DNA of 64,000 nucleotides, from NCBI RefSeq assembly GCF_000017505.1, contig NC_009675.1:1550001-1614000 (forward strand). Reading direction: 5' to 3'. How positions within the stretch are numbered: the stretch's first letter is position 1; each line of letters starts with the position of its first letter. The notes beneath the pieces were generated by a model. That model ran no database searches, was not told the origin of the DNA, and worked only from the letters and a program-made list of their open reading frames with translations. The translations under genes were made by a program, and so were the position numbers. Shown here piece after piece: positions 1 to 64,000 of this stretch. This DNA is from Anaeromyxobacter sp. Fw109-5 (GTDB lineage Bacteria > Myxococcota > Myxococcia > Myxococcales > Anaeromyxobacteraceae).

Positions 1-671
1 CGGCGTTCGCGCCGGCGGAGGACCCGGAGATCGTGGTGGTGGTGCTGAACGAGCACTCGGGGTTCGGCTCCACGAACGCCGCGCCGACCGCGATGGCGGT
101 CATCCGCAAGTACCTGGAGCTGAAGGCGCAGGACGCCGCGGAGCGGGCCGGCGTCGCGCTCTCGCCGCCCGCGCTCGGGGCTGCCCCGGGCGCGGCCCCG
201 GCGGCGACCGCTCCCGCCCCGGCGGCGGCCGTCGCGGGCCCCGCGGCCCTTCGCGGCGCGAAGCCCGCTCCGACGGGAGCTCCCGCGGCGGCTCCGCCGC
301 CCAGCCGGGGCGCCCAGGTCGTCCCCACGCCGCTCGCCACCTCCGGCGCCGCGGCGGTGGCGCCCGCGGCGATGAAGCCGAAGGCTACGCCGGTCGAGGC
401 GAAGAGCCCGCCGGCCGCGGCGAAGCCGAGCACGCCGGTCGAGGCGAAGCCGAGCACGCCGGCCCCGGCGAAGCCCAGCGCGCCGGTCGCGAAGCCGAGC
501 CCGCCCGTCGAGACGGAGCCGGTCGCCCCGGCCGCCTCGAAGCCGCTCGCGCCGGAGGCCCCGCCGCTCGAGCCCGCTTCGCCGCCGGTCGCCGCTCCGG
601 CGGGCGCGGCCCCGGCGGCTCCCACGCGGTCGCACGGCGAACGACAGGGAGGGAACGACGGTGGCGCCTGA
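1..671 (+). CDS. mrdA: Penicillin-binding protein 2, C-terminal part (cut by window start)
   Basis: The frame is open from position 3, so only the 3' end of the gene lies here. The first ~40 residues (VVVVLNEHSGFGSTNAAPTA and the helix after it) match the end of the transpeptidase domain of PBP2, the peptidoglycan cross-linking partner of RodA in rod-shape elongation; the active-site motifs lie upstream of the window. After about residue 45 comes a ~170-residue low-complexity tail rich in Ala, Pro and Lys with imperfect repeats of the type KPSTPVEA. Such a tail is not part of the usual PBP2 fold and is probably disordered. The stop codon overlaps the rodA start by 11 bp, so the two are very likely co-transcribed and translationally coupled. 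Family call is strong because of the RodA neighbour. Confidence 0.85.
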   Translation, partial: AFAPAEDPEIVVVVLNEHSGFGSTNAAPTAMAVIRKYLELKAQDAAERAGVALSPPALGAAPGAAPAATAPAPAAAVAGPAALRGAKPAPTGAPAAAPPPSRGAQVVPTPLATSGAAAVAPAAMKPKATPVEAKSPPAAAKPSTPVEAKPSTPAPAKPSAPVAKPSPPVETEPVAPAASKPLAPEAPPLEPASPPVAAPAGAAPAAPTRSHGERQGGNDGGA

Positions 672-1782
672 CGTCTCGCTCTCGGCGACGCCGCACCGGC
701 GGCTGTTCGCCCACTTCCCCTGGCACCTCGCGTTCGTCACGCTCGCCATCTCGGCGATCGGCGTGTGGAACCTGGCGTCGGCGTCGCGGAGCGCCCACGC
801 GCCGGTCTGGATCTCCCAGGCCGCGTGGATGGGGCTCGGCGTCCTCGTCGCGCTGTCCCTCACGCTGTTCGATCAGCGCACCTTCCACCGCTTCGCGTGG
901 GTGTTCTACGCGGTGGTGATCGTCCTGCTGGTGCTCGTCTACGTGAAGGGCCGCTACGTGATGGGGGCGCGGCGCTGGCTCACCATCGGACCCGTGAACT
1001 TCCAGCCCTCCGAGCTCGCCAAGCTGTCCGTCGCGCTCGCGCTGGCGAGCTGGTTCCACGGCGACGCCGAGCGGCGCAAGGACGGCTACGGCCTCGTCGG
1101 CCTGCTCATCCCGTTCGCGATCATCCTCGTCCCGGCCGCGCTCGTGCTGAAGCAGCCGGACCTGGGCACCTCGCTCATCGTGATGTCCGTCGGCTTCACG
1201 CAGATCCTGTTCGCGCGGGTCCGCTGGAAGACGCTCGCGCTGCTCGCGGGCGTGGCGGTCGTCTCGGCGGGGCTCCTCTACCCGCACCTGAAGCCGTACC
1301 AGAAGAAGCGGGTGGAGACGTTCCTGAACCCCCAGTCGGACGTGCTCGGCGCGGGCTATCACGCCACGCAGTCGATGATCGCCGTCGGCTCCGGGCAGGC
1401 GCTCGGGAAGGGCTGGGGGCAGGGCACGCAGACGTACCTGTCGTTCCTCCCGGAGCAGCACACCGACTTCATCTTCTCGGTGTGGGCGGAGGAGCACGGG
1501 TTCCTGGGCTGCCTCCTGCTGCTCGCCCTCTACTTCGTGCTGGTCGCGAGCGCGATCGACATCTGCGGCAACGCGCGCGATCGCTTCGGCCACTTCCTCG
1601 CCGCTGGGCTCACCGGGATGCTCTTCTGGCACGTCGCCATCAACATCGGGATGGTGATCGGGCTCCTGCCGGTGGTGGGCGTGACGCTGCCGCTCATGAG
1701 CTACGGCGGCTCGTCCGTCATCGCGATCTACACCGGGATCGGGCTGCTCGCGAACGTCGGGATGCGACGGTTTGTCAATTAG
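661..1782 (+). CDS. rodA: RodA, peptidoglycan glycosyltransferase of the elongasome
   Basis: This 373-residue polytopic membrane protein belongs to the SEDS family (RodA/FtsW/SpoVE), which polymerises lipid II glycan strands and works with a class B PBP. About ten hydrophobic segments are visible. Family hallmarks include the FQPSEL motif near residue 118 and the C-terminal stretch PLMSYGGSSV near residue 343. The loop with GWGQGTQTYLSFLPEQHTDF is also typical of RodA. The GTG start at 661 lies inside the end of the PBP2 gene, the standard mrdA-rodA arrangement. Nothing unusual is seen in length or motifs. Confidence 0.96.
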   Translation: MAPDVSLSATPHRRLFAHFPWHLAFVTLAISAIGVWNLASASRSAHAPVWISQAAWMGLGVLVALSLTLFDQRTFHRFAWVFYAVVIVLLVLVYVKGRYVMGARRWLTIGPVNFQPSELAKLSVALALASWFHGDAERRKDGYGLVGLLIPFAIILVPAALVLKQPDLGTSLIVMSVGFTQILFARVRWKTLALLAGVAVVSAGLLYPHLKPYQKKRVETFLNPQSDVLGAGYHATQSMIAVGSGQALGKGWGQGTQTYLSFLPEQHTDFIFSVWAEEHGFLGCLLLLALYFVLVASAIDICGNARDRFGHFLAAGLTGMLFWHVAINIGMVIGLLPVVGVTLPLMSYGGSSVIAIYTGIGLLANVGMRRFVN

Positions 1783-1784
1783 AC

Positions 1785-1966
1785 GGGGGACTGCGTCCCC
1801 CGCCCCAGCAGCGAAGCTGCTGGGGCCCCACCCCCTGCTCGGCGGGGCCCGTGAACCTGCGCGCCCGCTGGCGCGGGTACGCGCAGGTTCCCCGCCGGGA
1901 GGGGCTTCGCCCCTCCCCGCGCGTTGCGCGGGGCCCCTCCCGCAGGTTCCCCGCGCGTTGCGCGGC
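1785..1966. repeat. Array of perfect hairpins with three-base loops, likely bidirectional terminator or REP-like cluster
   Basis: Between convergent rodA and trxA lie at least five back-to-back palindromes. 1785-1801 has a 7-bp stem with a 3-nt loop. 1802-1826 has an 11-bp perfect stem with loop GAA. 1854-1889 has a 10-bp outer stem enclosing an inner CCCGC/GCGGG stem. 1897-1917 has a 9-bp stem with loop TTC. 1915-1933 has an 8-bp stem with loop GTT, and a second GTT-loop hairpin follows near 1952-1966. The unit GCAGGTTCCCCGC occurs twice (1883 and 1942). There are no T-tracts. The position suggests transcription termination for both genes; the repeated unit suggests a repetitive extragenic palindrome family. 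Confidence 0.7.
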
Positions 1967-2000
1967 CCCTCCGGCAGTGAGGTTCGACCGCGAGACGCGA

Positions 2001-2031
2001 ACGCCCGCGGTCCTCGAGGGGCCGCGGGCGT
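2001..2031 (-). terminator. Possible trxA terminator hairpin
   Basis: A perfect 10-bp inverted repeat (ACGCCCGCGG and its complement) with an 11-nt loop lies about 40 bp after the trxA stop codon. No T-run follows, so it is a stem-only terminator candidate. Confidence 0.4.
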
Positions 2032-2067
2032 CGGAGCTCCAGGGGATCGGGAGCGGGAGGCAGTCCG

Positions 2068-2400
2068 TCAGCCGATCGCCTTCTTCAGGCTCTCCTCCAG
2101 CTTCGCCTTGGGGACGGCGCCGACGATGGTGTCGACCACGCGGCCGCCCTTGAACACGAGGAGGGTGGGGATGGAGCGGATGCCGTACTGCTGCGGGACG
2201 TTCTGGTGCTGGTCCACGTCCATCTTGGCGACCTTGACCTTGCCCTTGTACTGGCTCGCCAGCTCCTCGACCGTGGGGGCGATCGCCTTGCAGGGCCCAC
2301 ACCACACCGCCCAGAAGTCGACGAGGACGGGCACGTCGCTCTTCAGGACCTCCGTCTCGAAGGTGGAGTCCTGCAGGATGACGAGGTCGCTCGAGGCCAT
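2068..2400 (-). CDS. trxA: Thioredoxin
   Basis: This 110-residue protein is a full-length single-domain thioredoxin, a cytoplasmic dithiol reductant for ribonucleotide reductase, peroxiredoxins and other disulfide enzymes. The active site WCGPC is at residues 33-37, followed by the usual cis-Pro segment (SIPTLLVF) and the GA motif near the C-terminus. The ATG at 2400 has a good ribosome site (AAGGAG) about 5 nt upstream. The gene stands alone, convergent with rodA, with its own promoter-like sequence upstream. Confidence 0.97.
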
Positions 2401-2434
2401 GTGTTCTCCTTACGCTCCGGTCGGTCGGGCGGTC

Positions 2435-2463
2435 TAATTAGCGGCACACCCCGATCCTGGCAA
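2435..2463 (-). promoter_or_regulatory. Sigma70-like promoter of trxA
   Basis: Reading the minus strand, TTGCCA (2463-2458) is followed by a 17-nt spacer and TAATTA (2440-2435). This gives a ~30-nt leader to the trxA ATG. It is an AT-rich island in a very GC-rich neighbourhood. Confidence 0.6.
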
Positions 2464-2798
2464 GCGCCTCGCGCGCCGTGGTAGGTTTCGCCCCATCGGT
2501 CACCTCCGCGCTCGATGACGCGCCCCGGCGGAGGCCGCGCCGCGATATCCTCTCCGACCATGGCAGGGCTCCACCTCGATCGCCGGGCGCGCCCGGTCCG
2601 CCTTGCCGCTGACCCGTCGAACCGTGCGGAGGGGGGTGCGGCACGATGCCGCTCTCGCCGCGCCGAGCGATCGGACCGGCGCCCGGCGAGCGGGCGGCCG
2701 GGCCGCTCGAAGGGCCGGCAATTGCGGACGTTTCGTGGAAGGAGGAGGGGGCTCCCGCCCGTTTACTCCTCGACGATCTTCGGTATGAGAAGGGACGC
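2464..2798. other. Gene-free stretch between trxA and the heme operon
   Basis: Several short open frames cross this stretch, but none has protein-like composition or a ribosome site. It should hold the promoter of the hemX-hemACD operon. I do not see a convincing hexamer pair. The last 25 bp contain a GAGAAGGG ribosome site for hemX. Confidence 0.5.
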
Positions 2799-3650
2799 AT
2801 GAGCATCGTCATCCTCCGCATCGCCGCCGCCCTCTACGCGGCCGCCGCGGCCGCGTACATCGTGTACTTCGCGCGGCCGCGTCACAAGCGGTCGGCCACC
2901 ATCGGCTTCTGGGTGCTCGCGGCGGCGTTCCTCGTTCACGCGGCGGCGATCGGCGTGGGCTGCAGCGAGTTCGGCGGCGCGGAGTTCTTCGGCCTGCGCG
3001 GCGGCCTCGTCCTGCTCGTGTGGCTGCTCACCGGCGCGTACCTGTTCCTGCAGCGCTACTACAAGCTCCCCACCATCGGCGCGTTCGTCACGCCCCTCGC
3101 CCTGGTCGTGCTCCTGCCCACGCTGTTCGGCACGCCGGGTCACCCGGGCGTCGCGCCGGCCACGGTGCGCCACCCGAGCGTCACCCTCCACATCCTCTCC
3201 GCGGTCGGCGGCGTGGCGCTCTTCGCGATCGCGTTCGGCGTCGCCATCATGTACCTGCTGCAGGAGCGCGAGGTGAAGGGGAAGCGGTTCGGGGCGCTGT
3301 TCTCCCGCCTGCCCTCGCTCGACGCGCTCGATCAGATGATCCAGCGGCTCGTCCGGGCCGGGTTCGTCGTCTACACCGTCGCGCTCGTCGCCGGCACCAT
3401 CACGGCGACCGCGGTCTGGGAGAGCGCCTGGTCGTGGGATCCGCAGCAGGTGATCTCGCTCGGCATCTGGATCCTGTACGGCGCGATGGTGCAGCTCCGC
3501 CACAGCGGCTGGCACGGCCGGCGCTACGCGCTCATGACCCTGGTCGGGTTCGTCATCCTCCTCTCCTCGATGGTCTCGCTGAAGATCGTCCCAGGGGTCA
3601 CGCGCCACGCCGGCGACTACGGCCCGCGCGCGGCGGAGGTCTCGCAGTGA
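2799..3650 (+). CDS. hemX: HemX/CcsA-type cytochrome c assembly membrane protein
   Basis: This 283-residue protein has about eight hydrophobic segments and the tryptophan motif WSWDPQQ near residue 210, the heme-handling signature of the CcsA/CcmC/HemX family. Proteins of this type sit directly upstream of hemA in many bacteria and are linked to heme supply or cytochrome c maturation; in Bacillus HemX lowers glutamyl-tRNA reductase level. The open frame extends upstream, but ATG 2799 is preferred: GAGAAGGG lies just before it and the first transmembrane helix begins at residue 3. The stop overlaps the hemA start (GTGA), indicating coupling. Whether it acts in heme regulation or cytochrome assembly cannot be told from sequence. 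Confidence 0.88.
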
Positions 3651-4969
3651 ACGGGAAGGAGATCTTCCTCGTCGGGCTCTCGCACAAGAGCGCGCCCATC
3701 GAGGTGCGCGAGCGGGTGGCGTTGACGGGCGATCTCCTCAAGGCCGCGCTCTGCGAGCTCAGGGCCGCCGAGAGCGTCGCCGAGGCGTTCGTCGTCTCCA
3801 CCTGCAACCGCGTCGAGGTCTACGTCCAGGCGGACGGGATCGAGCCGGCGCGCCGCTTCTTCACGGAGCGCGCGCCCGACGCGGACGAGCACCTGTACGC
3901 CAAGATCGGCGTCGAGGCGATCCGCCACCTGTTCCGGGTCTCGGCGAGCCTCGACTCGATGGTGGTCGGCGAGCAGCAGATCCTCGGCCAGGTGAAGGAG
4001 GCGTACGGCCTCGCGAGCGCCGCGGAGGCCGCCGGTCCGTTCATGTCGCGCCTCTGCAACCGCGCCTTCGCGACCGCCAAGCGCGTCCGCACCGAGACCG
4101 ACATCGGCCGGGGCGCGACGAGCATGTCGCAGGTCGCGGTGGAGCTCGTCGAGAAGATCTTCGGCGACCTGAAGGGCAGGGCCATCCTGCTCGTCGGCGC
4201 GGGCAAGATGGGGGCGCTCTCGGCGAAGGCGCTCGCCGTGCTCGGCGCGGACCGCATCCTCGTGACGAACCGCTCGCCCGAGCGCGGGCTGGCGCTCGCG
4301 GAGCAGGTCGGCGGCGCCTTCCGCGGCTGGGACGAGCTGCCGCGCCTGCTCGTCGAGGCGGACGTCGTCATCGTCTCCACCGGCGCCCCGACCTACGTGG
4401 TGACGCGCGACCTGGTGCAGCAGGCGATGAAGGCCCGTCGCCGCCGCTCCCTGTGCCTCATCGATCTCGCCGTGCCGCGCAACGTCGACCCCGCGTGCGC
4501 CGATCTCGGCGAGGTCTTCGCCTACGACGTGGACGACATGGAGAAGGTCGTCACGGCGACGCAGGAGGCCCGCCGCGGCGAGGCGCTCCGCGCCGAGGCG
4601 ATCGTCGAGGCGGAGGTGATGGCCTTCGCGAAGGAGCGGGACGCCCGGGCGGCGCTCCCGGTCCTCGCGCAGCTCCGGCGGCACGCGGAGCAGATCGCCC
4701 GGGCGGAGGCGGAGCGGACGCTCTCGCACCTCGGCCCGAAGCTGGACGAGAAGGGCAAGAAGAGCGTGGAGGCGATGGCGCAGGCCATCGTGAACAAGCT
4801 CCTGCACGGTCCCACGGCGCGGCTCAAGGCCGCCGCCGCCACGGGCGACGGCGATCTCCCGGGGGCCGCCGCGGAGCTGTTCGGCATCGACAACGACCCG
4901 GCGCGTCCCGAGGGCGCGCCGGCCCAGCCCGCCGAGGGCCGCGCCGCGGCCTCGTCGGAGCGCAGCTAG
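3647..4969 (+). CDS. hemA: Glutamyl-tRNA reductase
   Basis: HemA reduces glutamate charged on tRNA-Glu to glutamate-1-semialdehyde with NADPH, the first committed step of the C5 heme pathway. The 440-residue protein has the N-terminal catalytic domain with SHKSAP at residues 12-17 and the nucleophile Cys53 in VSTCNR, a Rossmann domain with GAGKMG, and the C-terminal dimerisation helices. A ~35-residue Ala/Pro/Glu-rich tail follows. The start is GTG at 3647, overlapping the hemX stop as GTGA. hemC follows after 13 bp, so the genes form an operon. Confidence 0.97.
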
Positions 4970-4982
4970 GAGAGTTCCGCAG

Positions 4983-5924
4983 ATGATCCGCATCGCGACC
5001 CGCCGCAGCCCGCTCGCCAAGTGGCAGGCGAACCACGTCGCGGACCTCCTCCGGGCGAAGGAGCCCGGCCTCGAGGTCCGCCTGCACGAGCTCGTCACCA
5101 AGGGCGACCGGATCCTCGAGGTCCCGCTCGCGGAGGTCGGCGGCAAGGGCCTCTTCGTGAAGGAGATCGAGGACGCGCTCCTCGCCAGCGACGCGGAGAT
5201 CGCGGTCCACTCGATGAAGGACCTGCCCGCCGAGCTCGCCCCGGGCCTCGCCATCGGCGCGGTGCCGGAGCGCGAGGATCCGCGCGACGCCCTCTGCTCC
5301 CCCCGCTACAAGACGCTCGCCGGGCTTCCGCGTGGTGCGAAGGTCGGGACCTCCAGCCTCCGCCGCGGCGCGCAGCTCAAGGCGCTCCGGCCGGACCTCC
5401 AGCTCGAGATGGTCCGCGGCAACGTCGAGACGCGCCTCCGCAAGGCGTCCGAGGCGCTCGACGCGGTGGTGCTCGCCTACGCGGGGCTCCGCCGCCTCGG
5501 CCTCGCCGAGCACGCGACCTACGTCTTCCCCGCGGAGGAGATGCTCCCCGCCGTCGCCCAGGGGGCGCTCGCCCTCGAGGCGCGCGCCGCCGACGCGCCG
5601 ACGATGGCCCGCCTCGCGGCGCTCGAGCACCCGGAGACGCGCGTCCGCATCGAGGCCGAGCGCGGCTTCCTCGGGCGCATCGAGGGCGGCTGCCAGGTGC
5701 CGATCGCCGGCCACGCGACGGTCCAGGGCGGGCGGGTGTCGATGCGCGCGCTCGTCGCCTCGCTCGACGGGACGCGGGTCATCCGCGGGGAGCGGAGCGG
5801 CCCCGCCGCCGACGCGCGCCAGCTCGGGATCGCCCTCGCCGAGGAGCTCCTCTCGAAGGGCGCCGCCGAGATCCTCCGCGAGTGCGAGGGGAAGGCCCCG
5901 GGCCTCGCGGCCCCCAGGCGCTAG
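4983..5924 (+). CDS. hemC: Porphobilinogen deaminase (hydroxymethylbilane synthase)
   Basis: HemC joins four porphobilinogen molecules into hydroxymethylbilane using a covalently bound dipyrromethane cofactor. The 313-residue length is normal. Visible motifs are the N-terminal IATRRSPLAKWQA, the catalytic-Asp segment HSMKDLP, and the cofactor Cys237 in GGCQVPIAG. A ribosome site (AGGAG) precedes ATG 4983. The gene is third in the hem operon, with hemD 4 bp downstream. Confidence 0.98.
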   Translation: MIRIATRRSPLAKWQANHVADLLRAKEPGLEVRLHELVTKGDRILEVPLAEVGGKGLFVKEIEDALLASDAEIAVHSMKDLPAELAPGLAIGAVPEREDPRDALCSPRYKTLAGLPRGAKVGTSSLRRGAQLKALRPDLQLEMVRGNVETRLRKASEALDAVVLAYAGLRRLGLAEHATYVFPAEEMLPAVAQGALALEARAADAPTMARLAALEHPETRVRIEAERGFLGRIEGGCQVPIAGHATVQGGRVSMRALVASLDGTRVIRGERSGPAADARQLGIALAEELLSKGAAEILRECEGKAPGLAAPRR

Positions 5925-5928
5925 AGCC

Positions 5929-6705
5929 GTGGGCGCCCGGCTCGATCGGCGCACCGTCGTCGTCACCCGCGGGAAGGGAGGCGAGGACACGCTCTCGGCG
6001 CGCCTGCGCGCCCTCGGGGCCGCGGTGCGCGAGGTCCCCTCGATCGCCTTCGCCGATCCCGCCGATCCCGGGCCGCTCGACGCCGCGCTGCGCGCCCTGG
6101 ACCGCTTCGAGTGGGCGGTCTTCACGAGCGCCACCGCCGTGGACCGCACCGTGGCGCGGCTGCGGGCGCTCGGGCTCGACGTCGCGGCGCTCGCGCGGCT
6201 GAGGCTCGCCGCGGTCGGCCCGGCCACGGCCGAGCGGCTCGCGGGCGTGGTGCGCGAGCCGGATCTCGTGCCGGGCGAGGCGAAGGGCGACGCGCTCGCG
6301 CGGGCGCTCGCGCCGCACGTCAGCGGGCGCCCGGTCCTCTTCCCCCGCCCGGCGGAGGGCCGCCCTGAGACGGTGGCCGGGCTCCTCGCCGCCGGCGCCG
6401 ACCTGACCGGGGTCGAGGCGTACCGGACGGTGCCCGCGCCCGCGAGCGACATCGCTCCCCTCGGCGACTGGCTCGCGCGAGGCGAGGTGGACGCCGTCGC
6501 GTTCGCCTCCCCGTCCGCGGTGCGGGCGGTCACGGGGGCTCTGGGCGAGCGGGCGGCGCTCCTGAGGGGGGTGCTCCTCGCCGCCATCGGCCCTACCACC
6601 GCGGAGGCCCTGCGCGAGCAGGGGCTCGAGGCCGGGGTGCAGCCGGAGCGCTACACCGGCGCCGACCTCGCGGAGGCGGTCGCGGTGAGGCTCGGCCCCG
6701 GATAG
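5929..6705 (+). CDS. hemD: Uroporphyrinogen-III synthase
   Basis: HemD cyclises hydroxymethylbilane with inversion of ring D to make uroporphyrinogen III. The protein is 258 residues and shows the poorly conserved bilobed HemD pattern: VVVTR near the N-terminus, FTSATAVDRT in lobe 1, VDAVAFASPSAV and AIGPTTAEAL in lobe 2. The GTG start at 5929 lies 4 bp after the hemC stop. Much longer open frames run through it in the same frame, but they begin inside hemC and are not real starts. It is the last gene of the hem cluster; hemB is far away at 50.5 kb. Confidence 0.94.
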   Translation: MGARLDRRTVVVTRGKGGEDTLSARLRALGAAVREVPSIAFADPADPGPLDAALRALDRFEWAVFTSATAVDRTVARLRALGLDVAALARLRLAAVGPATAERLAGVVREPDLVPGEAKGDALARALAPHVSGRPVLFPRPAEGRPETVAGLLAAGADLTGVEAYRTVPAPASDIAPLGDWLARGEVDAVAFASPSAVRAVTGALGERAALLRGVLLAAIGPTTAEALREQGLEAGVQPERYTGADLAEAVAVRLGPG

Positions 6706-6730
6706 ATTCAGCGGCGAGGACCGGCCAGGC

Positions 6731-7207
6731 ATGACGACGGAGCTGGACATCGCGGAGGGGCTGATCCGGATCCGGGTCCCGCTCGAGCGCTCGGACGGCG
6801 AGGACGGGCCCCCCGACGACTGGGTGTGGGCGGAGCCGCTCGGCGCGAACCGCTACCGCATCGAGAGCTGCCCGTTCTTCGCTTACGGGATCTCCCGAGA
6901 CGACGTCGTCCAGGCGCTCGACGCCGCGGGAGAGGAGGAGCCCCGGCTCGACGACGTGGTGGAGAAGAGCGGGCATCGCACCCTCCGCCTCGCGCTCGAT
7001 CCCGGCGCGGAGCTGTCCGACGGCGGCGTCCAGGCGTTCCTCGAGCGGCTGCTCGAGCACGGGTGCACGCACGAGGCGCTGCGTCCGAAGCTCGTGGCGG
7101 TCGACGTCCCACCGGAGGTGGACGTCGGGCGCGTCGCCGAGGTCCTGCAGGGCCGCGCCGAGGAAGGGCTGCTCGTCTGGGAGTGGGCCGACCCGCGCCC
7201 CTGCTGA
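6731..7207 (+). CDS. DUF4265 domain protein
   Basis: This 158-residue protein carries the DUF4265 pattern: WAEPLGANRYRIESCPFFAYGIS near residues 35-57, followed by a region binding into an alpha/beta fold (RTLRLALDP; LLEHGCTHEAL). The function of the family is not known to me. It has no signal peptide and is acidic. It lies 25 bp after hemD on the same strand and may be transcribed from the hem operon, although no functional link is evident. Confidence 0.75.
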   Translation: MTTELDIAEGLIRIRVPLERSDGEDGPPDDWVWAEPLGANRYRIESCPFFAYGISRDDVVQALDAAGEEEPRLDDVVEKSGHRTLRLALDPGAELSDGGVQAFLERLLEHGCTHEALRPKLVAVDVPPEVDVGRVAEVLQGRAEEGLLVWEWADPRPC

Positions 7208-7239
7208 GCGGCGCCCGCGGGGCGCGATCGAAACCGCCG

Positions 7240-8607
7240 TCAGGATCTCTTCTTCGCGGCCTCGCGCCGCTGCTGCCGCGCCTCCTTCTCGGCGCGGCGG
7301 CGGGCGAGGAAGCCCTGCTTCGCGGCGCGGGGAGCGGCCGGCTCGGGGGGGGCGGCCTGCGCCCCCGGGCGCGCGGGCGCCGCGCGACGGGCAGCGGCGG
7401 TGCCCGGCGCGGCTACCGGCGTGGCGCGGCGCCCCGGCGCGAGCGTCCAGTGGAAGAGCCGCTTCACGACCAGCGTGGCGTAGGCGCCGGGCGGGAGCGT
7501 GAACGCGACGTTCACGCGAAGCCGGCCGCGGTTCAGCTCGTCGGGCTTCGCCTCGCCGACCGCGAGCCGGCCGGGGAACACGAGGAGCGGGCGCTCCTCC
7601 GGCTCGAAGTGGATCTCGGGGGTGCCCGGCACGGAGAGATCCGCGAGCTCCTGGCCCTCACGCCCGAGCACCGAGAGCGCGGCCTTCTCGATCGCCGGAT
7701 CTGAGAAGCGCGTGCCGGGGGCGAGGAGCGGGAACGTCCGGTCGTGGAGCTGACGCGCCTGCGCCGCGTCGAGCTCGCGCGGGAACAGGAGCGAGCCCGC
7801 CTGGTAGCGGATCGACACGAGGCGCGCCATCCCGACCACGTCCTTCAGGAGCTGCTTCACGCCCTCGTTCCACAGCCAGCTCTGGTAGGCGAACACCTGG
7901 AGCGCGCGCCAGCGCGGCTCGGTACGGAGGATGGCTCCGCGGTGATCGGTGGGGTGCGCCTTGAGCCACTTGACCACCGCCTGGTAGCGCTCCGCTCCCG
8001 GGTACGGGTTGCGGCGGTCCCACTCCCCCCAGTGCTCCTTCCAGAACGCCTTCACGCGCGCGTCGCCCGACTGATCGAGATCGCTCGGCCTGGCGAGGAT
8101 GTTCCTCAGCGCGACCTCGAAGTCGCCGCGCATCAGGTCCTTCACGATGAAGCCCTGGCCGTGCTTCAGCGATCCGAAGCGCTGCGAGTCGAAGTAGTTC
8201 ACGACGCCGAGGCGCCGGACCTCCGCGATGGACGCGGTCAGCCGGGCGACGTCGTCCTCGCCGAGGTCGCGCACCGTCACCGCGAAGCGGTTGGAGGTGG
8301 TGTTCGCCGCCGAGAGCGGCTCAGCCGCGCGGCCGAGCGGCTTCAGGCGGAGGTCGGGGTCCTGCAGCTCGATCTCCCGGCCCTGGATCGCGATGAGCTG
8401 GGTGGTGCGTCCCTGCTTGTCCTTGAGGCCGCAGTAGCTCACCGCCGCGCGCGGGATCTTGAACCCGGCGCAGATCCGTTCGACCGCCTCGAACGTGGAG
8501 AGCTTCTGCTTGTCCATCAGGTACACGAAGTGCGCGCCTCGCGGGTCCTCCTCGAAACGCCACGACTCGGTGACCTGGAAGTCCTCCGGCCTCTGCTTGA
8601 GCTTCAT
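7240..8607 (-). CDS. truD: tRNA pseudouridine(13) synthase TruD
   Basis: TruD isomerises uridine 13 of the tRNA D-arm. The 455-residue protein has the catalytic Asp63 in GLKDKQGRTTQ, the NRF signature (TTSNRFAVTVRD, near residue 107), and the inserted TRUD domain in the middle. After about residue 385 comes a ~65-residue Ala/Pro/Arg-rich basic tail ending in KKRS, longer than in enterobacterial TruD (about 350 residues) and possibly an RNA-binding extension. It is a single gene, convergent with the DUF4265 gene. Confidence 0.95.
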   Translation of the reverse strand: MKLKQRPEDFQVTESWRFEEDPRGAHFVYLMDKQKLSTFEAVERICAGFKIPRAAVSYCGLKDKQGRTTQLIAIQGREIELQDPDLRLKPLGRAAEPLSAANTTSNRFAVTVRDLGEDDVARLTASIAEVRRLGVVNYFDSQRFGSLKHGQGFIVKDLMRGDFEVALRNILARPSDLDQSGDARVKAFWKEHWGEWDRRNPYPGAERYQAVVKWLKAHPTDHRGAILRTEPRWRALQVFAYQSWLWNEGVKQLLKDVVGMARLVSIRYQAGSLLFPRELDAAQARQLHDRTFPLLAPGTRFSDPAIEKAALSVLGREGQELADLSVPGTPEIHFEPEERPLLVFPGRLAVGEAKPDELNRGRLRVNVAFTLPPGAYATLVVKRLFHWTLAPGRRATPVAAPGTAAARRAAPARPGAQAAPPEPAAPRAAKQGFLARRRAEKEARQQRREAAKKRS

Positions 8608-8742
8608 CCGCGCTCCCTACCACGCGCCGGGCGGTCGGTGCGCGGGAACTCCTCCGCGCGGGCATCGCGAGGGTGGCGCGGCTCCCCTGGGCGGGTGTAT
8701 GGAGCGCGTCCGTCTTCAGCTAGCCACGCCGCGGAGGTCCGG

Positions 8743-8955
8743 ATGGGCATCGTCGAGCTGCTTGCCGTCCTGTTCGTCGTCCTGCTTTTCTTCGGCGGGA
8801 GTCGCCTGCCCGCGCTGGGCGCGGGCCTCGGCAAGGCCCTGCGCAACCTCAAGGGCGCGGTGCACGGCGACGGCGTGTCGGGGAGCGGCTCGAAGCCCCC
8901 GCCGCGCGAGCTGCCGCCGGGCGGGGAGGGTGGGACCGGGGGCGAAGGGCGCTAG
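8743..8955 (+). CDS. tatA: Twin-arginine translocase subunit TatA/E
   Basis: A 70-residue protein with one N-terminal transmembrane helix (residues 3-19), the conserved FGGSRLPALG hinge and an amphipathic helix with the LGKALRNLKGA pattern, then a Gly/Pro-rich soluble tail. This is the TatA/E pore subunit of the Tat pathway for folded proteins. GGAGGT lies 6 nt upstream of ATG 8743. No tatB or tatC is adjacent. The gene ends directly against the stop of the next, convergent gene. Confidence 0.93.
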   Translation: MGIVELLAVLFVVLLFFGGSRLPALGAGLGKALRNLKGAVHGDGVSGSGSKPPPRELPPGGEGGTGGEGR

Positions 8956-9150
8956 CTACCCCGCCCGTTGACGGAAGAACAGCACGATCGACAGGCAGTG
9001 GAACTCGTCGTCGCTCGACTGGGTGACCACCCGGTCCACCACCTCGAGGTCGGCGTTGGTGCGAAGCCAGCGCGTGACGGTCTCGCCCAGCTCCTCCCGC
9101 TCCTTCGCCTTCGTGGCGGAGAAGACCTTCACGCCGGTGAACTCCTGCAT
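8956..9150 (-). CDS. Small conserved-looking hypothetical protein (64 aa)
   Basis: Sixty-four residues (starts MQEFTGVKVFSATKAKERE). The composition is protein-like: a beta strand, a charged helix (EELGETVTRWLR), then two strands ending in LSIVLFFR. It could be a small ferredoxin-like alpha/beta domain. I do not recognise the family. The upstream minus strand carries a GGGGAGAG ribosome site about 4 nt before the ATG. Its stop codon is adjacent to the tatA stop. Confidence 0.7.
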   Translation of the reverse strand: MQEFTGVKVFSATKAKEREELGETVTRWLRTNADLEVVDRVVTQSSDDEFHCLSIVLFFRQRAG

Positions 9151-9350
9151 CGCGCTCTCCCCGTGTCTCTCTGACGCCTCGCCCTCACGGCGCGACCGAC
9201 CCGAAAAAGTATTGCCGACGCATTTTGCAGTGTCAAACGCGCGGTCGCGATAACACCCGATGTCTCCTCGTGGTTTTGGGCGCGCGCTCCCCCTCCGCGG
9301 CTTTTGCTCGGCGCGCCGGCCGTCCCTACGTTCAGCCCACCGGAGGCGTC

Positions 9351-9611
9351 ATGCGGGCGAAGAAGGGCTTCGCTGTCGAGTTCATCAACCGGATTCGCAC
9401 GATGGATCCCTCGGAGCTGAACGCGCTCATCGTGCGGGAGGCGGGGGAGGATCTCGCGCAGTTCTTCCTCTCGTACAGCGCGAGCCTCATCTCGCGGGAT
9501 CCCGAGAAGGTCCTCGAGAACACCTCGAGCCTCATGCTCATGGGCTATCTCATCCGCGCCGCGGAGGATCGCCGCGAGCTCCGCCACGAGCAGGCGATCG
9601 CGCTCGCCTGA
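9351..9611 (+). CDS. Hypothetical helical protein (86 aa)
   Basis: The start is ATG 9351 with GGAGG 5 nt upstream; the longer upstream open frame is not protein-like. The product is mostly alpha-helical with conserved-looking acidic helices (MDPSELNALIVREAGEDL) and no signal peptide. The function is not recognised. Its upstream ~200 bp is comparatively AT-rich (around 9205-9260) and is shared with the divergent 64-residue gene, so promoters for both probably lie there. Confidence 0.72.
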   Translation: MRAKKGFAVEFINRIRTMDPSELNALIVREAGEDLAQFFLSYSASLISRDPEKVLENTSSLMLMGYLIRAAEDRRELRHEQAIALA

Positions 9612-9673
9612 CGGCTTCTCAGCCCCCGCGCCCCGTGCTAAGCACGCGACGGCCCAAGGCGGCCGGGGGCGCC

Positions 9674-10453
9674 ATGCTCATCGATCTCCACGTCCACAGC
9701 CACCACTCCCGCGGCAGCACGCTCGCGCCGCGCGAGGCGCTGCGCCGGGCGAAGCAGGCCGGGCTCGACGGCGTGGTGTTCACGGATCTCAACACGCTCG
9801 ACGGGCTCGAGGAGATCCGCGCCGCGGGCCGCGAGGAGGGCATCCTCGCGCTCGTGGGCGTCGAGGTCGCCACCGACCACGGGCACTACCTCTGCTTCTT
9901 CCCCGATCCGGCCAGGGTCCCGGCGCCGCCGCAGGCCTTCGGCTCCGCGACGCCCTGGCCGGCCCGCGAGGTGCTCGCGAGGGTGCGGGAGCTCGGCGGC
10001 GTCGCCGTCGCGGCGCACCCCTACGACAAGACGATCGATCGGCCCAGCGGTGACTTCATCTTCACCATCGACGGGCTCGCCGCGATCGAGGCGCTGAACG
10101 CGAGCGTGAAGGGCCCCGCGAACGACCTCGCGGTCGAGGCGGCGGACCACATGAGCCTCCCCTGCACCGGCGCGTCCGGCGCGCACGCGTCCCTCGACGC
10201 GATCGGCAAGGCGGCGACGCTGTTCCGCGATCCGGTCGCGAGCGAGGCCGACCTCGTGGCGCAGCTCCGGGCCGGGACGGTGTTCTGCGTCGCCATCGGC
10301 GTGTCGCCGCAGCCCGCCGGGCGGGACGGTGGCGAGCGGCGCGAGCGGCGGCGCGACGACCGCGGCGAGCGCGACCGGGGCGGCCACGGCCACCGCGGCC
10401 ATGGCGGGCACCGTGAGCGTGGTGGCCGTCGCGACCGTGGTGGCCGCCGGTAG
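9674..10453 (+). CDS. PHP-domain metal-dependent phosphoesterase with Arg/Gly/His-rich tail
   Basis: The first ~215 residues are a PHP domain: metal motif DLHVHSHHSRGS at residues 4-15, TDLNTLDG, GVEVATDHGHYL and AAHPYDK, which are the usual histidine and acid ligand blocks. PHP proteins hydrolyse phosphoesters; relatives act on AMP/pAp-type nucleotides, but the substrate here is unknown. From about residue 217 the protein turns into a ~43-residue tail made almost only of Arg, Gly, Asp and His with RDRGG, GHGHRGH and GGRR repeats, like an RGG box. The start ATG 9674 is chosen because the metal motif follows at once. Confidence 0.9.
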   Translation: MLIDLHVHSHHSRGSTLAPREALRRAKQAGLDGVVFTDLNTLDGLEEIRAAGREEGILALVGVEVATDHGHYLCFFPDPARVPAPPQAFGSATPWPAREVLARVRELGGVAVAAHPYDKTIDRPSGDFIFTIDGLAAIEALNASVKGPANDLAVEAADHMSLPCTGASGAHASLDAIGKAATLFRDPVASEADLVAQLRAGTVFCVAIGVSPQPAGRDGGERRERRRDDRGERDRGGHGHRGHGGHRERGGRRDRGGRR

Positions 10454-10505
10454 GTCGAGCGCAGGCGCACGAGCTCGAGCCGAGCCGGGCGCAAGAGGAG
10501 CGGAG

Positions 10506-10551
10506 CAGCGCAGGCCCTCGACTCCGGTCCCGCTGTGCGGGCCCTGCGCTG
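10506..10551. terminator. Long inverted repeat between convergent genes
   Basis: CAGCGCAGG-CCC pairs with GGGCCCTGCGCTG (one bulged base) around a ~21-nt loop. It sits between the PHP gene and the convergent lipoprotein gene, so it can serve as a bidirectional stem terminator. There is no T-run. Confidence 0.45.
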
Positions 10552-10628
10552 GGGGATGAACGGACCGCCGCTCACGCCGAGCAGCGGAGCGACGAGTCCG
10601 CAGCCGGCGCGCCGCCTCGGGCGGCGGG

Positions 10629-11321
10629 TCACCTCTCCCAGCGCACCAGCCGCTCGTCCTGCAGGAACGCGCGGCGCTTCCCGCCCGCCCAGCTCCACTC
10701 CTCAGTTCCCGCGGGGCGGTCGATGCGCTTCTTCTCCGGGAGGCCCCACGCCATCTCCAGCGCGCGCGGGCTCATGCCCTCGACCGGCTCCTTCTTCGCG
10801 ATCGCGGCGCGCTGCTCCTGGGGGAGGCTCCGGAAGAAAGAGGAGGGATCGTCGGCCGAGAGGATCTGCTCCAGCTCGAGCCGCACGTCCTCGTAGCTCG
10901 CGGCGGTCTGCGGGAGGACGACGACGAGGGGGCGCGACTCGCCGGCGGCCTCCACGTAGACCCACGGGCTGTACCGGGGCGTCATCACCACGCGGCGAGC
11001 GATGAGCCAGCCGGTCGGGAACTCCACCTCGCGCAGCCGCACCGGCGTGCCGGGCGGCAGCACGCGCTCCGGCGTGGGCGGCGCGATGGGCGTCCCCCCG
11101 GTCGTCTCGATGAAGTCGAGATCGGCGGGAGCCCGGTCCGAGAGCAGCAGCTTCGTCCGGTCGCCCCAGAACGGCGCGACGTAGGCTGCGACGCGCAGGT
11201 AGCGCTGCTGGCCGTCGAGCTCCTGGTGGACGCGGCTGCGCTCGGCGTCCGGGATGGCCGCGTGCGGCGCGCAGGCCGCGAGCGCGAGGAGGGCGGGGGC
11301 GAGGAGGAGGGCGCGTCGCAT
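10629..11321 (-). CDS. Lipoprotein with C-terminal SmpA/BamE-like segment
   Basis: A 230-residue protein with a lipoprotein signal (MRRALLLAPALLALAAC, lipid Cys17). The middle has SH3-like beta segments (VLPPGTPVRLREVEF). The last ~60 residues contain the pattern GMSPRALEMAWGLPEKK followed by EEWSW and a Trp-rich strand, resembling the SmpA/OmlA (BamE-like) 'G-x-S..v...wG.P' fold. It is probably an outer-membrane or periplasmic lipoprotein; the role is unknown. The 1228-codon open frame running through it on this strand is an artefact of GC bias, and the real start is ATG 11321. Confidence 0.82.
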   Translation of the reverse strand: MRRALLLAPALLALAACAPHAAIPDAERSRVHQELDGQQRYLRVAAYVAPFWGDRTKLLLSDRAPADLDFIETTGGTPIAPPTPERVLPPGTPVRLREVEFPTGWLIARRVVMTPRYSPWVYVEAAGESRPLVVVLPQTAASYEDVRLELEQILSADDPSSFFRSLPQEQRAAIAKKEPVEGMSPRALEMAWGLPEKKRIDRPAGTEEWSWAGGKRRAFLQDERLVRWER

Positions 11322-11425
11322 CCTCCAGTTCTCGCAGAGGCCCGGCCGGCGCACAAGCCGTGGGTTCGGGCCGTCGATCGGACGGGCGAGACGCGAGCGA
11401 GCGCGGTTCGCGCTCGCACCCGGCC

Positions 11426-11611
11426 CTACTTCCGCTCGGCGTTCTTGCCCTCCTCGATGAGCTCGCGGACCCGCTGTCCGCCCTTGTGGCCGAGCTCGGA
11501 GTAGCCCTTCGAGCCCAGCTGCTCCTTGCGTGCCTCGCCGCCGAGGCGGCCGGCCTCCCGCACCGTCATGTTGCCGCTCGCGCGGCGCTGTCCCTTGTCC
11601 CGGTCCGGCAT
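11426..11611 (-). CDS. KGG-motif stress protein (Em/LEA group 1-like)
   Basis: Sixty-one residues, strongly hydrophilic, with the repeats [13 protein letters not shown] and [13 protein letters not shown]. This is the KGG domain found in bacterial general-stress proteins such as GsiB and in plant Em proteins, thought to protect against desiccation. It is a single gene with AGGGAGTC just upstream of ATG 11611. Confidence 0.88.
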
Positions 11612-11774
11612 GTGCGACTCCCTGTCCTACTGCGGATGGGCCTAACCTGAGGGCCTCCCCTGCGCGGGGCAAGGGCGCGCGCGCATAAGCTCCGCGCGCC
11701 GCCATACCGGACGCGCCGGCTGGCGCTCCCAGGCGCGAGCGGCGAAGGGACGCGAGCCTCGTTACGCTCACCCA

Positions 11775-13556
11775 ATGGCGCGGCTGACCGACAACGCCCT
11801 GCACGTCCTGGAGCGCCGCTACCTGCTCCGCGACGAGAGAGGCGCGGTGGTGGAGACCCCCGGAGCGCTGTTCCGGCGCGTCGCCCGCGCGGTGGCGGCG
11901 GCGGAGCCTCCGGCGGAGCGCGACCGTGCCGCCGAGCGGTTCGAGGCCCGCATGTCGGCGCTGGAGTTCCTGCCCAACTCGCCCACGCTCATGAACGCCG
12001 GGCGAGCGCACGGGCAGCTCGCCGCGTGCTTCGTGCTGCCGGTGGAGGACGACCTCGCCGCGATCTTCGACGCGCTCAAGTGGGCGGCGCTCATCCATCA
12101 GTCGGGCGGCGGGACCGGGTTCGCGTTCTCGCGGCTCCGCCCGCGCGGCGACGTGGTGAAGACCACGCACGGCGTCGCGAGCGGTCCCGTGTCGTTCATG
12201 CGCGTCTACGACGCCGCGACGGAGATCATCAAGCAGGGCGGGGTACGCCGCGGCGCCAACATGGCGGTCCTGTCGGCCGAGCACCCGGACATCCTCGAGT
12301 TCGTGGACGCGAAGCGCTCCCACGGCCTCGAGAACTTCAACCTGTCGGTGGCCGCGCCCGACGCGCTCTTCCGGGCGGCGTCGCGGGGCGACCCCTGGCC
12401 GCTGCGGCATCCTCGCGGCGGGATCGTGAGGAACATCGATCCCCGCGCGCTGCTGGCCCGCATCGCGGACTCGGCGTGGGCGTCCGGGGAGCCGGGGCTC
12501 GTGTTCCTCGATCGCGTCGAGGCCGCGAACCCCACGCCGGACCTCGGGCACTTCGAGGCCGTGAATCCGTGCGGTGAGCAGCCGCTCCTGCCCTTCGAGG
12601 CGTGCACGCTGGGCTCGGTGAACCTCGCCTGCTTCGAGCGCAGCGGGCGGGTCGACTGGGACGGGCTCGGGGCGTGCGTGCGGGACGGCGTGCGGTTCCT
12701 CGACGACGTGCTCGACGTGAACGTGTGGCCGCTCCCGCAGATCGCGGAGATCTCGCACCGCAACCGCAAGGTCGGGCTCGGCGTCATGGGGTGGGCCGAC
12801 CTGCTCGTCCGGCTGGGGATCCCGTACGATTCCCCGGACGCGCTCGCCAAGGCCGACGAGGTGATGGGGTTCGTCACCCGCGAGGCGCACGCCGCGAGCG
12901 AGGCGCTCGCGCGCGAGCGGGGCGCCTTCCCGGGGTTCCCGACGAGCGCCCTCGCCCACGCCGGCCGCCCGAGGAGGAACGCCACCGTCACGACCATCGC
13001 GCCGACCGGCACGCTGGCGCTCATCGCCGGGTGCTCGTCCGGGATCGAGCCGCTGTTCGCGCTCGCGTACGTCCGCCGCGCGCTCGACGACTCGGAGCTC
13101 CGCGAGGAGCACCCGCTCGTCGCGGAGGCGCTGCGCGCTGCAGGCGCCGACGCCGCGCTCGCGGCCGTCCGCGCCGCGGGACGCGCCCGAGGGGTCCCGG
13201 GCGTTCCGCCCGCGGTCGCGCGGCTGTTCGCGACCGCGCACGACGTCGCGCCGGAGGCGCACGTGCGGATGCAGGCGGCCTTCCAGCGCCACACCGACAA
13301 CGGCGTGTCGAAGACCATCAACCTGCCGCGCTCGGCCGCGGTGGACGACGTCGCGCGGGCCTACGCCCTCGCGTACGAGCTGGGGTGCAAGGGGATCACC
13401 GTCTATCGTGACGGCTCGCGCGAGCGCCAGGTGCTCACGAGCGGGGCGACGCGGAACGGCGAGGAGTGTCCGCAGTGCGCCTCCCCGCTGTCGCGCACCG
13501 GCGGCTGCATGACGTGTGCGCGCTGCGGCTGGGCCAGCTGCGAGACGACCGAGTAG
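11775..13556 (+). CDS. nrdJ: Adenosylcobalamin-dependent (class II) ribonucleotide reductase
   Basis: This enzyme reduces ribonucleotides to deoxyribonucleotides by a cobalamin-generated thiyl radical, with or without oxygen. The 593-residue protein shows FLPNSPTLMNAG near residue 60, the GGGTGFAFSRLR loop, GGVRRGANMAVL, the active-site loop NPCGEQPLLP (Cys266) and the C-terminal motif CKGITVYRDGSR. It ends in a four-Cys zinc-ribbon segment (CPQC and CARC pairs) typical of this subgroup. There is no N-terminal ATP-cone, so it is a short form. No cobalamin riboswitch could be recognised in the 160 bp upstream. Confidence 0.95.
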   Translation: MARLTDNALHVLERRYLLRDERGAVVETPGALFRRVARAVAAAEPPAERDRAAERFEARMSALEFLPNSPTLMNAGRAHGQLAACFVLPVEDDLAAIFDALKWAALIHQSGGGTGFAFSRLRPRGDVVKTTHGVASGPVSFMRVYDAATEIIKQGGVRRGANMAVLSAEHPDILEFVDAKRSHGLENFNLSVAAPDALFRAASRGDPWPLRHPRGGIVRNIDPRALLARIADSAWASGEPGLVFLDRVEAANPTPDLGHFEAVNPCGEQPLLPFEACTLGSVNLACFERSGRVDWDGLGACVRDGVRFLDDVLDVNVWPLPQIAEISHRNRKVGLGVMGWADLLVRLGIPYDSPDALAKADEVMGFVTREAHAASEALARERGAFPGFPTSALAHAGRPRRNATVTTIAPTGTLALIAGCSSGIEPLFALAYVRRALDDSELREEHPLVAEALRAAGADAALAAVRAAGRARGVPGVPPAVARLFATAHDVAPEAHVRMQAAFQRHTDNGVSKTINLPRSAAVDDVARAYALAYELGCKGITVYRDGSRERQVLTSGATRNGEECPQCASPLSRTGGCMTCARCGWASCETTE

Positions 13557-13700
13557 ACGCGCCCACCCCCGCCTTGGAGCGGCCGCGGCGCCGGCTCCCG
13601 CGTCCTGCGGTGACGCGTCACGCCGCCACGGGAGTGGTGGGTCGGGTGAAGCCGCCTTACACAAGAAGCCTGACGGCGTTGGGGTCGCCCGGAGGTGCCC

Positions 13701-14348
13701 ATGCGCGCGGTGGTCGCGGACGATCACGAGGTGGTTCGGCGAGGCGTTCGAGCGCTCGTCGAGTCGCATCCGGGGTGGACGGTGTGTGGCGAGGCCTCGA
13801 ACGGGCGAGAGGCCGTCCGGCTCGCGCAGGAGCTCAGGCCCGACGTGGTGGTCCTCGACGTCACGATGCCGGAGCTGAACGGGCTCGAGGCGACCCGCGA
13901 GATCCGCGCCTCGGTGCCGGACACCGAGATCATCCTCCTGACGGTCCACGACTCCGATCAGCTCCTGGGCCAGGCGCTCGACGCCGGCGCCCGCGGCTAC
14001 GTGCTGAAGGAGGACGCCGCCCGTCACCTGGTCGACGCGATCGACGCCCTCTCGAAGCACGCCCCCTACGTCCCTTCGCGCGCCGCGGAGCGGCCCGGGA
14101 ACGCGGCGGCGCAGGAGCGGAACACGGTCGTGTCGCGCGGCGGGCGCGTCACCTCGCTCACGCAGCGCGAGCGCGAGGTGCTCCGGCTCCTGGCCCAGGG
14201 CGACTCGAACCGCGAGGTCGCCGGCCAGCTCTCCATCAGCGCGAAGACGGTCGAGACGCACCGTGCGAACGTGATGCGCAAGCTCGGCGCCAGCTCGATC
14301 GTGGACCTCGTGCACTACGCCATCCGCAACGGCATCGTCGAGCCCTGA
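13701..14348 (+). CDS. NarL/FixJ-family response regulator
   Basis: The 215-residue protein has a receiver domain (phosphoacceptor Asp53, acidic pair Asp7-Asp8, Lys in YVLKEDA) and a LuxR-type helix-turn-helix from about residue 148 (LTQREREVLRLLAQG, SAKTVETHRANVMRKLG). It should bind DNA when phosphorylated. ATG 13701 is preferred over GTG 13695 because GGAGG at 13691-13695 gives correct spacing. The sensor kinase of matching class follows 128 bp downstream, so the two are a likely pair. Confidence 0.95.
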   Translation: MRAVVADDHEVVRRGVRALVESHPGWTVCGEASNGREAVRLAQELRPDVVVLDVTMPELNGLEATREIRASVPDTEIILLTVHDSDQLLGQALDAGARGYVLKEDAARHLVDAIDALSKHAPYVPSRAAERPGNAAAQERNTVVSRGGRVTSLTQREREVLRLLAQGDSNREVAGQLSISAKTVETHRANVMRKLGASSIVDLVHYAIRNGIVEP

Positions 14349-14476
14349 CCTCCGATCGCGGTGGCCGGCGCACGGGGCGCGCCCTCCCCGGCACCCTCGG
14401 GCGCATCCACCCGCGCGCTCCCGGATGGCTCCAGACGGGGCGCGTCACCCGCGCGGACGGAGCGTAAGAGAGCGAG

Positions 14477-16588
14477 ATGCCGCCCGAGCCCCGGTCGACC
14501 AGCGCGCCCCGCGCCGACCCGATCGCGGCCGCCACCGAGCAGCTCCTGGCGGTCGGCGCCGCCGACCTCGATCGGGCCGTCGACGCCGTGCTGAGGGAGG
14601 CCGGCCTGCACGTGCGGGCCGACCGCGCGGCGGTGTTCCTGTTCGGGACCGGCGAGAGCCTGGCGCTCGAGCGGAGCTGGTCCACGCCCGGCATGCCGCC
14701 GCCCGCGACGCAGCTCGACGCGCCGTGGGTGCGCGGCGAGATCGAGGCCGGGCGAGTGGTCGCGCTCTCGTCGCTCGACGACCTCCCATCCTCCGCCGAG
14801 GCCGAACGGCGCTTCGCGGAGGCGAACGGCATCCACGCGGCGCTGTTCGTGCCCCTCTCCTGCGCCGGTCACCCGGTGCTCGGGTGGGCGGGGTTCGTGA
14901 GCCTCTCGCAGGAGCGCTCCTGGGAGCGGGAGCTCATCGCCGACGCGCGGCGGTTCGGGATGCTCCTCGCGGCGGCCCTGCTGCGGCTGCGGGCGGAGCG
15001 GGAGCGCGACGAGCAGGGGCGGCTGCAGGCGCTTGCGCTGGAGGTCTCGGCGGGGTTCATGGAGCTGCCGGCCGAGCGCGTCGGCGAGGGCGTCCGCCGC
15101 GCCCTGCGCCTCGCGGCGTGTGCGCTCGCCGCGGAGCGCGCCTCCGCGTGGTTGCTCGACGAGGACGGCGCCGGGGTCCGGCGCGTGGTCTCCTGGCCGG
15201 AGGACCCGGCAGATCCCGACCCGCGCAGGATGCACCAGGAGAAGCCCTGGCTGGATCCGGTCCTCCTGCGGCACCTGCGCGAGCACCGCGCCTACGCGCT
15301 GGCCGCGCTCGAGCACCTCCCGCCGGCGGCCACGGCCGAGCGCGCGCAGCTGCGTGCGCTCGGCGTCGGCTCGCTCGCGGCGATCCCGCTCCGCGCCGGC
15401 GAGCGCGCCCTGGGCTGGCTCGCCTTCTCCTGCCGGGGGCCGCACGCGTGGCCGGAGCGCACGCTCTCGAACGCCCTCATCGTCGGCGACATCGTCGCGG
15501 CGGCGCTCGCGCGCGCCCGCGACGCGGAGCGGATGCGCGCGAGCGAGCTCGGCGCGCTCGCCTCGCGCGACCTGCTCCAGTCCACCATCGACGCGCTCTC
15601 GGCCCACGTCGCCATCACCGACGCCGCGGGGACGATCGTCGCGGTGAACGCCGCGTGGCGTCGCTTCGCCGACGAGAACGGGCTCGCGCTGCCGCGACAC
15701 GCGCTCGCCGCGAGCTACCTCGGGGAGTGCGACGCGGCGGCGCAGAACGGCTGCGCGGAGGCGGCGGCGGTGGGCGCGGCGATCCGCGCCCTCGCGGACG
15801 CCCGGCGCGAGGACTTCCGGCTCGAGTACGCGTGCCACGGCGCGCAGCGCCCGCGCTGGTTCCAGCTGCGGATCACCCGCTTCGAGGCCGGCGGGGCCAC
15901 CCGGCTCGTGTTCGCGCACGAGGAGGTCACCGAGCTGAAGCAGTCGGAGGAGCGGCTCCACGCGCTCACGGGACAGATCCTGCACGTGCAGGACGCCGAG
16001 CGGAGGCGCATCGCGCGGGAGCTGCACGACGGCGTGGCCCAGCAGGTGTTCGCCCTGTCGCTCGAGATCGCGCGCGCGCGGGGGCGCAGCGAGGACGAGG
16101 AGACGAGCCGCTCGCTCGACGAGTGCGAGGCGCTCTGCCGGACCGTGCTCCAGGACCTCCGCACCGTGTCCCACGTGCTGCACCCCCCGATGCTCGACGT
16201 CACCGGCCTCGTCCCCGCGCTCGACTGGTTCGTGCGCGGGTTCGCGACCCGCAGCGGGATCGACGTGACGTTCACCTCGGAGGGGGTCGCGCGGCTCTCC
16301 CCCGAGACCGAGCTCGCGCTGTTCCGGGTGGTCCAGGAGTCGCTCGCGAACGTGCAGCGGCACTCCGGCAGCCGCTTCGCGCAGGTGGGCCTGACCCAGG
16401 CGGACGGCGAGGTGGTGCTCGTCATCCGCGACCAGGGGAGGGGGATCCGGCTCGGGCCGGAGTCGCTCGTCGGGGTGGGCGTGGGCGGGATGCGCGAGCG
16501 CATCCGCCAGCTCGGCGGGACCCTCCGGATCCGCGGCGGCGACGAGGGGACCGAGATCCGCGCGGTCGTCCCGGCGCGGCTGCCGTGA
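14477..16588 (+). CDS. Soluble NarL-type sensor histidine kinase with GAF and PAS domains
   Basis: This 703-residue kinase has no clear transmembrane segment, so it probably senses a cytoplasmic signal. The order is a GAF-like domain (about residues 10-170), a second GAF (about 190-345), a PAS domain (about 370-490), a HisKA_3 dimerisation domain with phosphoacceptor His517 in RELHDGVAQQVF, and a HATPase_c domain with VVQESLANVQRHS and DQGRGI. HisKA_3 kinases pair with LuxR-type regulators such as the one just upstream. The stop codon abuts the proC stop on the other strand. Confidence 0.94.
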   Translation: MPPEPRSTSAPRADPIAAATEQLLAVGAADLDRAVDAVLREAGLHVRADRAAVFLFGTGESLALERSWSTPGMPPPATQLDAPWVRGEIEAGRVVALSSLDDLPSSAEAERRFAEANGIHAALFVPLSCAGHPVLGWAGFVSLSQERSWERELIADARRFGMLLAAALLRLRAERERDEQGRLQALALEVSAGFMELPAERVGEGVRRALRLAACALAAERASAWLLDEDGAGVRRVVSWPEDPADPDPRRMHQEKPWLDPVLLRHLREHRAYALAALEHLPPAATAERAQLRALGVGSLAAIPLRAGERALGWLAFSCRGPHAWPERTLSNALIVGDIVAAALARARDAERMRASELGALASRDLLQSTIDALSAHVAITDAAGTIVAVNAAWRRFADENGLALPRHALAASYLGECDAAAQNGCAEAAAVGAAIRALADARREDFRLEYACHGAQRPRWFQLRITRFEAGGATRLVFAHEEVTELKQSEERLHALTGQILHVQDAERRRIARELHDGVAQQVFALSLEIARARGRSEDEETSRSLDECEALCRTVLQDLRTVSHVLHPPMLDVTGLVPALDWFVRGFATRSGIDVTFTSEGVARLSPETELALFRVVQESLANVQRHSGSRFAQVGLTQADGEVVLVIRDQGRGIRLGPESLVGVGVGGMRERIRQLGGTLRIRGGDEGTEIRAVVPARLP

Positions 16589-17419
16589 TCAGTCGCCGCG
16601 CACCGCCCGCTCGCCGAGCTCGCGCGATCGGCGCGTCGCGGCCTCGACCGCGGCGATGAGCGCTGCGCGCAGCCCTCCCTGCTCGAGCGCGTGGACCCCG
16701 GCGATCGCCGTTCCTCCCGGGCTCGTCACCTGGTCCTTGAGCCGGCCCGGGTGCTCCCCCGTCTCGAGCACGAGCTTCGCCGAGCCGAGCACCGTCTGGG
16801 CCGCGAGCGTCATGGCCACGGAGCGTGCGAGCCCGACCTTCACCCCGCCGTCGGCGAGCGCCTCGATGACGAGGAAGAGGAACGCCGGCCCGGAGCCGGA
16901 CAGGCCGGTGACCGCGTCGAGGTGGTGCTCCTCCACGATCACGGTCGTGCCGACCGCCTGGAACAGGCTCCGCGCCTGCTCGAGGTCCCAGTCCGTGGCG
17001 TGCGCGCCGCGCGCGAGGGCGGTCGCCCCGGCGCCCACCAGCGCGGGCGTGTTGGGCATCGTCCGTACGATGCGGACGCCGGCACCCAGCTTGCGCGCGA
17101 TCGCCGCGATGGAGACGCCGGCGGCGATCGAGACGACGAGCTTGCGGTGGTCCACCGCCGGCGCGATCTCGTCGAGCAGCTGCTCCATGGTCTGGGGCTT
17201 CACGGACAGGACGACGACATCCGCCTGCTCGGTCGCCTCGAGGTTGGAGCCGATCACCTTCACGCCGTACCGGAGCGCGAGCTCCTCGCGCCGCTCCAGG
17301 CGCGGCTCGGCGCACACGATCTCCTCGGCCGACGCGGTGCCGGCGCCCAGGAGGCCCTTCACGAGCGCCTCGGCCATGTTCCCGCTGCCGAGGAACGCGA
17401 TCTTCTTCCCGAGTGGCAT
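16589..17419 (-). CDS. proC: Pyrroline-5-carboxylate reductase
   Basis: ProC reduces pyrroline-5-carboxylate to proline with NAD(P)H. The 276-residue protein has the N-terminal dinucleotide motif FLGSGNMAEA, SVKPQ, RTMPNTP near residue 125 and the signature segment for dimerisation and substrate binding (DAVTGLSGSGPAF; QVTSPGGTAI). It follows the flavin dehydrogenase gene by only 15 bp on the same strand. The interval has no Shine-Dalgarno but holds GATAAG 8 nt before the ATG, so the gene may be read both in the operon and from its own leaderless promoter. Confidence 0.97.
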   Translation of the reverse strand: MPLGKKIAFLGSGNMAEALVKGLLGAGTASAEEIVCAEPRLERREELALRYGVKVIGSNLEATEQADVVVLSVKPQTMEQLLDEIAPAVDHRKLVVSIAAGVSIAAIARKLGAGVRIVRTMPNTPALVGAGATALARGAHATDWDLEQARSLFQAVGTTVIVEEHHLDAVTGLSGSGPAFLFLVIEALADGGVKVGLARSVAMTLAAQTVLGSAKLVLETGEHPGRLKDQVTSPGGTAIAGVHALEQGGLRAALIAAVEAATRRSRELGERAVRGD

Positions 17420-17434
17420 CGGGGCAGCTTATCT

Positions 17435-18913
17435 CTAGCCGATGATGAAGTCTTCCCTCGCCACGGGGCCACGCGTGAACCGATCGAGCGTGAACTGCTC
17501 GAAGAGCTCGTGCTTGCCACGTCCGGTGAGCCAGTCGGCGTACAGCTCGGCGACGGCGGGGGCCATCATGAAGCCGTGCCCGACGAAGCCCGAGAGCTGG
17601 TGGAAGTTCTCGAAGCCGGCGGGGCCGAGCACGGGGTTGTTGTCCGGCGTGACGTCGTAACACCCCGCCCACTGCCGCAACACGCGGGTCCCGGCCAGCA
17701 GCGGGATGCAGTCGATCGCCGCGCGCGCGAAGCGCGCCAGGAAGCGCAGGGTCGACCCCTGCACCACGCCCTCGGGCTCGAGCGGATCGCCCATGCCGCC
17801 CACGAGCTCCCCGCGCTGCGACTGAGAGAAGTAGAGCCCGTTGCCGAGGACCGACACGAGCGGGTCGAGCCAGGGCTTCATCGGCTCGGTGACCAGGATC
17901 TCGTGGCGGGTGGGCCGGTTCGGGAGCGCGACGCCCGCCAGCGCCGCCACCTCCTTGGACCACGCCCCCGCCGCCACGACGACGAGGTCGCAGGCCACGC
18001 GGCCGCGGTCGGTCACCACCGCGGTGACGCGCTTCTCCGCCCGCTCGAACCCGGTCACCGTCGTGAACGTGGCGACCCGGGCGCCGGCGGCCTCCGCCCT
18101 GCCCGCGTAGCCCCACAGGAACGGCCAGGGGAAGACCACGCCGTCATCCGGGTTGTAGGAGGCGGCCAGGAAGCGCGCCGGATCGAGCTGCGGGACCACC
18201 TCGAGCGCCTCGGCCCGGCCGAGCACGCGGGTGCGCAGCCCCTCGCGCCGGTGGAAGTCGGCGTTCCGCTCGATGCGCTCCACCTGCTCGGGCGTGGGGG
18301 CGAGGAAGAGGTACCCGCCGCGGCGGAACCAGACGTTCACGCCCATCTCGACGGCGAACCGATCGCACAGCTCGAGCGAGCGGCGGGCGAGGCGGATCAT
18401 CGTGGGCGTGGTCCACTGCGCGCGGACCCCGCCGCCGTTCCTGCCGGAGGCGCCGGCGTTCAGGTAGGCGCGCTCGAGCACGAGCACGTCCCGCGTGCCG
18501 CGCCGGGTGAGCTCGTAGGCGAGGGCGAGGCCCATGATGCCGCCGCCGACGATGACGACGTCGGCGCGGGCGGGGAGCGGAGCGAGCTCCGCCGCCGGCG
18601 TGCGCGCCTCGGCGGGGGCGACGGGCACGCCGTCGTCGAGCGGCAGCTCGTCCGGCGCGATCGCCGCGAGCGCGCCGAGCGGCACCGGCCGGTAGGGGGG
18701 CCGGACCGTGAAGGGCAGCACCTCCGCGGGCGTCGCCCCCAGGCGCAGCAGCTCGCGGGCGACGAGGGAGACGCAGCTCTTCCCCTGACAGGGGCCGGTG
18801 CCGAAGCCGGTGTAGCGCTTCACGGACTCGAGGTCGCGATTGCCCGCGAGGAAGGCGCGCCGGACCTCCTCGACGAGCACGTCCTCGCAGGCGCAGACGA
18901 TGGACTTGGTCAC
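17435..18913 (-). CDS. FAD-dependent amine/imino-acid oxidoreductase with N-terminal BFD iron-sulfur domain
   Basis: The 492-residue protein begins with a BFD-like [2Fe-2S] domain (Cys7, Cys9, Cys42, Cys47; GFGTGPCQGKSC), then a linker, then a DAO-family flavin domain with the dinucleotide motif IVGGGIMGLALAYE at about residue 121 and the C-terminal SGFVGHGFMMAP. The flavin part resembles sarcosine oxidase beta, proline and D-hydroxyproline dehydrogenases and HcnC/opine oxidase subunits. The GTG start overlaps the stop of the partner gene (GTGA), so the two subunits are translationally coupled. proC directly downstream points to an imino acid such as proline or hydroxyproline as substrate; that part is inference. 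Confidence 0.85.
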   Translation of the reverse strand: MTKSIVCACEDVLVEEVRRAFLAGNRDLESVKRYTGFGTGPCQGKSCVSLVARELLRLGATPAEVLPFTVRPPYRPVPLGALAAIAPDELPLDDGVPVAPAEARTPAAELAPLPARADVVIVGGGIMGLALAYELTRRGTRDVLVLERAYLNAGASGRNGGGVRAQWTTPTMIRLARRSLELCDRFAVEMGVNVWFRRGGYLFLAPTPEQVERIERNADFHRREGLRTRVLGRAEALEVVPQLDPARFLAASYNPDDGVVFPWPFLWGYAGRAEAAGARVATFTTVTGFERAEKRVTAVVTDRGRVACDLVVVAAGAWSKEVAALAGVALPNRPTRHEILVTEPMKPWLDPLVSVLGNGLYFSQSQRGELVGGMGDPLEPEGVVQGSTLRFLARFARAAIDCIPLLAGTRVLRQWAGCYDVTPDNNPVLGPAGFENFHQLSGFVGHGFMMAPAVAELYADWLTGRGKHELFEQFTLDRFTRGPVAREDFIIG

Positions 18914-20202
18914 CGCGCTGCCTCCCCCGCGCGCCGCCCGGACTCCGCCGCGCGCGCCCCGTCCATCTCCCCCGTCACCTCGCCCGCCGCGAAGAGCCCG
19001 TCCACGCCGGTCCGGCCGTCCGCCGCGACCTTCAGCCGGAACACGCCCGCGGCGACGTCGAGGGCGACCTCCGCCCCGAGCTCGCGGGCGAGCTCCGCGG
19101 CGGGTGCCGGAGCCGTCGCCACCGCCACGACGTCGCAGAGGATCCGCTCCCCGCCGAGCTCGATCGCCCGGACCCGCGCGCGCCCGAGCGCCCGCGCGCC
19201 GTCCGCCCGCGGGAGCCGGCGCACCTCGACCCCGGCCGCCGCCAGCCGCGCGGCCAGCGCCTCCGGCTCGGCGCCCTCTCCGACGACGACCGCGCGCCGT
19301 CCCGGGAGCACGCCGTGCTCGGCGAGCGCCACCGCGAGGCCTCGGCCGCCGTAGACCCCCGGTCGATCGCCGTTCTCGATCGCTGGCGGCTGCGGGTGCC
19401 CGCCGGTCGCCACGACGACGCGGCGCGGCCGGACGAGGCGGAGTCGCCGGGGCGGCCCGTCCGCGTCGAGCGCGGCGAGGGGGCTGCCGCCGTCGCGCCA
19501 GAGGCCGAGCACCGTCGTGCCGAGCGCGACCTCCCCGCCCGCCGCCGCCACGCGGGTCGCGACGCGCTCGGCCCAGGCGAGGTCCGGCTCGCCGGGGAGC
19601 TCGTAGCGGCAGCGCAGGCGGCCGCCGACGGCGGGCTCCGCGTCGGCCACGAGGACCTGCCGGCCGGCGCCGGCGAGCGCCTCCGCAGCGGCGAGGCCGG
19701 CGGGGCCGGCGCCGACGACCAGCACCTCGACGCGCTCCTCCGCGGCGGGCGGGGCGCGCTCGGCGTCGAGCGCCTCCGGGTCGGGGAGCCTCCCCAGGCC
19801 GGCGAGCCGGCGCGAGAACGCGACGGCAGCGCGGTTCGCGAGGCCGCTCCACGTCATGAGGTGGTGATGGTCGAGGCCGTGCGGGTAGGCGAGGTCGATG
19901 ACCCCGAGCACGTCGTGGGCGGCGTTCGGGACGGCGTTCTGCGTCTCGATGGCGAGGCCGTCGCGGCAGGGCGTCCGGCACGCGCGCTGGTTCGGGAGCC
20001 CGCCGGCGCGCACGAGGCAGGAGCCGCACGAGCCGGCGAGGCAGAACGCACCGCGCGGGCGGTGGTACTTCGCGCTGCGCGAGACGAGCGGGCGCCCCGC
20101 GGCGAGGAGCGCGGCGGCGATCGGCTCTCCTCGCCTCGCGGGGATGGGCTGGCCGTCCAGGAAGATGGTGCAGTCGGGCTCGAAGGTCGATAGGCGGGGC
20201 AT
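18910..20202 (-). CDS. [2Fe-2S]-ferredoxin/FAD dehydrogenase subunit (SoxA/HcnA-HcnB-like)
   Basis: The 430-residue protein starts with a ferredoxin-like Fer2_4 domain with Cys54, Cys59, Cys62 and Cys75 (spacing C-x4-C-x2-C-x12-C). From about residue 155 it continues as a pyridine-nucleotide-disulfide-type FAD/NAD domain (VVGAGPAGLAAAEAL and a second nucleotide motif near VVVGEGAEP). This combines what HcnA and HcnB, or the N-terminal part of sarcosine oxidase alpha, contain. The BFD domain usual at the C-terminus of such subunits is absent and is found on the partner instead. Start ATG 20202 is used; the upstream extension is not protein-like. It is the first gene of a three-gene unit ending in proC. 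Confidence 0.83.
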   Translation of the reverse strand: MPRLSTFEPDCTIFLDGQPIPARRGEPIAAALLAAGRPLVSRSAKYHRPRGAFCLAGSCGSCLVRAGGLPNQRACRTPCRDGLAIETQNAVPNAAHDVLGVIDLAYPHGLDHHHLMTWSGLANRAAVAFSRRLAGLGRLPDPEALDAERAPPAAEERVEVLVVGAGPAGLAAAEALAGAGRQVLVADAEPAVGGRLRCRYELPGEPDLAWAERVATRVAAAGGEVALGTTVLGLWRDGGSPLAALDADGPPRRLRLVRPRRVVVATGGHPQPPAIENGDRPGVYGGRGLAVALAEHGVLPGRRAVVVGEGAEPEALAARLAAAGVEVRRLPRADGARALGRARVRAIELGGERILCDVVAVATAPAPAAELARELGAEVALDVAAGVFRLKVAADGRTGVDGLFAAGEVTGEMDGARAAESGRRAGEAAR

Positions 20203-20327
20203 GGTGCTCGGGCGAGGAAGGGCGCGCGGAGGATAGCGCCAGGCCGGGCCGGCGTCTCGCACATGCACGGGTGGGGCGCTCCCGGGGCGCCGGCGCTCCG
20301 CCGCCGCGTTATGACGGGGGAGTGGCG

Positions 20328-21254
20328 GTGATCTTCGTGTTCGTCGACGGCGTCGGCGCCGGGCTCCCGGATCCGGACCGCAACCCGCTCGCCCGGTCCG
20401 AGCTGCTCCTCTCGCGCTTCGCCGACGGGAGCGGATCGCCGCTGCCCGCGGGGGGGCGGGCGGTCCTCGCCGACGCGTGCCTCGGCGTCCCGGGCCGCCC
20501 GCAATCGGCCACCGGCCAGACGACGATCTTCACGGGCGAGAACGCGCCCGCGCAGGTGGGCCGCCACGTGCTCGGGTTCCCGAACGCGCCGCTGCGCGAG
20601 CTCCTCCGGGCCCGCTCGCTGTTCCGCGCCCTCGCCGCGGCCGGGCGCACGGCGGTGTTCGCGAACGCGTACCCGCTCGCCTACCTGCGCGCCCTCGGGC
20701 TCGAGGCGGACGGCGAGCCCGAGCCGCTGCGCGTCGGCCGCCGCGCGCGCGCCGGGGCCACCACCCTCGCGTACGCGGCGGGCGGGTTCCGCTTCCGGAC
20801 CTGGGCCGACGCGCGCGCGGGGCGGGCCCTCACGCACGATCTCACCGGGCGGCAGGCGCGGGCGCACGGCGCGGGGCTGCCGGAGCGCGGCCCCGAGGAG
20901 GCGGCGGAGATCCTGCGGGGGCTCGCGGCCGGAGCGGACCTCGCGCTCGTCGAGTTCTTCGAGACCGACGAGGCGGGCCACGCGCGCTCGATGGAGGCCG
21001 CCCTCGACGCGCTGCACCGCATCGACGCCTTCCTCCGCGCGCTGGTCGGCGGGCTCGGGCCGGACGACGCGCTCGTCGTCGCGAGCGACCACGGCAACGT
21101 CGAGGACCTGTCGATCCGCAACCACACCCGCGCACCCGTCCCGGTGCTCGGCTTCGGGCGGGCGGCCGGGGCGCTCGACGGCGTGCGGGACCTCACCGAT
21201 CTCGCGCCGCTCCTCCTCCGCCTCGCCGGTGCGCTTGCGCCGGCGTCGCGCTGA
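20328..21254 (+). CDS. Alkaline-phosphatase-superfamily metalloenzyme (phosphoglycerate mutase-like)
   Basis: The 308-residue protein starts VIFVFVDGVG, the first metal-ligand Asp of the alkaline phosphatase/iPGM superfamily. ATGQTTIFTGENAP supplies the Thr/Ser nucleophile block, and SDHGNVEDLS near residue 260 supplies the C-terminal Asp-His ligands. It may be a phosphatase, phosphopentomutase-like enzyme or nucleotide pyrophosphatase; the substrate is unclear. GTG 20328 is chosen because GGGGGAG ends 5 nt upstream; GTG 20322 and a longer frame from 20271 are alternatives. It is divergent from the flavin dehydrogenase genes. Confidence 0.82.
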   Translation: MIFVFVDGVGAGLPDPDRNPLARSELLLSRFADGSGSPLPAGGRAVLADACLGVPGRPQSATGQTTIFTGENAPAQVGRHVLGFPNAPLRELLRARSLFRALAAAGRTAVFANAYPLAYLRALGLEADGEPEPLRVGRRARAGATTLAYAAGGFRFRTWADARAGRALTHDLTGRQARAHGAGLPERGPEEAAEILRGLAAGADLALVEFFETDEAGHARSMEAALDALHRIDAFLRALVGGLGPDDALVVASDHGNVEDLSIRNHTRAPVPVLGFGRAAGALDGVRDLTDLAPLLLRLAGALAPASR

Positions 21255-21269
21255 ACGGTACACGAGGGC

Positions 21270-22088
21270 GTGCCCCGCGCCGCGCTCGCCGTCGCGTTCG
21301 CGCTCCTCGCCGCCTGCGCGCCGCGCTCGCTCCCCGGGCCCATCTCGGGCGGGTCGCGCGTCCTCGACGTCGCTGCGGGGGGCGCTCGGTTCCGCATCGT
21401 CCACGACGCCGCGGACGCGAGGGCGGCGCGCCTCGTGGCGGACGCGCTCGCCGAGGCGGCGCCGCGCGCGCAGCGCTTCGGCGCGCTCGCCGTCCCCGTC
21501 ACGATCGCGCTCCACCCGAGCCACGCCGCGCTGGAGCGCGCGGCCTCGCGCCCCGGCTACCCCTGGCTGCGTGCCTGGGCGCGCTACGCCACCGTGGACC
21601 TGCAGTCCCCGCGCACGTGGGGGCTCCTCGGCGCGCGCCGGGCCCGGGTCGCGGAGCTCCTCGCCCACGAGCTCGCGCACTGCGCCATGTGGCAGCGAGC
21701 GGGCGACGCGCAGACCTGGATGTACAAGGGCATCCCGCGCTGGTTCACGGAGGGGCTCGCGAGCCTCGCGGCGGGCCAGGCCGAGCGGCACGGCGATCTC
21801 GCGGCGCTCGCGGGCTACTACGCCGGCGTGGCCGGCGGCGGCGCGGACCCGCTCTCGGAGTCCGAGGCGCTGTACCTCGGCCGCGCGGAGGTGGTGTACG
21901 GCGCCGCGCACCACGCGGTGGCGTTCCTCGTCGCGCGCTACGGCGAGGCGCGCGTGCGCGCCGTGCTGGACGGGATGGCCGCGGGGCGCGGCTTCCCGTC
22001 CGCCTTCAGGGAAGGCGTCGGCATCGAGCCGGCCGCCTTCGCGGCGGAGTTCCGCCGCTACGTCGTCTGGCGCGGGTGGGAGCGGTGA
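21270..22088 (+). CDS. Lipoprotein with HExxH-type peptidase fold (peptidase MA-like)
   Basis: The 272-residue protein has a lipoprotein signal ending in LLAAC (Cys16). The zinc motif HELAH is near residue 132 in ELLAHELAHCAMW, and the third ligand candidate follows in WFTEGLASLAAG about 25-30 residues later, the gluzincin pattern of peptidase MA families. It is therefore a predicted outer-surface or periplasmic metallopeptidase; activity is inferred. The GTG start lies 15 bp after the previous gene, so they are probably co-transcribed. Confidence 0.8.
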   Translation: MPRAALAVAFALLAACAPRSLPGPISGGSRVLDVAAGGARFRIVHDAADARAARLVADALAEAAPRAQRFGALAVPVTIALHPSHAALERAASRPGYPWLRAWARYATVDLQSPRTWGLLGARRARVAELLAHELAHCAMWQRAGDAQTWMYKGIPRWFTEGLASLAAGQAERHGDLAALAGYYAGVAGGGADPLSESEALYLGRAEVVYGAAHHAVAFLVARYGEARVRAVLDGMAAGRGFPSAFREGVGIEPAAFAAEFRRYVVWRGWER

Positions 22089-22104
22089 CCGCGCGTCGGC
22101 TCGT

Positions 22105-22581
22105 TCAGGCCCGCCGGACGACGCTCGCCACGAGCCAGAGCCGGTCGCCGTAGGCGCGCTCCGCGCACATCCACAGCCGCACCGGCTCGCCCTCCACCTC
22201 GAGCGTCGCGCCCGACTCGGGGCCCCACACCCACTCGCGCGCGTCGCCGCCGCCGCCCGTCCGCGGCGCGCCACCCTCCGCGCCGAGCAGCGCGAGCGAC
22301 ACGCGCACCGGGTCGGCCGGCTCGGCGCCGACCACCTCCACGAGCGTCACCAGCCCGGCGCGATCCGTCTCGACGTGCGCGACCGCCTCGAGGTCGCCGT
22401 CCTTCAGGAAGCACACGTCGGGCTCGGAGAGATCGACGTTGAGGAGCCGCCGCCGCTCGGCGTCGAGGCCACCCTGCGCGGCGTACGTCGCCCAGCCGGC
22501 GCGCAGGAACGCGTCCAGCGCGGCGCGGCGCGGCTTCAGGAGCACGGAGTCGAGCGTGGGGACGGGGAGGGGGAGGCTCAC
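22105..22581 (-). CDS. Hypothetical protein downstream of TldD-like gene
   Basis: This 158-residue protein starts at GTG 22581, overlapping the stop of the TldD-like gene as GTGA, so it is translated with it. Sequence features are a basic N-terminal helix (LLKPRRAALDAFLRAGWATYAAQGG), then mostly beta strands (PDVCFLKDGDLEAVAHVET; RLWLVASVV). It has no signal peptide and no family that I recognise. The coupling suggests a role related to the TldD-like enzyme. Confidence 0.68.
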   Translation of the reverse strand: MSLPLPVPTLDSVLLKPRRAALDAFLRAGWATYAAQGGLDAERRRLLNVDLSEPDVCFLKDGDLEAVAHVETDRAGLVTLVEVVGAEPADPVRVSLALLGAEGGAPRTGGGGDAREWVWGPESGATLEVEGEPVRLWMCAERAYGDRLWLVASVVRRA

Positions 22582-24320
22582 GGCGCCACCCCCGGCGCCC
22601 GCGGTGGCGCGGCCGGCCGCTCCGCCTCGGACCACGGCGCGGGCAGGATGGGGCTCCGCTCGCTGGCGCGCGCGACGCGCTGCAGCTCGATCTCGCCGAC
22701 GAGGACCGCGGGCGCGACCGTCGCCACCGGCACGTAGCCGCTCTCCGCGCCGCAGTAGCCGTTGAAGGTCTTCACGTCGCGTGACGTCGCCATCACCTTG
22801 TTCACGCTGGCGAGCGGCGTGCCCACGAGCTCCACGCCGCGCACGAGCTCCTCCGCGCCGGTCCTGGCGTCCACGCGGTACACGAGCCGGGGCGTCCCCT
22901 TGAACGCCTGGTAGCCGTACGACATCGTGTTCGTGTTACCGCCGGTGATGTCGCGGATGACCAGCCCGTAGGGCTTCCCCTGGCGGCGGGCCTCCTTCAT
23001 GAGCAGGCGCTTCAGCTCGTCAGGAGACACCGCGCGCCGCGACTCCACGACCAGGTTCGCCATCCGGGCCATCGGGCTGCGCGCGCCCTGGCTGCGCCCG
23101 TGGCCGTTCGATCGCTCGAACGGCCGCACCGGCTTGCGCGAGAGCAGGTACGTCGCGAGGCGGCCGTCCTCCACGAGCACCGTGCGCTGCGCGGCCACGC
23201 CCTGCTCGTCGAAGGCGTAGCTCCCGTTCAGCGCCGTCCCGCCCGCGGAGTCGAGGGTAGGGTCGTCGACGATCGACAGGAAGGCGGGGAGGATCCGCTG
23301 CCCGACCTGTCCCTTGTACGTCTGACCCTCCTTGTCGTCGTCGACGCGCTCTCCCTCGAGCCGGTGGCCCACCGCCTCGTGGAACAGGACCCCCGCCGCC
23401 TCGGGCTCGAGGATCGCGGGACCGGTGTAGGGATCGATCGCCGGGGCCTTGCGGAGCGCCTCGAGCTCGCCGATGACCGCCTGCGCCGCGCGGCCGAGCT
23501 CCTCGGGCGACGGGAGCGCTGCCTCGGCGCGGGCGTAGAAGTCGCGTCCGTCCTCGAGGAGCTGCCCGTCCGGCGCGCGCGTCACCGCCTGCAGGTGGAC
23601 GCCGTAGATCGTCTGCTCGGTGACGAGGGCCGATCCCTCGCTGGAGGCGAACCAGCGGATCTGCTTCTCGGCGACGATCCGCAGCGAGGCGTCGAAGATG
23701 GCGGGGTGCGCCCGGAAGCGGGCGGTGGCCTCGCGGGCGATCGCCTTCCACCGCTCGCGGTCGAGCGGGAACGGGCGGGGCGACTCGACGGCGCGGGAGG
23801 GCGCCTCGCGGGTGAAGCTCGGCGCTCGACGAGGGTCGTCCTGGCGGTAGACGTCCCGGGAGCGCTTCTTGAAGTACGAGGAGAGCGCCTCCTTCAGCCG
23901 CTCGTCGGTCGCGAGCCAGAGGGCGCTGCGCAGCGCCTCGGTGTCGTCCTCGAGCGGCGCCTCCTTGGGGGCGTACCAGCTCGGCCCCTCGCCTGCCATC
24001 AGGAACGGTCCCTCGTCGGGCGCGGAGGAGTCGAACTCGTACGATCCCACGCGCAGATCGACGAACAGCGTCCTGTCTCGGCGGGAGTCGTCGTCGAAGA
24101 CCGCGCCGTGGCGCGCCCCGATCTCGTGCCGCGTCACGTCCTTCAGCTGGTACGCCACGAAGTACGGGGCCTCGTAGCCTTCGATGCGGAGTCGCTGCAT
24201 CGAGCGGGAGAGCTCGGCCTGCATCGCCCCGAGGATCGCGAGCCTGCGGTCCACGCTCGCCTCCTGAGCCGGAGGCGGGGGCGGGGTGGCGATCGCGAGG
24301 GCGAGGAGCGCGGCGAGCAT
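22578..24320 (-). CDS. Exported TldD/PmbA-family metalloprotease-like protein
   Basis: About 580 residues. The C-terminal half is TldD-like: FHEAVGHRLEGERV near residue 310 is the HExxxH zinc motif of TldD, and GGNTNTMSYGYQ plus the NGYCG region near the end fit the family. Unlike cytoplasmic TldD (about 480 residues) it begins with a signal-peptide-like stretch (MLAALLALAIA followed by Pro-rich sequence) and has a ~200-residue N-terminal part with the usual TldD strands plus insertions. No pmbA partner is nearby. ATG 24320 is chosen over GTG 24329 because GCTAAG lies 8 nt upstream of it, suggesting a leaderless transcript. Substrate unknown. Confidence 0.85.
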   Translation of the reverse strand: MLAALLALAIATPPPPPAQEASVDRRLAILGAMQAELSRSMQRLRIEGYEAPYFVAYQLKDVTRHEIGARHGAVFDDDSRRDRTLFVDLRVGSYEFDSSAPDEGPFLMAGEGPSWYAPKEAPLEDDTEALRSALWLATDERLKEALSSYFKKRSRDVYRQDDPRRAPSFTREAPSRAVESPRPFPLDRERWKAIAREATARFRAHPAIFDASLRIVAEKQIRWFASSEGSALVTEQTIYGVHLQAVTRAPDGQLLEDGRDFYARAEAALPSPEELGRAAQAVIGELEALRKAPAIDPYTGPAILEPEAAGVLFHEAVGHRLEGERVDDDKEGQTYKGQVGQRILPAFLSIVDDPTLDSAGGTALNGSYAFDEQGVAAQRTVLVEDGRLATYLLSRKPVRPFERSNGHGRSQGARSPMARMANLVVESRRAVSPDELKRLLMKEARRQGKPYGLVIRDITGGNTNTMSYGYQAFKGTPRLVYRVDARTGAEELVRGVELVGTPLASVNKVMATSRDVKTFNGYCGAESGYVPVATVAPAVLVGEIELQRVARASERSPILPAPWSEAERPAAPPRAPGVAP

Positions 24321-24691
24321 GAGCGTCACTTAGCACGCCAGGGGGGCCGTGCGCCGGGGGTGCTCGCTCGCGCTGGCTGCGAGCGGTCGGGCGAGCCCGC
24401 TCCCGTGACCCGGCGTGCACGCCGTCCGTCCACCGGCGGCACGCCTGCCTGGGCGGTGGACGAGCGGTTGACTCGGGGCCCCGCGAACGTGGCGAGCCGC
24501 TGGGCGCCGGAGTTCCGCGGATGCGCTCGCACTTCACCGTTTGGGAAATCCGTTTCCCCTTGCGGCGGGCACGCCCGCGATCGGTCGGGCGCCGAGGGGG
24601 AGGTTCGCGCTGGCAGGTCCGTTGCTATCTCGATGCGAGGGGTCCGGCCGGTTCCGGGCCGAGGATCTCGAAGGCGACGGGAGGGCGGGGC

Positions 24692-25243
24692 GTGACAGCG
24701 GTGGCGGTGGGACTCCTCATCGAGGAGCATCGAAGCGAGATGGCGTCGGCGTGGCGCGGCTCGGCCGAGCGCGAGCTCGGCGGGGAGCCTGCGATCGGGT
24801 TCGCGGTGGGCCCGCTGCTGAGGGAGATGGCGCTCGCGCTCCGCGGGGACGGATCCCGCGTGCGGTCCGGTGAGGACGCCCTGCACCGGTGCGCGGTGCT
24901 GGTCCGCTCGGGCGCGCAGGGGGCGCGCGTCGCGCGCGAGTTCAAGCTCCTGCACCGCGCCGTCTGGGACACCCTGCGGGCGGCCGGGCGTATCGTCGCG
25001 GCGGACGAGCGGCGCGCGGTGGACGAGTGGCTCGACGAGGCGCTCGCGGCGTCGCTCGATCGGCTCGACCGCGTGCGTGCCCGGGTGGATCTCCTCGAGC
25101 GCACGCCAGCGGTGGTCCCCGCCCGGCCCACCCCCGCCGCGGCATCGCGGCCTCCGCCGCTGCCCGCGGGAGGGCGCCCGCGGCCAGCGGCGCGTCCGCC
25201 GCCCCTCCCCGTGGCGCCGGCGGCGCCTCACGGCGGAGAGTGA
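24692..25243 (+). CDS. RsbRD-like stand-alone N-terminal sensor domain protein
   Basis: The start GTG 24692 has a GGGAGGGCGGGG ribosome site upstream; the longer frame from 24521 is not protein-like at its beginning. The 183-residue product has an all-helical domain of ~130 residues (LLIEEHRSEMASAW at the N-terminus, DEWLDEALAASLDRLDR at the end) resembling the RsbRD N-terminal domain seen in myxobacterial sensor kinases and RsbR-type regulators. A ~45-residue Pro/Ala/Arg tail follows. There is no kinase or STAS domain, so it may be a stand-alone partner or a remnant. Family assignment is moderate. Confidence 0.6.
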   Translation: MTAVAVGLLIEEHRSEMASAWRGSAERELGGEPAIGFAVGPLLREMALALRGDGSRVRSGEDALHRCAVLVRSGAQGARVAREFKLLHRAVWDTLRAAGRIVAADERRAVDEWLDEALAASLDRLDRVRARVDLLERTPAVVPARPTPAAASRPPPLPAGGRPRPAARPPPLPVAPAAPHGGE

Positions 25244-25594
25244 CGCCGCGTTCGACCCTGAAATGACCGGGCGGTAGGTCCGCCCGCGTACCGCGCGCCG
25301 CGGGGCCCGACGGCCTCGCGGCGCGCTGCTTTCTTCGGGACGGCCCGTCGCGGCGCGTCCCTCCCTAGAAGCGACCCCAAATTCGCCACGGCCTGGGCAC
25401 CGCCTGGAAGGCGCCCGTGCGAGCAGGGCCCGCCCTGCGCGCGCGCCCAGGCTGCAGGCACCCACGGATCGCCTTAGAGCCGCGCTCAGATCGCGAGCAG
25501 GCGAGCTCGCTGTGGGCTTCCGCTCACCCTGGCGCCAGGCGTCGGATGGCGTGGGTGGGCGTCCGAGCCACGCCCCCTCCGCGGCACCTTCCCT
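25244..25594. other. Gene-free stretch upstream of DUF4091 gene
   Basis: No convincing gene. The open frames that cross this region are extensions of the downstream coding frame and lack protein-like composition. The 3' end leads into the conserved leader element at 25595. Confidence 0.5.
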
Positions 25595-25662
25595 CACCAG
25601 GGGGCGAGAAATTCGCTCGCTTGGGCCTCCGTTCCCGGATTCGAAACCCGAACGGGAAGGAG
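25595..25662 (+). promoter_or_regulatory. Conserved 5' leader element, copy 1 (surface carbohydrate-enzyme leader)
   Basis: This copy aligns almost without gaps to the elements at 58469 and 59861. Numbering from CACC as 1, all three share GAAAT at 14-18, G-N-TCG at 21-25, CCGTTCC at 35-41 (25629-25635), and AACGG at 57-61 (25651-25655), followed at once by the Shine-Dalgarno AAGGAG (25657-25662). CCGTTC can pair with GAACGG across a 15-nt loop. A second small stem is possible at the 5' side (CCCT 25591-25594 with AGGG, and GCGAG 25604-25608 with CTCGC 25616-25620). Being fused to the ribosome site, it probably acts in the mRNA. Confidence 0.7.
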
Positions 25663-25671
25663 CCCCGAACG

Positions 25672-27486
25672 ATGAGTCCCCGCCGAGCCCTCCTCGCCGC
25701 CGCCCTCTCGACCGCCCCGCTGTTCGCCGCTGCCGCGGACGTCTGGGTGGCCGGCGCGACGGAGAAGATCCGGCCCGACGCTCAGCCGCGCCAGACGACC
25801 GAGGCGCGCATCGCGGCGGCCCGCAACGAGTTCGAGGCTTTCCAGGTGGTGGTGACCGGCCCGGCGCGCGGCGTGTCCGCTCGGGCGACGAGCCTCGAGG
25901 GCGCGGGCGTCGTGGACGACGTGAAGCTCTACCGCGTCGACGCCATCGACGTGCACACGGCCTCCGCGCTCGACGGGGCGACGGGCCGGTGGCCCGACGC
26001 GCTCGTGCCCGACGTGGACGACGTCGTGGGCGAGAAGCGCAACGCGTTCCCGTTCGACGTCCCGGCCGGCGAGAGCCGCGCGATCTGGGTCGAGGTGCGC
26101 GTGCCACCGGACGCGAAGCCGGGCACCCACTTCGGCGAGGTGACGATCGCCTCCGAGGAGGGCGAGGCGAAGATCCCGGTCATGCTCACGGTGTGGGACT
26201 TCGAGCTGCCCTCGACGGCCTCCCTCAAGACGCACTTCGGCCTGTCCTGGGGGCTCATCCCGAGCGGCCACGGCGTGTCGCCGGAGACCGACGCCTCCAT
26301 CCGCGCGCGCTACGCGGCGCTCGGTCTCGACCACCGCGTCTCCCTCTCGGGCGTCGCCGACGACGGCTATCACGGCGACTTCGACCACTTCGAGCGCAAC
26401 TACGCCCCCCTCGTGGACGGCACGGCGAAGACCCGCCTCCCGGGCGCGAAGCTCACGACCGTGAAGTACGTCGGCAACCAGACGTCGGTCGACGAGCACC
26501 GCCGCTGGGCGGAGCACTTCCGCGCGAAGGGCTGGTTCGATCGTCTCTTCGACTACACCTGCGACGAGCCGCCCCTCACCTGCAGCTGGGACGAGCTCCC
26601 CCAGCGCACGAAGGCCGTGCACGAGGCGGATCCGGAGTTCAGGACGCTCGTCACGACGCAGATCTGGGACGCCGAGGAGCACGGGGTCGCGGACGAGATC
26701 GACATCATGGTCCCGGTGGTGAACTGGATGGACGACAGGCCCGGCGCCGGGAGCCTGGGCCAGAACCGGGCGAAGTACGACGGCTTCCTCGCCAAGTCCG
26801 AGAAGAAGGAGCTCTGGCTCTACCAGAGCTGCATGAGCCACGGCTGCGGCGGGACCGTGAACATCGGCAACCCCTCGGAGTGGGACCGCTACAACACCGG
26901 CTGGCCGAGCTACATGATCGACTCCTCCGCCGTGCGGAACCGGGCGATGGAGTGGATCTCGTTCCTCGAGGACGCGACGGGCGAGCTGTACTGGGAGACC
27001 GCGTTCGCGTTCACCCACGACGCGTGGTCGAACCAGTGGGACTTCTCGGGCAACGGCGACGGCACGCTCTTCTACCCCGGCACGCCGGCGCGCATCGGCG
27101 GGTCCACCGACATCCCGGTCGCCTCGATCCGGCTCAAGATGATCCGCGAGGGCATGGAGGACTACGAGTACCTGAAGCTCCTCGCCGACGCGGGCCAGCG
27201 GGACGCGGCCGCGAAGATCGCGCGCGAGCTCTTCCCCTCCGCGTGGCAGACCGAGGTCGAGCCGGAGCGGGTGATGGCCGCCCGCGAGGCGCTGGCGATG
27301 CAGATCCTGGCGCTCGGCGGGAAGCCGCTCGCGACGGCGACGGGCATGCCGGAGGTGCCGGGCATGCCGGACTTCCCGCGCGTCCAGGGCGGCGGCTGCG
27401 GCTCCGCGGGCGGGTTCGGCGGGGGCGCGCTCCTCGCGCTCCCCGCGCTCGTGGGGCTGGCGCTCCGCCGCCGCCGGGGCCGCTGA
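25672..27486 (+). CDS. Secreted DUF4091 glycoside-hydrolase-like protein with MYXO-CTERM-type anchor
   Basis: The 604-residue protein has a signal peptide (residues 1-20, ending AAAA before DVWV). A beta-sandwich region (about 20-175, with TVWDFELP) is followed by a TIM-barrel-like DUF4091 module containing FDYTCDEPP, DIMVPVVNWM, GELYWETAF and the closing motif SIRLKMIREGMEDYEYLKLL, typical of DUF4091 proteins related to glycoside hydrolases. The last ~35 residues are GGGCGSAGG, a hydrophobic helix, then RRRRGR, the MYXO-CTERM sorting layout for outer-membrane surface anchoring. ATG 25672 has AAGGAG supplied by the upstream leader. Substrate is unknown, presumably a surface or extracellular polysaccharide. 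Confidence 0.88.
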   Translation: MSPRRALLAAALSTAPLFAAAADVWVAGATEKIRPDAQPRQTTEARIAAARNEFEAFQVVVTGPARGVSARATSLEGAGVVDDVKLYRVDAIDVHTASALDGATGRWPDALVPDVDDVVGEKRNAFPFDVPAGESRAIWVEVRVPPDAKPGTHFGEVTIASEEGEAKIPVMLTVWDFELPSTASLKTHFGLSWGLIPSGHGVSPETDASIRARYAALGLDHRVSLSGVADDGYHGDFDHFERNYAPLVDGTAKTRLPGAKLTTVKYVGNQTSVDEHRRWAEHFRAKGWFDRLFDYTCDEPPLTCSWDELPQRTKAVHEADPEFRTLVTTQIWDAEEHGVADEIDIMVPVVNWMDDRPGAGSLGQNRAKYDGFLAKSEKKELWLYQSCMSHGCGGTVNIGNPSEWDRYNTGWPSYMIDSSAVRNRAMEWISFLEDATGELYWETAFAFTHDAWSNQWDFSGNGDGTLFYPGTPARIGGSTDIPVASIRLKMIREGMEDYEYLKLLADAGQRDAAAKIARELFPSAWQTEVEPERVMAAREALAMQILALGGKPLATATGMPEVPGMPDFPRVQGGGCGSAGGFGGGALLALPALVGLALRRRRGR

Positions 27487-27591
27487 GCGGCCTCCGCCAT
27501 CCCACCGTCACGCACCCCTCGGGCGCGGCCGGCTCTCCGGTCGCGCCCTTTCCTTTTCGTGACACGACACGCACCGTAGAATCCGCGGCGC

Positions 27592-29253
27592 GTGCGCCCG
27601 TTCGGCAAGTACCGGCTCCTCGAGCCGCTCGCCTCGGGCGGGATGGCCGACGTGTGGCGCGCGGAGGTGTCGCTCGCGGCCGGGGTCGTGAAGGAGGTCG
27701 CGCTGAAGCTCGTGCGCGGCGAGCACGAGGCGGACGGCGACTTCGTCCGGATGTTCATCGAGGAGGCGCGGCTCGCCTCGCGCCTCGGGCACGCCAACGT
27801 CGTCCAGGTCTTCGAGTTCGATCAGGTCGACGGTCGGTACTACATCGCCATGGAGCTCGTCCGCGGGCACCACCTCGGCCGCGTCGTCGAGCGCGCGCGC
27901 GAGCGCGGCGAGCGGCTCGGCCTCGCGCGCGCCGTGCACCTCGGCGCCGAGGTCGCGAAGGCGCTCGCCTACGCGCACCGCCTGTCCGAGGGCGGGCGCC
28001 CGCTCGGCCTCGTCCACCGCGACGTCTCCCCCCACAACGTGCTCGTGTCGTTCGAGGGCGAGGTGAAGCTCGCCGACTTCGGGATCGCGCGCGCGATGGG
28101 GCAGGCGGGGCTCACCGCGCCCGGCACGCTCAAGGGGAAGCTCGCGTACATGGCGCCGGAGCAGGCGCGCGGCGAGGCCGTGGACGCCCGCGCGGACGTG
28201 TTCGCGCTGGGGGTGGTCCTCTGGGAGCTGTGCGCCGGCCGCCGCCTGTTCGCGCGCGAGTCGGAGGCGGCGACCCTCGGGGCCGTGCTCGAGGACGCCG
28301 CGGTGTCGCCGCCGTCGGCCTGGAACGAGGAGGTGCCGCCCGAGCTGGACGCGGCGGTGCTCGGCGCGCTCGAGCGCGATCCCGCGCGGAGGACCCGGTC
28401 CGCGGAAGACCTGGCGCGCGCGCTCGCGGACGTGCTCCTCCGCATCACGCGCTCGGCCGCGGACGTCGATCTGCGGACCTTCATGCATCGCCTCTGGCCC
28501 GAGGGTCCCGCGGCGGCGCGGCCGCCCGAACGCACGCGGGTGCGTCCGGTGCCCGTCGCCGCCGAGCCGGTCGCGGGGGCGACGCGGGTGTCCGCTCCGG
28601 CCGCCGCGGTGCTCGCCGCGGAGGCGAGCGCGCGGGGGGACGACGAGGAAGCCGCGACGCGCACCGTCCCGCCGGCGGCCGGCGAGGCGCGCCGGTCGCG
28701 GCGCTCGCGCCCCGTGGCGATCGCGATCGCGGTCGTGGCCGCCGCCGCGCTGCTGGCCGGAGCGCTCCTGCTCCGCGGCGGGAGCGCAGCGTCCCGCGCC
28801 GCGTCCACGGACACCGCGGGGCACGCTCCCGCGGCGCCCGAGCGGACGCCCCCGCCGGCCGGCGCCGGCGGTCCGTCGCCTGCGCCCACGCCGGCGCCGC
28901 AGGCCGCGCCGGTGCTCGCGGCGCCCGCCCAGCTCGAGCCCGCCGCGCCGCCAGCGCGTGTCTCCGAGCTCGCGCCGCTGCCCGCCGTGGAGACGCTCCG
29001 GATCGCGGCGCGCCTCAACGGCCTGGCCGTGCCGCCGGCGTCGTCGGGACATGGGGTGCTGGGCGTGAACGCGGTGCCCTGGGGCACGGTCTTCGTCAAC
29101 GGCGTGCGCGTCGGCGAGACGCCGCTCGACGTGCGGCTCCCGGCCGGCCGTTACCGCGTGCGGGTGGAGCACCCGAAGGGCGCCGACACGCGAGTGATCG
29201 ACGTCGCTCCGGGGCGGCGAACGCAGGTGCTCGCGCGGCCTCGGGCGCGCTGA
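27592..29253 (+). CDS. Eukaryotic-type Ser/Thr protein kinase with PEGA domain
   Basis: The 553-residue protein has a Hanks-type kinase domain (about residues 5-275): glycine loop [16 protein letters not shown] Lys, catalytic HRDVSPHN (Asp144), DFG Asp162 and [21 protein letters not shown] Pro/Ala-rich linker leads to a transmembrane helix near residues 374-395, and the extracytoplasmic end carries a PEGA domain ([22 protein letters not shown]). All catalytic residues are present, so it should be active. The GTG start has TAGAAT 9 nt upstream and no Shine-Dalgarno. Such kinases are abundant in myxobacteria; no partner can be assigned. Confidence 0.95.
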
Positions 29254-29371
29254 GCGACGCGCCGCCCGCCGGACTCTCCTGAGGCCGGTCACCCTGTAGC
29301 GACGCGGCCTCGCCGCAGCGCGAAGTCGAAGGGCGTGGGCCGCGGCGCGAGTTGTGGGGCCTCGCCCCCGG
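29254..29371. other. Intergenic stretch before hexamer repeat
   Basis: With the repeat and promoter that follow, this forms a 337-bp gap after the kinase gene. No gene is seen; open frames crossing it translate the hexamer repeat into Asp-Leu/Asp-Arg dipeptides and are not credible. Confidence 0.4.
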
Positions 29372-29449
29372 CTCGACCTCGACCTCGACCTCGACCTCGA
29401 CCTCGACCTCGACCTCGACCGCGACCGCGACCGCGACCGCGACCGCGAC
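29372..29449. repeat. Hexanucleotide tandem repeat, 8 x CTCGAC then 5 x CGCGAC
   Basis: Thirteen perfect 6-bp units in two homogeneous blocks (29372-29419 and 29420-29449) differing by one base (T to G) in the second position. It lies about 80 bp upstream of the MerR-type promoter. The block structure suggests a point change followed by spread through slippage or unequal exchange. Confidence 0.95.
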
Positions 29450-29527
29450 CGCGCTCGTGACCCTCGGTCGCTTTCCAGTCCCACCCCTGCGACCCGATGC
29501 CGCTCCCTCCGGGTGCCCAGGTGCCGG

Positions 29528-29556
29528 TTGACTCGCGGCACTCAGTGGACTACTTT
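29528..29556 (+). promoter_or_regulatory. Sigma70-like promoter of MerR-type regulator gene
   Basis: TTGACT (29528-29533), a 17-nt spacer and TACTTT (29551-29556), within an unusually AT-rich patch (29551-29590) that precedes ATG 29591. The patch has no good Shine-Dalgarno apart from AAAAGAAGA. Confidence 0.62.
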
Positions 29557-29590
29557 CCAAATCAAGTTTCCAAAAGAAGATTTTCGATCC

Positions 29591-30100
29591 ATGACACGAG
29601 TGGAGTACCTCCGAACCGAAGAGATCGCCCGCGTCGAGCGGGAGCGCGCGGGTGGGATCACCAGCGGTGAGGTGGTGCGCCTGTTCGAGTCGAAGGGCGC
29701 GCGGCTCTCGGCCTCGACGTTCCGGAAGTACGTGCAGATGGGGCTGCTGCCGCGGAGCCGGCGGGTGGGCCGCAAGGGCAAGCACACCGGCTCGACCGGG
29801 CTCTACCCGGTCTCGGTGGTGCGGCGGATCGCGCTCATCAAGCGGATGATGGCGGAGGGCTACACCGTCGAGGACATCCGCGGCAGCTTCGTGACGGTGC
29901 GGAACCAGCTCGAGGACGTGGAGAAGGGGCTCACGGATCTCGTGGCGCAGCTCTCGCAGAAGGCGCGGGAGCACCCGCGCCGCAAGCAGTTCGAGGAGGA
30001 GCTCTCACGCGCGGAGCGCGAGGCGCGCAGCGCGCTGGAGAGGCTGGAGAAGGTGGGAGGCGCGGTCGCGACGGTCCCGGGGGAGGCCTTCGGGGCGTAG
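29591..30100 (+). CDS. MerR-family-like DNA-binding regulator
   Basis: The 169-residue protein has a winged-helix MerR-type N-terminal region: a first helix-turn-helix (ITSGEVVRLFESKGARLSASTFRKYVQMGLLP) and the wing with YPVSVVRRIALIKRMMAEGYTVEDIR, followed by a long coiled-coil helix (about residues 95-155). There are no effector-domain cysteines, so it is not a metal sensor of the classic type. It may regulate the next gene, which encodes a sigma-region-4 protein on the same strand 81 bp downstream. Confidence 0.82.
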   Translation: MTRVEYLRTEEIARVERERAGGITSGEVVRLFESKGARLSASTFRKYVQMGLLPRSRRVGRKGKHTGSTGLYPVSVVRRIALIKRMMAEGYTVEDIRGSFVTVRNQLEDVEKGLTDLVAQLSQKAREHPRRKQFEEELSRAEREARSALERLEKVGGAVATVPGEAFGA

Positions 30101-30181
30101 CGATCGCCGGCGCCGGCCCGGCGCCCTGGTGGACGGTGTGCGGCGCTCGGGCGCCGCTGGGTGGGTAAGGGAGGGCAGGGG

Positions 30182-30766
30182 ATGAGCGAAGCGAAGCGGA
30201 GCGAGCCGCAGGTCCGGTCCGATCACGAGGCGCGCGACGACGGGGAAGAGCTGCTGCTCGGCCCGGTGGACGACGCGACGGGGGACGCAGACGACGAGCT
30301 CGACGCCGACGGCAAGCGCGGCCGGCGCCGATCGAAGACGATGTCTCGCAAGGAGATCGCGCGCGAGCTCCGTCGGCAGCGGGCGTTCGGCATCGTCGAC
30401 CCGGAGCTCGACGCGACCATCCGCGAGATCGAGGCGAGCCGGCCGCGCTCCCGGGCCGACTGCGCCAACGGGCCGCGGCCGTGCATGTTCATCGCGTGCA
30501 AGCACCACCTCTATCTCGACGTGAACCCGGCCACCGGGTCCATCAAGCTGAATTTCCCGGACCGCGAGGTCTGGGAGCTCGACGAGACGTGCGCCCTCGA
30601 CGTGGCCGATCGCGGCGGGATCACGCTCGAGGAGGTCGGGTCGATCATGAACCTGACCCGCGAGCGCATCCGCCAGGTCGAGACGCGCGGCCTGGCGAAG
30701 CTGCGGACCATCGCCGAGGACGAGCCGCGGTCGCCCCCCTGCGGGGCAGACGACCTCCTGGACTGA
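30182..30766 (+). CDS. Sigma-70 region 4-like DNA-binding protein with Cys/His motif
   Basis: The 194-residue protein starts at ATG 30182 with a GGGAGGGCAGGGG site. The first ~55 residues are acidic and probably disordered, followed by a basic stretch (KRGRRRSK). The middle carries a Cys/His-rich block ([22 protein letters not shown]) that could hold a metal. The C-terminus is a sigma-70 region 4 helix-turn-helix ([28 protein letters not shown]). Sigma regions 2 and 3 are missing, so it is not a full sigma factor. I expect a transcription factor; its targets are unknown. Confidence 0.8.
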
Positions 30767-30888
30767 CGCCCATCACGGTGGCGGGACGGCCGCGGCCGCC
30801 CGCCGCGACGGCGCGGGACCCGCCGCTCACCCGTTGAAACGGCGCGCGCCGCGGGCTACAAGGGCACCCCCTCCTGGAGGTGCTCGAA

Positions 30889-32463
30889 ATGGTCCGCCGC
30901 GCTCTCGTCTCCGTCTCCGACAAGACGGGCCTCGTCCCGTTCGCGAAGCGGCTCGCCGCGCTCGGCGTCGAGATTCTCTCCACCGGCGGCACGCAGCGCG
31001 CGCTCGCCGACGCCGGCGTGCCCGTCGTCTCGGTGGGTGACTACACGCAGGCTCCGGAGATCCTGGCCGGGCGCGTGAAGACCCTCCACCCGCGCGTGCA
31101 CGGCGGCATCCTCTACCGGCGCGGCCTCGCGTCCGACGAGGCCGACGTGAAGGCCCGGGACATCCCCCCCATCGACCTCGTGGTGGTGAACCTCTACCCG
31201 TTCCGCGAGGCGGTCGCGGCCGGGAAGCCGTTCTGGGACTGCGTCGAGGAGATCGACATCGGCGGGCCGACCATGGTGCGCAGCGCGGCGAAGAACGCGG
31301 CGCACGTGGGCGTGGTGGTCGACCCCGCGGACTACGAGCGCGTCGCGGCCGAGCTCGAGGCCTCGCGCGCGCTGTCGGATCAGACGCGCTTCGAGCTCAT
31401 GAAGAAGGCCTTCGCCCACACGGCCGCCTACGACGCCGCCATCTCCGAGTTCCTCACGGCGCGCGAGAGCACGGACGCGCAGGCGAAGCGCTTCCCCGCC
31501 ACGCTCGCCGCCGTCTACTCGAAGGCGGGGGACCTCCGCTACGGCGAGAACCCCCACCAGGCGGGCGCCTTCTACCGCGCCGGCCGCGAGCCGGACGAGC
31601 CGACGGTCGCCTTCGCGAAGGTGCTGCAGGGCAAGGAGCTCAGCTACAACAACCTCCTCGACCTCGAGGCGGCCCTCGCCGCCGTCAAGGAGCACGACGA
31701 GGTCGCCTGCGTCGTCATCAAGCACAACACCCCCTGCGGCGTGTCGCTCGGGAAGACGCCCGCGGAGGCGTTCGCGCGCGCCCGCGCGTGCGACCCGGTC
31801 TCCGCGTTCGGCGGCATCGTCGCGCTCAACCGCCCCGTCGACGCCGCGGCCGCGAAGGAGCTGACCGATCTCTTCCTCGAGTGCGTGATCGCGCCCGGCT
31901 ACGACGAGGCCGCGCGCGCCGCCCTCGGCGCGAAGAAGAACCTGCGGCTGCTCGAGGCGCCGCGGCTCGCCGAGCCGCGCACGAGCTGGACGCGCCGGCC
32001 CGAGGAGCTCCGCGAGCTCCGCTCGATCCCCGGCGGCCTGCTCGTCATGGACCGCGATCTCGGCGCCATCCGCCGCGACGACTGCAAGGTGATGACGAAG
32101 CGCGCGCCGACCGACGCCGAGTGGGAGGATCTCCTCTTCGCGTGGAAGGTCGTGAAGCACGTGAAGTCGAACGCGATCGTCTTCGCGAAGGAGAAGCGCA
32201 CGGTCGGCATCGGGGGCGGGCAGACGAGCCGGGTCGAGTCGGTGAAGACGGCCGTCATGAAGGCCCAGCTCGAGCTCGTCGGGTCGACGGTCGGCTCGGA
32301 CGCCTTCTTCCCGTTCAAGGACGGCGTCGAGGAGATCATCAAGGCCGGCGCGACCGCCATCATCCAGCCCGGCGGCTCGGTGCGCGACCCCGAGGTGATC
32401 GAGGCCGCGGACGCGGCGAACGTGGCGATGGTGGCCACCGGGATGCGCCACTTCCGGCACTGA
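30889..32463 (+). CDS. purH: Bifunctional AICAR formyltransferase/IMP cyclohydrolase
   Basis: PurH carries out the last two steps of IMP synthesis. The 524-residue protein has the N-terminal cyclohydrolase (MGS-like) domain (residues 1-145, with [22 protein letters not shown] and NLYPF) and the C-terminal formyltransferase domain with GENPHQAG, the KHNTPCG catalytic block and [11 protein letters not shown] 30889 is chosen because CTGGAGG ends 8 nt upstream; a GTG at 30880 is in frame but overlaps this site. purD and purE follow, making a small purine cluster. Confidence 0.98.
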
Positions 32464-32605
32464 GCGATCGGGGCGGGGGAGCCCGCCCGGAGGCTCCGCC
32501 CGGGGGGCCTGGCGGACGAGCCGCGGCAGGGCGAGGGCGCTTTTCGCGCCCGGGAGACGGCCCCGCCCGCCCGCCGCGACGCCCCGCCGCGGGGCGCGGA
32601 CGTGC

Positions 32606-32611
32606 TATAAG
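32606..32611 (+). promoter_or_regulatory. Possible purD -10 box
   Basis: TATAAG lies 11 nt before the purD ATG, in very GC-rich surroundings and without any Shine-Dalgarno, suggesting a very short or absent leader. No clear -35 is seen. Confidence 0.4.
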
Positions 32612-32622
32612 CCCGGGTCTCC

Positions 32623-33885
32623 ATGCGCGTCCTCGTCGTCGGATCGGGCGGGCGCGAGCACGCCCTCGCCTGGAAGATCTCGCGGAGCCCGCTCGTCCGC
32701 GAGCTGTTCGCAGCCCCTGGCAACCCCGGCATCGCCGAGGTCGCGACGCTCGTCGCGCTCGACGCGCTGGACGTCGAGGGCATCGCGCACTGGTCGCGCG
32801 AGAACCAGATCGACCTCGTGGTCATCGGCCCCGAGGCGCCGCTCGTGGCCGGCCTCGCCGATCGGCTCGCCCGCGAGGGGATCCCGGCGTTCGGCCCCAG
32901 CGCCGCCGCCGCCGAGATCGAGGGCTCGAAGGCCTTCGCGAAGGAGATCATGGAGGCGGCGGGCATCCCGACCGCGGGCCACGGCACCTTCTCGGACCTC
33001 GACCCCGCGCTCGCGTTCGCCCGGGCTCGCGGCGGGCGCGTCGTCGTGAAGGCGGACGGGCTCGCCGCCGGGAAGGGCGTGGTCGTCTGCGCCGACCTCC
33101 GCGAGGCGGAGGAGGCGCTCCGCGCGATGCTGGTGGACAAGGTCCACGGCGGCGCCGGCGCCCGCGTCGTGGTGGAGGACCGGCTCGAGGGGCCCGAGGC
33201 GAGCTGCATCGCCTTCACGGACGGCGCGCGCGTCCGCCTCCTCGCCGCCGCGCAGGACCACAAGCGGATCTTCGACGGCGACCGCGGCCCGAACACCGGC
33301 GGCATGGGCGCCTTCTCGCCCACGCCGACCGTGACGCCCGAGGTCGAGGCGATGGTGGAGCGGGACGTGCTGCTCCCCGCGGTGCGAGAGCTCGCCCGGC
33401 GGGGCCGTCCGTTCCGTGGCGCGCTCTACGCCGGGCTCATGCTCACGCCCGCCGGCCCGCGCGTGCTCGAGTTCAACGCGCGGCTCGGCGACCCCGAGAC
33501 GCAGCCCATCCTGCTCCGCATGACGAGCGACGTCGTCCCGGCGCTCCTCGCCGCCGCGGAGGGCGATCTCTCCGGCGTGACGCTCGAGTTCGACCGCCGC
33601 GCGGCGGTGGGCGTGGTGCTCGCGGCAGAGAACTACCCGGCGAAGCCGGCGGCGGGCGACGCCATCGACGGCCTCGCGGGGCCGTTCGAGGAGGGCGTGC
33701 AGGTGTTCCACGCCGGCACGGCGCGGGCGCGAGACGGCCGCGTCGTGACCGCTGGGGGACGCGTCCTCACGGTGTGCGCGCTCGGCGACGGGCTCGACGA
33801 CGCCGCCCGTCGCGCATACGCGGCCGCGGCGCGCATCCGCTTCCGGGGCATGCAGCTCCGCACGGACATCGGCAAGAGGGCGTGA
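32623..33885 (+). CDS. purD: Phosphoribosylamine-glycine ligase
   Basis: PurD ligates glycine to phosphoribosylamine with ATP. The 420-residue protein has the N-terminal VVGSGGREHALAWK motif, the ATP-grasp region with VVKADGLAAGKGV, the GGMGAFSP signature near residue 225 and the LEFNARLGDPETQ metal-binding segment. The length is normal. Its stop overlaps the purE start (TGATG), showing coupling. Confidence 0.98.
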   Translation: MRVLVVGSGGREHALAWKISRSPLVRELFAAPGNPGIAEVATLVALDALDVEGIAHWSRENQIDLVVIGPEAPLVAGLADRLAREGIPAFGPSAAAAEIEGSKAFAKEIMEAAGIPTAGHGTFSDLDPALAFARARGGRVVVKADGLAAGKGVVVCADLREAEEALRAMLVDKVHGGAGARVVVEDRLEGPEASCIAFTDGARVRLLAAAQDHKRIFDGDRGPNTGGMGAFSPTPTVTPEVEAMVERDVLLPAVRELARRGRPFRGALYAGLMLTPAGPRVLEFNARLGDPETQPILLRMTSDVVPALLAAAEGDLSGVTLEFDRRAAVGVVLAAENYPAKPAAGDAIDGLAGPFEEGVQVFHAGTARARDGRVVTAGGRVLTVCALGDGLDDAARRAYAAAARIRFRGMQLRTDIGKRA

Positions 33886-34397
33886 TGGACCCGAAGGTGC
33901 TGATCCTCATGGGCTCGGACTCCGACTGGGAGGTCATGTCGGAGGCGAAGAAGGCGCTCGACGATCTGGGGGTGCCGGCGGAGGTGCACGTCTCGTCCGC
34001 GCACCGCACGCCGGAGCGAACGGGCAAGCTCGCGCGCGAGGCCGCCGGCCGTGGGGTGCAGGTGATCGTCTGCGGCGCCGGCGCGGCGGCGCACCTCGCC
34101 GGCGTCTGCGCCGCGGAGACCGAGCTGCCGGTCCTCGGCGTGCCGCTCGCCGCGAGCGACCTGAAGGGGCTCGACGCGCTGCTCGCGACCGCGCAGATGC
34201 CCGCGGGCGTGCCGGTGGGCACGCTCGCCATCGGCAAGGCTGGCGCGCGCAACGCCGGGCTCCTCGCCGCGCGCATCGTCGCCCGCACGGACGCGCAGGT
34301 CGCCGAGCGCGTGCGGGTGCAGCGCCGCAAGATGGCCGAGGAGGTCGAGGCCAAGGACGCCGCGCTCCAGGCGAAGCTGGCGGCGCCGAAGGGCTGA
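33885..34397 (+). CDS. purE: N5-carboxyaminoimidazole ribonucleotide mutase
   Basis: PurE (class I) moves the carboxyl group of N5-CAIR to make CAIR. The 170-residue protein has MGSDSDWEV near the N-terminus, SSAHRTPERT with the catalytic His, and CGAGAAAHLAGV. The last ~25 residues form a charged helix. The ATG overlaps the purD stop. No purK is in the window. lptF starts only 4 bp downstream, so envelope genes may be read from the same transcript. Confidence 0.97.
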   Translation: MDPKVLILMGSDSDWEVMSEAKKALDDLGVPAEVHVSSAHRTPERTGKLAREAAGRGVQVIVCGAGAAAHLAGVCAAETELPVLGVPLAASDLKGLDALLATAQMPAGVPVGTLAIGKAGARNAGLLAARIVARTDAQVAERVRVQRRKMAEEVEAKDAALQAKLAAPKG

Positions 34398-34401
34398 CGG
34401 C

Positions 34402-35514
34402 TTGCGGCTGCTCCACCGGTACCTGGCGAAGGAGATCCTGCTTCCGTTCGCGGCGGGCCTGCTGTTCCTGACGCAGATCCTGCTCGCGACGCAGCTCCTC
34501 GCCCAGGCGGACGTGCTGTTCGGCTCGGGCGTGTCGCTCGTGGACGTGGGCGCGGTGGTGCTGTACCTGCTGCCCTACTTCCTCGGGTACGTGCTGCCCA
34601 TCGCGTTCCTCCTCGGGGCGGTGCTCGGGGTCGGTCGGCTCGCGGAGGATCGCGAGGTGGTCGCGCTGGGCGCGGCGGGGTTCTCGCCGGCCTTCCTCGT
34701 GCCGGTGCCGCTCGCGATCGGCGTCGCGGTGGCGGGGCTCGGGCTCTGGCTGTCGCTCGACGTGGTGCCGAGGAGCCTCGACGCGGCGCGCCTGCGCCTG
34801 AACGAGATCGTGAAGCGCAACGTCATGAACGACGTCCGCCCCGGCACCTTCTACGATCAGATCCCCGGCTACACGCTCTACGCCGAGCGGGTCCACGGCG
34901 GCCGGTGGGGGAACGTCCTCATCAGCGACCGGTCCGATCCGGCCGCGCCGGTGCTCGCGCTCGCGCGCGCCGGCGGGCTCGAGCCGGTGGGCGCCGGTGA
35001 GGAGATGCGGCTCGTCCTCGACGACGGCGAGGTCCACCGCGAGCAGGTGGACGCGGACGAGTACGTGCTCGCCACCTTCCGCCGCGCCGACGTCGTGCTC
35101 GGGCTCGGGACCGCGCTCTCGGACCGGAACGCGGTCTCCCGCACCGGGCGCGACGACCTGGCGGGGCTGCAGGCCCGGGTGGCCGAGGCGCGCGCGAAGG
35201 GCGACGCCGCCGCCGCGCGCCGCGCCGAGGGGAGCCTCCACCGGAGGATCGCCTCGCCGCTCGCGGTGATCCCGTTCGCCCTCCTCGCCGTGCCGCTGGG
35301 CGCCTCGCGCCGGGCCGGCCGCGCCTTCGGGGTGGGCGCGACCTTCCTCGTGGTGGTGGCGCACTACCTGCTGCTGCGCAGCGGCGAGGTGATGGCCCAG
35401 CGCGGGGTGCTGCCCGCGCCGCTCGCGCTGCAGCTGCCGACCCTCGTCCTCTCGGCGATCGCCCTGGCCCTCATCGCCCTGCAGGTCCGCCGCGGCACGG
35501 GGGCGGTGCGTTGA
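34402..35514 (+). CDS. lptF: LPS export ABC transporter permease LptF
   Basis: The 370-residue protein belongs to the YjgP/YjgQ family: MRLLHRYLAKEILLPF at the N-terminus, two N-terminal and several C-terminal membrane helices around a periplasmic beta-jellyroll region (about residues 110-260), and the RRIASPLAVIPFALLAVPLG motif before the last helices. LptF and LptG form the inner-membrane part of the LptB2FG machine that extracts LPS. The start is TTG 34402, and the stop overlaps the lptG start (TTGA). Confidence 0.92.
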   Translation: MRLLHRYLAKEILLPFAAGLLFLTQILLATQLLAQADVLFGSGVSLVDVGAVVLYLLPYFLGYVLPIAFLLGAVLGVGRLAEDREVVALGAAGFSPAFLVPVPLAIGVAVAGLGLWLSLDVVPRSLDAARLRLNEIVKRNVMNDVRPGTFYDQIPGYTLYAERVHGGRWGNVLISDRSDPAAPVLALARAGGLEPVGAGEEMRLVLDDGEVHREQVDADEYVLATFRRADVVLGLGTALSDRNAVSRTGRDDLAGLQARVAEARAKGDAAAARRAEGSLHRRIASPLAVIPFALLAVPLGASRRAGRAFGVGATFLVVVAHYLLLRSGEVMAQRGVLPAPLALQLPTLVLSAIALALIALQVRRGTGAVR

Positions 35515-36593
35515 TCCTGTTCGGCTACGTCGCGCGCCGGACCCTCAACGCGTTCGTCGGCGCCCTCGCGGGGGTCGTCGCGATCTTCCTCGCCGTCGAC
35601 TTCGTCGACAACTCCGCGGCGTTCACCGGCCCGGGCTGGGCCCCGGCGGTGCTCGAGCTGTACGTGAACAAGGCCGCGGTGGTCGTGCGCCAGGTGGCGC
35701 CCGCCGCGATGATCCTCGGCGCCGGCATCGCGGTCTCCACCTTCCGGCGGACGCGCGAGTACACGGCCATGCGCGCGGTGGGGCTCGGGCCCTGGCGGCT
35801 CGCTGTGCCCGTGGTCGCGGTGACGCTCCTCGCCGGCGGCGCGCTGCTGCTCGTCCACGACCTGTGGGGCGTGGAGGCCGCGCAGCGCGCCGAGGAGATC
35901 CAGGCGCTCCGCTTCGGGCGCGGCGGCGACCGACGGCGGTTCGAGGCCGCGCGCGAGCCGAAGCGCTGGTTCCGCGGCGGGGACGGGCGGCGCGTGTACC
36001 ACCTGCGCGGCACCTCGCCGGAGGGCGGGTTCGCGCACGTGACGGTGCTCGAGGTGTCGGAGGCGTTCCGGCTCGTTCGCCGCGTGGACGCCGAGCGCAT
36101 GCGGCCGGAGGGCGACCGCTGGCTGCTCGAGCACGTCGAGGATCGGACCTTCCTCCCGGACGGGACCGTCCGCGTCGAGCGCGCCGCCTCGCGCCGCTAC
36201 GACTTCCCCGAGCCGCCCGACGCCTTCGCGGTGGTGCCCGGGAGGCCCACGCAGATGCGCTGGCAGACGCTGCTGTCGCAGATCGGCATCCGCCGCCGGC
36301 TGGGGCTCCCGGTCGCCGAGCTCCAGCTCGAGCGGTACAACCGGCTGGCGTACCCGTTCGCCGGCGTCCCCGGCGCCATGCTCGCGCTCGCGCTCGCGCT
36401 GCGCCGCAACCGCAAGGGCCACATCGCCGCCGCGCTCGTCGAGTCGGTCGGCGTGTCACTCCTGTTCTGGGGCACGCAGGGCGTGACCTGGGCGATGGGG
36501 CTGTCGGGCCACGTCGCGCCCTGGGTGGCGGCCTGGGCGCCGAACCTGGTGTTCCTGGTGGTGGGCGCGCTCGCGGTCAGGCGGGCGGGGTAG
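35511..36593 (+). CDS. lptG: LPS export ABC transporter permease LptG
   Basis: The 360-residue partner of LptF has the same fold. N-terminal YVARRTLNAFVG and two helices are followed by FRRTREYTAMRAVGLGPWRL (coupling helix region), a periplasmic domain and a C-terminal YNRLAYPFAGVPGAMLALAL segment. The start is TTG 35511, overlapping the lptF stop. The order LptF then LptG is inferred from position, as the two are hard to tell apart by sequence alone. The next gene, an O-antigen ligase, fits an LPS assembly role. Confidence 0.9.
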   Translation: MILFGYVARRTLNAFVGALAGVVAIFLAVDFVDNSAAFTGPGWAPAVLELYVNKAAVVVRQVAPAAMILGAGIAVSTFRRTREYTAMRAVGLGPWRLAVPVVAVTLLAGGALLLVHDLWGVEAAQRAEEIQALRFGRGGDRRRFEAAREPKRWFRGGDGRRVYHLRGTSPEGGFAHVTVLEVSEAFRLVRRVDAERMRPEGDRWLLEHVEDRTFLPDGTVRVERAASRRYDFPEPPDAFAVVPGRPTQMRWQTLLSQIGIRRRLGLPVAELQLERYNRLAYPFAGVPGAMLALALALRRNRKGHIAAALVESVGVSLLFWGTQGVTWAMGLSGHVAPWVAAWAPNLVFLVVGALAVRRAG

Positions 36594-36645
36594 CGGTGGC
36601 GCGCTCGTGCTCCGCCGATGAGGCGCTCCGAGGGGTTGTGTAATA

Positions 36646-37992
36646 ATGTTGGGCTTCATGCGCGGGGGCGAGGTGGCGGTCGGTCCGGGTGACGAGGCCC
36701 GGCACGGGGGGCTCGTACGCTCCCTGCTCGGGCGCGCCGCGCTCGTGGGGGTCGTCGCCCACGCGGCCTTCCTGCCGATCTCCATCGCCGGGATGCAGAT
36801 CGGGCTCGCGGTCGCGGCCGGCGCGGTGGCGGGGCTGTGGGCCCTCGGCGAGCGGCCGCCGGCGCCGCGGCTCGCGCTGCCCGTGCTCCTCCTCGCGGGG
36901 GCGGCGGCAGCCTCCGTCGCGGTCGCCTGGGCGACCGGCCTGCCGCCGAGGTCCACCTCGACCGCGCTGCACTGGCGCTACCTGCTCACCCCGCTCCTCG
37001 TCGCGCTCGCGCTCGAGGCGGGCGGGGCGGAGCGTGGGCCGGACGGCGCGCGCCGCGCGGCGCTGCTCGTGCTCGTGGTGTGGAGCGCGGCCGCGCTCGC
37101 GCCCGCGCTGTTCGCCTGGGTGCAGGTCCGCACCGGGATCGATCCGATGCACGCGCTGGGGTTCCGGGCCCACCCGCTGCCCGAGGCGCACCGCCTGCCG
37201 TTCGCGCCCGGCGCGCCCGAGCGCTTCCCGGTCGTCGGCTTCTTCAGCTGGTACACCCGGCTCGCGCACGCGCTCACGCCCGTCGCCGTCCTCGCCGGCA
37301 CGATGGCCGCCCTCGCGCCGGTCGCCCGTCGCACGCGCGGGTTCCTCGCGTTCGCCGCGGCCGCGTCGGCCGCCGCCGTCCTCCTCTCTGGCGCTCGCTC
37401 GGCGTGGGCCGGGCTCGCGCTGGCGGCCGCGGCGGTCGTCGCCCTTGCGATGAAGCGGCGCGCCCGGCGGGTGGCGCTCGCCGTCTCCGCCGCCGCGGCG
37501 CTCGCCGCGACGCCGCTGCTTCCGATGGCGTGGGGGTGGCTCGAGGAGACCCGCTCCGCCAGCGGCGGCAACGGACGCGCGACGATCTGGCTGGTCTGCG
37601 CCGACGTGATCCGCGATCACCCGCTCACCGGCGTGGGGTACGGCGCGCTGCCGCGCTGGTCCGCGCCATACTGGCAGCAGCGCGATCCCGGCTTCGGAGT
37701 GCAGGCCTGGTGTCACGACGCGCTGCTCACCTCGGTGGCGGAGGGCGGGCCGCTCCTCGGCGGGGCGCTCGTGGCCTGGTTCGCGCTGCTCGCGATGGCC
37801 TTCGTGCGCTGGCGCCGCACCGGAGACGCGCTCGGCCGCGCGGGCGCCGCCGGTGGGCTCGCGGTGCTCGTCGCGCTGGCGATCAACTCCGTCGTGCACG
37901 ACGTGTTCTGGACCGCGGAGCCGGCGCTCGCGTTCGGCTGCGCCATCGGCGTCGCCGCGGTCCTCGCGCGGCCGCGGGAGGTCCACACGTGA
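36646..37992 (+). CDS. O-antigen ligase/polymerase (Wzy_C family)
   Basis: The 448-residue protein has about ten to twelve membrane helices and a large periplasmic loop (about residues 150-205, with RFPVVGFFSWYTRLAH). The Wzy_C core shows SGARSAWAGLALA, RATIWLVCADVIRDHPLTGVGYGALP and the H-x3-L-x4-E-x-G motif (CHDALLTSVAEGG). This family joins O-antigen to lipid A core (WaaL) or polymerises repeat units (Wzy). Since an ABC exporter follows immediately, ligase is the more likely role. Its stop overlaps the permease start (GTGA). Confidence 0.85.
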   Translation: MLGFMRGGEVAVGPGDEARHGGLVRSLLGRAALVGVVAHAAFLPISIAGMQIGLAVAAGAVAGLWALGERPPAPRLALPVLLLAGAAAASVAVAWATGLPPRSTSTALHWRYLLTPLLVALALEAGGAERGPDGARRAALLVLVVWSAAALAPALFAWVQVRTGIDPMHALGFRAHPLPEAHRLPFAPGAPERFPVVGFFSWYTRLAHALTPVAVLAGTMAALAPVARRTRGFLAFAAAASAAAVLLSGARSAWAGLALAAAAVVALAMKRRARRVALAVSAAAALAATPLLPMAWGWLEETRSASGGNGRATIWLVCADVIRDHPLTGVGYGALPRWSAPYWQQRDPGFGVQAWCHDALLTSVAEGGPLLGGALVAWFALLAMAFVRWRRTGDALGRAGAAGGLAVLVALAINSVVHDVFWTAEPALAFGCAIGVAAVLARPREVHT

Positions 37993-38825
37993 GCGGAGCC
38001 ACGATCGAGGAGCGGCCCGGAGCACCACGCACGAGCGCCGTGGCCAGCTCCGTCCGCGACGTCTTCAAGTACCGCGAGCTGCTGATGCTGCTCGTCGCGC
38101 GCGATCTCAAGGTCCGCTACAAGCGCAGCTCCGTGGGGATGCTCTGGACGCTCCTCAACCCGCTGCTGCAGATGATCGTCTACACGCTCGTCTTCTCGAC
38201 CATCATGCGCATCGGGATCGAGGGCTACCCGGTCTTCCTCCTCTCCGGGCTGTTGCCGTGGACCCTCGTCTCGGTGGGATCCGTCTCCGCCTCGATGTCG
38301 CTGCTCGGGAACCAGAGCCTCATCCGCAAGGTCGCCGTCCCGCAGGCGGTCTACCCGCTCGCGGCCGTGGGCTCGAAGCTCACCGACGCCGTGCTCTCCC
38401 TCCCGGCGCTGGCGCTCCTCGCCGTGGCGCTCGGCCGTCCACCGGGGGTGTCGTGGCTCGTCGTCCCGCTCGCGTTCGTGCTCGCGGCCGCGTTCACGAC
38501 GGGGCTCGCGCTGCTGTTCAGCTCGCTGTCGGTGTTCTTCCGGGACGTCCGCCACCTGATCGACGTGCTGTTCCAGATCTGGTTCTACGTGACGCCGGTG
38601 ATCTACCCGGCGTCGTTCCTCGAGGGGCTGCACCCCCTCCTGCGCACCGCGCTGGCGCTGAACCCCGCCTCGCCGATCGTGCGGGTGTTCCAGATGAGCA
38701 TCTACGAGGGGCGGATCCCGCCCGCGTCCACCCTGGGGCTCGCGGTGCTCGCCGCGGCCGCTTCGCTCGCCGTCGGCGGCACCTTCTTCGTGCGGTCCGA
38801 GCACCGCCACATCCACAACTTCTGA
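37989..38825 (+). CDS. wzm: Polysaccharide ABC exporter permease (Wzm/TagG-type)
   Basis: The 278-residue permease has the ABC-2 pattern of O-antigen and teichoic acid exporters: a cytoplasmic N-terminal amphipathic segment (YRELLMLLVARDLKVRYKRS), the GMLWTLLNPLLQM motif, six membrane helices, and the VFFRDVRHLIDVLFQIWFYVTPVIYP segment. It exports undecaprenyl-linked polysaccharide across the inner membrane together with the ATPase 2 bp downstream. The GTG start overlaps the ligase stop. Confidence 0.93.
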   Translation: MSGATIEERPGAPRTSAVASSVRDVFKYRELLMLLVARDLKVRYKRSSVGMLWTLLNPLLQMIVYTLVFSTIMRIGIEGYPVFLLSGLLPWTLVSVGSVSASMSLLGNQSLIRKVAVPQAVYPLAAVGSKLTDAVLSLPALALLAVALGRPPGVSWLVVPLAFVLAAAFTTGLALLFSSLSVFFRDVRHLIDVLFQIWFYVTPVIYPASFLEGLHPLLRTALALNPASPIVRVFQMSIYEGRIPPASTLGLAVLAAAASLAVGGTFFVRSEHRHIHNF

Positions 38826-38827
38826 CC

Positions 38828-39592
38828 ATGTCCGGCTCGCTCACGTTCGAGAACGTCGGGATGCGCTTCCGCATGTACCGGGAGCGGGTGACGACGCTGA
38901 AGGAGGCGGTGCTCGGCCGCTTCCGCCACCTGCGCACGGCCGACGAGTTCTGGGCCCTGCGCGACGTCTCCTTCCGCGTCGGCCCGGGCGAGGCCGTCGG
39001 CCTCATCGGCCACAACGGCTCCGGCAAGAGCACGCTCCTCAAGATCGCGGCCGGGGTGCTCCGCGCCTCGGAGGGACGGGCGGACGTCCGGGGGCGGGTG
39101 TCGCCCATGATCGAGCTCGCCGCGGGCTTCGACCCGGAGCTCACCGGCCGCGACAACGTCTTCCTGAACGGCGCGCTCATGGGCCACTCCCGCAAGGAGA
39201 TGGCGCAGAAGTTCGATCGCATCGTCGAGTTCAGCGAGCTCGGCGAGTTCATCGACATGCCGGTGAAGAACTACAGCTCGGGCATGTACGCGCGGCTCGG
39301 CTTCGCCATCGCGGTCGACGTGGAGCCGGAGATCCTCATGATCGACGAGGTGCTCGCCGTCGGCGACGAGCGCTTCCAGGCGAAGTGCATGGACCGGATC
39401 CGGGCGATCAAGCAGGCGGGGTGCACCATCTTCTACGTCTCGCACGCCATGGACCAGGTGGAGGAGCTCTGCGAGCGCGTCATCGTCCTGCACCACGGCC
39501 GGGTCGAGTTCGACGGCGCCCCGGTGCCCGCGATCGCGCGCTATCGCGAGCTCCAGGGGTTCGTCCCCCACGCGGCGACGCGGGCGGGGTGA
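38828..39592 (+). CDS. wzt: Polysaccharide ABC exporter ATPase (Wzt/TagH-type, no glycan-binding domain)
   Basis: The 254-residue ATPase has Walker A GHNGSGKST, signature YSSGMYARLGFA and Walker B ILMIDEVLAVGDERF. It also shows the hallmark FRMYRERVTTLKEAV N-terminus of the polysaccharide-exporter subclass, with the gate helix before Walker A. It ends after the nucleotide-binding domain. The C-terminal carbohydrate-binding domain of E. coli O8/O9a Wzt is missing, so export should not require recognition of a terminal cap, as in O2a-type systems. Confidence 0.93.
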   Translation: MSGSLTFENVGMRFRMYRERVTTLKEAVLGRFRHLRTADEFWALRDVSFRVGPGEAVGLIGHNGSGKSTLLKIAAGVLRASEGRADVRGRVSPMIELAAGFDPELTGRDNVFLNGALMGHSRKEMAQKFDRIVEFSELGEFIDMPVKNYSSGMYARLGFAIAVDVEPEILMIDEVLAVGDERFQAKCMDRIRAIKQAGCTIFYVSHAMDQVEELCERVIVLHHGRVEFDGAPVPAIARYRELQGFVPHAATRAG

Positions 39593-39609
39593 GGGGCGCG
39601 AGCCGCGCG

Positions 39610-40392
39610 ATGACGGTACCTCCCGTGAACTCGCCCGAGTACTGGGAGGCGCGCTTCGCCAGCGGAGACTGGGAGACGCGGCACGGGCCCGAGCAGTCGC
39701 GCTTCTTCGCAGAGCTGGCGCTCTCGCTCGTGGCGCCGTCCGTCCGCGACGATCTGCGGGAGCGCCGCGCCAGCGTGTGCGACTGGGGCTGCGGTGAGGG
39801 AGAGGGCACCGCCGCGCTCGCAGCCGCGTGGGGAGGACGCGCCACGGGCGTCGACGTCTCCCCGACGGCGGTGGCGCGCGCGCGCGCGCGGCACCCCGGC
39901 GTCTCGTTCGCCGTGTCCGTCTCCGGCCTCGATCGCGAGTACGACGTGCTCTTCACGTCGAACACGCTCGAGCACTTCTCCGATCCGTGGGGCGTGCTCT
40001 CGTCGATGCTGGCGCGAGTGACCCGGTACGCGATCGTGCTCGTGCCGTTCGAGGAGCGCGACCGGATCGAGGAGCACGCGTTCACCTTCGAGCTCGAGAG
40101 CTTCCCGCTCACCCTCGGCGGGTTCGAGCTCGTGGATCTGCGGATCGCGCGCTGCGCGGGCATGCCGGGCTCGTTCTGGGCGGGAGATCAGGCACTCGCG
40201 ATCTACGCGCGGAGCGGCGCGGACGGGAGGCCGCTGCGCCTCGATCCCGCGATCGAGGCGGCGGTGAGGCGCACCGCCGAGCTCGCCGCTGACCGGCGCG
40301 CGCTCGCGGCGGAGCGGGACGCGCTTCGAGGCGAGCGGGACGCGCTCACCGCCCGGGCGGTCCGCTCCACCCCTGCGCCGCCGCCGGAGTGA
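39610..40392 (+). CDS. SAM-dependent methyltransferase with C-terminal coiled coil
   Basis: The 260-residue protein has class I methyltransferase motifs: VCDWGCGEGEGTAAL (SAM-binding, near residue 60), the acidic end in TGVDVSP, and SNTLEHFSDPWGVL (motif IV-like). After about residue 215 a charged heptad-like stretch (DRRALAAERDALRGERDAL) forms a probable coiled coil. Its place directly after wzm-wzt suggests modification of the exported glycan, possibly as a terminal cap, or of a sugar precursor; this is inference. Confidence 0.82.
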   Translation: MTVPPVNSPEYWEARFASGDWETRHGPEQSRFFAELALSLVAPSVRDDLRERRASVCDWGCGEGEGTAALAAAWGGRATGVDVSPTAVARARARHPGVSFAVSVSGLDREYDVLFTSNTLEHFSDPWGVLSSMLARVTRYAIVLVPFEERDRIEEHAFTFELESFPLTLGGFELVDLRIARCAGMPGSFWAGDQALAIYARSGADGRPLRLDPAIEAAVRRTAELAADRRALAAERDALRGERDALTARAVRSTPAPPPE

Positions 40393-40421
40393 GCCCGACG
40401 TCGCCGTCCGGACGCCGGCGC

Positions 40422-43214
40422 TCAGGCGCGCCGCGCCCCGGTCTTCCGCAGCCAGCGGTACGCGTCGGCGTAGGCGCGGGCGTACGCGTCCGCCATCGCG
40501 CGGACGTGGAACGGACCGGTCACCTTGTCACGGCCACGCGCGCCGCGCTCCCGCCAGACGTCCCTGTGGAGCGCCACCTCGCGCATCGCCGCGGCGAGCA
40601 CCTCGACGTACTCCTCCGGCGGCCGCTCCCCGAGCGCGACGAGGTGCTCGAGGGTGAGCTCCGACAACCGCTCGTAGGGGCACGGGATGACGATCCCGAT
40701 GTCGCCGTCGCGGATCACCTCCCGCGCCGATCCCACGTCGGAGACGACGAGCGGGAGGCCGAAGTACATGGCCTCCATGACCGCGATGCTCCACCCCTCG
40801 ACGAGCGATGGGAGGACGAAGCAGTCGGCGGCGCCCATGAGACCTGCGATCGAATCGCGACTTCCCCATGGCAGGATACGTACGCGGTCGGTCAATCCTC
40901 CGGCGCGGACGGCGTCCTCGACCTCACGCGCGTAGCGGGGATCGAAGGCGTTCCCGACGAGGACGAGCCGAGCCTCCGGCACCCCGGTGCACACGCGGGC
41001 GAACGCCTCGACGGTGGTGCGCTGCAGCTTGTTGGGCGAGAACGACCCCACCTGCAGGAAGACGAAGTCCGTCTCGGAGAGGCCCAGGCCCTCGCGGGAC
41101 GCCCGGTGGGCGTCCTCCAGCTCGCTCGGATCGAGCCCGTTCGGCACGATGCGGACCCGCCGGGGATCCACCTCGAAGGTCTCCTCGAAGAAGCGCCCGA
41201 CTTGCGGCGACACGGCGAGATGCAGATCGACGGAGCGCAGCCGCTCGGCGCGCGCCCTCCGGGCGAGCGGATCCAGCCACACGTAGCTCGAGTGCACGGT
41301 GTACACGGTCGCTACGCCGAGGTCGCGATAGGCGGAGAGGCCGGCGACGCTGTGGTGCAGGTTCACCACCTGGAGATTTCGCTCCCGGACCGCCTCGACC
41401 AGCCGTCGCTCGTCGCGCCCCGTGACGACGACCTCCAGCCCGTTCTCCCTCAGCGCGCGGCCGGCGGTGCCGCAGTCGGAGGCGTGAACGAGCAGGGTCG
41501 GAAGCACTCGGGACCGGTCGACGTTGCGAACGAGATCCGAGACGATCTGCTCGAGCCCGCCGCGGTCCATCCCGTCGACCTGGAAGCCGACGCGCAGCGG
41601 CTCGCGCACGGGCAGGACCCGGGCGGCCGGCTGGCGACCCGGATGCGCGCTGCGCTTCTCGAACAGGCGCAGGCTCGCGATCCGGCGGGCGAGCGCGGGA
41701 TCGCGGGCGAGATCGAGGAGGAACGCGCGGCCCGGCAGCTCGCGATCGAGGTGCGCCTGGACGATCGGGTCGATGACGAACAGCAGATCCGCACGCGCGG
41801 CCACCGCTTCGTCCACCTCGTCGAGCGGCAGGTCCACGACGCAGACGCGCAGTGAGCGGCCCGCGTCCGCGGGCTCGCGCAGGGCGGGATCGCCCGCGCG
41901 CGACAGCGGGTAGGCCACGATGTCGGCCGTCTCGCCGGCGGCCGCGGGCCGCGCCCCCGGGATCTCGAGGCCGAGCTGCAGCCACGACGGCGAGGACGCG
42001 AGGAACGCGAGCCGCTCGCCGTGCCGTTCGAGCAGGCGGCGAACGCTCTCCCCGATGCGCAGCTCTCTCGCGCGCGCGTTGAGCGTGTTGTCGTGGACGC
42101 GGTACCGGTAGAGCACCTCGTCGACGTGGCCGATCCCGAAGAGCGCGTGGACCCGGAGCCAGTAGTCGTAGTCCTCCCCGCCGAAGGTGTCCTCCGCGTA
42201 AGCGCCGACGACGCGGGCCGCGTCGCGCCGATAGAGGAAGCTGGCCCCGATGAAGTTGTCGCCGCTTCGGTGGAGGTTCGCGACCGTGACCTCGCGCGGG
42301 AGCCTCATCCGGCTGCGATCGTGCGGGTCCTGGTTCTGCGGGCGGAAGGAGGCGTCGTCGAGCGGAAGCCCGCGATCGTCGATCGCCTGGTAATCGGAGA
42401 AGACCATGGCCTGCTCCGGGTGCGCGCGGAGATACCCCACGAGCACCTCGAGCTGGCGAGGCAGCATCACGTTGTCCGCCGAGGTCCAGGTGTAGAACTC
42501 GCCGGTGGCGAAGTCGAACCCGTTGTTGAGGGCGGACGGGAGCTTCTGGTTCGGCTGAGTGACGACGACGACGCGGGGGTCGTCGGCGAAGCGCTCGAGG
42601 ATCGACTCCACGCCGTCCGTCGACCCGTCGTTCACCACGATGAGCTCGAGATCGCGGTACGTCTGGCCGAGGACGCTCTCGATGGACTCGGCGAGCATCG
42701 ACGCCTGGTTGTAGACCGGGAGCACGACGCTCACGCGGTCGCGGCGCCCCAGGGTGAGGCCGGTCAGCTGGCCTCCGCCGTTGGGCAGGAGCGAGCGGGC
42801 CTGCGCGACCGCGCTGCGAAGCCCGCCGAGCCGGGCCTTGAGCCTGCGGGCGGCGCGGTGCGCCACCCGCAGCGGCCAGAAGTCGTCCCGGACACGGTAG
42901 TAGATCCGCGCCGCCCTCCACGCGGTGCTCGCCTGGATACCCTCGAGCTCGGCCTCCGTGCGCTGCAGCCGCTCCTCGACGCGCTGGAGATCCTGGCGGA
43001 GCTGGAGGGAGCGGGAGCGCTCCCGCACCAGCGCGAGCCGCGCCTCCGCGAGCGCCGCCTCGAGCCCCTTGGCGTGGTCGCGATCGCGGGGCGCGGTCGC
43101 CTCCTCGCGACGATCGTTTCGAGGGGAGGAGCCTGGCGAACTCGTCCGGTCAAAAGGGGGAGAGGTCACGGGAGCGCTCATGCAGTGCGCACTTTGCCAC
43201 GAGTGCCGGTCCAT
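40422..43214 (-). CDS. Two-domain glycosyltransferase (GT2 + GT4) with N-terminal coiled coil
   Basis: The ~930-residue protein starts with a charged coiled-coil region (about residues 45-95). A GT2 domain of GT-A fold follows (about 158-400: VSVVLPVYNQASMLAESI, VVNDGSTDG, GGEDYDYWLR), and a GT4 domain of GT-B fold ends the protein (about 545-900: DGMDRGGLEQIVSDLV, NGLDPSE, VLPSLVEGWSIAVMEAM). It should add two sugars in sequence to a surface glycan. ATG 43214 is chosen because GGAG lies 8 nt upstream; GTG 43220 and ATG 43181 are alternatives. It runs opposite to the wzm-wzt block and ends 29 bp from the methyltransferase gene. Confidence 0.9.
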   Translation of the reverse strand: MDRHSWQSAHCMSAPVTSPPFDRTSSPGSSPRNDRREEATAPRDRDHAKGLEAALAEARLALVRERSRSLQLRQDLQRVEERLQRTEAELEGIQASTAWRAARIYYRVRDDFWPLRVAHRAARRLKARLGGLRSAVAQARSLLPNGGGQLTGLTLGRRDRVSVVLPVYNQASMLAESIESVLGQTYRDLELIVVNDGSTDGVESILERFADDPRVVVVTQPNQKLPSALNNGFDFATGEFYTWTSADNVMLPRQLEVLVGYLRAHPEQAMVFSDYQAIDDRGLPLDDASFRPQNQDPHDRSRMRLPREVTVANLHRSGDNFIGASFLYRRDAARVVGAYAEDTFGGEDYDYWLRVHALFGIGHVDEVLYRYRVHDNTLNARARELRIGESVRRLLERHGERLAFLASSPSWLQLGLEIPGARPAAAGETADIVAYPLSRAGDPALREPADAGRSLRVCVVDLPLDEVDEAVAARADLLFVIDPIVQAHLDRELPGRAFLLDLARDPALARRIASLRLFEKRSAHPGRQPAARVLPVREPLRVGFQVDGMDRGGLEQIVSDLVRNVDRSRVLPTLLVHASDCGTAGRALRENGLEVVVTGRDERRLVEAVRERNLQVVNLHHSVAGLSAYRDLGVATVYTVHSSYVWLDPLARRARAERLRSVDLHLAVSPQVGRFFEETFEVDPRRVRIVPNGLDPSELEDAHRASREGLGLSETDFVFLQVGSFSPNKLQRTTVEAFARVCTGVPEARLVLVGNAFDPRYAREVEDAVRAGGLTDRVRILPWGSRDSIAGLMGAADCFVLPSLVEGWSIAVMEAMYFGLPLVVSDVGSAREVIRDGDIGIVIPCPYERLSELTLEHLVALGERPPEEYVEVLAAAMREVALHRDVWRERGARGRDKVTGPFHVRAMADAYARAYADAYRWLRKTGARRA

Positions 43215-43320
43215 TGACACCGCTCCGGGGGACGCGGGCGACGAACGGCGGCTCGCTCGGCGCTCGGTTCGCTGCGACGGCGGCGCCCCACGATCGCGGA
43301 CGCCGCCCGGCGCGCGCGCA

Positions 43321-44388
43321 TCATCGACGCCCCGTCACCCGCCGGTACACCTCGAGCGTCAGCCGCGCCGTGTCCTCCCAGCGGAACCGCCGCGCCCGGC
43401 CGCGCGCCGCGGCGGCGCGCAGGCGCGAGCCTTCCCGGTCGTCGAGCGCCGCGCGGATGGCCGCCGCGAACGCCTCCGGATCCGACGGGGCGGCGTACCG
43501 CACGGTCTCGCCACCCACCTCCCGCAGGGCGGGGATGTCGCTCGCCACCGCGGGCGTGCCCGCCGCCATCGCCTCGGCGAGCGGCAGCCCGAAGCCCTCC
43601 CGCACCGAGGGGATGACGAAGCAAGCCGCCCCCGCGTAGAGGGCGGGCAGATCGACGTCGGGCACCGCCCCGGCGAGCCGCACATGGGGCGCGAGATCGC
43701 CGAGCGGCAGGGACTGGGTCAGCGGGCGCCTCCCCGCGATGACGAGCTGCAGATCCCGGCCCTCCCGCCGCAGCATGCGGAGCGCGTCGAGCAGCACGGG
43801 CAGGTTCTTGCGCGGCTCGAGGGTCCCGACCGCGAGCAGGTAGGGCGCGCGGGGGCCCTCCGGCGCGCGCGCCTCGAAGAAGACGGGGTCGACGCCGTTC
43901 GGCGTCACGTGCACGCGCTCGCGCGGCACCCCCGCCGCGCGCACGAGGTCCTCGCGCGCGGCGTTCGACGGGGTGAACACCGCGGCGGCGCGCGCGAGCG
44001 CCTGGGGATAGAGCGGACGCGCGTACCAGCGCTGGTCCACCGGGAGCGCGTCCGGCTCGAGCCAGGGCGTCGCGTCGTGGATCGTCACCACGGAGCGCCC
44101 GCGCCAGAGGAGCGGGGTGGGGGAGCCCGGCGAGTGCAGCAGGTCGACGCGCGCGCCCGCCGCGGCGAGCGGGAGCCAGGCCTGGTCCAGCGCGACGCGC
44201 GTGCGGAGCGGCGCGGGGCGCTGCTCGACGTCGAGCTCCGCGATGGCCGGAGGGGGATCGGGGCGGGTGAAGAGGACGATCTCCCCGGCCGCGAGCGCCG
44301 CGAGCGCGCGGGCGAGCCCGATCGCGTGGCGCTCCGGTCCAGCGAGGCGATCCGGCCGCAGCCAGGTGAAGGCGATGCCGACGCGCAC
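43321..44388 (-). CDS. GT4-family glycosyltransferase
   Basis: The 355-residue protein starts at GTG 44388 (VRVGIAFTWLRPDR); the longer upstream frame is inside wecB. It is a GT-B enzyme of family GT4: HDATPWLEP, TPNGVDPVFF, LLAVGTLEPRKNLPVLLDAL and the donor-binding SVREGFGLPLAEAMAAG block with the E-x7-E motif. The pattern resembles mannosyl- or rhamnosyltransferases of the MtfB/WbaZ kind. It sits 23 bp after wecB on the same strand, so they are co-transcribed. Confidence 0.92.
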   Translation of the reverse strand: MRVGIAFTWLRPDRLAGPERHAIGLARALAALAAGEIVLFTRPDPPPAIAELDVEQRPAPLRTRVALDQAWLPLAAAGARVDLLHSPGSPTPLLWRGRSVVTIHDATPWLEPDALPVDQRWYARPLYPQALARAAAVFTPSNAAREDLVRAAGVPRERVHVTPNGVDPVFFEARAPEGPRAPYLLAVGTLEPRKNLPVLLDALRMLRREGRDLQLVIAGRRPLTQSLPLGDLAPHVRLAGAVPDVDLPALYAGAACFVIPSVREGFGLPLAEAMAAGTPAVASDIPALREVGGETVRYAAPSDPEAFAAAIRAALDDREGSRLRAAAARGRARRFRWEDTARLTLEVYRRVTGRR

Positions 44389-44411
44389 GGGAGCTCTGCC
44401 GGTCGGGGTCC

Positions 44412-45557
44412 TCAGGCCGCCGCCCACTCCCGCGAGGCGCCCGAGGGCGGAAGCCCCAGGGCGTCGCCGATGCGCGCGCTGGCCTTCCCGTCGCCGTAGA
44501 GGTCCACCCGGCGCGCCATCCGCGCGTACGTCGCCTCGTCGCGCAGGAGCGAGTTGCACGCCTCGCGGATCACCTCGCGGCTCGTCCCCACCAGGCGAGA
44601 GACGCCCGCCTCGACGCTCTCCTGCCGCTCGGTGACGTCACGCATGACGAGCACCGGCTTCCCGAGCGCCGAGGCCTCTTCCTGGATGCCGCCGGAGTCC
44701 GTCAGGATGAAGCGGCTCCGCTGGGCGAGCCAGACGAGCGCCGGATACTCGACGGGCTCGACGAGGTGGACGTTCGACAGGCCGGAGAGGATGCGGAACA
44801 CGGGCTCGCGCACGTTCGGGTTGAGGTGCACCGGGTACACCACGTCCACGTCGTCGCCGGTCGCGACGTCGCGGATCGCCTCGCACAGCTCCTCGAACGG
44901 CTGGCCGAAGCTCTCGCGGCGGTGGCCGGTGACGAGCACGAGCGGCCGGCTCGGGCGGAGGAACGGGAAGCGCGCCCCGTAGGTCGCGTCGAGCCCCCTG
45001 TCGCGGAGCGTCTGGACGGCGAGGAGGAGCGCGTCGATGCCGGTGTTGCCCACCACGCGGATGCGGTCCTCGGGGACGCGCTCCGCGCGCAGGTTCGCCT
45101 TGGCGCGCGAGGTGGGAGCGAGGTGCAGCGAGGCGATGGGCGTCGTGAGCACCCGGTTCATCTCCTCCGGGAAGGGAGCGTGCGGATCGCCGCTGCGCAG
45201 GCCGGCCTCGACGTGCGCCACCCGCACCTTGCGGTGGAAGGCGGCGAGCGCGGTGGCGAGGCAGGTGCTCGTGTCGCCCTGCACGATCACCCAGTCCGGG
45301 CGGCGCGACTCGAGGATTCGATCGACCCCCGTGAGCGTGCGGGCCGCGACGTCGGACAGCGTCTGGTTCGGCCGCATGATCTCCAGGTCGTGATCTACGT
45401 CAACCCCGAAGAAGGAGACCACCTGGGTCACCATCTCGCGGTGCTGTCCGGTGAGGCACACCTCCACATCGGCGCCGGGGCGCTGGCGCAGATCGTGTAT
45501 GAGAGGGGCCAGCTTGACGGCCTCGGGCCGGGTGCCGAAGACGATCAGGATGCGCAT
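44412..45557 (-). CDS. wecB: UDP-N-acetylglucosamine 2-epimerase (non-hydrolysing)
   Basis: WecB interconverts UDP-GlcNAc and UDP-ManNAc. The 381-residue protein has FGTRPEAVKLAPL at the N-terminus, TGQHREMV, VQGDTSTCLA, HVEAGLRSGD, TGHRRESFG and the LTDSGGIQEEASALGKPVLVMRDVTERQE region. All are typical of the non-hydrolysing enzyme. It supplies ManNAc for the neighbouring transferases, implying ManNAc or ManNAcA in the glycan. Confidence 0.97.
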   Translation of the reverse strand: MRILIVFGTRPEAVKLAPLIHDLRQRPGADVEVCLTGQHREMVTQVVSFFGVDVDHDLEIMRPNQTLSDVAARTLTGVDRILESRRPDWVIVQGDTSTCLATALAAFHRKVRVAHVEAGLRSGDPHAPFPEEMNRVLTTPIASLHLAPTSRAKANLRAERVPEDRIRVVGNTGIDALLLAVQTLRDRGLDATYGARFPFLRPSRPLVLVTGHRRESFGQPFEELCEAIRDVATGDDVDVVYPVHLNPNVREPVFRILSGLSNVHLVEPVEYPALVWLAQRSRFILTDSGGIQEEASALGKPVLVMRDVTERQESVEAGVSRLVGTSREVIREACNSLLRDEATYARMARRVDLYGDGKASARIGDALGLPPSGASREWAAA

Positions 45558-45569
45558 GTAGCCCAGACG

Positions 45570-45599
45570 TTACCAAGAGTATCGCCGTGAGGATATAAG
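45570..45599 (+). promoter_or_regulatory. Possible promoter of the GT2/sugar transferase pair
   Basis: TTACCA (45570-45575), an 18-nt spacer and TATAAG (45594-45599) lie in the AT-rich centre of the divergent gap between wecB and the membrane GT2 gene. This would give a ~85-nt leader. Confidence 0.45.
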
Positions 45600-45691
45600 G
45601 ACTTGGGGACGCAACGGGCGGTCGTCGCAGGTCGCGCGAGGCGGCTGGTTGGCGTCAGGGCCTCACGAATGGCCGCTGCCTGGGGGAATGG

Positions 45692-46966
45692 ATGATTCTG
45701 TTGCACGCGCTCGAGTGGGTGCTCCTCGCGCTCGGAGCGTATACATTCGGCGTCGCCCTGTGCGGATTCCTCCCGCGCCGGAGAGTCCCCGCGGTCGCGC
45801 CCCTCCACCGCTTCGTGGTGCTCGTACCGGCCCACGACGAGGCGGCGGTGGTCGGCGAGGCCGTGCGAGCGCTGACGCTGCTCGATTACCCGCGCCGGAT
45901 GTTCCGCCTGGTGGTGGTCGCGGACAACTGCACCGACGACACGGCGGAGCGGGCCCGGGCCGCGGGCGCCGACGAGGTGCTGGAGCGGACGGATCCGGTG
46001 CAGACCGGCAAGGGCTACGCCCTCCGCTGGGCGCTCGAGCGCGTGGCCTTGCGGTGGACGCCGGACGCGGTCTGCGTGTTCGACGCGGACAACGTCATGA
46101 CGCCGAACTTCCTCTCCGTCATGAACGCGCGCCTGGCGGCCGGCGCGCACGTCGTGCAGGGCTACCTCGACACCAAGAACCCGGACGACAGCTGGGTGAC
46201 CAAGGCCATCTCGACCGGCTACTCGGTGTCCTCGCGGCTCTTCCAGCTGTCGCGCGAGAACGTGGGCATGTCGGCGGCGCTCGGCGGCACGGGGTACTGC
46301 ATCCGCGTCGCCACGCTGCGCGCCTTCCCGCCCGATCCCGCCTGCGTGACCGACGACGCGGAGCTGCAGATGCGGCTCCTCCGCGAGGGCATCCGGGTGG
46401 AGTGGGCGCACGACGCCGTCACCTTCGACGAGAAGCCGCTCACGCTCCAGGCGTCGAACGCGCAGCGCACGCGCTGGATGCAGGGGCGCTGGGACGTGGC
46501 GCGCCGGCACCTCCTGCCGCTGCTGGCGAGGGCCTTCCGGCGCGCGGACCACGCGGCGCTCGACGGCGCCATCGCGTGCGTGCAGCCCTCGCGCTCCGCG
46601 GTCGCCGTCCTCGCGACGGGCGTCGCCGCCGCGCACGCGCTCGCCGCGCTCGCCGGCTGGCCCGCGGCCGCGTGGTTCTCGGTCCCGCTCGCGGCCTGGG
46701 GGGTCCTCCTCCCCTGCTACGCGATCCTCCCGGCTGCCGCGATGCGCGCGGAGGGCATGCGGACTCGGGAGCTGGCGCGGTACGTCTACACGGCGCTGTT
46801 CAACTCGACCTGGCTCCCCATCCTCGTGCGCGGGCTCGTCCGCAGCGGGGAGCGCCGCTGGGTGCCGACGCGCCACACGAGGAGCATCTCGGCCGAGGCG
46901 CGGCTCGCGGCGCGGCGCGGCGACCCCGATCGCGAGGGCCCCGACCGGTCGGAGCGGGTCGCCTGA
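45692..46966 (+). CDS. Membrane-bound processive-type GT2 glycosyltransferase
   Basis: The 424-residue protein has an N-terminal membrane helix, a GT-A domain with VLVPAHDEAAVV, ADNCTDDT, VFDADN (DxD-like), DDAELQMRL and the QxxRW motif (QRTRWMQGRW near residue 258), then at least three C-terminal helices. QxxRW is the mark of processive transferases such as cellulose, hyaluronan and PgaC synthases. It is thus a candidate exopolysaccharide synthase or lipid-linked sugar transferase. The stop is followed at once by the ATG of the phosphotransferase gene, so they are coupled. Confidence 0.9.
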   Translation: MILLHALEWVLLALGAYTFGVALCGFLPRRRVPAVAPLHRFVVLVPAHDEAAVVGEAVRALTLLDYPRRMFRLVVVADNCTDDTAERARAAGADEVLERTDPVQTGKGYALRWALERVALRWTPDAVCVFDADNVMTPNFLSVMNARLAAGAHVVQGYLDTKNPDDSWVTKAISTGYSVSSRLFQLSRENVGMSAALGGTGYCIRVATLRAFPPDPACVTDDAELQMRLLREGIRVEWAHDAVTFDEKPLTLQASNAQRTRWMQGRWDVARRHLLPLLARAFRRADHAALDGAIACVQPSRSAVAVLATGVAAAHALAALAGWPAAAWFSVPLAAWGVLLPCYAILPAAAMRAEGMRTRELARYVYTALFNSTWLPILVRGLVRSGERRWVPTRHTRSISAEARLAARRGDPDREGPDRSERVA

Positions 46967-48369
<1,403 letters not shown>

Positions 48370-48373
<4 letters not shown>

Positions 48374-48398
48374 CGGCGCCCCGCGCGAGCAATATCTT
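48370..48398 (+). promoter_or_regulatory. Promoter-like hexamers of the Sua5 gene, leaderless layout
   Basis: CTGACG (48370-48375), 17 nt, TATCTT (48393-48398), then 6 nt to GTG 48405. No Shine-Dalgarno lies between. Confidence 0.45.
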
Positions 48399-48404
48399 CC
48401 CGCC

Positions 48405-49022
48405 GTGCCGCTCCCCCACCAGCTCCAGTCCCGCGCCGCCGCCGCCGCGGCGGTGCTGCGGCGCGGCGGCCTCGTCGCGTACCCGACCGAGACGTTCTAC
48501 GGCCTCGGCGCGCTCGCGAGGGATCCGGCGGCGCTCGAGCGCCTGGCGCGGGCCAAGCTCCGTCCGGAGGGGAAGCCCCTGCCGCTCCTCGCGGCGGACG
48601 CGGACCAGGTGCGCGAGGTCGCCCGGCTGGACGGCCTCGCCTCCAGGCTCGCCGAGCGCTTCTGGCCGGGACCGCTGACGCTCGTGCTGCCCGCGCTGCC
48701 CGGCCTGGACGCGGCCGTCACCGCGGGGTCGCGCACCGTCGCCGTGCGGGTGCCAGGCAGCGAGCTCGCGCGGGCGCTCGCCCGCCAGGCCGGGGGGGCC
48801 ATCGTGTCCACCTCGGCGAACCTCTCCGGCGACCCGCCGCCCAGCTCCGCCGCGCAGCTCTCGCCATCGCTCGTCGCGCGCATCGACCACGTGCTCGACG
48901 GAGGAAGCACGCCGGGGGGGCGGCCGAGCACGATCGTGGAGGTCGTGGGCGAGCGGGTGCGGCTCGTGCGCGACGGCGTCATCCCCTTCGAGGAGGTGCA
49001 GGCCGCCTGCGCGGCCGTGTGA
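48405..49022 (+). CDS. tsaC: Threonylcarbamoyl-AMP synthase (Sua5/YrdC/TsaC family)
   Basis: The 205-residue YrdC-fold protein makes threonylcarbamoyl-AMP for the t6A37 modification of ANN-decoding tRNAs. Motifs are GLVAYPTETFYGLGALA near residue 25, the KLRPEGKPLPLL segment, RFWPGPLTLVL, and ISTSAN-like IVSTSANLSGD. It lacks the C-terminal Sua5 domain, so it is TsaC-sized. The GTG start has TATCTT 6 nt upstream. Confidence 0.95.
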   Translation: MPLPHQLQSRAAAAAAVLRRGGLVAYPTETFYGLGALARDPAALERLARAKLRPEGKPLPLLAADADQVREVARLDGLASRLAERFWPGPLTLVLPALPGLDAAVTAGSRTVAVRVPGSELARALARQAGGAIVSTSANLSGDPPPSSAAQLSPSLVARIDHVLDGGSTPGGRPSTIVEVVGERVRLVRDGVIPFEEVQAACAAV

Positions 49023-49065
49023 CCGGGCCCGCGACGAGGGCGCGCGCCCCGTCACCTCGGGCTCC

Positions 49066-49094
49066 TTGCACCCCGCGGGGCGGTGATCTAGCGT
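49066..49094 (+). promoter_or_regulatory. Promoter-like hexamers of DUF1015 gene, leaderless layout
   Basis: TTGCAC (49066-49071), 17 nt, TAGCGT (49089-49094), then 9 nt to ATG 49104; the gap is C-rich with no ribosome site. Confidence 0.4.
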
Positions 49095-49103
49095 CCCACC
49101 CCC

Positions 49104-50447
49104 ATGGCGGAAATCGCCCCGTTCCGCGGCATCCGGTACGCGGCCTCCCGAGGCCGCGAGCTCGGTCAGCTCATCGCTCCTCCTTACGACCTCGTGTCGC
49201 AGGAGCAGCGGGACGACCTGCTCCGGCGCAGCCCGCAGAACGTCATCCACCTGACGCTCGGGGAGGAGCGGCAGGGCGACGGACCCGGCCAGAACCGTTA
49301 TACGCGCGCCGCGGAGTACTTCCGCCGCTGGCTCGCGGACGACGTGCTCCGCCGCGATCCCACCCCCTCGCTCTACCCGCTGGAGCAGAGCTTCTGGGCG
49401 CCGGACGGGCGGCACCTGCGCCGCCGCGGGTTCATGGCGGCGGTGCGGCTGCACGAGTTCCGGGAGGGCATCATCGTCCCTCACGAGAAGACCCTCGTCG
49501 CGCCCAAGGCGGATCGGCTCGAGATCCTCCGCCACGTGGGGGCGAACCTCTCGCCCATCTTCGGCCTGTACCGCGACGAGGCTCAGGTCACCGAGCGGAC
49601 GCTCGACGCGGCGGCGGCCACCGAGCCGGTCGCCGAGACCGACTCGGACGACGGCGTGCACCACCGGCTGTGGCGCACCGACGACCCCGCGCACGTCTCG
49701 GCGCTCGCCGAGCTCGTCGCCCGCCAGCGCGTGTTCATCGCCGACGGCCACCACCGGTACGAGACCGCGCTCGTCTACCAGCGCCAGCTCGAGGAGGCGA
49801 ACCCCGGCCTCCCCGAGTACGGCGGGCACCACTACATCCTCATGTTCCTCTGCCCGATGAACGATCCGGGCCTGTTCCTCTTCCCGACGCACCGGCTGCT
49901 GTTCGGGCTCCAGGGCTTCTCCGCCGCGCGCTTCCTCGAGGGGCTCGCGCGCTACTTCACCATCGAGACGCTGCCGGAGGACATCCGGCGGCCGGCGGGG
50001 CGTGCCTGGGCGATCTCCAAGCTCGCCGAGCACGGCGGCAAGGCCAGCACCTTCCTCGTGGTCTCCGCGGAGGACCAGAAGGCGCGGGTGGTGACGCTGC
50101 GCGACGACGTGGACCTCTCCGAGGCCGAGCTGCCCGCGAACGAGACCCTGCGCGCGCTCGACGTCACGGTGCTCCACTCGATCGTGTTCCAGCACCTCCT
50201 CGGCCTCTCGCCCCACGCCCAGGAGAACCAGGAGAACCTCACCTACGTGCGCGACGCCGGCGAGGCGGTGAACCGGGTGCTGTCCGGCGAGCACCAGATC
50301 GGCTTCCTCCTCAACCCGACGCCCATGTGGCAGGTCGAGGCGATCGGCGATCAGGGCGAGACGATGCCGCAGAAGAGCACGCTCTTCTATCCGCGGCTCC
50401 AGAGCGGCCTCGTCATGCGCGAGGTGAACCCCCGGGAACGGCCGTAG
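49104..50447 (+). CDS. DUF1015 (HTH-type SpoIIAA-adjacent family) protein
   Basis: The 447-residue protein shows the DUF1015 pattern: PFRGIRYAA at the N-terminus, APPYDLVSQEQRDDLL, NVIHLTLGEE, HEKTLVAPKADRLEILR, the FIADGHHRYETALVYQ block near residue 220, and the C-terminal GFLLNPTPMWQVEAIGDQGETMPQKSTLFYPRLQSGLV stretch that closes the domain. The family is widespread in bacteria and its biochemical role is not known to me. No signal peptide. It lies between tsaC and hemB on the same strand. Confidence 0.92.
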   Translation: MAEIAPFRGIRYAASRGRELGQLIAPPYDLVSQEQRDDLLRRSPQNVIHLTLGEERQGDGPGQNRYTRAAEYFRRWLADDVLRRDPTPSLYPLEQSFWAPDGRHLRRRGFMAAVRLHEFREGIIVPHEKTLVAPKADRLEILRHVGANLSPIFGLYRDEAQVTERTLDAAAATEPVAETDSDDGVHHRLWRTDDPAHVSALAELVARQRVFIADGHHRYETALVYQRQLEEANPGLPEYGGHHYILMFLCPMNDPGLFLFPTHRLLFGLQGFSAARFLEGLARYFTIETLPEDIRRPAGRAWAISKLAEHGGKASTFLVVSAEDQKARVVTLRDDVDLSEAELPANETLRALDVTVLHSIVFQHLLGLSPHAQENQENLTYVRDAGEAVNRVLSGEHQIGFLLNPTPMWQVEAIGDQGETMPQKSTLFYPRLQSGLVMREVNPRERP

Positions 50448-50461
50448 CGCGGCCGCCGGCT

Positions 50462-50490
50462 TTGTCGAAACCCGCCGTCTGCGATAGAAA
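50462..50490 (+). promoter_or_regulatory. Promoter-like hexamers of hemB, leaderless layout
   Basis: TTGTCG (50462-50467), 17 nt, TAGAAA (50485-50490), then 6 nt to the hemB ATG 50497. No Shine-Dalgarno is present. Confidence 0.5.
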
Positions 50491-50496
50491 AACGCC

Positions 50497-51522
50497 ATGC
50501 CCTTCCCCCAGGACCGCCCCCGCCGCATGCGCCGCAACGAGGTGCTGCGCAGCCTCGTCCGCGAGACGATCCTCGCGCCGGACGACCTCGTCTGGCCGCT
50601 GTTCGTCCTCCCGGGCAAGCGCGTGCGCAACCCCGTCAAGTCCATGCCGGGCGTCTTCCAGCTCTCGGTGGACGAGCTCGTCGCGGAGGCGCAGGCCGGC
50701 TACGAGGCGGGCGTCCGCTCGGTGATCCTGTTCGGGATCCCGGAGCACAAGGACGAGATCGGCAGCGGCGCGTACGACGAGGACGGCATCGTCCCGCAGG
50801 CGATCCGCGCGCTGAAGGCGCAGGTCCCGGGCCTCGTCGTGATGACCGACGTGTGCATGTGCGAGTACACCGACCACGGCCACTGCGGCATCCTCAAGGC
50901 GCCGCGGGCCGGCGGTCCCGGCCAGGACCTCGGGGTCGACAACGACGCGACCCTGCCGCTGCTCGCGAAGGAGGCGGTCGCGCACGCCAAGGCCGGCGCG
51001 GACATCGTCGCCCCCTCCGACATGATGGACGGCCGGGTGGCCGCGATCCGGAAGGGGCTCGACGCCGAGGGGTACGGGGACGTGCCCGTCCTGTCGTACG
51101 CGGCGAAGTTCGCGGGCGCGTTCTACGGTCCGTTCCGCGACGCGGCCGAGAGCGCGCCGCGCGAGGGCGCCGGCATCCCGAAGGACCGCAAGGGCTACCA
51201 GATGGATCCCGGCAACTGGCGGGAGGCGCTGCGGGAGGTCGCCCTCGACGTGGCCGAGGGCGCCGACATGGTGATGGTGAAGCCCGCCGTCCCGTACCTC
51301 GACATCGTGCGGCTCGTCCGCGATCGGTTCGAGCTCCCGGTGGCCGCGTACCACGTCTCCGGTGAGTACGCGATGATCAAGGCCGCCGCGGAGCGGGGCT
51401 GGATCGACGAGGCGCGCGTCGTGCTCGAGACGCTGCTCTGCTGCCGCCGCGCGGGCGCCGACCTCGTCCTCACCTACTACGCGAAGGAGGCGGCCGGCCT
51501 CCTCACGGGGAAGCGGCGGTGA
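50497..51522 (+). CDS. hemB: Porphobilinogen synthase (delta-aminolevulinate dehydratase)
   Basis: HemB condenses two 5-aminolevulinates to porphobilinogen, the step between HemA and HemC of the other heme cluster. The 341-residue protein has the zinc-cysteine triad ([12 protein letters not shown] near residue 128), the [10 protein letters not shown] block, the Schiff-base lysine segments [17 protein letters not shown] and [11 protein letters not shown], and [10 protein letters not shown]. The cysteine triad marks a zinc-dependent form. Its stop overlaps the start of the next small gene (GTGA). Confidence 0.98.
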
Positions 51523-51731
51523 CGCCGGGGGCGCTCCGGGGCGTCGAGCCGGGCGGGACGGCCTCCTACAAGGTCGTCGAGGTCTCGCCCGTCGGCGAGG
51601 AGAGCCTGGAGGGCGCCCTGAACCGCTGGACGAAGGAGGGCTTCGCCTTCGAGTCCGTGCACTTCGTCATGCGCGAGGGCTCGCACCGGCCGGCGATGGC
51701 GTACCTGTTCTTCGTGCGGGGGAGCTCCTAG
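51519..51731 (+). CDS. Small DUF4177-like protein (70 aa)
   Basis: The 70-residue product ([34 protein letters not shown], then AYLFFVR) fits the DUF4177 beta-alpha-beta pattern of small proteins with an 'LN.w..eG' core. It starts GTG 51519 within the hemB stop and ends 3 bp before the RDD gene, so the three genes are one unit. Function unknown. Confidence 0.72.
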
Positions 51732-51734
51732 CGG

Positions 51735-52274
51735 ATGCGCGACGCGCGGCGAGAGGGCAGCCCTTACCCGAAGGCGGACCTGTCGCTCCGCGGCCTGGCG
51801 CGGCTCGCCGACTTCACGCTCGCGCTGGTGCTCGCCCAGACCTCGCCGCAGGTGGGGCCGCTCCTCGCGGCGCTCTACCTGCTCGTGGCCGACGGGCTCC
51901 TCTCCGGCCAGTCCATCGGCAAGAAGATCTTCGGCGTGCGCACCGTCGTCGTGCCGCGCCGGGCGCCGGCCGGCTACCGCGAGTCGATGCTCCGCAACGC
52001 GCCCTTCGCGCTGGTGGCGATCTTCTACGCCGTGCCGCTGCTCTGGCCGGTGCTCTTCGTGGCCGGCGTGCCGATCGTCGCCTTCGAGGCGTACATGATC
52101 TACACCGACCGCCTCGGCGTCCGGATCGGGGACATCTTCGCCGACACGCAGGTCGTGGACGGCAAGGTGCTCGCGAAGGGGGACGCGGTCGCGCCCGATC
52201 TCGCCGCCACGCCCGCGCCGCCCGGTCCGTCGGCGAGCGCGACGCGGGGCGGCGCCGCGCGCTCCGCGGCCTAG
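51735..52274 (+). CDS. RDD-family membrane protein
   Basis: The 179-residue protein has three to four membrane segments with the RDD signatures RLADFTLALVLAQ (Arg, Asp in helix 1), LLSGQSIGKKIFGVRTV and IGDIFADTQVVDG. The family is of unclear function, with some members linked to ion homeostasis. A ~35-residue Ala/Pro tail follows. It is in the hemB operon. Confidence 0.88.
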   Translation: MRDARREGSPYPKADLSLRGLARLADFTLALVLAQTSPQVGPLLAALYLLVADGLLSGQSIGKKIFGVRTVVVPRRAPAGYRESMLRNAPFALVAIFYAVPLLWPVLFVAGVPIVAFEAYMIYTDRLGVRIGDIFADTQVVDGKVLAKGDAVAPDLAATPAPPGPSASATRGGAARSAA

Positions 52275-52319
52275 ACGTCGCCCGCGTCCCACGCCCCGCC
52301 GCCCAGGAGCCGGCCCACG

Positions 52320-54515
52320 ATGCGCATCGCGCTCACGCACAACCTCCGGCTGTCCGACTCCGAGGAGGAGGCCGAGTTCGACACCCGCGAGACGGTCGAC
52401 GCCCTGGCCGCCGCCCTCGAGCGGCTCGGCCACCGCGTGGAGCGCCTCGAGGTCTCCGGGCCCGCGTCCCGCACCGTCGCGCGCCTCGAGGCGTTCGGGC
52501 CGGACCTCATCTTCAACACCGCGGAGGGCCGCCGCGGGCGCTTCCGCGAGGCCTTCTTCCCGGCGCTGTTCGACGAGCTCGGGATGCCGTACACCGGCTC
52601 CGACGCCTACGCGCTCGCGCTCACGCTCGACAAGCAGCTCACGAAGCTCGTGCTCGCCCAGCACGGCGTCGCCACGCCCCGCTGGCAGTACGTGGAGGAG
52701 GCGCGCCAGCTCCAGCCCAACGCGCTCCGCTACCCGGTCATCGTGAAGCCGAACTTCGAGGGGAGCTCGAAGGGGATCACCCAGGACTCGGTGGTCGAGG
52801 ACTCGCTCCGCCTGCACGAGGTGGTGCGCGAGGCGCTGCGCCGTTACCCCGCCGGCCTGCTCGTGGAGGAGTTCATCGTCGGGCGCGACGTGACGGTGCC
52901 GTACCTGGAGGCGGCGGCGCCGGAGCGCCACGGCGTCCTCCAGCCGGTGGAGTACGTCATCGACGAGGCCGCCGCGGCGACCCGCCGCTACGCCATCTAC
53001 GACTACGAGCTCAAGACGAAGCTCGACCGCTACGTCTCCGTCCGGGCGCCGGCGAAGCTGAAGCGGAGCCAGGCCGAGCGCATCCAGCAGCTCTGCGAGA
53101 CGGTGTACCGCCAGCTCGGCATCCGCGACCTGGGCCGCATCGACCTGCGCCTCGGCGAGGACGGCGCCATCTACTTCCTCGAGATCAACGCGCTGCCCTC
53201 GCTCGAGCCCGGCGCCGGCATCTACGCCTCCGCGGCGCTGGAGGGGCTCCACGCCGACGCCGTGCTCGGCGCGGTGATCGAGAGCGCCACGCGCCGCTTC
53301 AACATCGCCGAGCCGCGCGGGCGGCGGGGCCGGCCGAAGCGCACCGAGCGGCTCAAGGTCGGGTTCACCTTCAACGTGAAGCGGGTCAACCCCGAGCCGA
53401 CGGGCGAGGGCGACGAGGAGGCCGAGTACGACTCGCCCAAGACGCTCCAGGCGATCCGCGAGGCCATCGCGAGCTACGGCCACGAGGTGGTGGACCTCGA
53501 GGCCACCACCGAGCTCCCCTTCGTGCTGGCCGCGACGCCGGTGGACGTCGTCTTCAACATCGCCGAGGGCTTCCGTGGCCGGAACCGCGAGTCGGCGGTG
53601 CCCGCCCTGCTCGAGCTGCTCGACATCCCGTACACCGGGTCCGATCCCGCCGCGCTCTCCGTCTCGCTCGACAAGGCGCTCGCGAAGCGAATGGTCCGGA
53701 CCCACGGCGTGCTCACGCCCGACTACGCGGTCATGCACACCGGCAAGGAGCGGCTGCCGCGGGAGCTCTCGTTCCCGCTCCTCGTGAAGCCGGTCGCCGA
53801 GGGCACCTCGAAGGGCGTCACGAAGAAGTCCATCGTCCGCGACGAGCTGGAGCTGCGAGAGGTGGCGCGCGAGCTCATCGCCAAGTACCGGCAGCCCGCG
53901 CTCGTGGAGGCCTACGTCGCCGGGCGCGAGTTCACCGTCGGGCTCCTCGGCGAGCGACGCCCTCGCGTGCTGCCGCCGATGGAGATCGTCTTCCTCGACG
54001 CGAGCGATCCCACCCCGATCTACTCGTTCGAGATGAAGCAGGACTGGAACGACAAGATCCGCTACGAGGTGCCCGCCAGGCTCTCGCCCAGGGAGCTCGA
54101 CCGCCTCGAGCGGGCCGCGCGCGAGTGCTTCACGGCGCTCGGCTGCCGCGACATCGCCCGCGTCGACTTCCGCATGGACGCCGAGGGCCGGATCTACTTC
54201 ATCGAGTGCAACCCGCTGCCGGGCCTCGCGCCGGGGTGGTCGGACCTCGTGCTCATCGCGCAGGCGGCGGGCATCGAGTACCGGGCGCTCATCGGCGAGA
54301 TCCTCGCCTTCGCGATCCGCCGGTACCAGGAGCGCGAGCGCGAGCGGGAGCGCGCGCGCCGCGCCCAGGCGGCCGCGGAGCGGGAGGCGCTGGAGCGCGC
54401 GGCGGCGGAGCGGGCCGCGCCGGCGCCGGCGCCGGCGCCCGCGGGCCCCGCGGCGGGCGCGAACGGACCGGAGAGGCCTTCCGGGACCTCCGGGGACGGC
54501 GCGCCCCCCGTATAA
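52320..54515 (+). CDS. Tandem-duplicated ATP-grasp (D-Ala-D-Ala ligase-like) protein
   Basis: The 731-residue protein is two copies of one module: about residues 1-325 and 343-690. Each copy has an N-terminal domain with an acidic EEEAEFDT/DEEAEYDS segment, the FNTAEGRRGR/FNIAEGFRGR loop, PYTGSD, LDKxLxK, the ATP-lysine VKPNFEGSSKG/VKPVAEGTSKG, and a metal site (FLEINALPSLEPG/FIECNPLPGLAPG). Both appear to keep catalytic residues. Standard Ddl is ~310 residues with one module. The C-terminus is an Arg/Glu-rich helix and an Ala/Pro tail. It likely makes an amide or peptide bond; the P1 peptidase gene 8 bp downstream suggests a joint pathway. Confidence 0.9.
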   Translation: MRIALTHNLRLSDSEEEAEFDTRETVDALAAALERLGHRVERLEVSGPASRTVARLEAFGPDLIFNTAEGRRGRFREAFFPALFDELGMPYTGSDAYALALTLDKQLTKLVLAQHGVATPRWQYVEEARQLQPNALRYPVIVKPNFEGSSKGITQDSVVEDSLRLHEVVREALRRYPAGLLVEEFIVGRDVTVPYLEAAAPERHGVLQPVEYVIDEAAAATRRYAIYDYELKTKLDRYVSVRAPAKLKRSQAERIQQLCETVYRQLGIRDLGRIDLRLGEDGAIYFLEINALPSLEPGAGIYASAALEGLHADAVLGAVIESATRRFNIAEPRGRRGRPKRTERLKVGFTFNVKRVNPEPTGEGDEEAEYDSPKTLQAIREAIASYGHEVVDLEATTELPFVLAATPVDVVFNIAEGFRGRNRESAVPALLELLDIPYTGSDPAALSVSLDKALAKRMVRTHGVLTPDYAVMHTGKERLPRELSFPLLVKPVAEGTSKGVTKKSIVRDELELREVARELIAKYRQPALVEAYVAGREFTVGLLGERRPRVLPPMEIVFLDASDPTPIYSFEMKQDWNDKIRYEVPARLSPRELDRLERAARECFTALGCRDIARVDFRMDAEGRIYFIECNPLPGLAPGWSDLVLIAQAAGIEYRALIGEILAFAIRRYQERERERERARRAQAAAEREALERAAAERAAPAPAPAPAGPAAGANGPERPSGTSGDGAPPV

Positions 54516-54516
54516 T
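54511..54516 (+). promoter_or_regulatory. Perfect TATAAT 6 nt before the P1 peptidase start
   Basis: TATAAT contains the TAA stop of the ATP-grasp gene and lies 6 nt before ATG 54523, the distance expected for a leaderless transcript. No -35 match is seen, and it could be chance. Confidence 0.4.
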
Positions 54517-54522
54517 CGGGCG

Positions 54523-55914
54523 ATGCCCGACGACCGTGCCACGAACGAGCCTCGCCGCCGCGCGCGCGAGCTGGGGATCCCGCTCGGCCGGTACAAGCCC
54601 GGCCGCTGGAACGCCATCACCGACGTGGCGGGCGTGAAGGTGGGCCACGCGACGATCATCCGCGGCGCGGCCGGTCCGCTGAAGGTGGGCAAGGGACCGG
54701 TCCGCACCGGCGTCACCGCCATCCTCCCGAACCCGGCGAACGTGTTCGAGGAGCGGGTGGTGGGGGGCGGCTTCATCCTCAACGGCGCCGGCGAGGTCTC
54801 GGGCATGACGCAGCTGCTCGAGTGGGGGCTCATCGAGACCCCGATCTTCCTCACCAACACCCTCTCGGTCGGGGCGGTCTCGGACGCGGCCGTGAAGTGG
54901 ATGGTGGACCGGTTCCCCGGGATCGGCCACGAGCACGACGTCATCATCCCGCTCGTCGGCGAGTGCGACGACTCCTGGCTGAACGACATCGCCGGGCGCC
55001 ACGTGAAGGAGGAGCACGTCTCCGAGGCGCTCCGCACCGCGAGCGACGGGCCGGTCGCGGAGGGGAGCGTCGGTGGCGGCACGGGCATGATCACCTGCGA
55101 CTTCAAGGCGGGGATCGGCACCTCGAGCCGCAAGCTCCCGGAGGCGCTCGGCGGCTACACCGTGGGCGTGCTGGTGATGTCGAACTTCGGCGTGATGCGG
55201 CAGCTCAGGGTGGGCGGGCTGCCGGTGGGCGAGGTGCTCGAGGGGCGCTACCAGTCGGTCCCGCGCCGCACCCAGAACTACGGCTCCATCATCGCGGTCA
55301 TCGCGACCGACGCGCCGCTCATCACCCACCAGCTCAACCGCATCGCGAAGCGCGCCGCGCTCGGCATCGGCCGCGTCGGCTCGACCGCGATGCACGGCTC
55401 CGGCGAGATCGTCCTCGCGTTCTCGACGGCCAACAAGGTGCCGCGCGAGACGCGCAAGATGGTCTACCGCGTGAAGATCCTGCTCGACCAGCGGCTCGAC
55501 CCCCTGTACGAGGCGGTCATCGAGGCGACGGAGGAGGCGATCCTCAACTCCCTGTGCATGGCGCGCGACCTCGAAGGCGCGAACGGGCACGTGTCCCGGG
55601 CGCTGCCGCTGAGCGACGTGAAGGAGCTCGTCGAGCACTGGCTCTCCCGCGAGGGGCGGGAGCCCGCCCCGGCGGCCCCGCGGGCCGGGGACTTCCCCGC
55701 GTCGCGCCCCAGGAGCCCTGCCGCCCCGGCTCGCCCGAGCGCGGTGCGCGGCGCCGAGGGCATGCCGCGACCGGCGCGGACCCCCGGCGCTCCCCCGGCG
55801 ACGCGCATCGATCGGAATGACGCGCGCAGCGACTCCCAGGAGGCGAAGGCGGAGGCGGCGGGAGGGGAGGGCGCCCCTCGCCCGGACGGCCGCGCGCCCG
55901 GCGACGGCGATTAG
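54523..55914 (+). CDS. P1 (DmpA-type) self-processing aminopeptidase
   Basis: The 463-residue protein is a member of peptidase family P1/S58. The N-terminus has NAITDVAGVKVGHATI and GVTAILPN; the self-cleavage Gly254-Ser255 lies in NYGSIIAVIATDAPL, where Ser255 becomes the N-terminal nucleophile of the small subunit. GTGMITCDFKAGIGTSSR is also typical. DmpA/BapA enzymes release D- or L-Ala or beta-amino acids from peptide N-termini. A ~95-residue Pro/Ala/Arg tail is not part of the fold. It follows the tandem ATP-grasp gene by 8 bp. Confidence 0.93.
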   Translation: MPDDRATNEPRRRARELGIPLGRYKPGRWNAITDVAGVKVGHATIIRGAAGPLKVGKGPVRTGVTAILPNPANVFEERVVGGGFILNGAGEVSGMTQLLEWGLIETPIFLTNTLSVGAVSDAAVKWMVDRFPGIGHEHDVIIPLVGECDDSWLNDIAGRHVKEEHVSEALRTASDGPVAEGSVGGGTGMITCDFKAGIGTSSRKLPEALGGYTVGVLVMSNFGVMRQLRVGGLPVGEVLEGRYQSVPRRTQNYGSIIAVIATDAPLITHQLNRIAKRAALGIGRVGSTAMHGSGEIVLAFSTANKVPRETRKMVYRVKILLDQRLDPLYEAVIEATEEAILNSLCMARDLEGANGHVSRALPLSDVKELVEHWLSREGREPAPAAPRAGDFPASRPRSPAAPARPSAVRGAEGMPRPARTPGAPPATRIDRNDARSDSQEAKAEAAGGEGAPRPDGRAPGDGD

Positions 55915-55997
55915 CGCCCCTGGCGCGGAGGGCCCCGGCGTGCGATACACCGTCGCCGCAGGATCTTCTCGCGATCGAGACGACTCACGGAGGAAGC

Positions 55998-56099
55998 ATG
56001 GCCAACTCGAAGAGCAAGCACATGCGGATGAAGAGCGAGCGGCGCCAGAAGTGGAAGGCCCGCAAGAGGCGCCAGAAGGCCGCCAAGGCGAAGAAGTAG
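55998..56099 (+). CDS. 33-residue very basic protein
   Basis: ATG 55998 with ACGGAGGA 5 nt upstream opens a 33-codon frame whose product (MANSKSKHMRMKSERRQKWK at the start) has about 15 Lys/Arg residues, few acids and no Cys. The start is a little like the N-terminal helix of ribosomal protein S20 (MAN.KS...R...). It could be a ribosome- or nucleic-acid-binding peptide; I do not know the family. The strong ribosome site and clean lysine-rich codon pattern make translation likely. It stands alone, 83 bp after the P1 peptidase gene. Confidence 0.65.
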   Translation: MANSKSKHMRMKSERRQKWKARKRRQKAAKAKK

Positions 56100-56195
56100 C
56101 GCTCCACGCGCACGGCCGGAAGCTGCGCGAACGGCGGGACGGCTCGTAGCGGCCGTGCCCGCCGCTTTCGTTCGGGCCGCCCGGCGGACGCGCCC

Positions 56196-57332
56196 TCAGA
56201 ACAGCAACGAGAGCCCCAGCTCCGGGCCGGAGTAGCGGAGCTGAGGCCCGTCCTCCGGGTCGCCGGACACGTCGATCGCGCGCCAGCCCGCCGCGAAGCC
56301 GAACGGGCCGGCGTGGAGCACCGCCGCCGCCCGGGTGTCGGCCACCGGCACCGGCAGCGGCGTCACGCGCACGTGCCCCTCGAACCCGAGCGGCCCGACG
56401 AGGCGCGTGTGGCCGGAGACCCCCAGGCTCGGTCCCACGGCGACCGTCCCCGCGTAGGGCTGTCCGGCGAGCGCGTCCGAGTCCGGCATGTACAGCATCG
56501 ACGCCCCGCCCTCGAGCCGGATGCGGTAGCGCTGCGTGGCGAGGAGCGACCAGGTCGCGTGCGCGGTGCCCCAGCCGACGATGGGCTCCTCGTCCACCGG
56601 CACTCCGCGAAGCTCGTCCGCTCCGATCCCGCCGACGCTGCCCTGGAACCCGAACCGCCGTCCGTCCACGCCGATCGCGAACGCTCCGGCGCCGGCCCCG
56701 CTGTAGGCGCCACCCTGGAACGAGATGACGGTGGCGCCCGGCGCGGGCGGCGCGGCGGCCCGAGGGGCGGACGCGGCCGGCTGAGGCGGCGCGTGAGGCG
56801 GAGACGGTGCGTACGGCCCGTAGTATCCGTACGGCGGGTAATCCCGGTAGTACGGGTCCCAGGGATAGTAGGAGGAGTAGCCCAGACCCCAGCCAAGCCC
56901 GAACCCGACCCCGAAGCCGAACCCCCAGTACGGATAGTACGGATAGTAAGAATACGGATAGTGCGAGTACGGGTAGTAGGGGAAGCCGTGGTGGGGGTAG
57001 CCGTAGTACGGACCGTACCGGACGCTCCCCGGGGCGGGCGCGGGCCGGACGCCGGCGGCGCCGGCGCGAGGCGTCGGAGCGGGCCTCACTGCCCCGGAAG
57101 GCCGCGGAGCCGGGGCGCCCTGCCTGGACGGCGCGGCTCGGGCCGAAGGCGCGGGCGCGGCGCGCACCGATGGAGAAGGGGCGCGGGCCGCCGGTGCAGG
57201 CGCGGGTCGCGCGGGCGCTGACGCGGCGAGGGCGCGGGCGGGGTACGGGCGAGCGGACGCCGGATCGGCTGCCGCCGGGACGGCGGGACTGGCGATGACC
57301 CCGACGGCCGCCAGGGCGATCAGCGCGCGCAT
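56196..57332 (-). CDS. Secreted Tyr/Pro-rich protein with C-terminal beta domain
   Basis: The 378-residue protein starts at ATG 57332 with TAGGAGG upstream and a signal peptide (MRALIALAAVGVIASPAVPAAA). Then come an Ala/Pro/Arg low-complexity zone (about 25-100), a Tyr/Pro/His-rich zone with repeats such as PYSHYPYSYYPYYPYW (about 105-140) and a Gly/Phe stretch (GFGFGVGFGLGWGLG). The last ~180 residues are beta-strand rich with alternating hydrophobics and end in LGLSLLF with terminal Phe, as outer-membrane barrel proteins do. Function unknown; a surface structural role is plausible. Confidence 0.75.
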   Translation of the reverse strand: MRALIALAAVGVIASPAVPAAADPASARPYPARALAASAPARPAPAPAARAPSPSVRAAPAPSARAAPSRQGAPAPRPSGAVRPAPTPRAGAAGVRPAPAPGSVRYGPYYGYPHHGFPYYPYSHYPYSYYPYYPYWGFGFGVGFGLGWGLGYSSYYPWDPYYRDYPPYGYYGPYAPSPPHAPPQPAASAPRAAAPPAPGATVISFQGGAYSGAGAGAFAIGVDGRRFGFQGSVGGIGADELRGVPVDEEPIVGWGTAHATWSLLATQRYRIRLEGGASMLYMPDSDALAGQPYAGTVAVGPSLGVSGHTRLVGPLGFEGHVRVTPLPVPVADTRAAAVLHAGPFGFAAGWRAIDVSGDPEDGPQLRYSGPELGLSLLF

Positions 57333-57616
57333 GAAGGACCTCCTAGACGAGCAGCTAGCATCAGGGGTGCCACGCAGAGGTGTCGGGACGCTCGCCCCGC
57401 TCCTCGTGGATCTAGCGAACTCCGGGCCGGGCCGCCCTCGCGCGACGCGCGCGGGTGACCTCGCGCCGCACGGGCGTGAATCGACGCGTCGCCGGGCGGC
57501 CTCGTGGGCGGCCCCCTCGCCACGCCCGCCGCGGCTCACGACGTCCTTGACGCCGCCCTCGCGCTCGCGCTAATCACTGCCCTCCCTCGCGGTCACCAGG
57601 GCCGCGCGGGCGAGAG

Positions 57617-57895
57617 GTGCAGCCGGTAAAGTTCTTCGAGACCCTGCGAGATCGGATCGTCCTCCGCTCGCAGATCGGGAAGCGGAAGCTGGATCGTTCC
57701 GCCACCCGTCGGGAGCTGGACCAGGCCTCTCGGGAGCTCGGCGAGCGCTTCGCGGCGCTCGCGCGCATCGGGAAGGCAGAGGTTCCCGGCGAGCTCTCGG
57801 TGTTCCTGGACGCGGTGCGACTCCTCGAGGAGAAGCTCGTGGTGCAGGAGAGGGAGATCGCGGAGCTGGAGGGAGAGTCTCCGCGGCGAAAATAG
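57617..57895 (+). CDS. Small coiled-coil protein upstream of tRNA-Ala
   Basis: The 92-residue product starts GTG 57617 (GGCGAGAG upstream). It is nearly all helical and charged (RRELDQASRELGERFAALAR; FLDAVRLLEEKLVVQEREIAELEGE), a likely coiled coil. No family recognised. The stop is 9 bp before tRNA-Ala, so protein and tRNA may share a transcript that ends at the terminator at 58001. Confidence 0.68.
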   Translation: MQPVKFFETLRDRIVLRSQIGKRKLDRSATRRELDQASRELGERFAALARIGKAEVPGELSVFLDAVRLLEEKLVVQEREIAELEGESPRRK

Positions 57896-57904
57896 AAGAC
57901 CTAT

Positions 57905-57980
<76 letters not shown>

Positions 57981-58000
57981 GCAAAGGCGTAAATATCGAA

Positions 58001-58035
58001 GGGGCTACGGGAAACCGTGGCCCCTTCTTCTTTTT
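58001..58035 (+). terminator. Rho-independent terminator after tRNA-Ala
   Basis: A 10-bp GC-rich stem (GGGGCTACGG with CCGTGGCCCC, one G-U pair) closed by a GAAA tetraloop and followed by TTCTTCTTTTT. It is the clearest intrinsic terminator in the window. Confidence 0.93.
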
Positions 58036-58468
58036 GTCGGCGTCCCGTCTGCTCCGATGCCCTGCCCGCGATCCGTCGCGCGGCTCGGAGCCGGCACCGG
58101 GCGAGAACGGGCCGGGGTTCCTCGCCGGTCCTCTCCCACTGCTCCTCGAGGCGAAGGGCTGACGCGCCGTCGCGCTGCGCGCATCGCTGGGATCCGCTCG
58201 CACTGAGCGGGGCAGCGTCCCCGGCGCCGTCCGTCAACGTCCTCCGTACCCGAATTCTCCACGGACGTGCAGGCGCCTTCTGAGACGACGTCCCTCCGTG
58301 CCCACGCTCGCTCGGGTGGAGGGGCGGGCGACCAGCGCGTGAAGCTCAACTCCAGCTGAGAAAAAACGAGCGACCGAGCGCGGTGTGCGCGCTCGATGAC
58401 GCACGTCGGCATCGGTGAGCGGACGGGGGTGCACGCACCATCCACACCCCCTCCTCCTCACCCCTGCC
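58036..58468. other. Gene-free stretch upstream of first GH114-like gene
   Basis: No convincing gene on either strand. It contains a segment (58370-58390, GCGACCGAGCGCGGTG and following bases) repeated exactly at 59763-59783 at the same distance (77-78 bp) before the leader element, so it may be promoter or operator sequence duplicated along with the gene. Confidence 0.55.
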
Positions 58469-58535
58469 CACCTGCCTGTGGGAAATGCGGTCGGTAGCCC
58501 TCCCGTTCCATCGCCGAAACCCGGAACGGAAGGAG
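58469..58535 (+). promoter_or_regulatory. Conserved 5' leader element, copy 2
   Basis: Aligned with copies at 25595 and 59861: CACC, GAAAT, GGTCG, CCGTTCC (58503-58509), CGAAACCCGG, AACGG (58525-58529), then Shine-Dalgarno AAGGAG (58530-58535). Stems: CCCAC (58467-58471) with GTGGG (58478-58482), and CCGTTCC with GGAACGG (58523-58529), which places the second stem next to the ribosome site. Confidence 0.72.
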
Positions 58536-58543
58536 CCGACCTG

Positions 58544-59512
58544 TTGAGAAAGCCCGCCATCCTCGCCGCAGTGCTCTCGCTCACCTCTCTCGCCAGCGCG
58601 TGCGGAGGGGGCGCCTCCTCGTGCCCCGACGACGACGTGACCTGTGCGGCCGCGGCTGGCCCTGTCGTGGGCGCCGCGGTCGGGGACGATCCCGCCGCGG
58701 GCGGTAGCCCTGAGGGGGGCAGCACGACCTTCCGCGGCGACGGCTCGCCGACGCCGTCGTTCGGAGGCTGGGCGTGGGGCGACGTGCCGGCGGACGCGGT
58801 CGCGCGCGCCGGCTTCGACTGGTTCGAGACCGGCTACCCCGGCGACGTTCGGACGAACGAGGTCCTCACGCAGGCGGGCGTGCGCCCCTTCGCGTACGTC
58901 AACCTGGGCGAGCTGCACGACGACCTGCGCGACGAGTCGGGGTACAGCGGCGAGATCCTGCGGACGAACGGCGACTGGGGGACGCACCTCATCGACGTGA
59001 CGCACCCCTCGTGGCAGGACTGGCTCGTCCGTCGCGCGGACGAGGCCTATCGCTCCGGCTCCAGGGGGATCAAGTGGGACGTGGCGACGCCCGACGTGCC
59101 GCCCGGCAAGACGCGCGCGGACGTGAACGACGCGATCGCGTCGGTGATGCAGCGGATCCTCGACCAGCACCCCGACATGAAGTTCATCTTCAACCAGGGG
59201 TGCGAGTTCGCCCTCGCGTATCCGCAGCTCGTCCACGGCGTCGAGACCGAGGGCCTCTTCTCCGCCTCGAGCTATCCCGAGGCGTACCTCGAGCCGTGGC
59301 AGGACCCGTTCTACTGGGGCCCGCAGTTCGAGCAGCTGAAGACGCTCCGCGAGCGCGGCATCCCGGTCTTCGTCGCGGAGTACGCCGACCCCTTCAGCCA
59401 GGAGGCGCGCGCGCTCCACGACGCCATCGCGGCGCAGGGCTTCGTCCCGTACATCACGAGCGAGCGCTGGGACATCCGCGGCCGCGGCTACCAGATCGAG
59501 CCCGGCTGGTGA
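58544..59512 (+). CDS. GH114-like TIM-barrel lipoprotein, copy 1
   Basis: The 322-residue protein starts at TTG 58544, 8 nt after AAGGAG. A lipoprotein signal ends in LTSLASAC. After a ~45-residue low-complexity linker comes a TIM-barrel-like domain with FGGWAWGDVP, WFETGYPGD, VRPFAYVNLGELHDD, THPSWQDWLVRRADEAY, GIKWDV and VPVF-type strands, a pattern like GH114 (endo-alpha-1,4-polygalactosaminidase and relatives), with GIKWDV in the place of the catalytic-Asp strand. It is probably a surface enzyme acting on amino-sugar polysaccharide. A close paralogue follows in tandem. Family assignment is from motif order only. Confidence 0.8.
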   Translation: MRKPAILAAVLSLTSLASACGGGASSCPDDDVTCAAAAGPVVGAAVGDDPAAGGSPEGGSTTFRGDGSPTPSFGGWAWGDVPADAVARAGFDWFETGYPGDVRTNEVLTQAGVRPFAYVNLGELHDDLRDESGYSGEILRTNGDWGTHLIDVTHPSWQDWLVRRADEAYRSGSRGIKWDVATPDVPPGKTRADVNDAIASVMQRILDQHPDMKFIFNQGCEFALAYPQLVHGVETEGLFSASSYPEAYLEPWQDPFYWGPQFEQLKTLRERGIPVFVAEYADPFSQEARALHDAIAAQGFVPYITSERWDIRGRGYQIEPGW

Positions 59513-59860
59513 CGAACGCGTGAGACGGGTCGTCAGGCGCTCCCTGCGGCCCGTCGAGCCCTGGCGAGGGTCCGCGCCTGCGCTGACGGTGACTGGCGGC
59601 GGCGCTCCGGCGCTCCAGAACGGGTGGAGAGCTTCTCTGCACCCGAGATCTCCACGGGCGTGTCGTCGCCCGGGGTGAGGGCGCGATCCCGTGCGCGCGC
59701 CTGCTCCCATGCCGAGGCGGGGGCCCTGCGCAGCTCCGTCAATGTTCGCTGGAGGAAAACGGGCGACCGAGCGCGGTGTGCGCACGGGGCGTCAAGGTAG
59801 GCGCAGGTAGGCTTCACTGTTCGCGTAACGCATGGAAGCCTACTCCGGATCACGTTTGTC
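59513..59860. other. Gene-free stretch between the two GH114-like genes
   Basis: No gene. Parts match the region upstream of copy 1: CTCCACGGGCGTG near 59650 resembles CTCCACGGACGTG near 58256, and 59763-59783 is identical to 58370-58390. The duplication therefore included upstream regulatory DNA. Confidence 0.55.
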
Positions 59861-59927
59861 CACCTCTTGGTGGGAAATGTGGTCGGAGCACCTTCCGTTC
59901 CGTCGCAGAACCCGGAAACGGAAGGAG
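59861..59927 (+). promoter_or_regulatory. Conserved 5' leader element, copy 3
   Basis: Same layout as the other two copies: CACC, GAAAT, GGTCG, CCGTTCC (59895-59901), AGAACCCGG, AACGG (59917-59921), AAGGAG (59922-59927). The 5' stem is CCACC (59860-59864) with GGTGG (59869-59873), a compensated change relative to CCCAC/GTGGG in copy 2. TTCCGTT can pair with AACGGAA, which would cover part of the ribosome site. Confidence 0.72.
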
Positions 59928-59934
59928 CACGCCT

Positions 59935-60906
59935 CTGACTCGACAGCCAGCCGTCCTCGCCACAGCGGTCTCGCTCGTCTCGATCGCCGCCGCCGCGTGC
60001 GGTGGCGGTTCCCAGCAACCCTCCGCGTGCGGTGACGGCGCCGCGTGCCCCCCCGCCGCCAGCGACCTCGCCGGCGCCTCCACCGCCGCCGAGGGCGGCT
60101 CGCAGGCCGCGCTCGAGGCGACGTTCCGAGGCGACGGCTCCACGATGCCGTCGTTCGGCGGCTGGGCCGGGGCCGACCTGCCGGCGGAGGCCGTCGCCCG
60201 CGCGGGCTTCGAGTGGTTCGAGACCGGCTATCCCGGTGACTCGCGGACGAACGAGGTCCTCGCGAACGCGGGGGTGCGCCCCTTCGCGTACATCAACCTG
60301 GGCGAGCTGAAGGACGACGTGTGGGCGGCGGCGGAGTACGGCGGAGAGATCCTGCGGACGAACTCCGCATGGGGGACGCACCTCGTCGACGTGACGCACC
60401 CGTCGTGGCAGGACTGGCTCGTCCGCCGCGCCGACGAGGCGTATCGCTCCGGCTCCCGCGGCATCAAGTGGGACGTCGGGACGCCCGACGTGCCACCCGG
60501 CAAGACGCGCGAGGACGTGAACGCCGCCATGGCGTCGGTGATGCAACGGATCCTCGACCAGCACCCCGACCTGAAGTTCCTCTTCAACCAGGCCTTCGAG
60601 TTCGCCCTCGCGTATCCGCACCTCGTCCACGGCATCGAGACCGAGGGGCTCTTCTCGGCCAGGAGCTTTCCCGCCGCGTACCTTCAGCCGTGGGAGGACC
60701 CGTGGTACTGGGGGCCGCAGTTCCACCAGCTGAAGGCGCTGCAGGCCCTCGGGATCCCCGTCATCGTCGCGGAGTACGCCGACCCCTCCAGCCAGGAGGC
60801 GCGCGAGCTGTACGACGCCATCGCGGCGGAGGGTTTCGTCCCGTACATCACGAGCGAGGAGTGGAACGTCCGCGGCTGGGGCTACGACGTGCCGCCCGGC
60901 TGGTGA
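59935..60906 (+). CDS. GH114-like TIM-barrel lipoprotein, copy 2
   Basis: The 323-residue paralogue of the preceding gene is nearly colinear from WFETGYPGD to the C-terminal PPGW. The lipoprotein signal (AVLATAVSLVSIAAAAC) is intact. The only in-frame start with correct spacing to AAGGAG is CTG 59935; no ATG, GTG or TTG lies between the leader and the signal peptide. The linker after the lipid Cys differs from copy 1, while the barrel (VRPFAYINLGEL, SWQDWLVRRADEAYRSGSRG, GIKWDVGTPDVPPGKT) is highly similar. Presumed surface glycan hydrolase; the substrate may differ between copies. Confidence 0.78.
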   Translation: MTRQPAVLATAVSLVSIAAAACGGGSQQPSACGDGAACPPAASDLAGASTAAEGGSQAALEATFRGDGSTMPSFGGWAGADLPAEAVARAGFEWFETGYPGDSRTNEVLANAGVRPFAYINLGELKDDVWAAAEYGGEILRTNSAWGTHLVDVTHPSWQDWLVRRADEAYRSGSRGIKWDVGTPDVPPGKTREDVNAAMASVMQRILDQHPDLKFLFNQAFEFALAYPHLVHGIETEGLFSARSFPAAYLQPWEDPWYWGPQFHQLKALQALGIPVIVAEYADPSSQEARELYDAIAAEGFVPYITSEEWNVRGWGYDVPPGW

Positions 60907-61002
60907 GCCGCGTCGGGCCCCGCTCCCCGAGGCGAGCTGGCCGTCCAGGGCCTCCCGGCGGCCCGCCGGCGCTCACGCGGAGGGCGGCTCCGCGGCGCCG
61001 CC

Positions 61003-62379
61003 CTACGCACCGGGGGTCAGGGTGCGGGGGCGCTTCGGCTCCGCCCGAGCGCCGCTGCGCGGCGCGAGCGGGATGGGCTGCGCGCGGGCGCCCCCGGCGC
61101 CGTTCCGCCGTCTCGCGCTCCGCGCCGACCCTCCGCCGATGAACTCCGAGAACCTCTCGAGCAGCAGCGCCCCGTTCCGCTCGAGGGTGAACTCGCGCAG
61201 CACTGCGCGCCGGCCGGCGAGCGCCAGCCTGCGCGCGAGCGCCGGGTCCTCGACGAGCCGCTGGATCGCGTCGGCGAGCCCCGCCGCGTCGCGCTGCTCC
61301 ACGAGCAGCCCTGTCTTCCCATCCCGCACGAGCTCCGGGATGCCCGAGACGCGCGTCGAGACGACCGGGCAGGCCATCGCCATCGCCTCCATCAGCGCCA
61401 CGGGGATGCCGTCCATCATCCCCGCTCCGGTCACGACGCTCGGGTGGACGACCACGTCGGCGGCGCCGAGGAGCTCGCGCACCTTGTCCTGCGGCATCGC
61501 CCCGAGGAGCTCCACCTGCTCGAGCTGCAGCGCCGCGAGCTGGCGCTGGAGCGCGGCGCGCTCGGGCCCGTCGCCCACCAGGACGCAGCGGAACGCGACG
61601 CCGCGGTCGCGCAGCAGCGCGCAGGCGTCCAGGAGGTGGCGGTGGCCCTTGTAGTCGCGCAGCCCGGCGACGCAGGCGATGATCGGCGGGCCCTGCCGCA
61701 CCGGCTGGGGGCGCGGCTGGAAGCGCGTCGGGTCCACGCCGCAGCGGATGACGGTGGTCTTGGCCGCCGCCTCCTCGCCATACAGATCGCGCAGGAAGGC
61801 GCGGTTGTACTCGGAGATCGTGACGACGAAGCGCGCCTCCCGGACCTTCTCGTCGAGCATGGCGCGGTCGAGGTACAGGTCGTGCGCGTGGGCGGTGAAG
61901 CTGTAGCCCGTGCCGGTGAGCTCCTTCACCACGAGCGCCGCGAGGGCGGGGTGCGTCGCCCAGTGGGCGTGGACGTGCGCGTGGCCTCCCGCCTCGACCT
62001 CGCGCGCGATGAACGCCGCCCGCGGCACCACCACCGCCGCGCGGGCGAGGAACCCGGGGGAGCGCAGGTTCCCGCGCAGGGCGCGGGCCCAGGCGCGCAG
62101 GTAGGCGATCGGTCGCCTCCTGAGCCAGTGCAGCTGCGCGGCGACGACCTCGCCCGAGAGCCCGCGGTGGTAGCGCGTCCGGGCCACCATCTCCTCGGCG
62201 CCCGGATGGCGTGGCCCGGGCGCGGCGCCCAGCAGCGGGTAGACGTCGATGTCCAGCCCCTGGCGCCGGAGCTCGAGCAGCTCGTGCAGGATGAAGGTCT
62301 CGGTCGGCGCCGGGAACCAGGACATCAGGTACGCGACGCGCCCGCGGCGCGCCTTCGGCTTCGGCTCGGTGTCGGGCAT
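61003..62379 (-). CDS. GT4-family glycosyltransferase (exopolysaccharide type)
   Basis: The 458-residue GT-B enzyme has VAYLMSWFPAPTETFILHEL at the N-terminus, typical of colanic-acid WcaL/AmsK-type transferases. It also has HVHAHWATHPA, FTAHAHDLYLD, VISEYNR-like VTISEYNRAFL, RCGVDPTRF, LLGAMPQDKV and the donor site GIPVALMEAMAMACPVVSTRVSGIPELV. The last ~45 residues are a basic Arg/Pro tail. Start ATG 62379 lies 55 bp inside the upstream glycosyltransferase gene, so the genes overlap in different frames and are translationally coupled. Confidence 0.9.
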   Translation of the reverse strand: MPDTEPKPKARRGRVAYLMSWFPAPTETFILHELLELRRQGLDIDVYPLLGAAPGPRHPGAEEMVARTRYHRGLSGEVVAAQLHWLRRRPIAYLRAWARALRGNLRSPGFLARAAVVVPRAAFIAREVEAGGHAHVHAHWATHPALAALVVKELTGTGYSFTAHAHDLYLDRAMLDEKVREARFVVTISEYNRAFLRDLYGEEAAAKTTVIRCGVDPTRFQPRPQPVRQGPPIIACVAGLRDYKGHRHLLDACALLRDRGVAFRCVLVGDGPERAALQRQLAALQLEQVELLGAMPQDKVRELLGAADVVVHPSVVTGAGMMDGIPVALMEAMAMACPVVSTRVSGIPELVRDGKTGLLVEQRDAAGLADAIQRLVEDPALARRLALAGRRAVLREFTLERNGALLLERFSEFIGGGSARSARRRNGAGGARAQPIPLAPRSGARAEPKRPRTLTPGA

Positions 62380-63635
62380 CGGCTCTCTGCTCCCCCGCCG
62401 GCCGCCGGCTCGTTCCGGCGAAGCCGCGAGTAGACCTCCAGGAAGGTGTCGGCGACGCGATCGAGCCCATAGCGGGCGGCGACCTCGTCGCGCGCGGCCC
62501 GCGCCCGCTCGCGCGCGTCCGGCTCGCGCAGGGCCTCGAGCAGTCCCGCCGCCAGCGCGTCCGGGCGCTCGGGGGGCACGAGCCGGCCGGTCACTCCGTC
62601 GCGCAGCACCTCGACCGAGCCGCCCACCGCGGTCGCCACGGCGGGCACCCCGCACGCCATCGCCTCGAGCAGCGCGACCGGCATCCCCTCGGTGCGCGAC
62701 GGCAGCACCGCCGCGTCCGCGGCCCGCACGAAGGGCGCCACGTCGGGGGCGGCGCCGGGGAGGGCGACGGAGTCGGCGACGCCGGTCCGGCGCGCGGCCT
62801 CCTCGAGGCGCGCGCGCTCCGTCCCCTCGCCGAGCAGCCACAGCCGGGCCGCGGGGAGCCGCGCGACGACCGCCGGCCACGCCGCGAGGAGCAGGTCCAC
62901 GCCCTTCTCCGGCGCCAGCCGTCCGGTGTAGACGACGAGCGGTCCCGGGGGGAGGCCGAGCGCCCGGCGGAGCGCGCCGCGCTCGTCCGGATCGGCAGGC
63001 CGGAAGCGATCGAGCTCCACGCCGTTCGGGATCGTGAGGATGCGCTCCTCCGGGACCCCGGCTCCGCGCAGCTCGGCGTGGATCGGTCCGCTGATGGCGA
63101 CGAAGGCGTCCGCCCGAGCCACCGTCGCGCGCAGCCGCAGCCGGCCGAGGGCCGTCGACGAGAGGACTCCCACGTCGCCGATGGTCCCGCAGGCGTGCGG
63201 GTTCAGCAGGACGGGCGTCCCGGCGAGCGCCTTGACGAGGAGGGCCGCCGACGAGGGCGACAGGAGCTGGTGCGCGTGGACCACGTCCACGCGGGGCGTG
63301 AGCGACGCCACGAGGCGCGCCGCGCCGGCGACGTACGCCAGCGTCGCGAGCGGCCCGGACGAGCCCGGCGGAGCCCCCACGCGGTGCACGTGAAGGCGCC
63401 CCTCGACGGCGTGGAGCGGATGGCCAGCCGCGCGGCGGGTCACGACGTGCACCTCCGCGCCCTTCGCCGCGAGCGCGCGGGACAGCGAGAACGTGTGGCT
63501 CTGGATGCCGCCGACGGACGGCGGATAGAGGGCGGTCAGCATGGCCACCCGGACGATCGGGCGCGCCGAGCTCCCCGCGCCGGTCGCGTCGGTCACGGCC
63601 CCGCCGGGCGCTGCGCAAAGCTCGGCTCGAAGCAT
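62325..63635 (-). CDS. GT4-family glycosyltransferase
   Basis: The 436-residue GT-B enzyme has MLTALYPPSVGGIQSHTFSLSRAL near residue 30, VVHAHQLLSP, NPHACGTIG, IPNGVELDRF, VYTGRLAPEKGVDLLL and the donor motif SRTEGMPVALLEAMACGVPAV. ATG 63635 is used (AGGGAGA just upstream); GTG about 40 nt downstream is an alternative. The C-terminal ~18 residues overlap the next gene in another frame. The cluster is divergent from a third GT4 gene at 63754. Confidence 0.9.
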   Translation of the reverse strand: MLRAELCAAPGGAVTDATGAGSSARPIVRVAMLTALYPPSVGGIQSHTFSLSRALAAKGAEVHVVTRRAAGHPLHAVEGRLHVHRVGAPPGSSGPLATLAYVAGAARLVASLTPRVDVVHAHQLLSPSSAALLVKALAGTPVLLNPHACGTIGDVGVLSSTALGRLRLRATVARADAFVAISGPIHAELRGAGVPEERILTIPNGVELDRFRPADPDERGALRRALGLPPGPLVVYTGRLAPEKGVDLLLAAWPAVVARLPAARLWLLGEGTERARLEEAARRTGVADSVALPGAAPDVAPFVRAADAAVLPSRTEGMPVALLEAMACGVPAVATAVGGSVEVLRDGVTGRLVPPERPDALAAGLLEALREPDARERARAARDEVAARYGLDRVADTFLEVYSRLRRNEPAAGGGAESRCPTPSRSRRRAAGASRT

Positions 63636-63753
63636 CGGTCTCCCTGTCGAGGTGAACGCTCGTCTGCTGACGCCGTGAAAGGAAGGACCATCTTCGGGAA
63701 GGGCGGGTCGTGCACGGCGTGCCGAGATTCGTCCGGGAGGGGGGACCTGCCGT

Positions 63754-64000
63754 TTGCGCATCGCCGAGATCATCAACTCGTTCGACATCGGAGGCGGAGA
63801 GGTCCAGCTGCTCGAGCTCCTGCGGGGGCTGATGCGGCGACATCGACTCTCCGTGCACGCGCTCGAGCTGCGCGGGCCGCTCCTCCCCAGCGTCCGCTCT
63901 CTCGGCTTCGAGCCGGACGGGCATCCGCTCGGCGGCTCGCTCGCCAGCAGGGGGGCCCTGAGGGCCATCGCGGAGCTCGCGCGCACCTTTCGCCGGGACG
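63754..64000 (+). CDS. GT4-family glycosyltransferase, N-terminal part (cut by window end)
   Basis: A TTG at 63754, preceded by GGGAGGGGGG, opens a frame that runs off the window. The first residues (MRIAEIINSFDIGGGEVQLL, reading TTG as Met) show the GGxE motif of the acceptor-side loop of GT4 enzymes, followed by RLSVHALELRGPL. Only about 82 residues are visible. It is divergent from the two GT4 genes on the minus strand, with ~120 bp between. Confidence 0.72.
   Translation, partial: MRIAEIINSFDIGGGEVQLLELLRGLMRRHRLSVHALELRGPLLPSVRSLGFEPDGHPLGGSLASRGALRAIAELARTFRRD

Follow-up and report, generated by a model that had tools for sequence, protein, structure and literature searches.

Genes at the locus

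We analyzed a window of 64,000 nucleotides from the genome (5,277,990 bp) of the soil bacterium Anaeromyxobacter sp. Fw109-5 (NC_009675.1, positions 1,550,001 to 1,614,000); all coordinates given here refer to this window. It contains a gene for a protein with two ATP-grasp modules related to D-alanine-D-alanine ligases (Ddl), followed by a gene for an S58-family aminopeptidase (Table 1). A first-pass annotation, made from the sequence, had described these two open reading frames and placed them 8 bp apart. Both reading frames were as described, and there are 7 intergenic bases between them. Because orthologues of the ligase are ~50-90% identical to it and alike in architecture, we ruled out a chance open reading frame. 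Three conserved neighbors lie upstream. The match of the 70-residue protein to the NCBIfam SglS model was under the cut-off, and the M. xanthus SglS copy at the equivalent position scored 162.5 bits with that model. In the Cystobacterineae, the ligase gene, sglS and the gene for the RDD membrane protein form one apparent operon.

Table 1. Features of the ligase-S58 locus, with positions in the window.
Feature	Position	Strand	Evidence
hemB (delta-aminolevulinate dehydratase), conserved neighbor, position of MXAN_4100	50497..51522	+	Pfam, locus order
Probable SglS orthologue, 70 aa, conserved upstream neighbor	51519..51731	+	NCBIfam SglS, E 6.3e-15, under cut-off
RDD-family membrane protein, conserved neighbor, position of MXAN_4098	51735..52274	+	Pfam, locus order
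Double ATP-grasp ligase, MXAN_4097-like amidoligase, 731 aa	52320..54515	+	Pfam/NCBIfam, 77 related loci, AlphaFold2 model; orthologue MXAN_4097 by locus order
Ligase module 1, residues 1-331, complete Ddl-fold ATP-grasp; K105, K143, K232, D275, E288, N290	52320..53312	+	Alignment, AlphaFold2, superposition
Ligase inter-module linker, residues 332-341, low confidence (pLDDT < 50)	53313..53342	+	AlphaFold2 model
Ligase module 2, residues 342-699 including C-terminal helix, complete Ddl-fold ATP-grasp; K452, K490, K573, D616, E629, N631	53343..54416	+	Alignment, AlphaFold2, superposition
S58 (DmpA/BapA-type, P1) aminopeptidase, 463 aa	54523..55914	+	Pfam, sequence comparison
Codon of predicted N-terminal nucleophile Ser255 (autocleavage G254/S255)	55285..55287	+	Alignment

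Both ligase modules are complete

We found two Dala_Dala_lig_C stretches in the ligase (Pfam, E 1.4e-64), and AlphaFold2 folded both modules confidently (mean pLDDT 89.6). The pTM of the model was low (0.53), and the relative placement of the two sites is undefined by it. Using VIA-align, residues 341-667 superposed on DdlB (8evz) with a Z score of 34.9, and residues 1-325 superposed on another Ddl (5nrh) with a Z score of 32.4. The equivalents of E. coli DdlB K97, K144, E148, S151, E180, K215, R255, D257, E270 and N272 were present in both modules, and that of E187 was kept in both, as Asp in module 1. Among 40 diverse homologues, the ATP/Mg residues of both modules were nearly all invariant. 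R76/E77, R421/R423/E424, K498 and D642 are invariant in the family too, and from the Ddl alignment they might line the substrate pockets. The profile matches, the alignment to DdlB and the homologues thus bear out the earlier description of two complete Ddl-like modules with their catalytic residues kept. Structure prediction, which the first-pass annotation had proposed as a check, gave a Ddl fold for each module, and the loss of catalytic residues from one module, which it had named as grounds for refutation, was not seen.

The large subunit of carbamoyl phosphate synthetase, which was among the Foldseek matches to the whole ligase model, likewise has two ATP-grasp sites per chain. Its substrates are different, however, and its fold is only remotely similar, whereas each half of the ligase is of the Ddl type.

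The ligase differs from Ddl at the D-Ala-binding positions

In the fold of each module and in every ATP/Mg residue the ligase is like Ddl, and NCBIfam Ddl subfamily models matched it above their cut-off (322.5 vs 243 bits). It is unlike Ddl in having two modules per chain, in the residues that bind D-Ala and in its phylogenetic position. DdlB H63, Y216, S281 and L282 correspond to E, T, A and G in module 1 and to E, Q, S and D in module 2. The host genome encodes a separate, normal Ddl elsewhere that keeps H, Y, S and L at these positions. DdlB E15, which binds the amine of the first D-Ala, aligns to Ala in both modules, with acidic residues adjacent in a part where the alignment is loose. In the phylogeny, true Ddls formed a clade of their own with both ligase modules outside it.

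The name MXAN_4097-like amidoligase probably stems from Iyer et al. 2009. It is already in use in PMC5987646, and MXAN_4097 of Myxococcus xanthus has been reported as a protein with tandem Ddl-like domains (PMC9108774). The Anaeromyxobacter ligase belongs to this group: it has two tandem Ddl-like domains, the locus order of MXAN_4097 (hemB, sglS, RDD gene, ligase gene) and two complete active sites, and the two proteins are 69% identical (M. xanthus locus L028). The ligase family is not new, and its tandem architecture has been described before (PMC9108774). An insertion mutant of MXAN_4097 had no defect in growth, shape or S-motility, and the primary ddl of M. xanthus is MXAN_5601 (PMC9108774). 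We rejected a role in S-motility through the sglS operon because S-motility was normal in this mutant. An S58 partner, substrates and a product are not described in the available portions of these two papers. In the literature on ATP-grasp enzymes with S58, DmpA or aminomutase we found no description of this ligase-S58 pair, and no characterized product was found, in agreement with the earlier annotation.

We rejected the simplest reading of the database name, that the protein acts as Ddl, on the basis of the changed substrate residues, the phylogeny and the published mutant. The first-pass annotation had listed this outcome as one that would overturn its interpretation, and the separate Ddl of the host and the normal growth of the mutant likewise disfavor it. 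The best reading of the sequence is that the ligase is related to D-Ala-D-Ala ligases and is not itself one, and the name D-alanine--D-alanine ligase appears doubtful at the residue level for the MXAN_4097-like family.

The earlier suggestion of a peptidoglycan-precursor variant or D-Ala peptide fared less well. According to this idea, the ligase would be a D-Ala-D-X ligase for a variant precursor, and the S58 enzyme would trim D-amino acid peptides. DmpA is a D-esterase/aminopeptidase, which would suit such trimming, and the Ddl subfamily score is in keeping with such a ligase. So is the extra Ddl-type ligase that, according to PMC5987646, is thought to modify peptidoglycan peptides. However, both modules have other residues in place of H63, Y216 and L282, which the true Ddl of the genome keeps, the modules lie outside the Ddl clade, the M. 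xanthus mutant is normal in growth and shape with its primary ddl elsewhere (PMC9108774), and no murein genes recurred in the ligase-S58 neighborhoods. We consider this explanation very unlikely.

The S58 peptidase

The downstream protein covers positions 1-306 of 307 of the Peptidase_S58 profile (Pfam, E 5.4e-117). All 86 aligned sequences had S293, E147 and the cleavage site G254-S255, whose Ser is the nucleophile; residue 295 was Glu in 83 and Asp in 3. In the alignment, S255, S293, E147 and E295 correspond to BapA S250, S288, E133 and E290. The profile, the predicted Gly-Ser autocleavage site and the Ser/Ser/Glu set agree with the earlier assignment to the self-processing DmpA-type family. 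The protein shares with DmpA, BapA and the Pyrococcus homologue 2drh the whole catalytic domain, the nucleophile Ser, the second Ser, the Glu and the autocleavage Gly-Ser, and by score it is nearer to 2drh (343.8 bits) than to either BapA or DmpA (~252 bits). Activities vary among S58 members. There was no evident signal peptide in its N-terminal sequence. It is encoded by the sole S58 gene in the host genome.

Conservation of the ligase-S58 pair

Ligase and S58 genes were on the same strand in 79 retrieved records and divergent in one. The pair is spread across the Myxococcota and was also found in Bdellovibrionota and in one Elusimicrobiota MAG. Start and stop codons overlapped by 4 bp (ATGA) in 13 locus records from distant lineages, including one Elusimicrobiota MAG. 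Among 39 evenly drawn Myxococcota genomes, S58 was present in 10/10 ligase-positive vs 2/29 ligase-negative genomes (Fisher p 1e-7, uncorrected for kinship). The ligase was absent from 11/11 S58-negative relatives, and the two genes were jointly present or jointly absent within one family (f1) and within single genera of two others (g5 of f2 and g61 of f27). The neighborhood check proposed in the first-pass annotation thus found the pairing conserved, and its view of ligase and peptidase as one unit is upheld by pairing, co-occurrence and translational coupling across Myxococcota and beyond. Because S58 was not found in four ligase-bearing MAGs (L055, L070, L071 and L072) and the S58 match in another genome (G094) was weak only, the pair is not obligate. 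Histidine kinase genes lie downstream in several MAGs (L060, L063, L070-L072); their presence was inconsistent, and we did not count them as a partner of the pair.

The joint presence and absence in these three groups, and the start/stop overlaps in unrelated lineages, argue against the possibility that the two proteins are merely neighbors with no common substrate, S58 scavenging peptides or acting as a general-purpose aminopeptidase, and the ligase belonging to a pathway of its own. We regard this as unlikely, although it would fit the occurrence of S58 apart from the ligase (widespread, with 198 plasmid records, and seen in the two ligase-negative Myxococcota), the variable distance between the genes (-4 bp to >7 kb, and 2-7 kb in several Myxococcaceae) and the four MAGs in which S58 was not found.

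Alternatively, the ligase could add amino acids to a macromolecule (a protein, an EF-P-like target, a lipid or an envelope polymer), with S58 as the eraser. RimK and some other ATP-grasp enzymes modify proteins, the acceptor is no longer constrained by a Ddl substrate signature, and the apparent operon with sglS and the RDD gene in Cystobacterineae could also be taken this way. Yet the modules are closest in fold to dipeptide-forming Ddl enzymes, no candidate target protein was conserved beside the pair outside Cystobacterineae, and the MXAN_4097 insertion was normal in S-motility, growth and shape (PMC9108774), making a macromolecular acceptor quite unlikely.

Related ligases and lysine 2,3-aminomutase

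Module 2 was the sister of a group of single ligases (A ligases; SH-aLRT 88-90). Five other Myxococcota genomes have these ligases next to lysine 2,3-aminomutase (LAM), four of them with a nearby GNAT gene from a single family. Related single ligases also lie beside LAM/KamA genes on plasmids of Bradyrhizobium, Mesorhizobium and Thioflavicoccus. In the LAM clusters, single Ddl-like ligases occur as pairs (A and B), and these clusters differ from the locus described here in that A and B are separate genes, in the order A then B, with no adjoining S58. Module 1 grouped with module 2 and A and does not correspond to B, and we therefore rejected the idea that the ligase is a fusion of a LAM-linked A+B pair. 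LAM was also rejected as an obligate partner, since LAM-family genes were present in 39/40 genomes, ligase-positive or ligase-negative alike, and beside the fused ligase only once (L055). The two LAM-family genes of the host genome lie ~115 kb from the ligase and do not adjoin it. Because related ligases often adjoin LAM, the most plausible candidate for an unusual building block would be a beta- or diamino acid such as beta-lysine.

Proposed function of the pair

The ligase probably links amino acids, using ATP at each of its two sites, and the S58 enzyme probably splits short peptides. We give about an even chance to the proposal that together they are a cytosolic make/break couple for one small non-D-Ala peptide. 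The 731-residue protein, a member of the MXAN_4097-like family, would act in the cytosol as a carboxylate-amine ligase with two ATP-grasp sites. Each module would use ATP to turn a carboxylate into an acyl phosphate, which an amine would then attack. With each module a predicted acyl-phosphate ligase site, the protein could form two amide bonds and so produce a short non-ribosomal peptide. The S58 protein would cleave itself at G254/S255 to become an N-terminal-nucleophile aminopeptidase, and would hydrolyze the peptide made by the ligase or a close derivative. What we infer is a shared substrate, a product that is a small, free peptide, and the identity of its amino acids. A more specific proposal, which we consider doubtful, is an undescribed cytosolic cycle in Myxococcota and Bdellovibrionota in which the ligase builds a beta-amino-acid peptide (with, e.g., beta-lysine) that S58 dismantles, the peptide serving as a new kind of reserve, osmolyte or signal.

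Conservation of the pair is strong across a large set of bacteria with predatory and social lifestyles. Should the two enzymes indeed build and degrade a single small peptide, that peptide would be a metabolite so far missed, and S58 beta-aminopeptidases would gain a natural substrate produced by their own cell. DmpA and BapA hydrolyze carnosine (beta-Ala-His), a dipeptide that in animals is the product of an ATP-grasp ligase (PMC9235088). There an ATP-grasp enzyme builds and S58 enzymes hydrolyze a beta-aminoacyl dipeptide, as the pair might, but those enzymes come from different organisms, whereas in Anaeromyxobacter the two genes are adjacent.

The ligase and S58 aminopeptidase form a conserved pair

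The double ATP-grasp ligase is followed by the gene for a DmpA/BapA-type (S58) aminopeptidase, the only S58 gene in the source genome (5,277,990 bp, one contig), which among named organisms is nearest to Anaeromyxobacter. The first-pass annotation had described a DmpA-type peptidase 8 bp downstream; the peptidase is indeed a full S58 protein, and the gap is 7 bp. The closest solved relatives of S58 by sequence were 2drh (Pyrococcus), then BapA and DmpA. In the alignment, S250, S288, E290 and E133 of BapA correspond to S255, S293, E295 and E147, and G254, S255, S293 and E147 were conserved in 86/86 aligned S58 sequences (E295 in 83/86). By inspection, the N terminus of S58 has no signal sequence, and we therefore take the enzyme to be cytosolic.

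Features of the window and of related loci (L numbers denote retrieved locus records)
Feature	Location	Strand	Description
Probable SglS orthologue	window 51519-51731	+	NCBIfam SglS match; 70 aa
Double ATP-grasp ligase	window 52320-54515	+	731 aa; two Dala_Dala_lig_C stretches (Pfam)
Junction CCCGTATAATCGGGCGATG	window 54509-54525	+	bridges ligase 3' end and S58 start
S58 aminopeptidase	window 54523-55914	+	463 aa; one full Peptidase_S58 (Pfam)
Basic small ORF	window 56000-56101	+	33 aa
Single Ddl-like protein	L098:6373-7371	+	several catalytic residues apparently lost
Short ligase	L147:7949-9091	-	module 2 only; 380 aa
LAM-family pair	L104:7467-10111 (G000:C1 about 1,487,466-1,490,110)		source genome; adjacent, divergent genes
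Bradyrhizobium plasmid cluster	L168:2198-6963		lysine 2,3-aminomutase, gamma-glutamyltransferase, 7TM protein, Ddl-like ligase

A scan of GTDB contigs identified 77 double-ligase loci, some cut by contig ends, mostly in Myxococcota and also in Bdellovibrionales and one Elusimicrobia metagenome-assembled genome (MAG). Counting all retrieved records, with some genomes entered twice, 79 had S58 downstream of the ligase and in the same orientation, and one (L057) had it divergent. The gap was ≤300 bp in most records and -4 bp (ATGA) in 13 from distant lineages; in several Myxococcaceae the two genes were separated by 2-7 kb. Among 39 Myxococcota genomes drawn evenly, S58 was present in 10/10 with the fused (two-module) ligase versus 2/29 without it (Fisher p 1e-7, uncorrected for kinship). 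In a second set, relatives picked by S58 state, the ligase was absent from 11/11 S58-negative genomes, six of them from the window's own family, and the full fused ligase was found in 11/14 with strong S58. In one exception, G094, the ligase is present but the S58 match is weak, and a search of four ligase-bearing MAGs found no S58. Conservation across Myxococcota, the check suggested with the first reading, is borne out, and the couple is real and well conserved, in a family that is named but uncharacterised.

Two further exceptions (G079 and G040) had solely a module-2-like stretch of the ligase. In L147, where the short ligase has S58 a few genes downstream, module 1 may have been lost or the assembly may be broken.

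CCCGTATAATCGGGCGATG contains a putative perfect -10 box 6 bases before the S58 ATG, resembling a leaderless promoter. This TATAAT is conserved in two relatives (L003 and L041) and absent in the other four compared. The small ORF after S58 is very basic (MANSKSKHMRMKSERRQKWKARKRRQKAAKAKK) and had no match in Pfam or NCBIfam. Of 34 locus records, most have a matching ORF (MA[RN]SKSKH...WK.R...) after S58, and it stays behind S58 even where the ligase is kilobases away.

Both ligase modules are intact but differ from Ddl

An alignment was built from E. coli DdlB (D-Ala-D-Ala ligase), whose numbering is used here, approximately 40 single ligases, and modules 1 and 2 of 30 fused proteins. As noted in the first reading, both modules are complete: K97, K144, E148, S151, E180, E187 (Asp in module 1), K215, R255, D257, E270 and N272 are conserved in both, and nearly all of these ATP/Mg positions were invariant across a 40-sequence alignment. 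An AlphaFold2 model built from the latter had a mean pLDDT of 89.6. The two modules were well folded, whereas the linker between them (residues 332-341) had low confidence; the pTM of 0.53 makes the relative placement of the two sites uncertain. The best solved-structure matches for each half were Ddl enzymes.

H63, Y216, S281 and L282 are among the residues that hold D-Ala in DdlB. In both modules H63 is replaced by Glu, Y216 by Thr or Gln, and L282 by Gly or Asp; S281 is Ala in module 1. Around E15 the modules align loosely and residue correspondence is uncertain. The source genome's one other good match, a single-module Ddl at 4,535,104, retains the equivalents of all four D-Ala residues. 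In short-search maximum-likelihood trees without bootstrap, true Ddls formed one clade with the ligase modules outside it; modules 1 and 2 were each set apart by a single branch (SH-aLRT 100 and 96, respectively), and module 2 was sister to the A ligases, single Ddl-like proteins of other Myxococcota (SH-aLRT 88; 90 in a second tree). Judged by their residues, both modules are catalytically intact, yet they are not Ddl. The replaced residues and the position outside the Ddl clade argue against the earlier suggestion of a peptidoglycan precursor or D-Ala peptide, and leave this reading weak. A peptidoglycan role is also suggested in a Nostoc paper that uses the term "MXAN_4097-like amidoligase" (PMC5987646).

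The single Ddl-like protein of L098 appears to carry D257V, E270K and N272D and is possibly a pseudoenzyme or a misalignment.

The orthologous locus in Myxococcus xanthus

The order hemB, small gene, RDD gene, ligase, S58 is conserved across Cystobacterineae. The small gene matches NCBIfam SglS. The window's probable SglS is far shorter than the 125-position model; the M. xanthus copy at the equivalent position scored 162.5 bits, with the cut-off at 170. The name of the ligase family probably comes from the 2009 amidoligase survey of Iyer and colleagues. In M. xanthus, MXAN_4099 is sglS, MXAN_4100 is hemB and MXAN_4097 encodes a tandem pair of Ddl domains; disruption of MXAN_4097 or MXAN_4098 by insertion left S-motility unaffected and caused no obvious morphology or growth defect, and the authors considered MXAN_5601 the likely primary ddl (Subedi and Wall 2022, PMC9108774). 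The MXAN_4097 papers mean that the architecture and family of the ligase were already known. In the literature searched, no description of the S58 partner was found and no product, the latter in line with the first-pass annotation; the 2009 survey may already list the pair. M. xanthus makes the question of the product directly testable.

Possible substrates and function

In five other Myxococcota (G002, G017, G020, G026 and G035), the separate single ligase genes A and B adjoin a lysine 2,3-aminomutase (LAM) homologue, and 4/5 also have a nearby GNAT gene, always from one family. On plasmids of Bradyrhizobium, Mesorhizobium and Thioflavicoccus, ligases of related but distinct lineages lie next to LAM or KamA genes, and the Thioflavicoccus plasmid also carries a 2,3-diaminopropionate synthesis gene; for other rhizobial plasmid copies, no LAM was annotated within the stretch read. 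Among fused ligases, a KamA-family gene lies divergently upstream in one case (L055), and in L093 the ligase is preceded by a third ATP-grasp gene and by a GNAT gene from the family just mentioned. These neighbours suggest that the wider ligase group acts on beta- or diamino acids. They do not prove a substrate for the window's ligase, because the two LAM-family genes of the source genome are ~115 kb away (one scoring just above the lysine 2,3-aminomutase cut-off) and LAM presence across genomes does not track that of the ligase.

ATP-grasp ligases, including Ddl, convert a carboxylate to an acyl phosphate and then couple it to an amine. Most likely, each module would do likewise, and S58 would then hydrolyse the product or a derivative of it. 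Carnosine offers a chemical parallel: an ATP-grasp ligase makes it, and DmpA and BapA cleave it (PMC9235088). The analysis shows the predicted folds, the catalytic residues, the missing Ddl signature, and the pairing and joint absence of the genes, whereas a common substrate for the ligase and S58, a free small peptide as the ligase product, its turnover in the cytosol, and the identity of its amino acids are inferred.

Divergent LAM-family pairs like that of L104 recur in relatives. The Bradyrhizobium plasmid cluster (L168) is another case of a ligase beside an Ntn-type peptidase.
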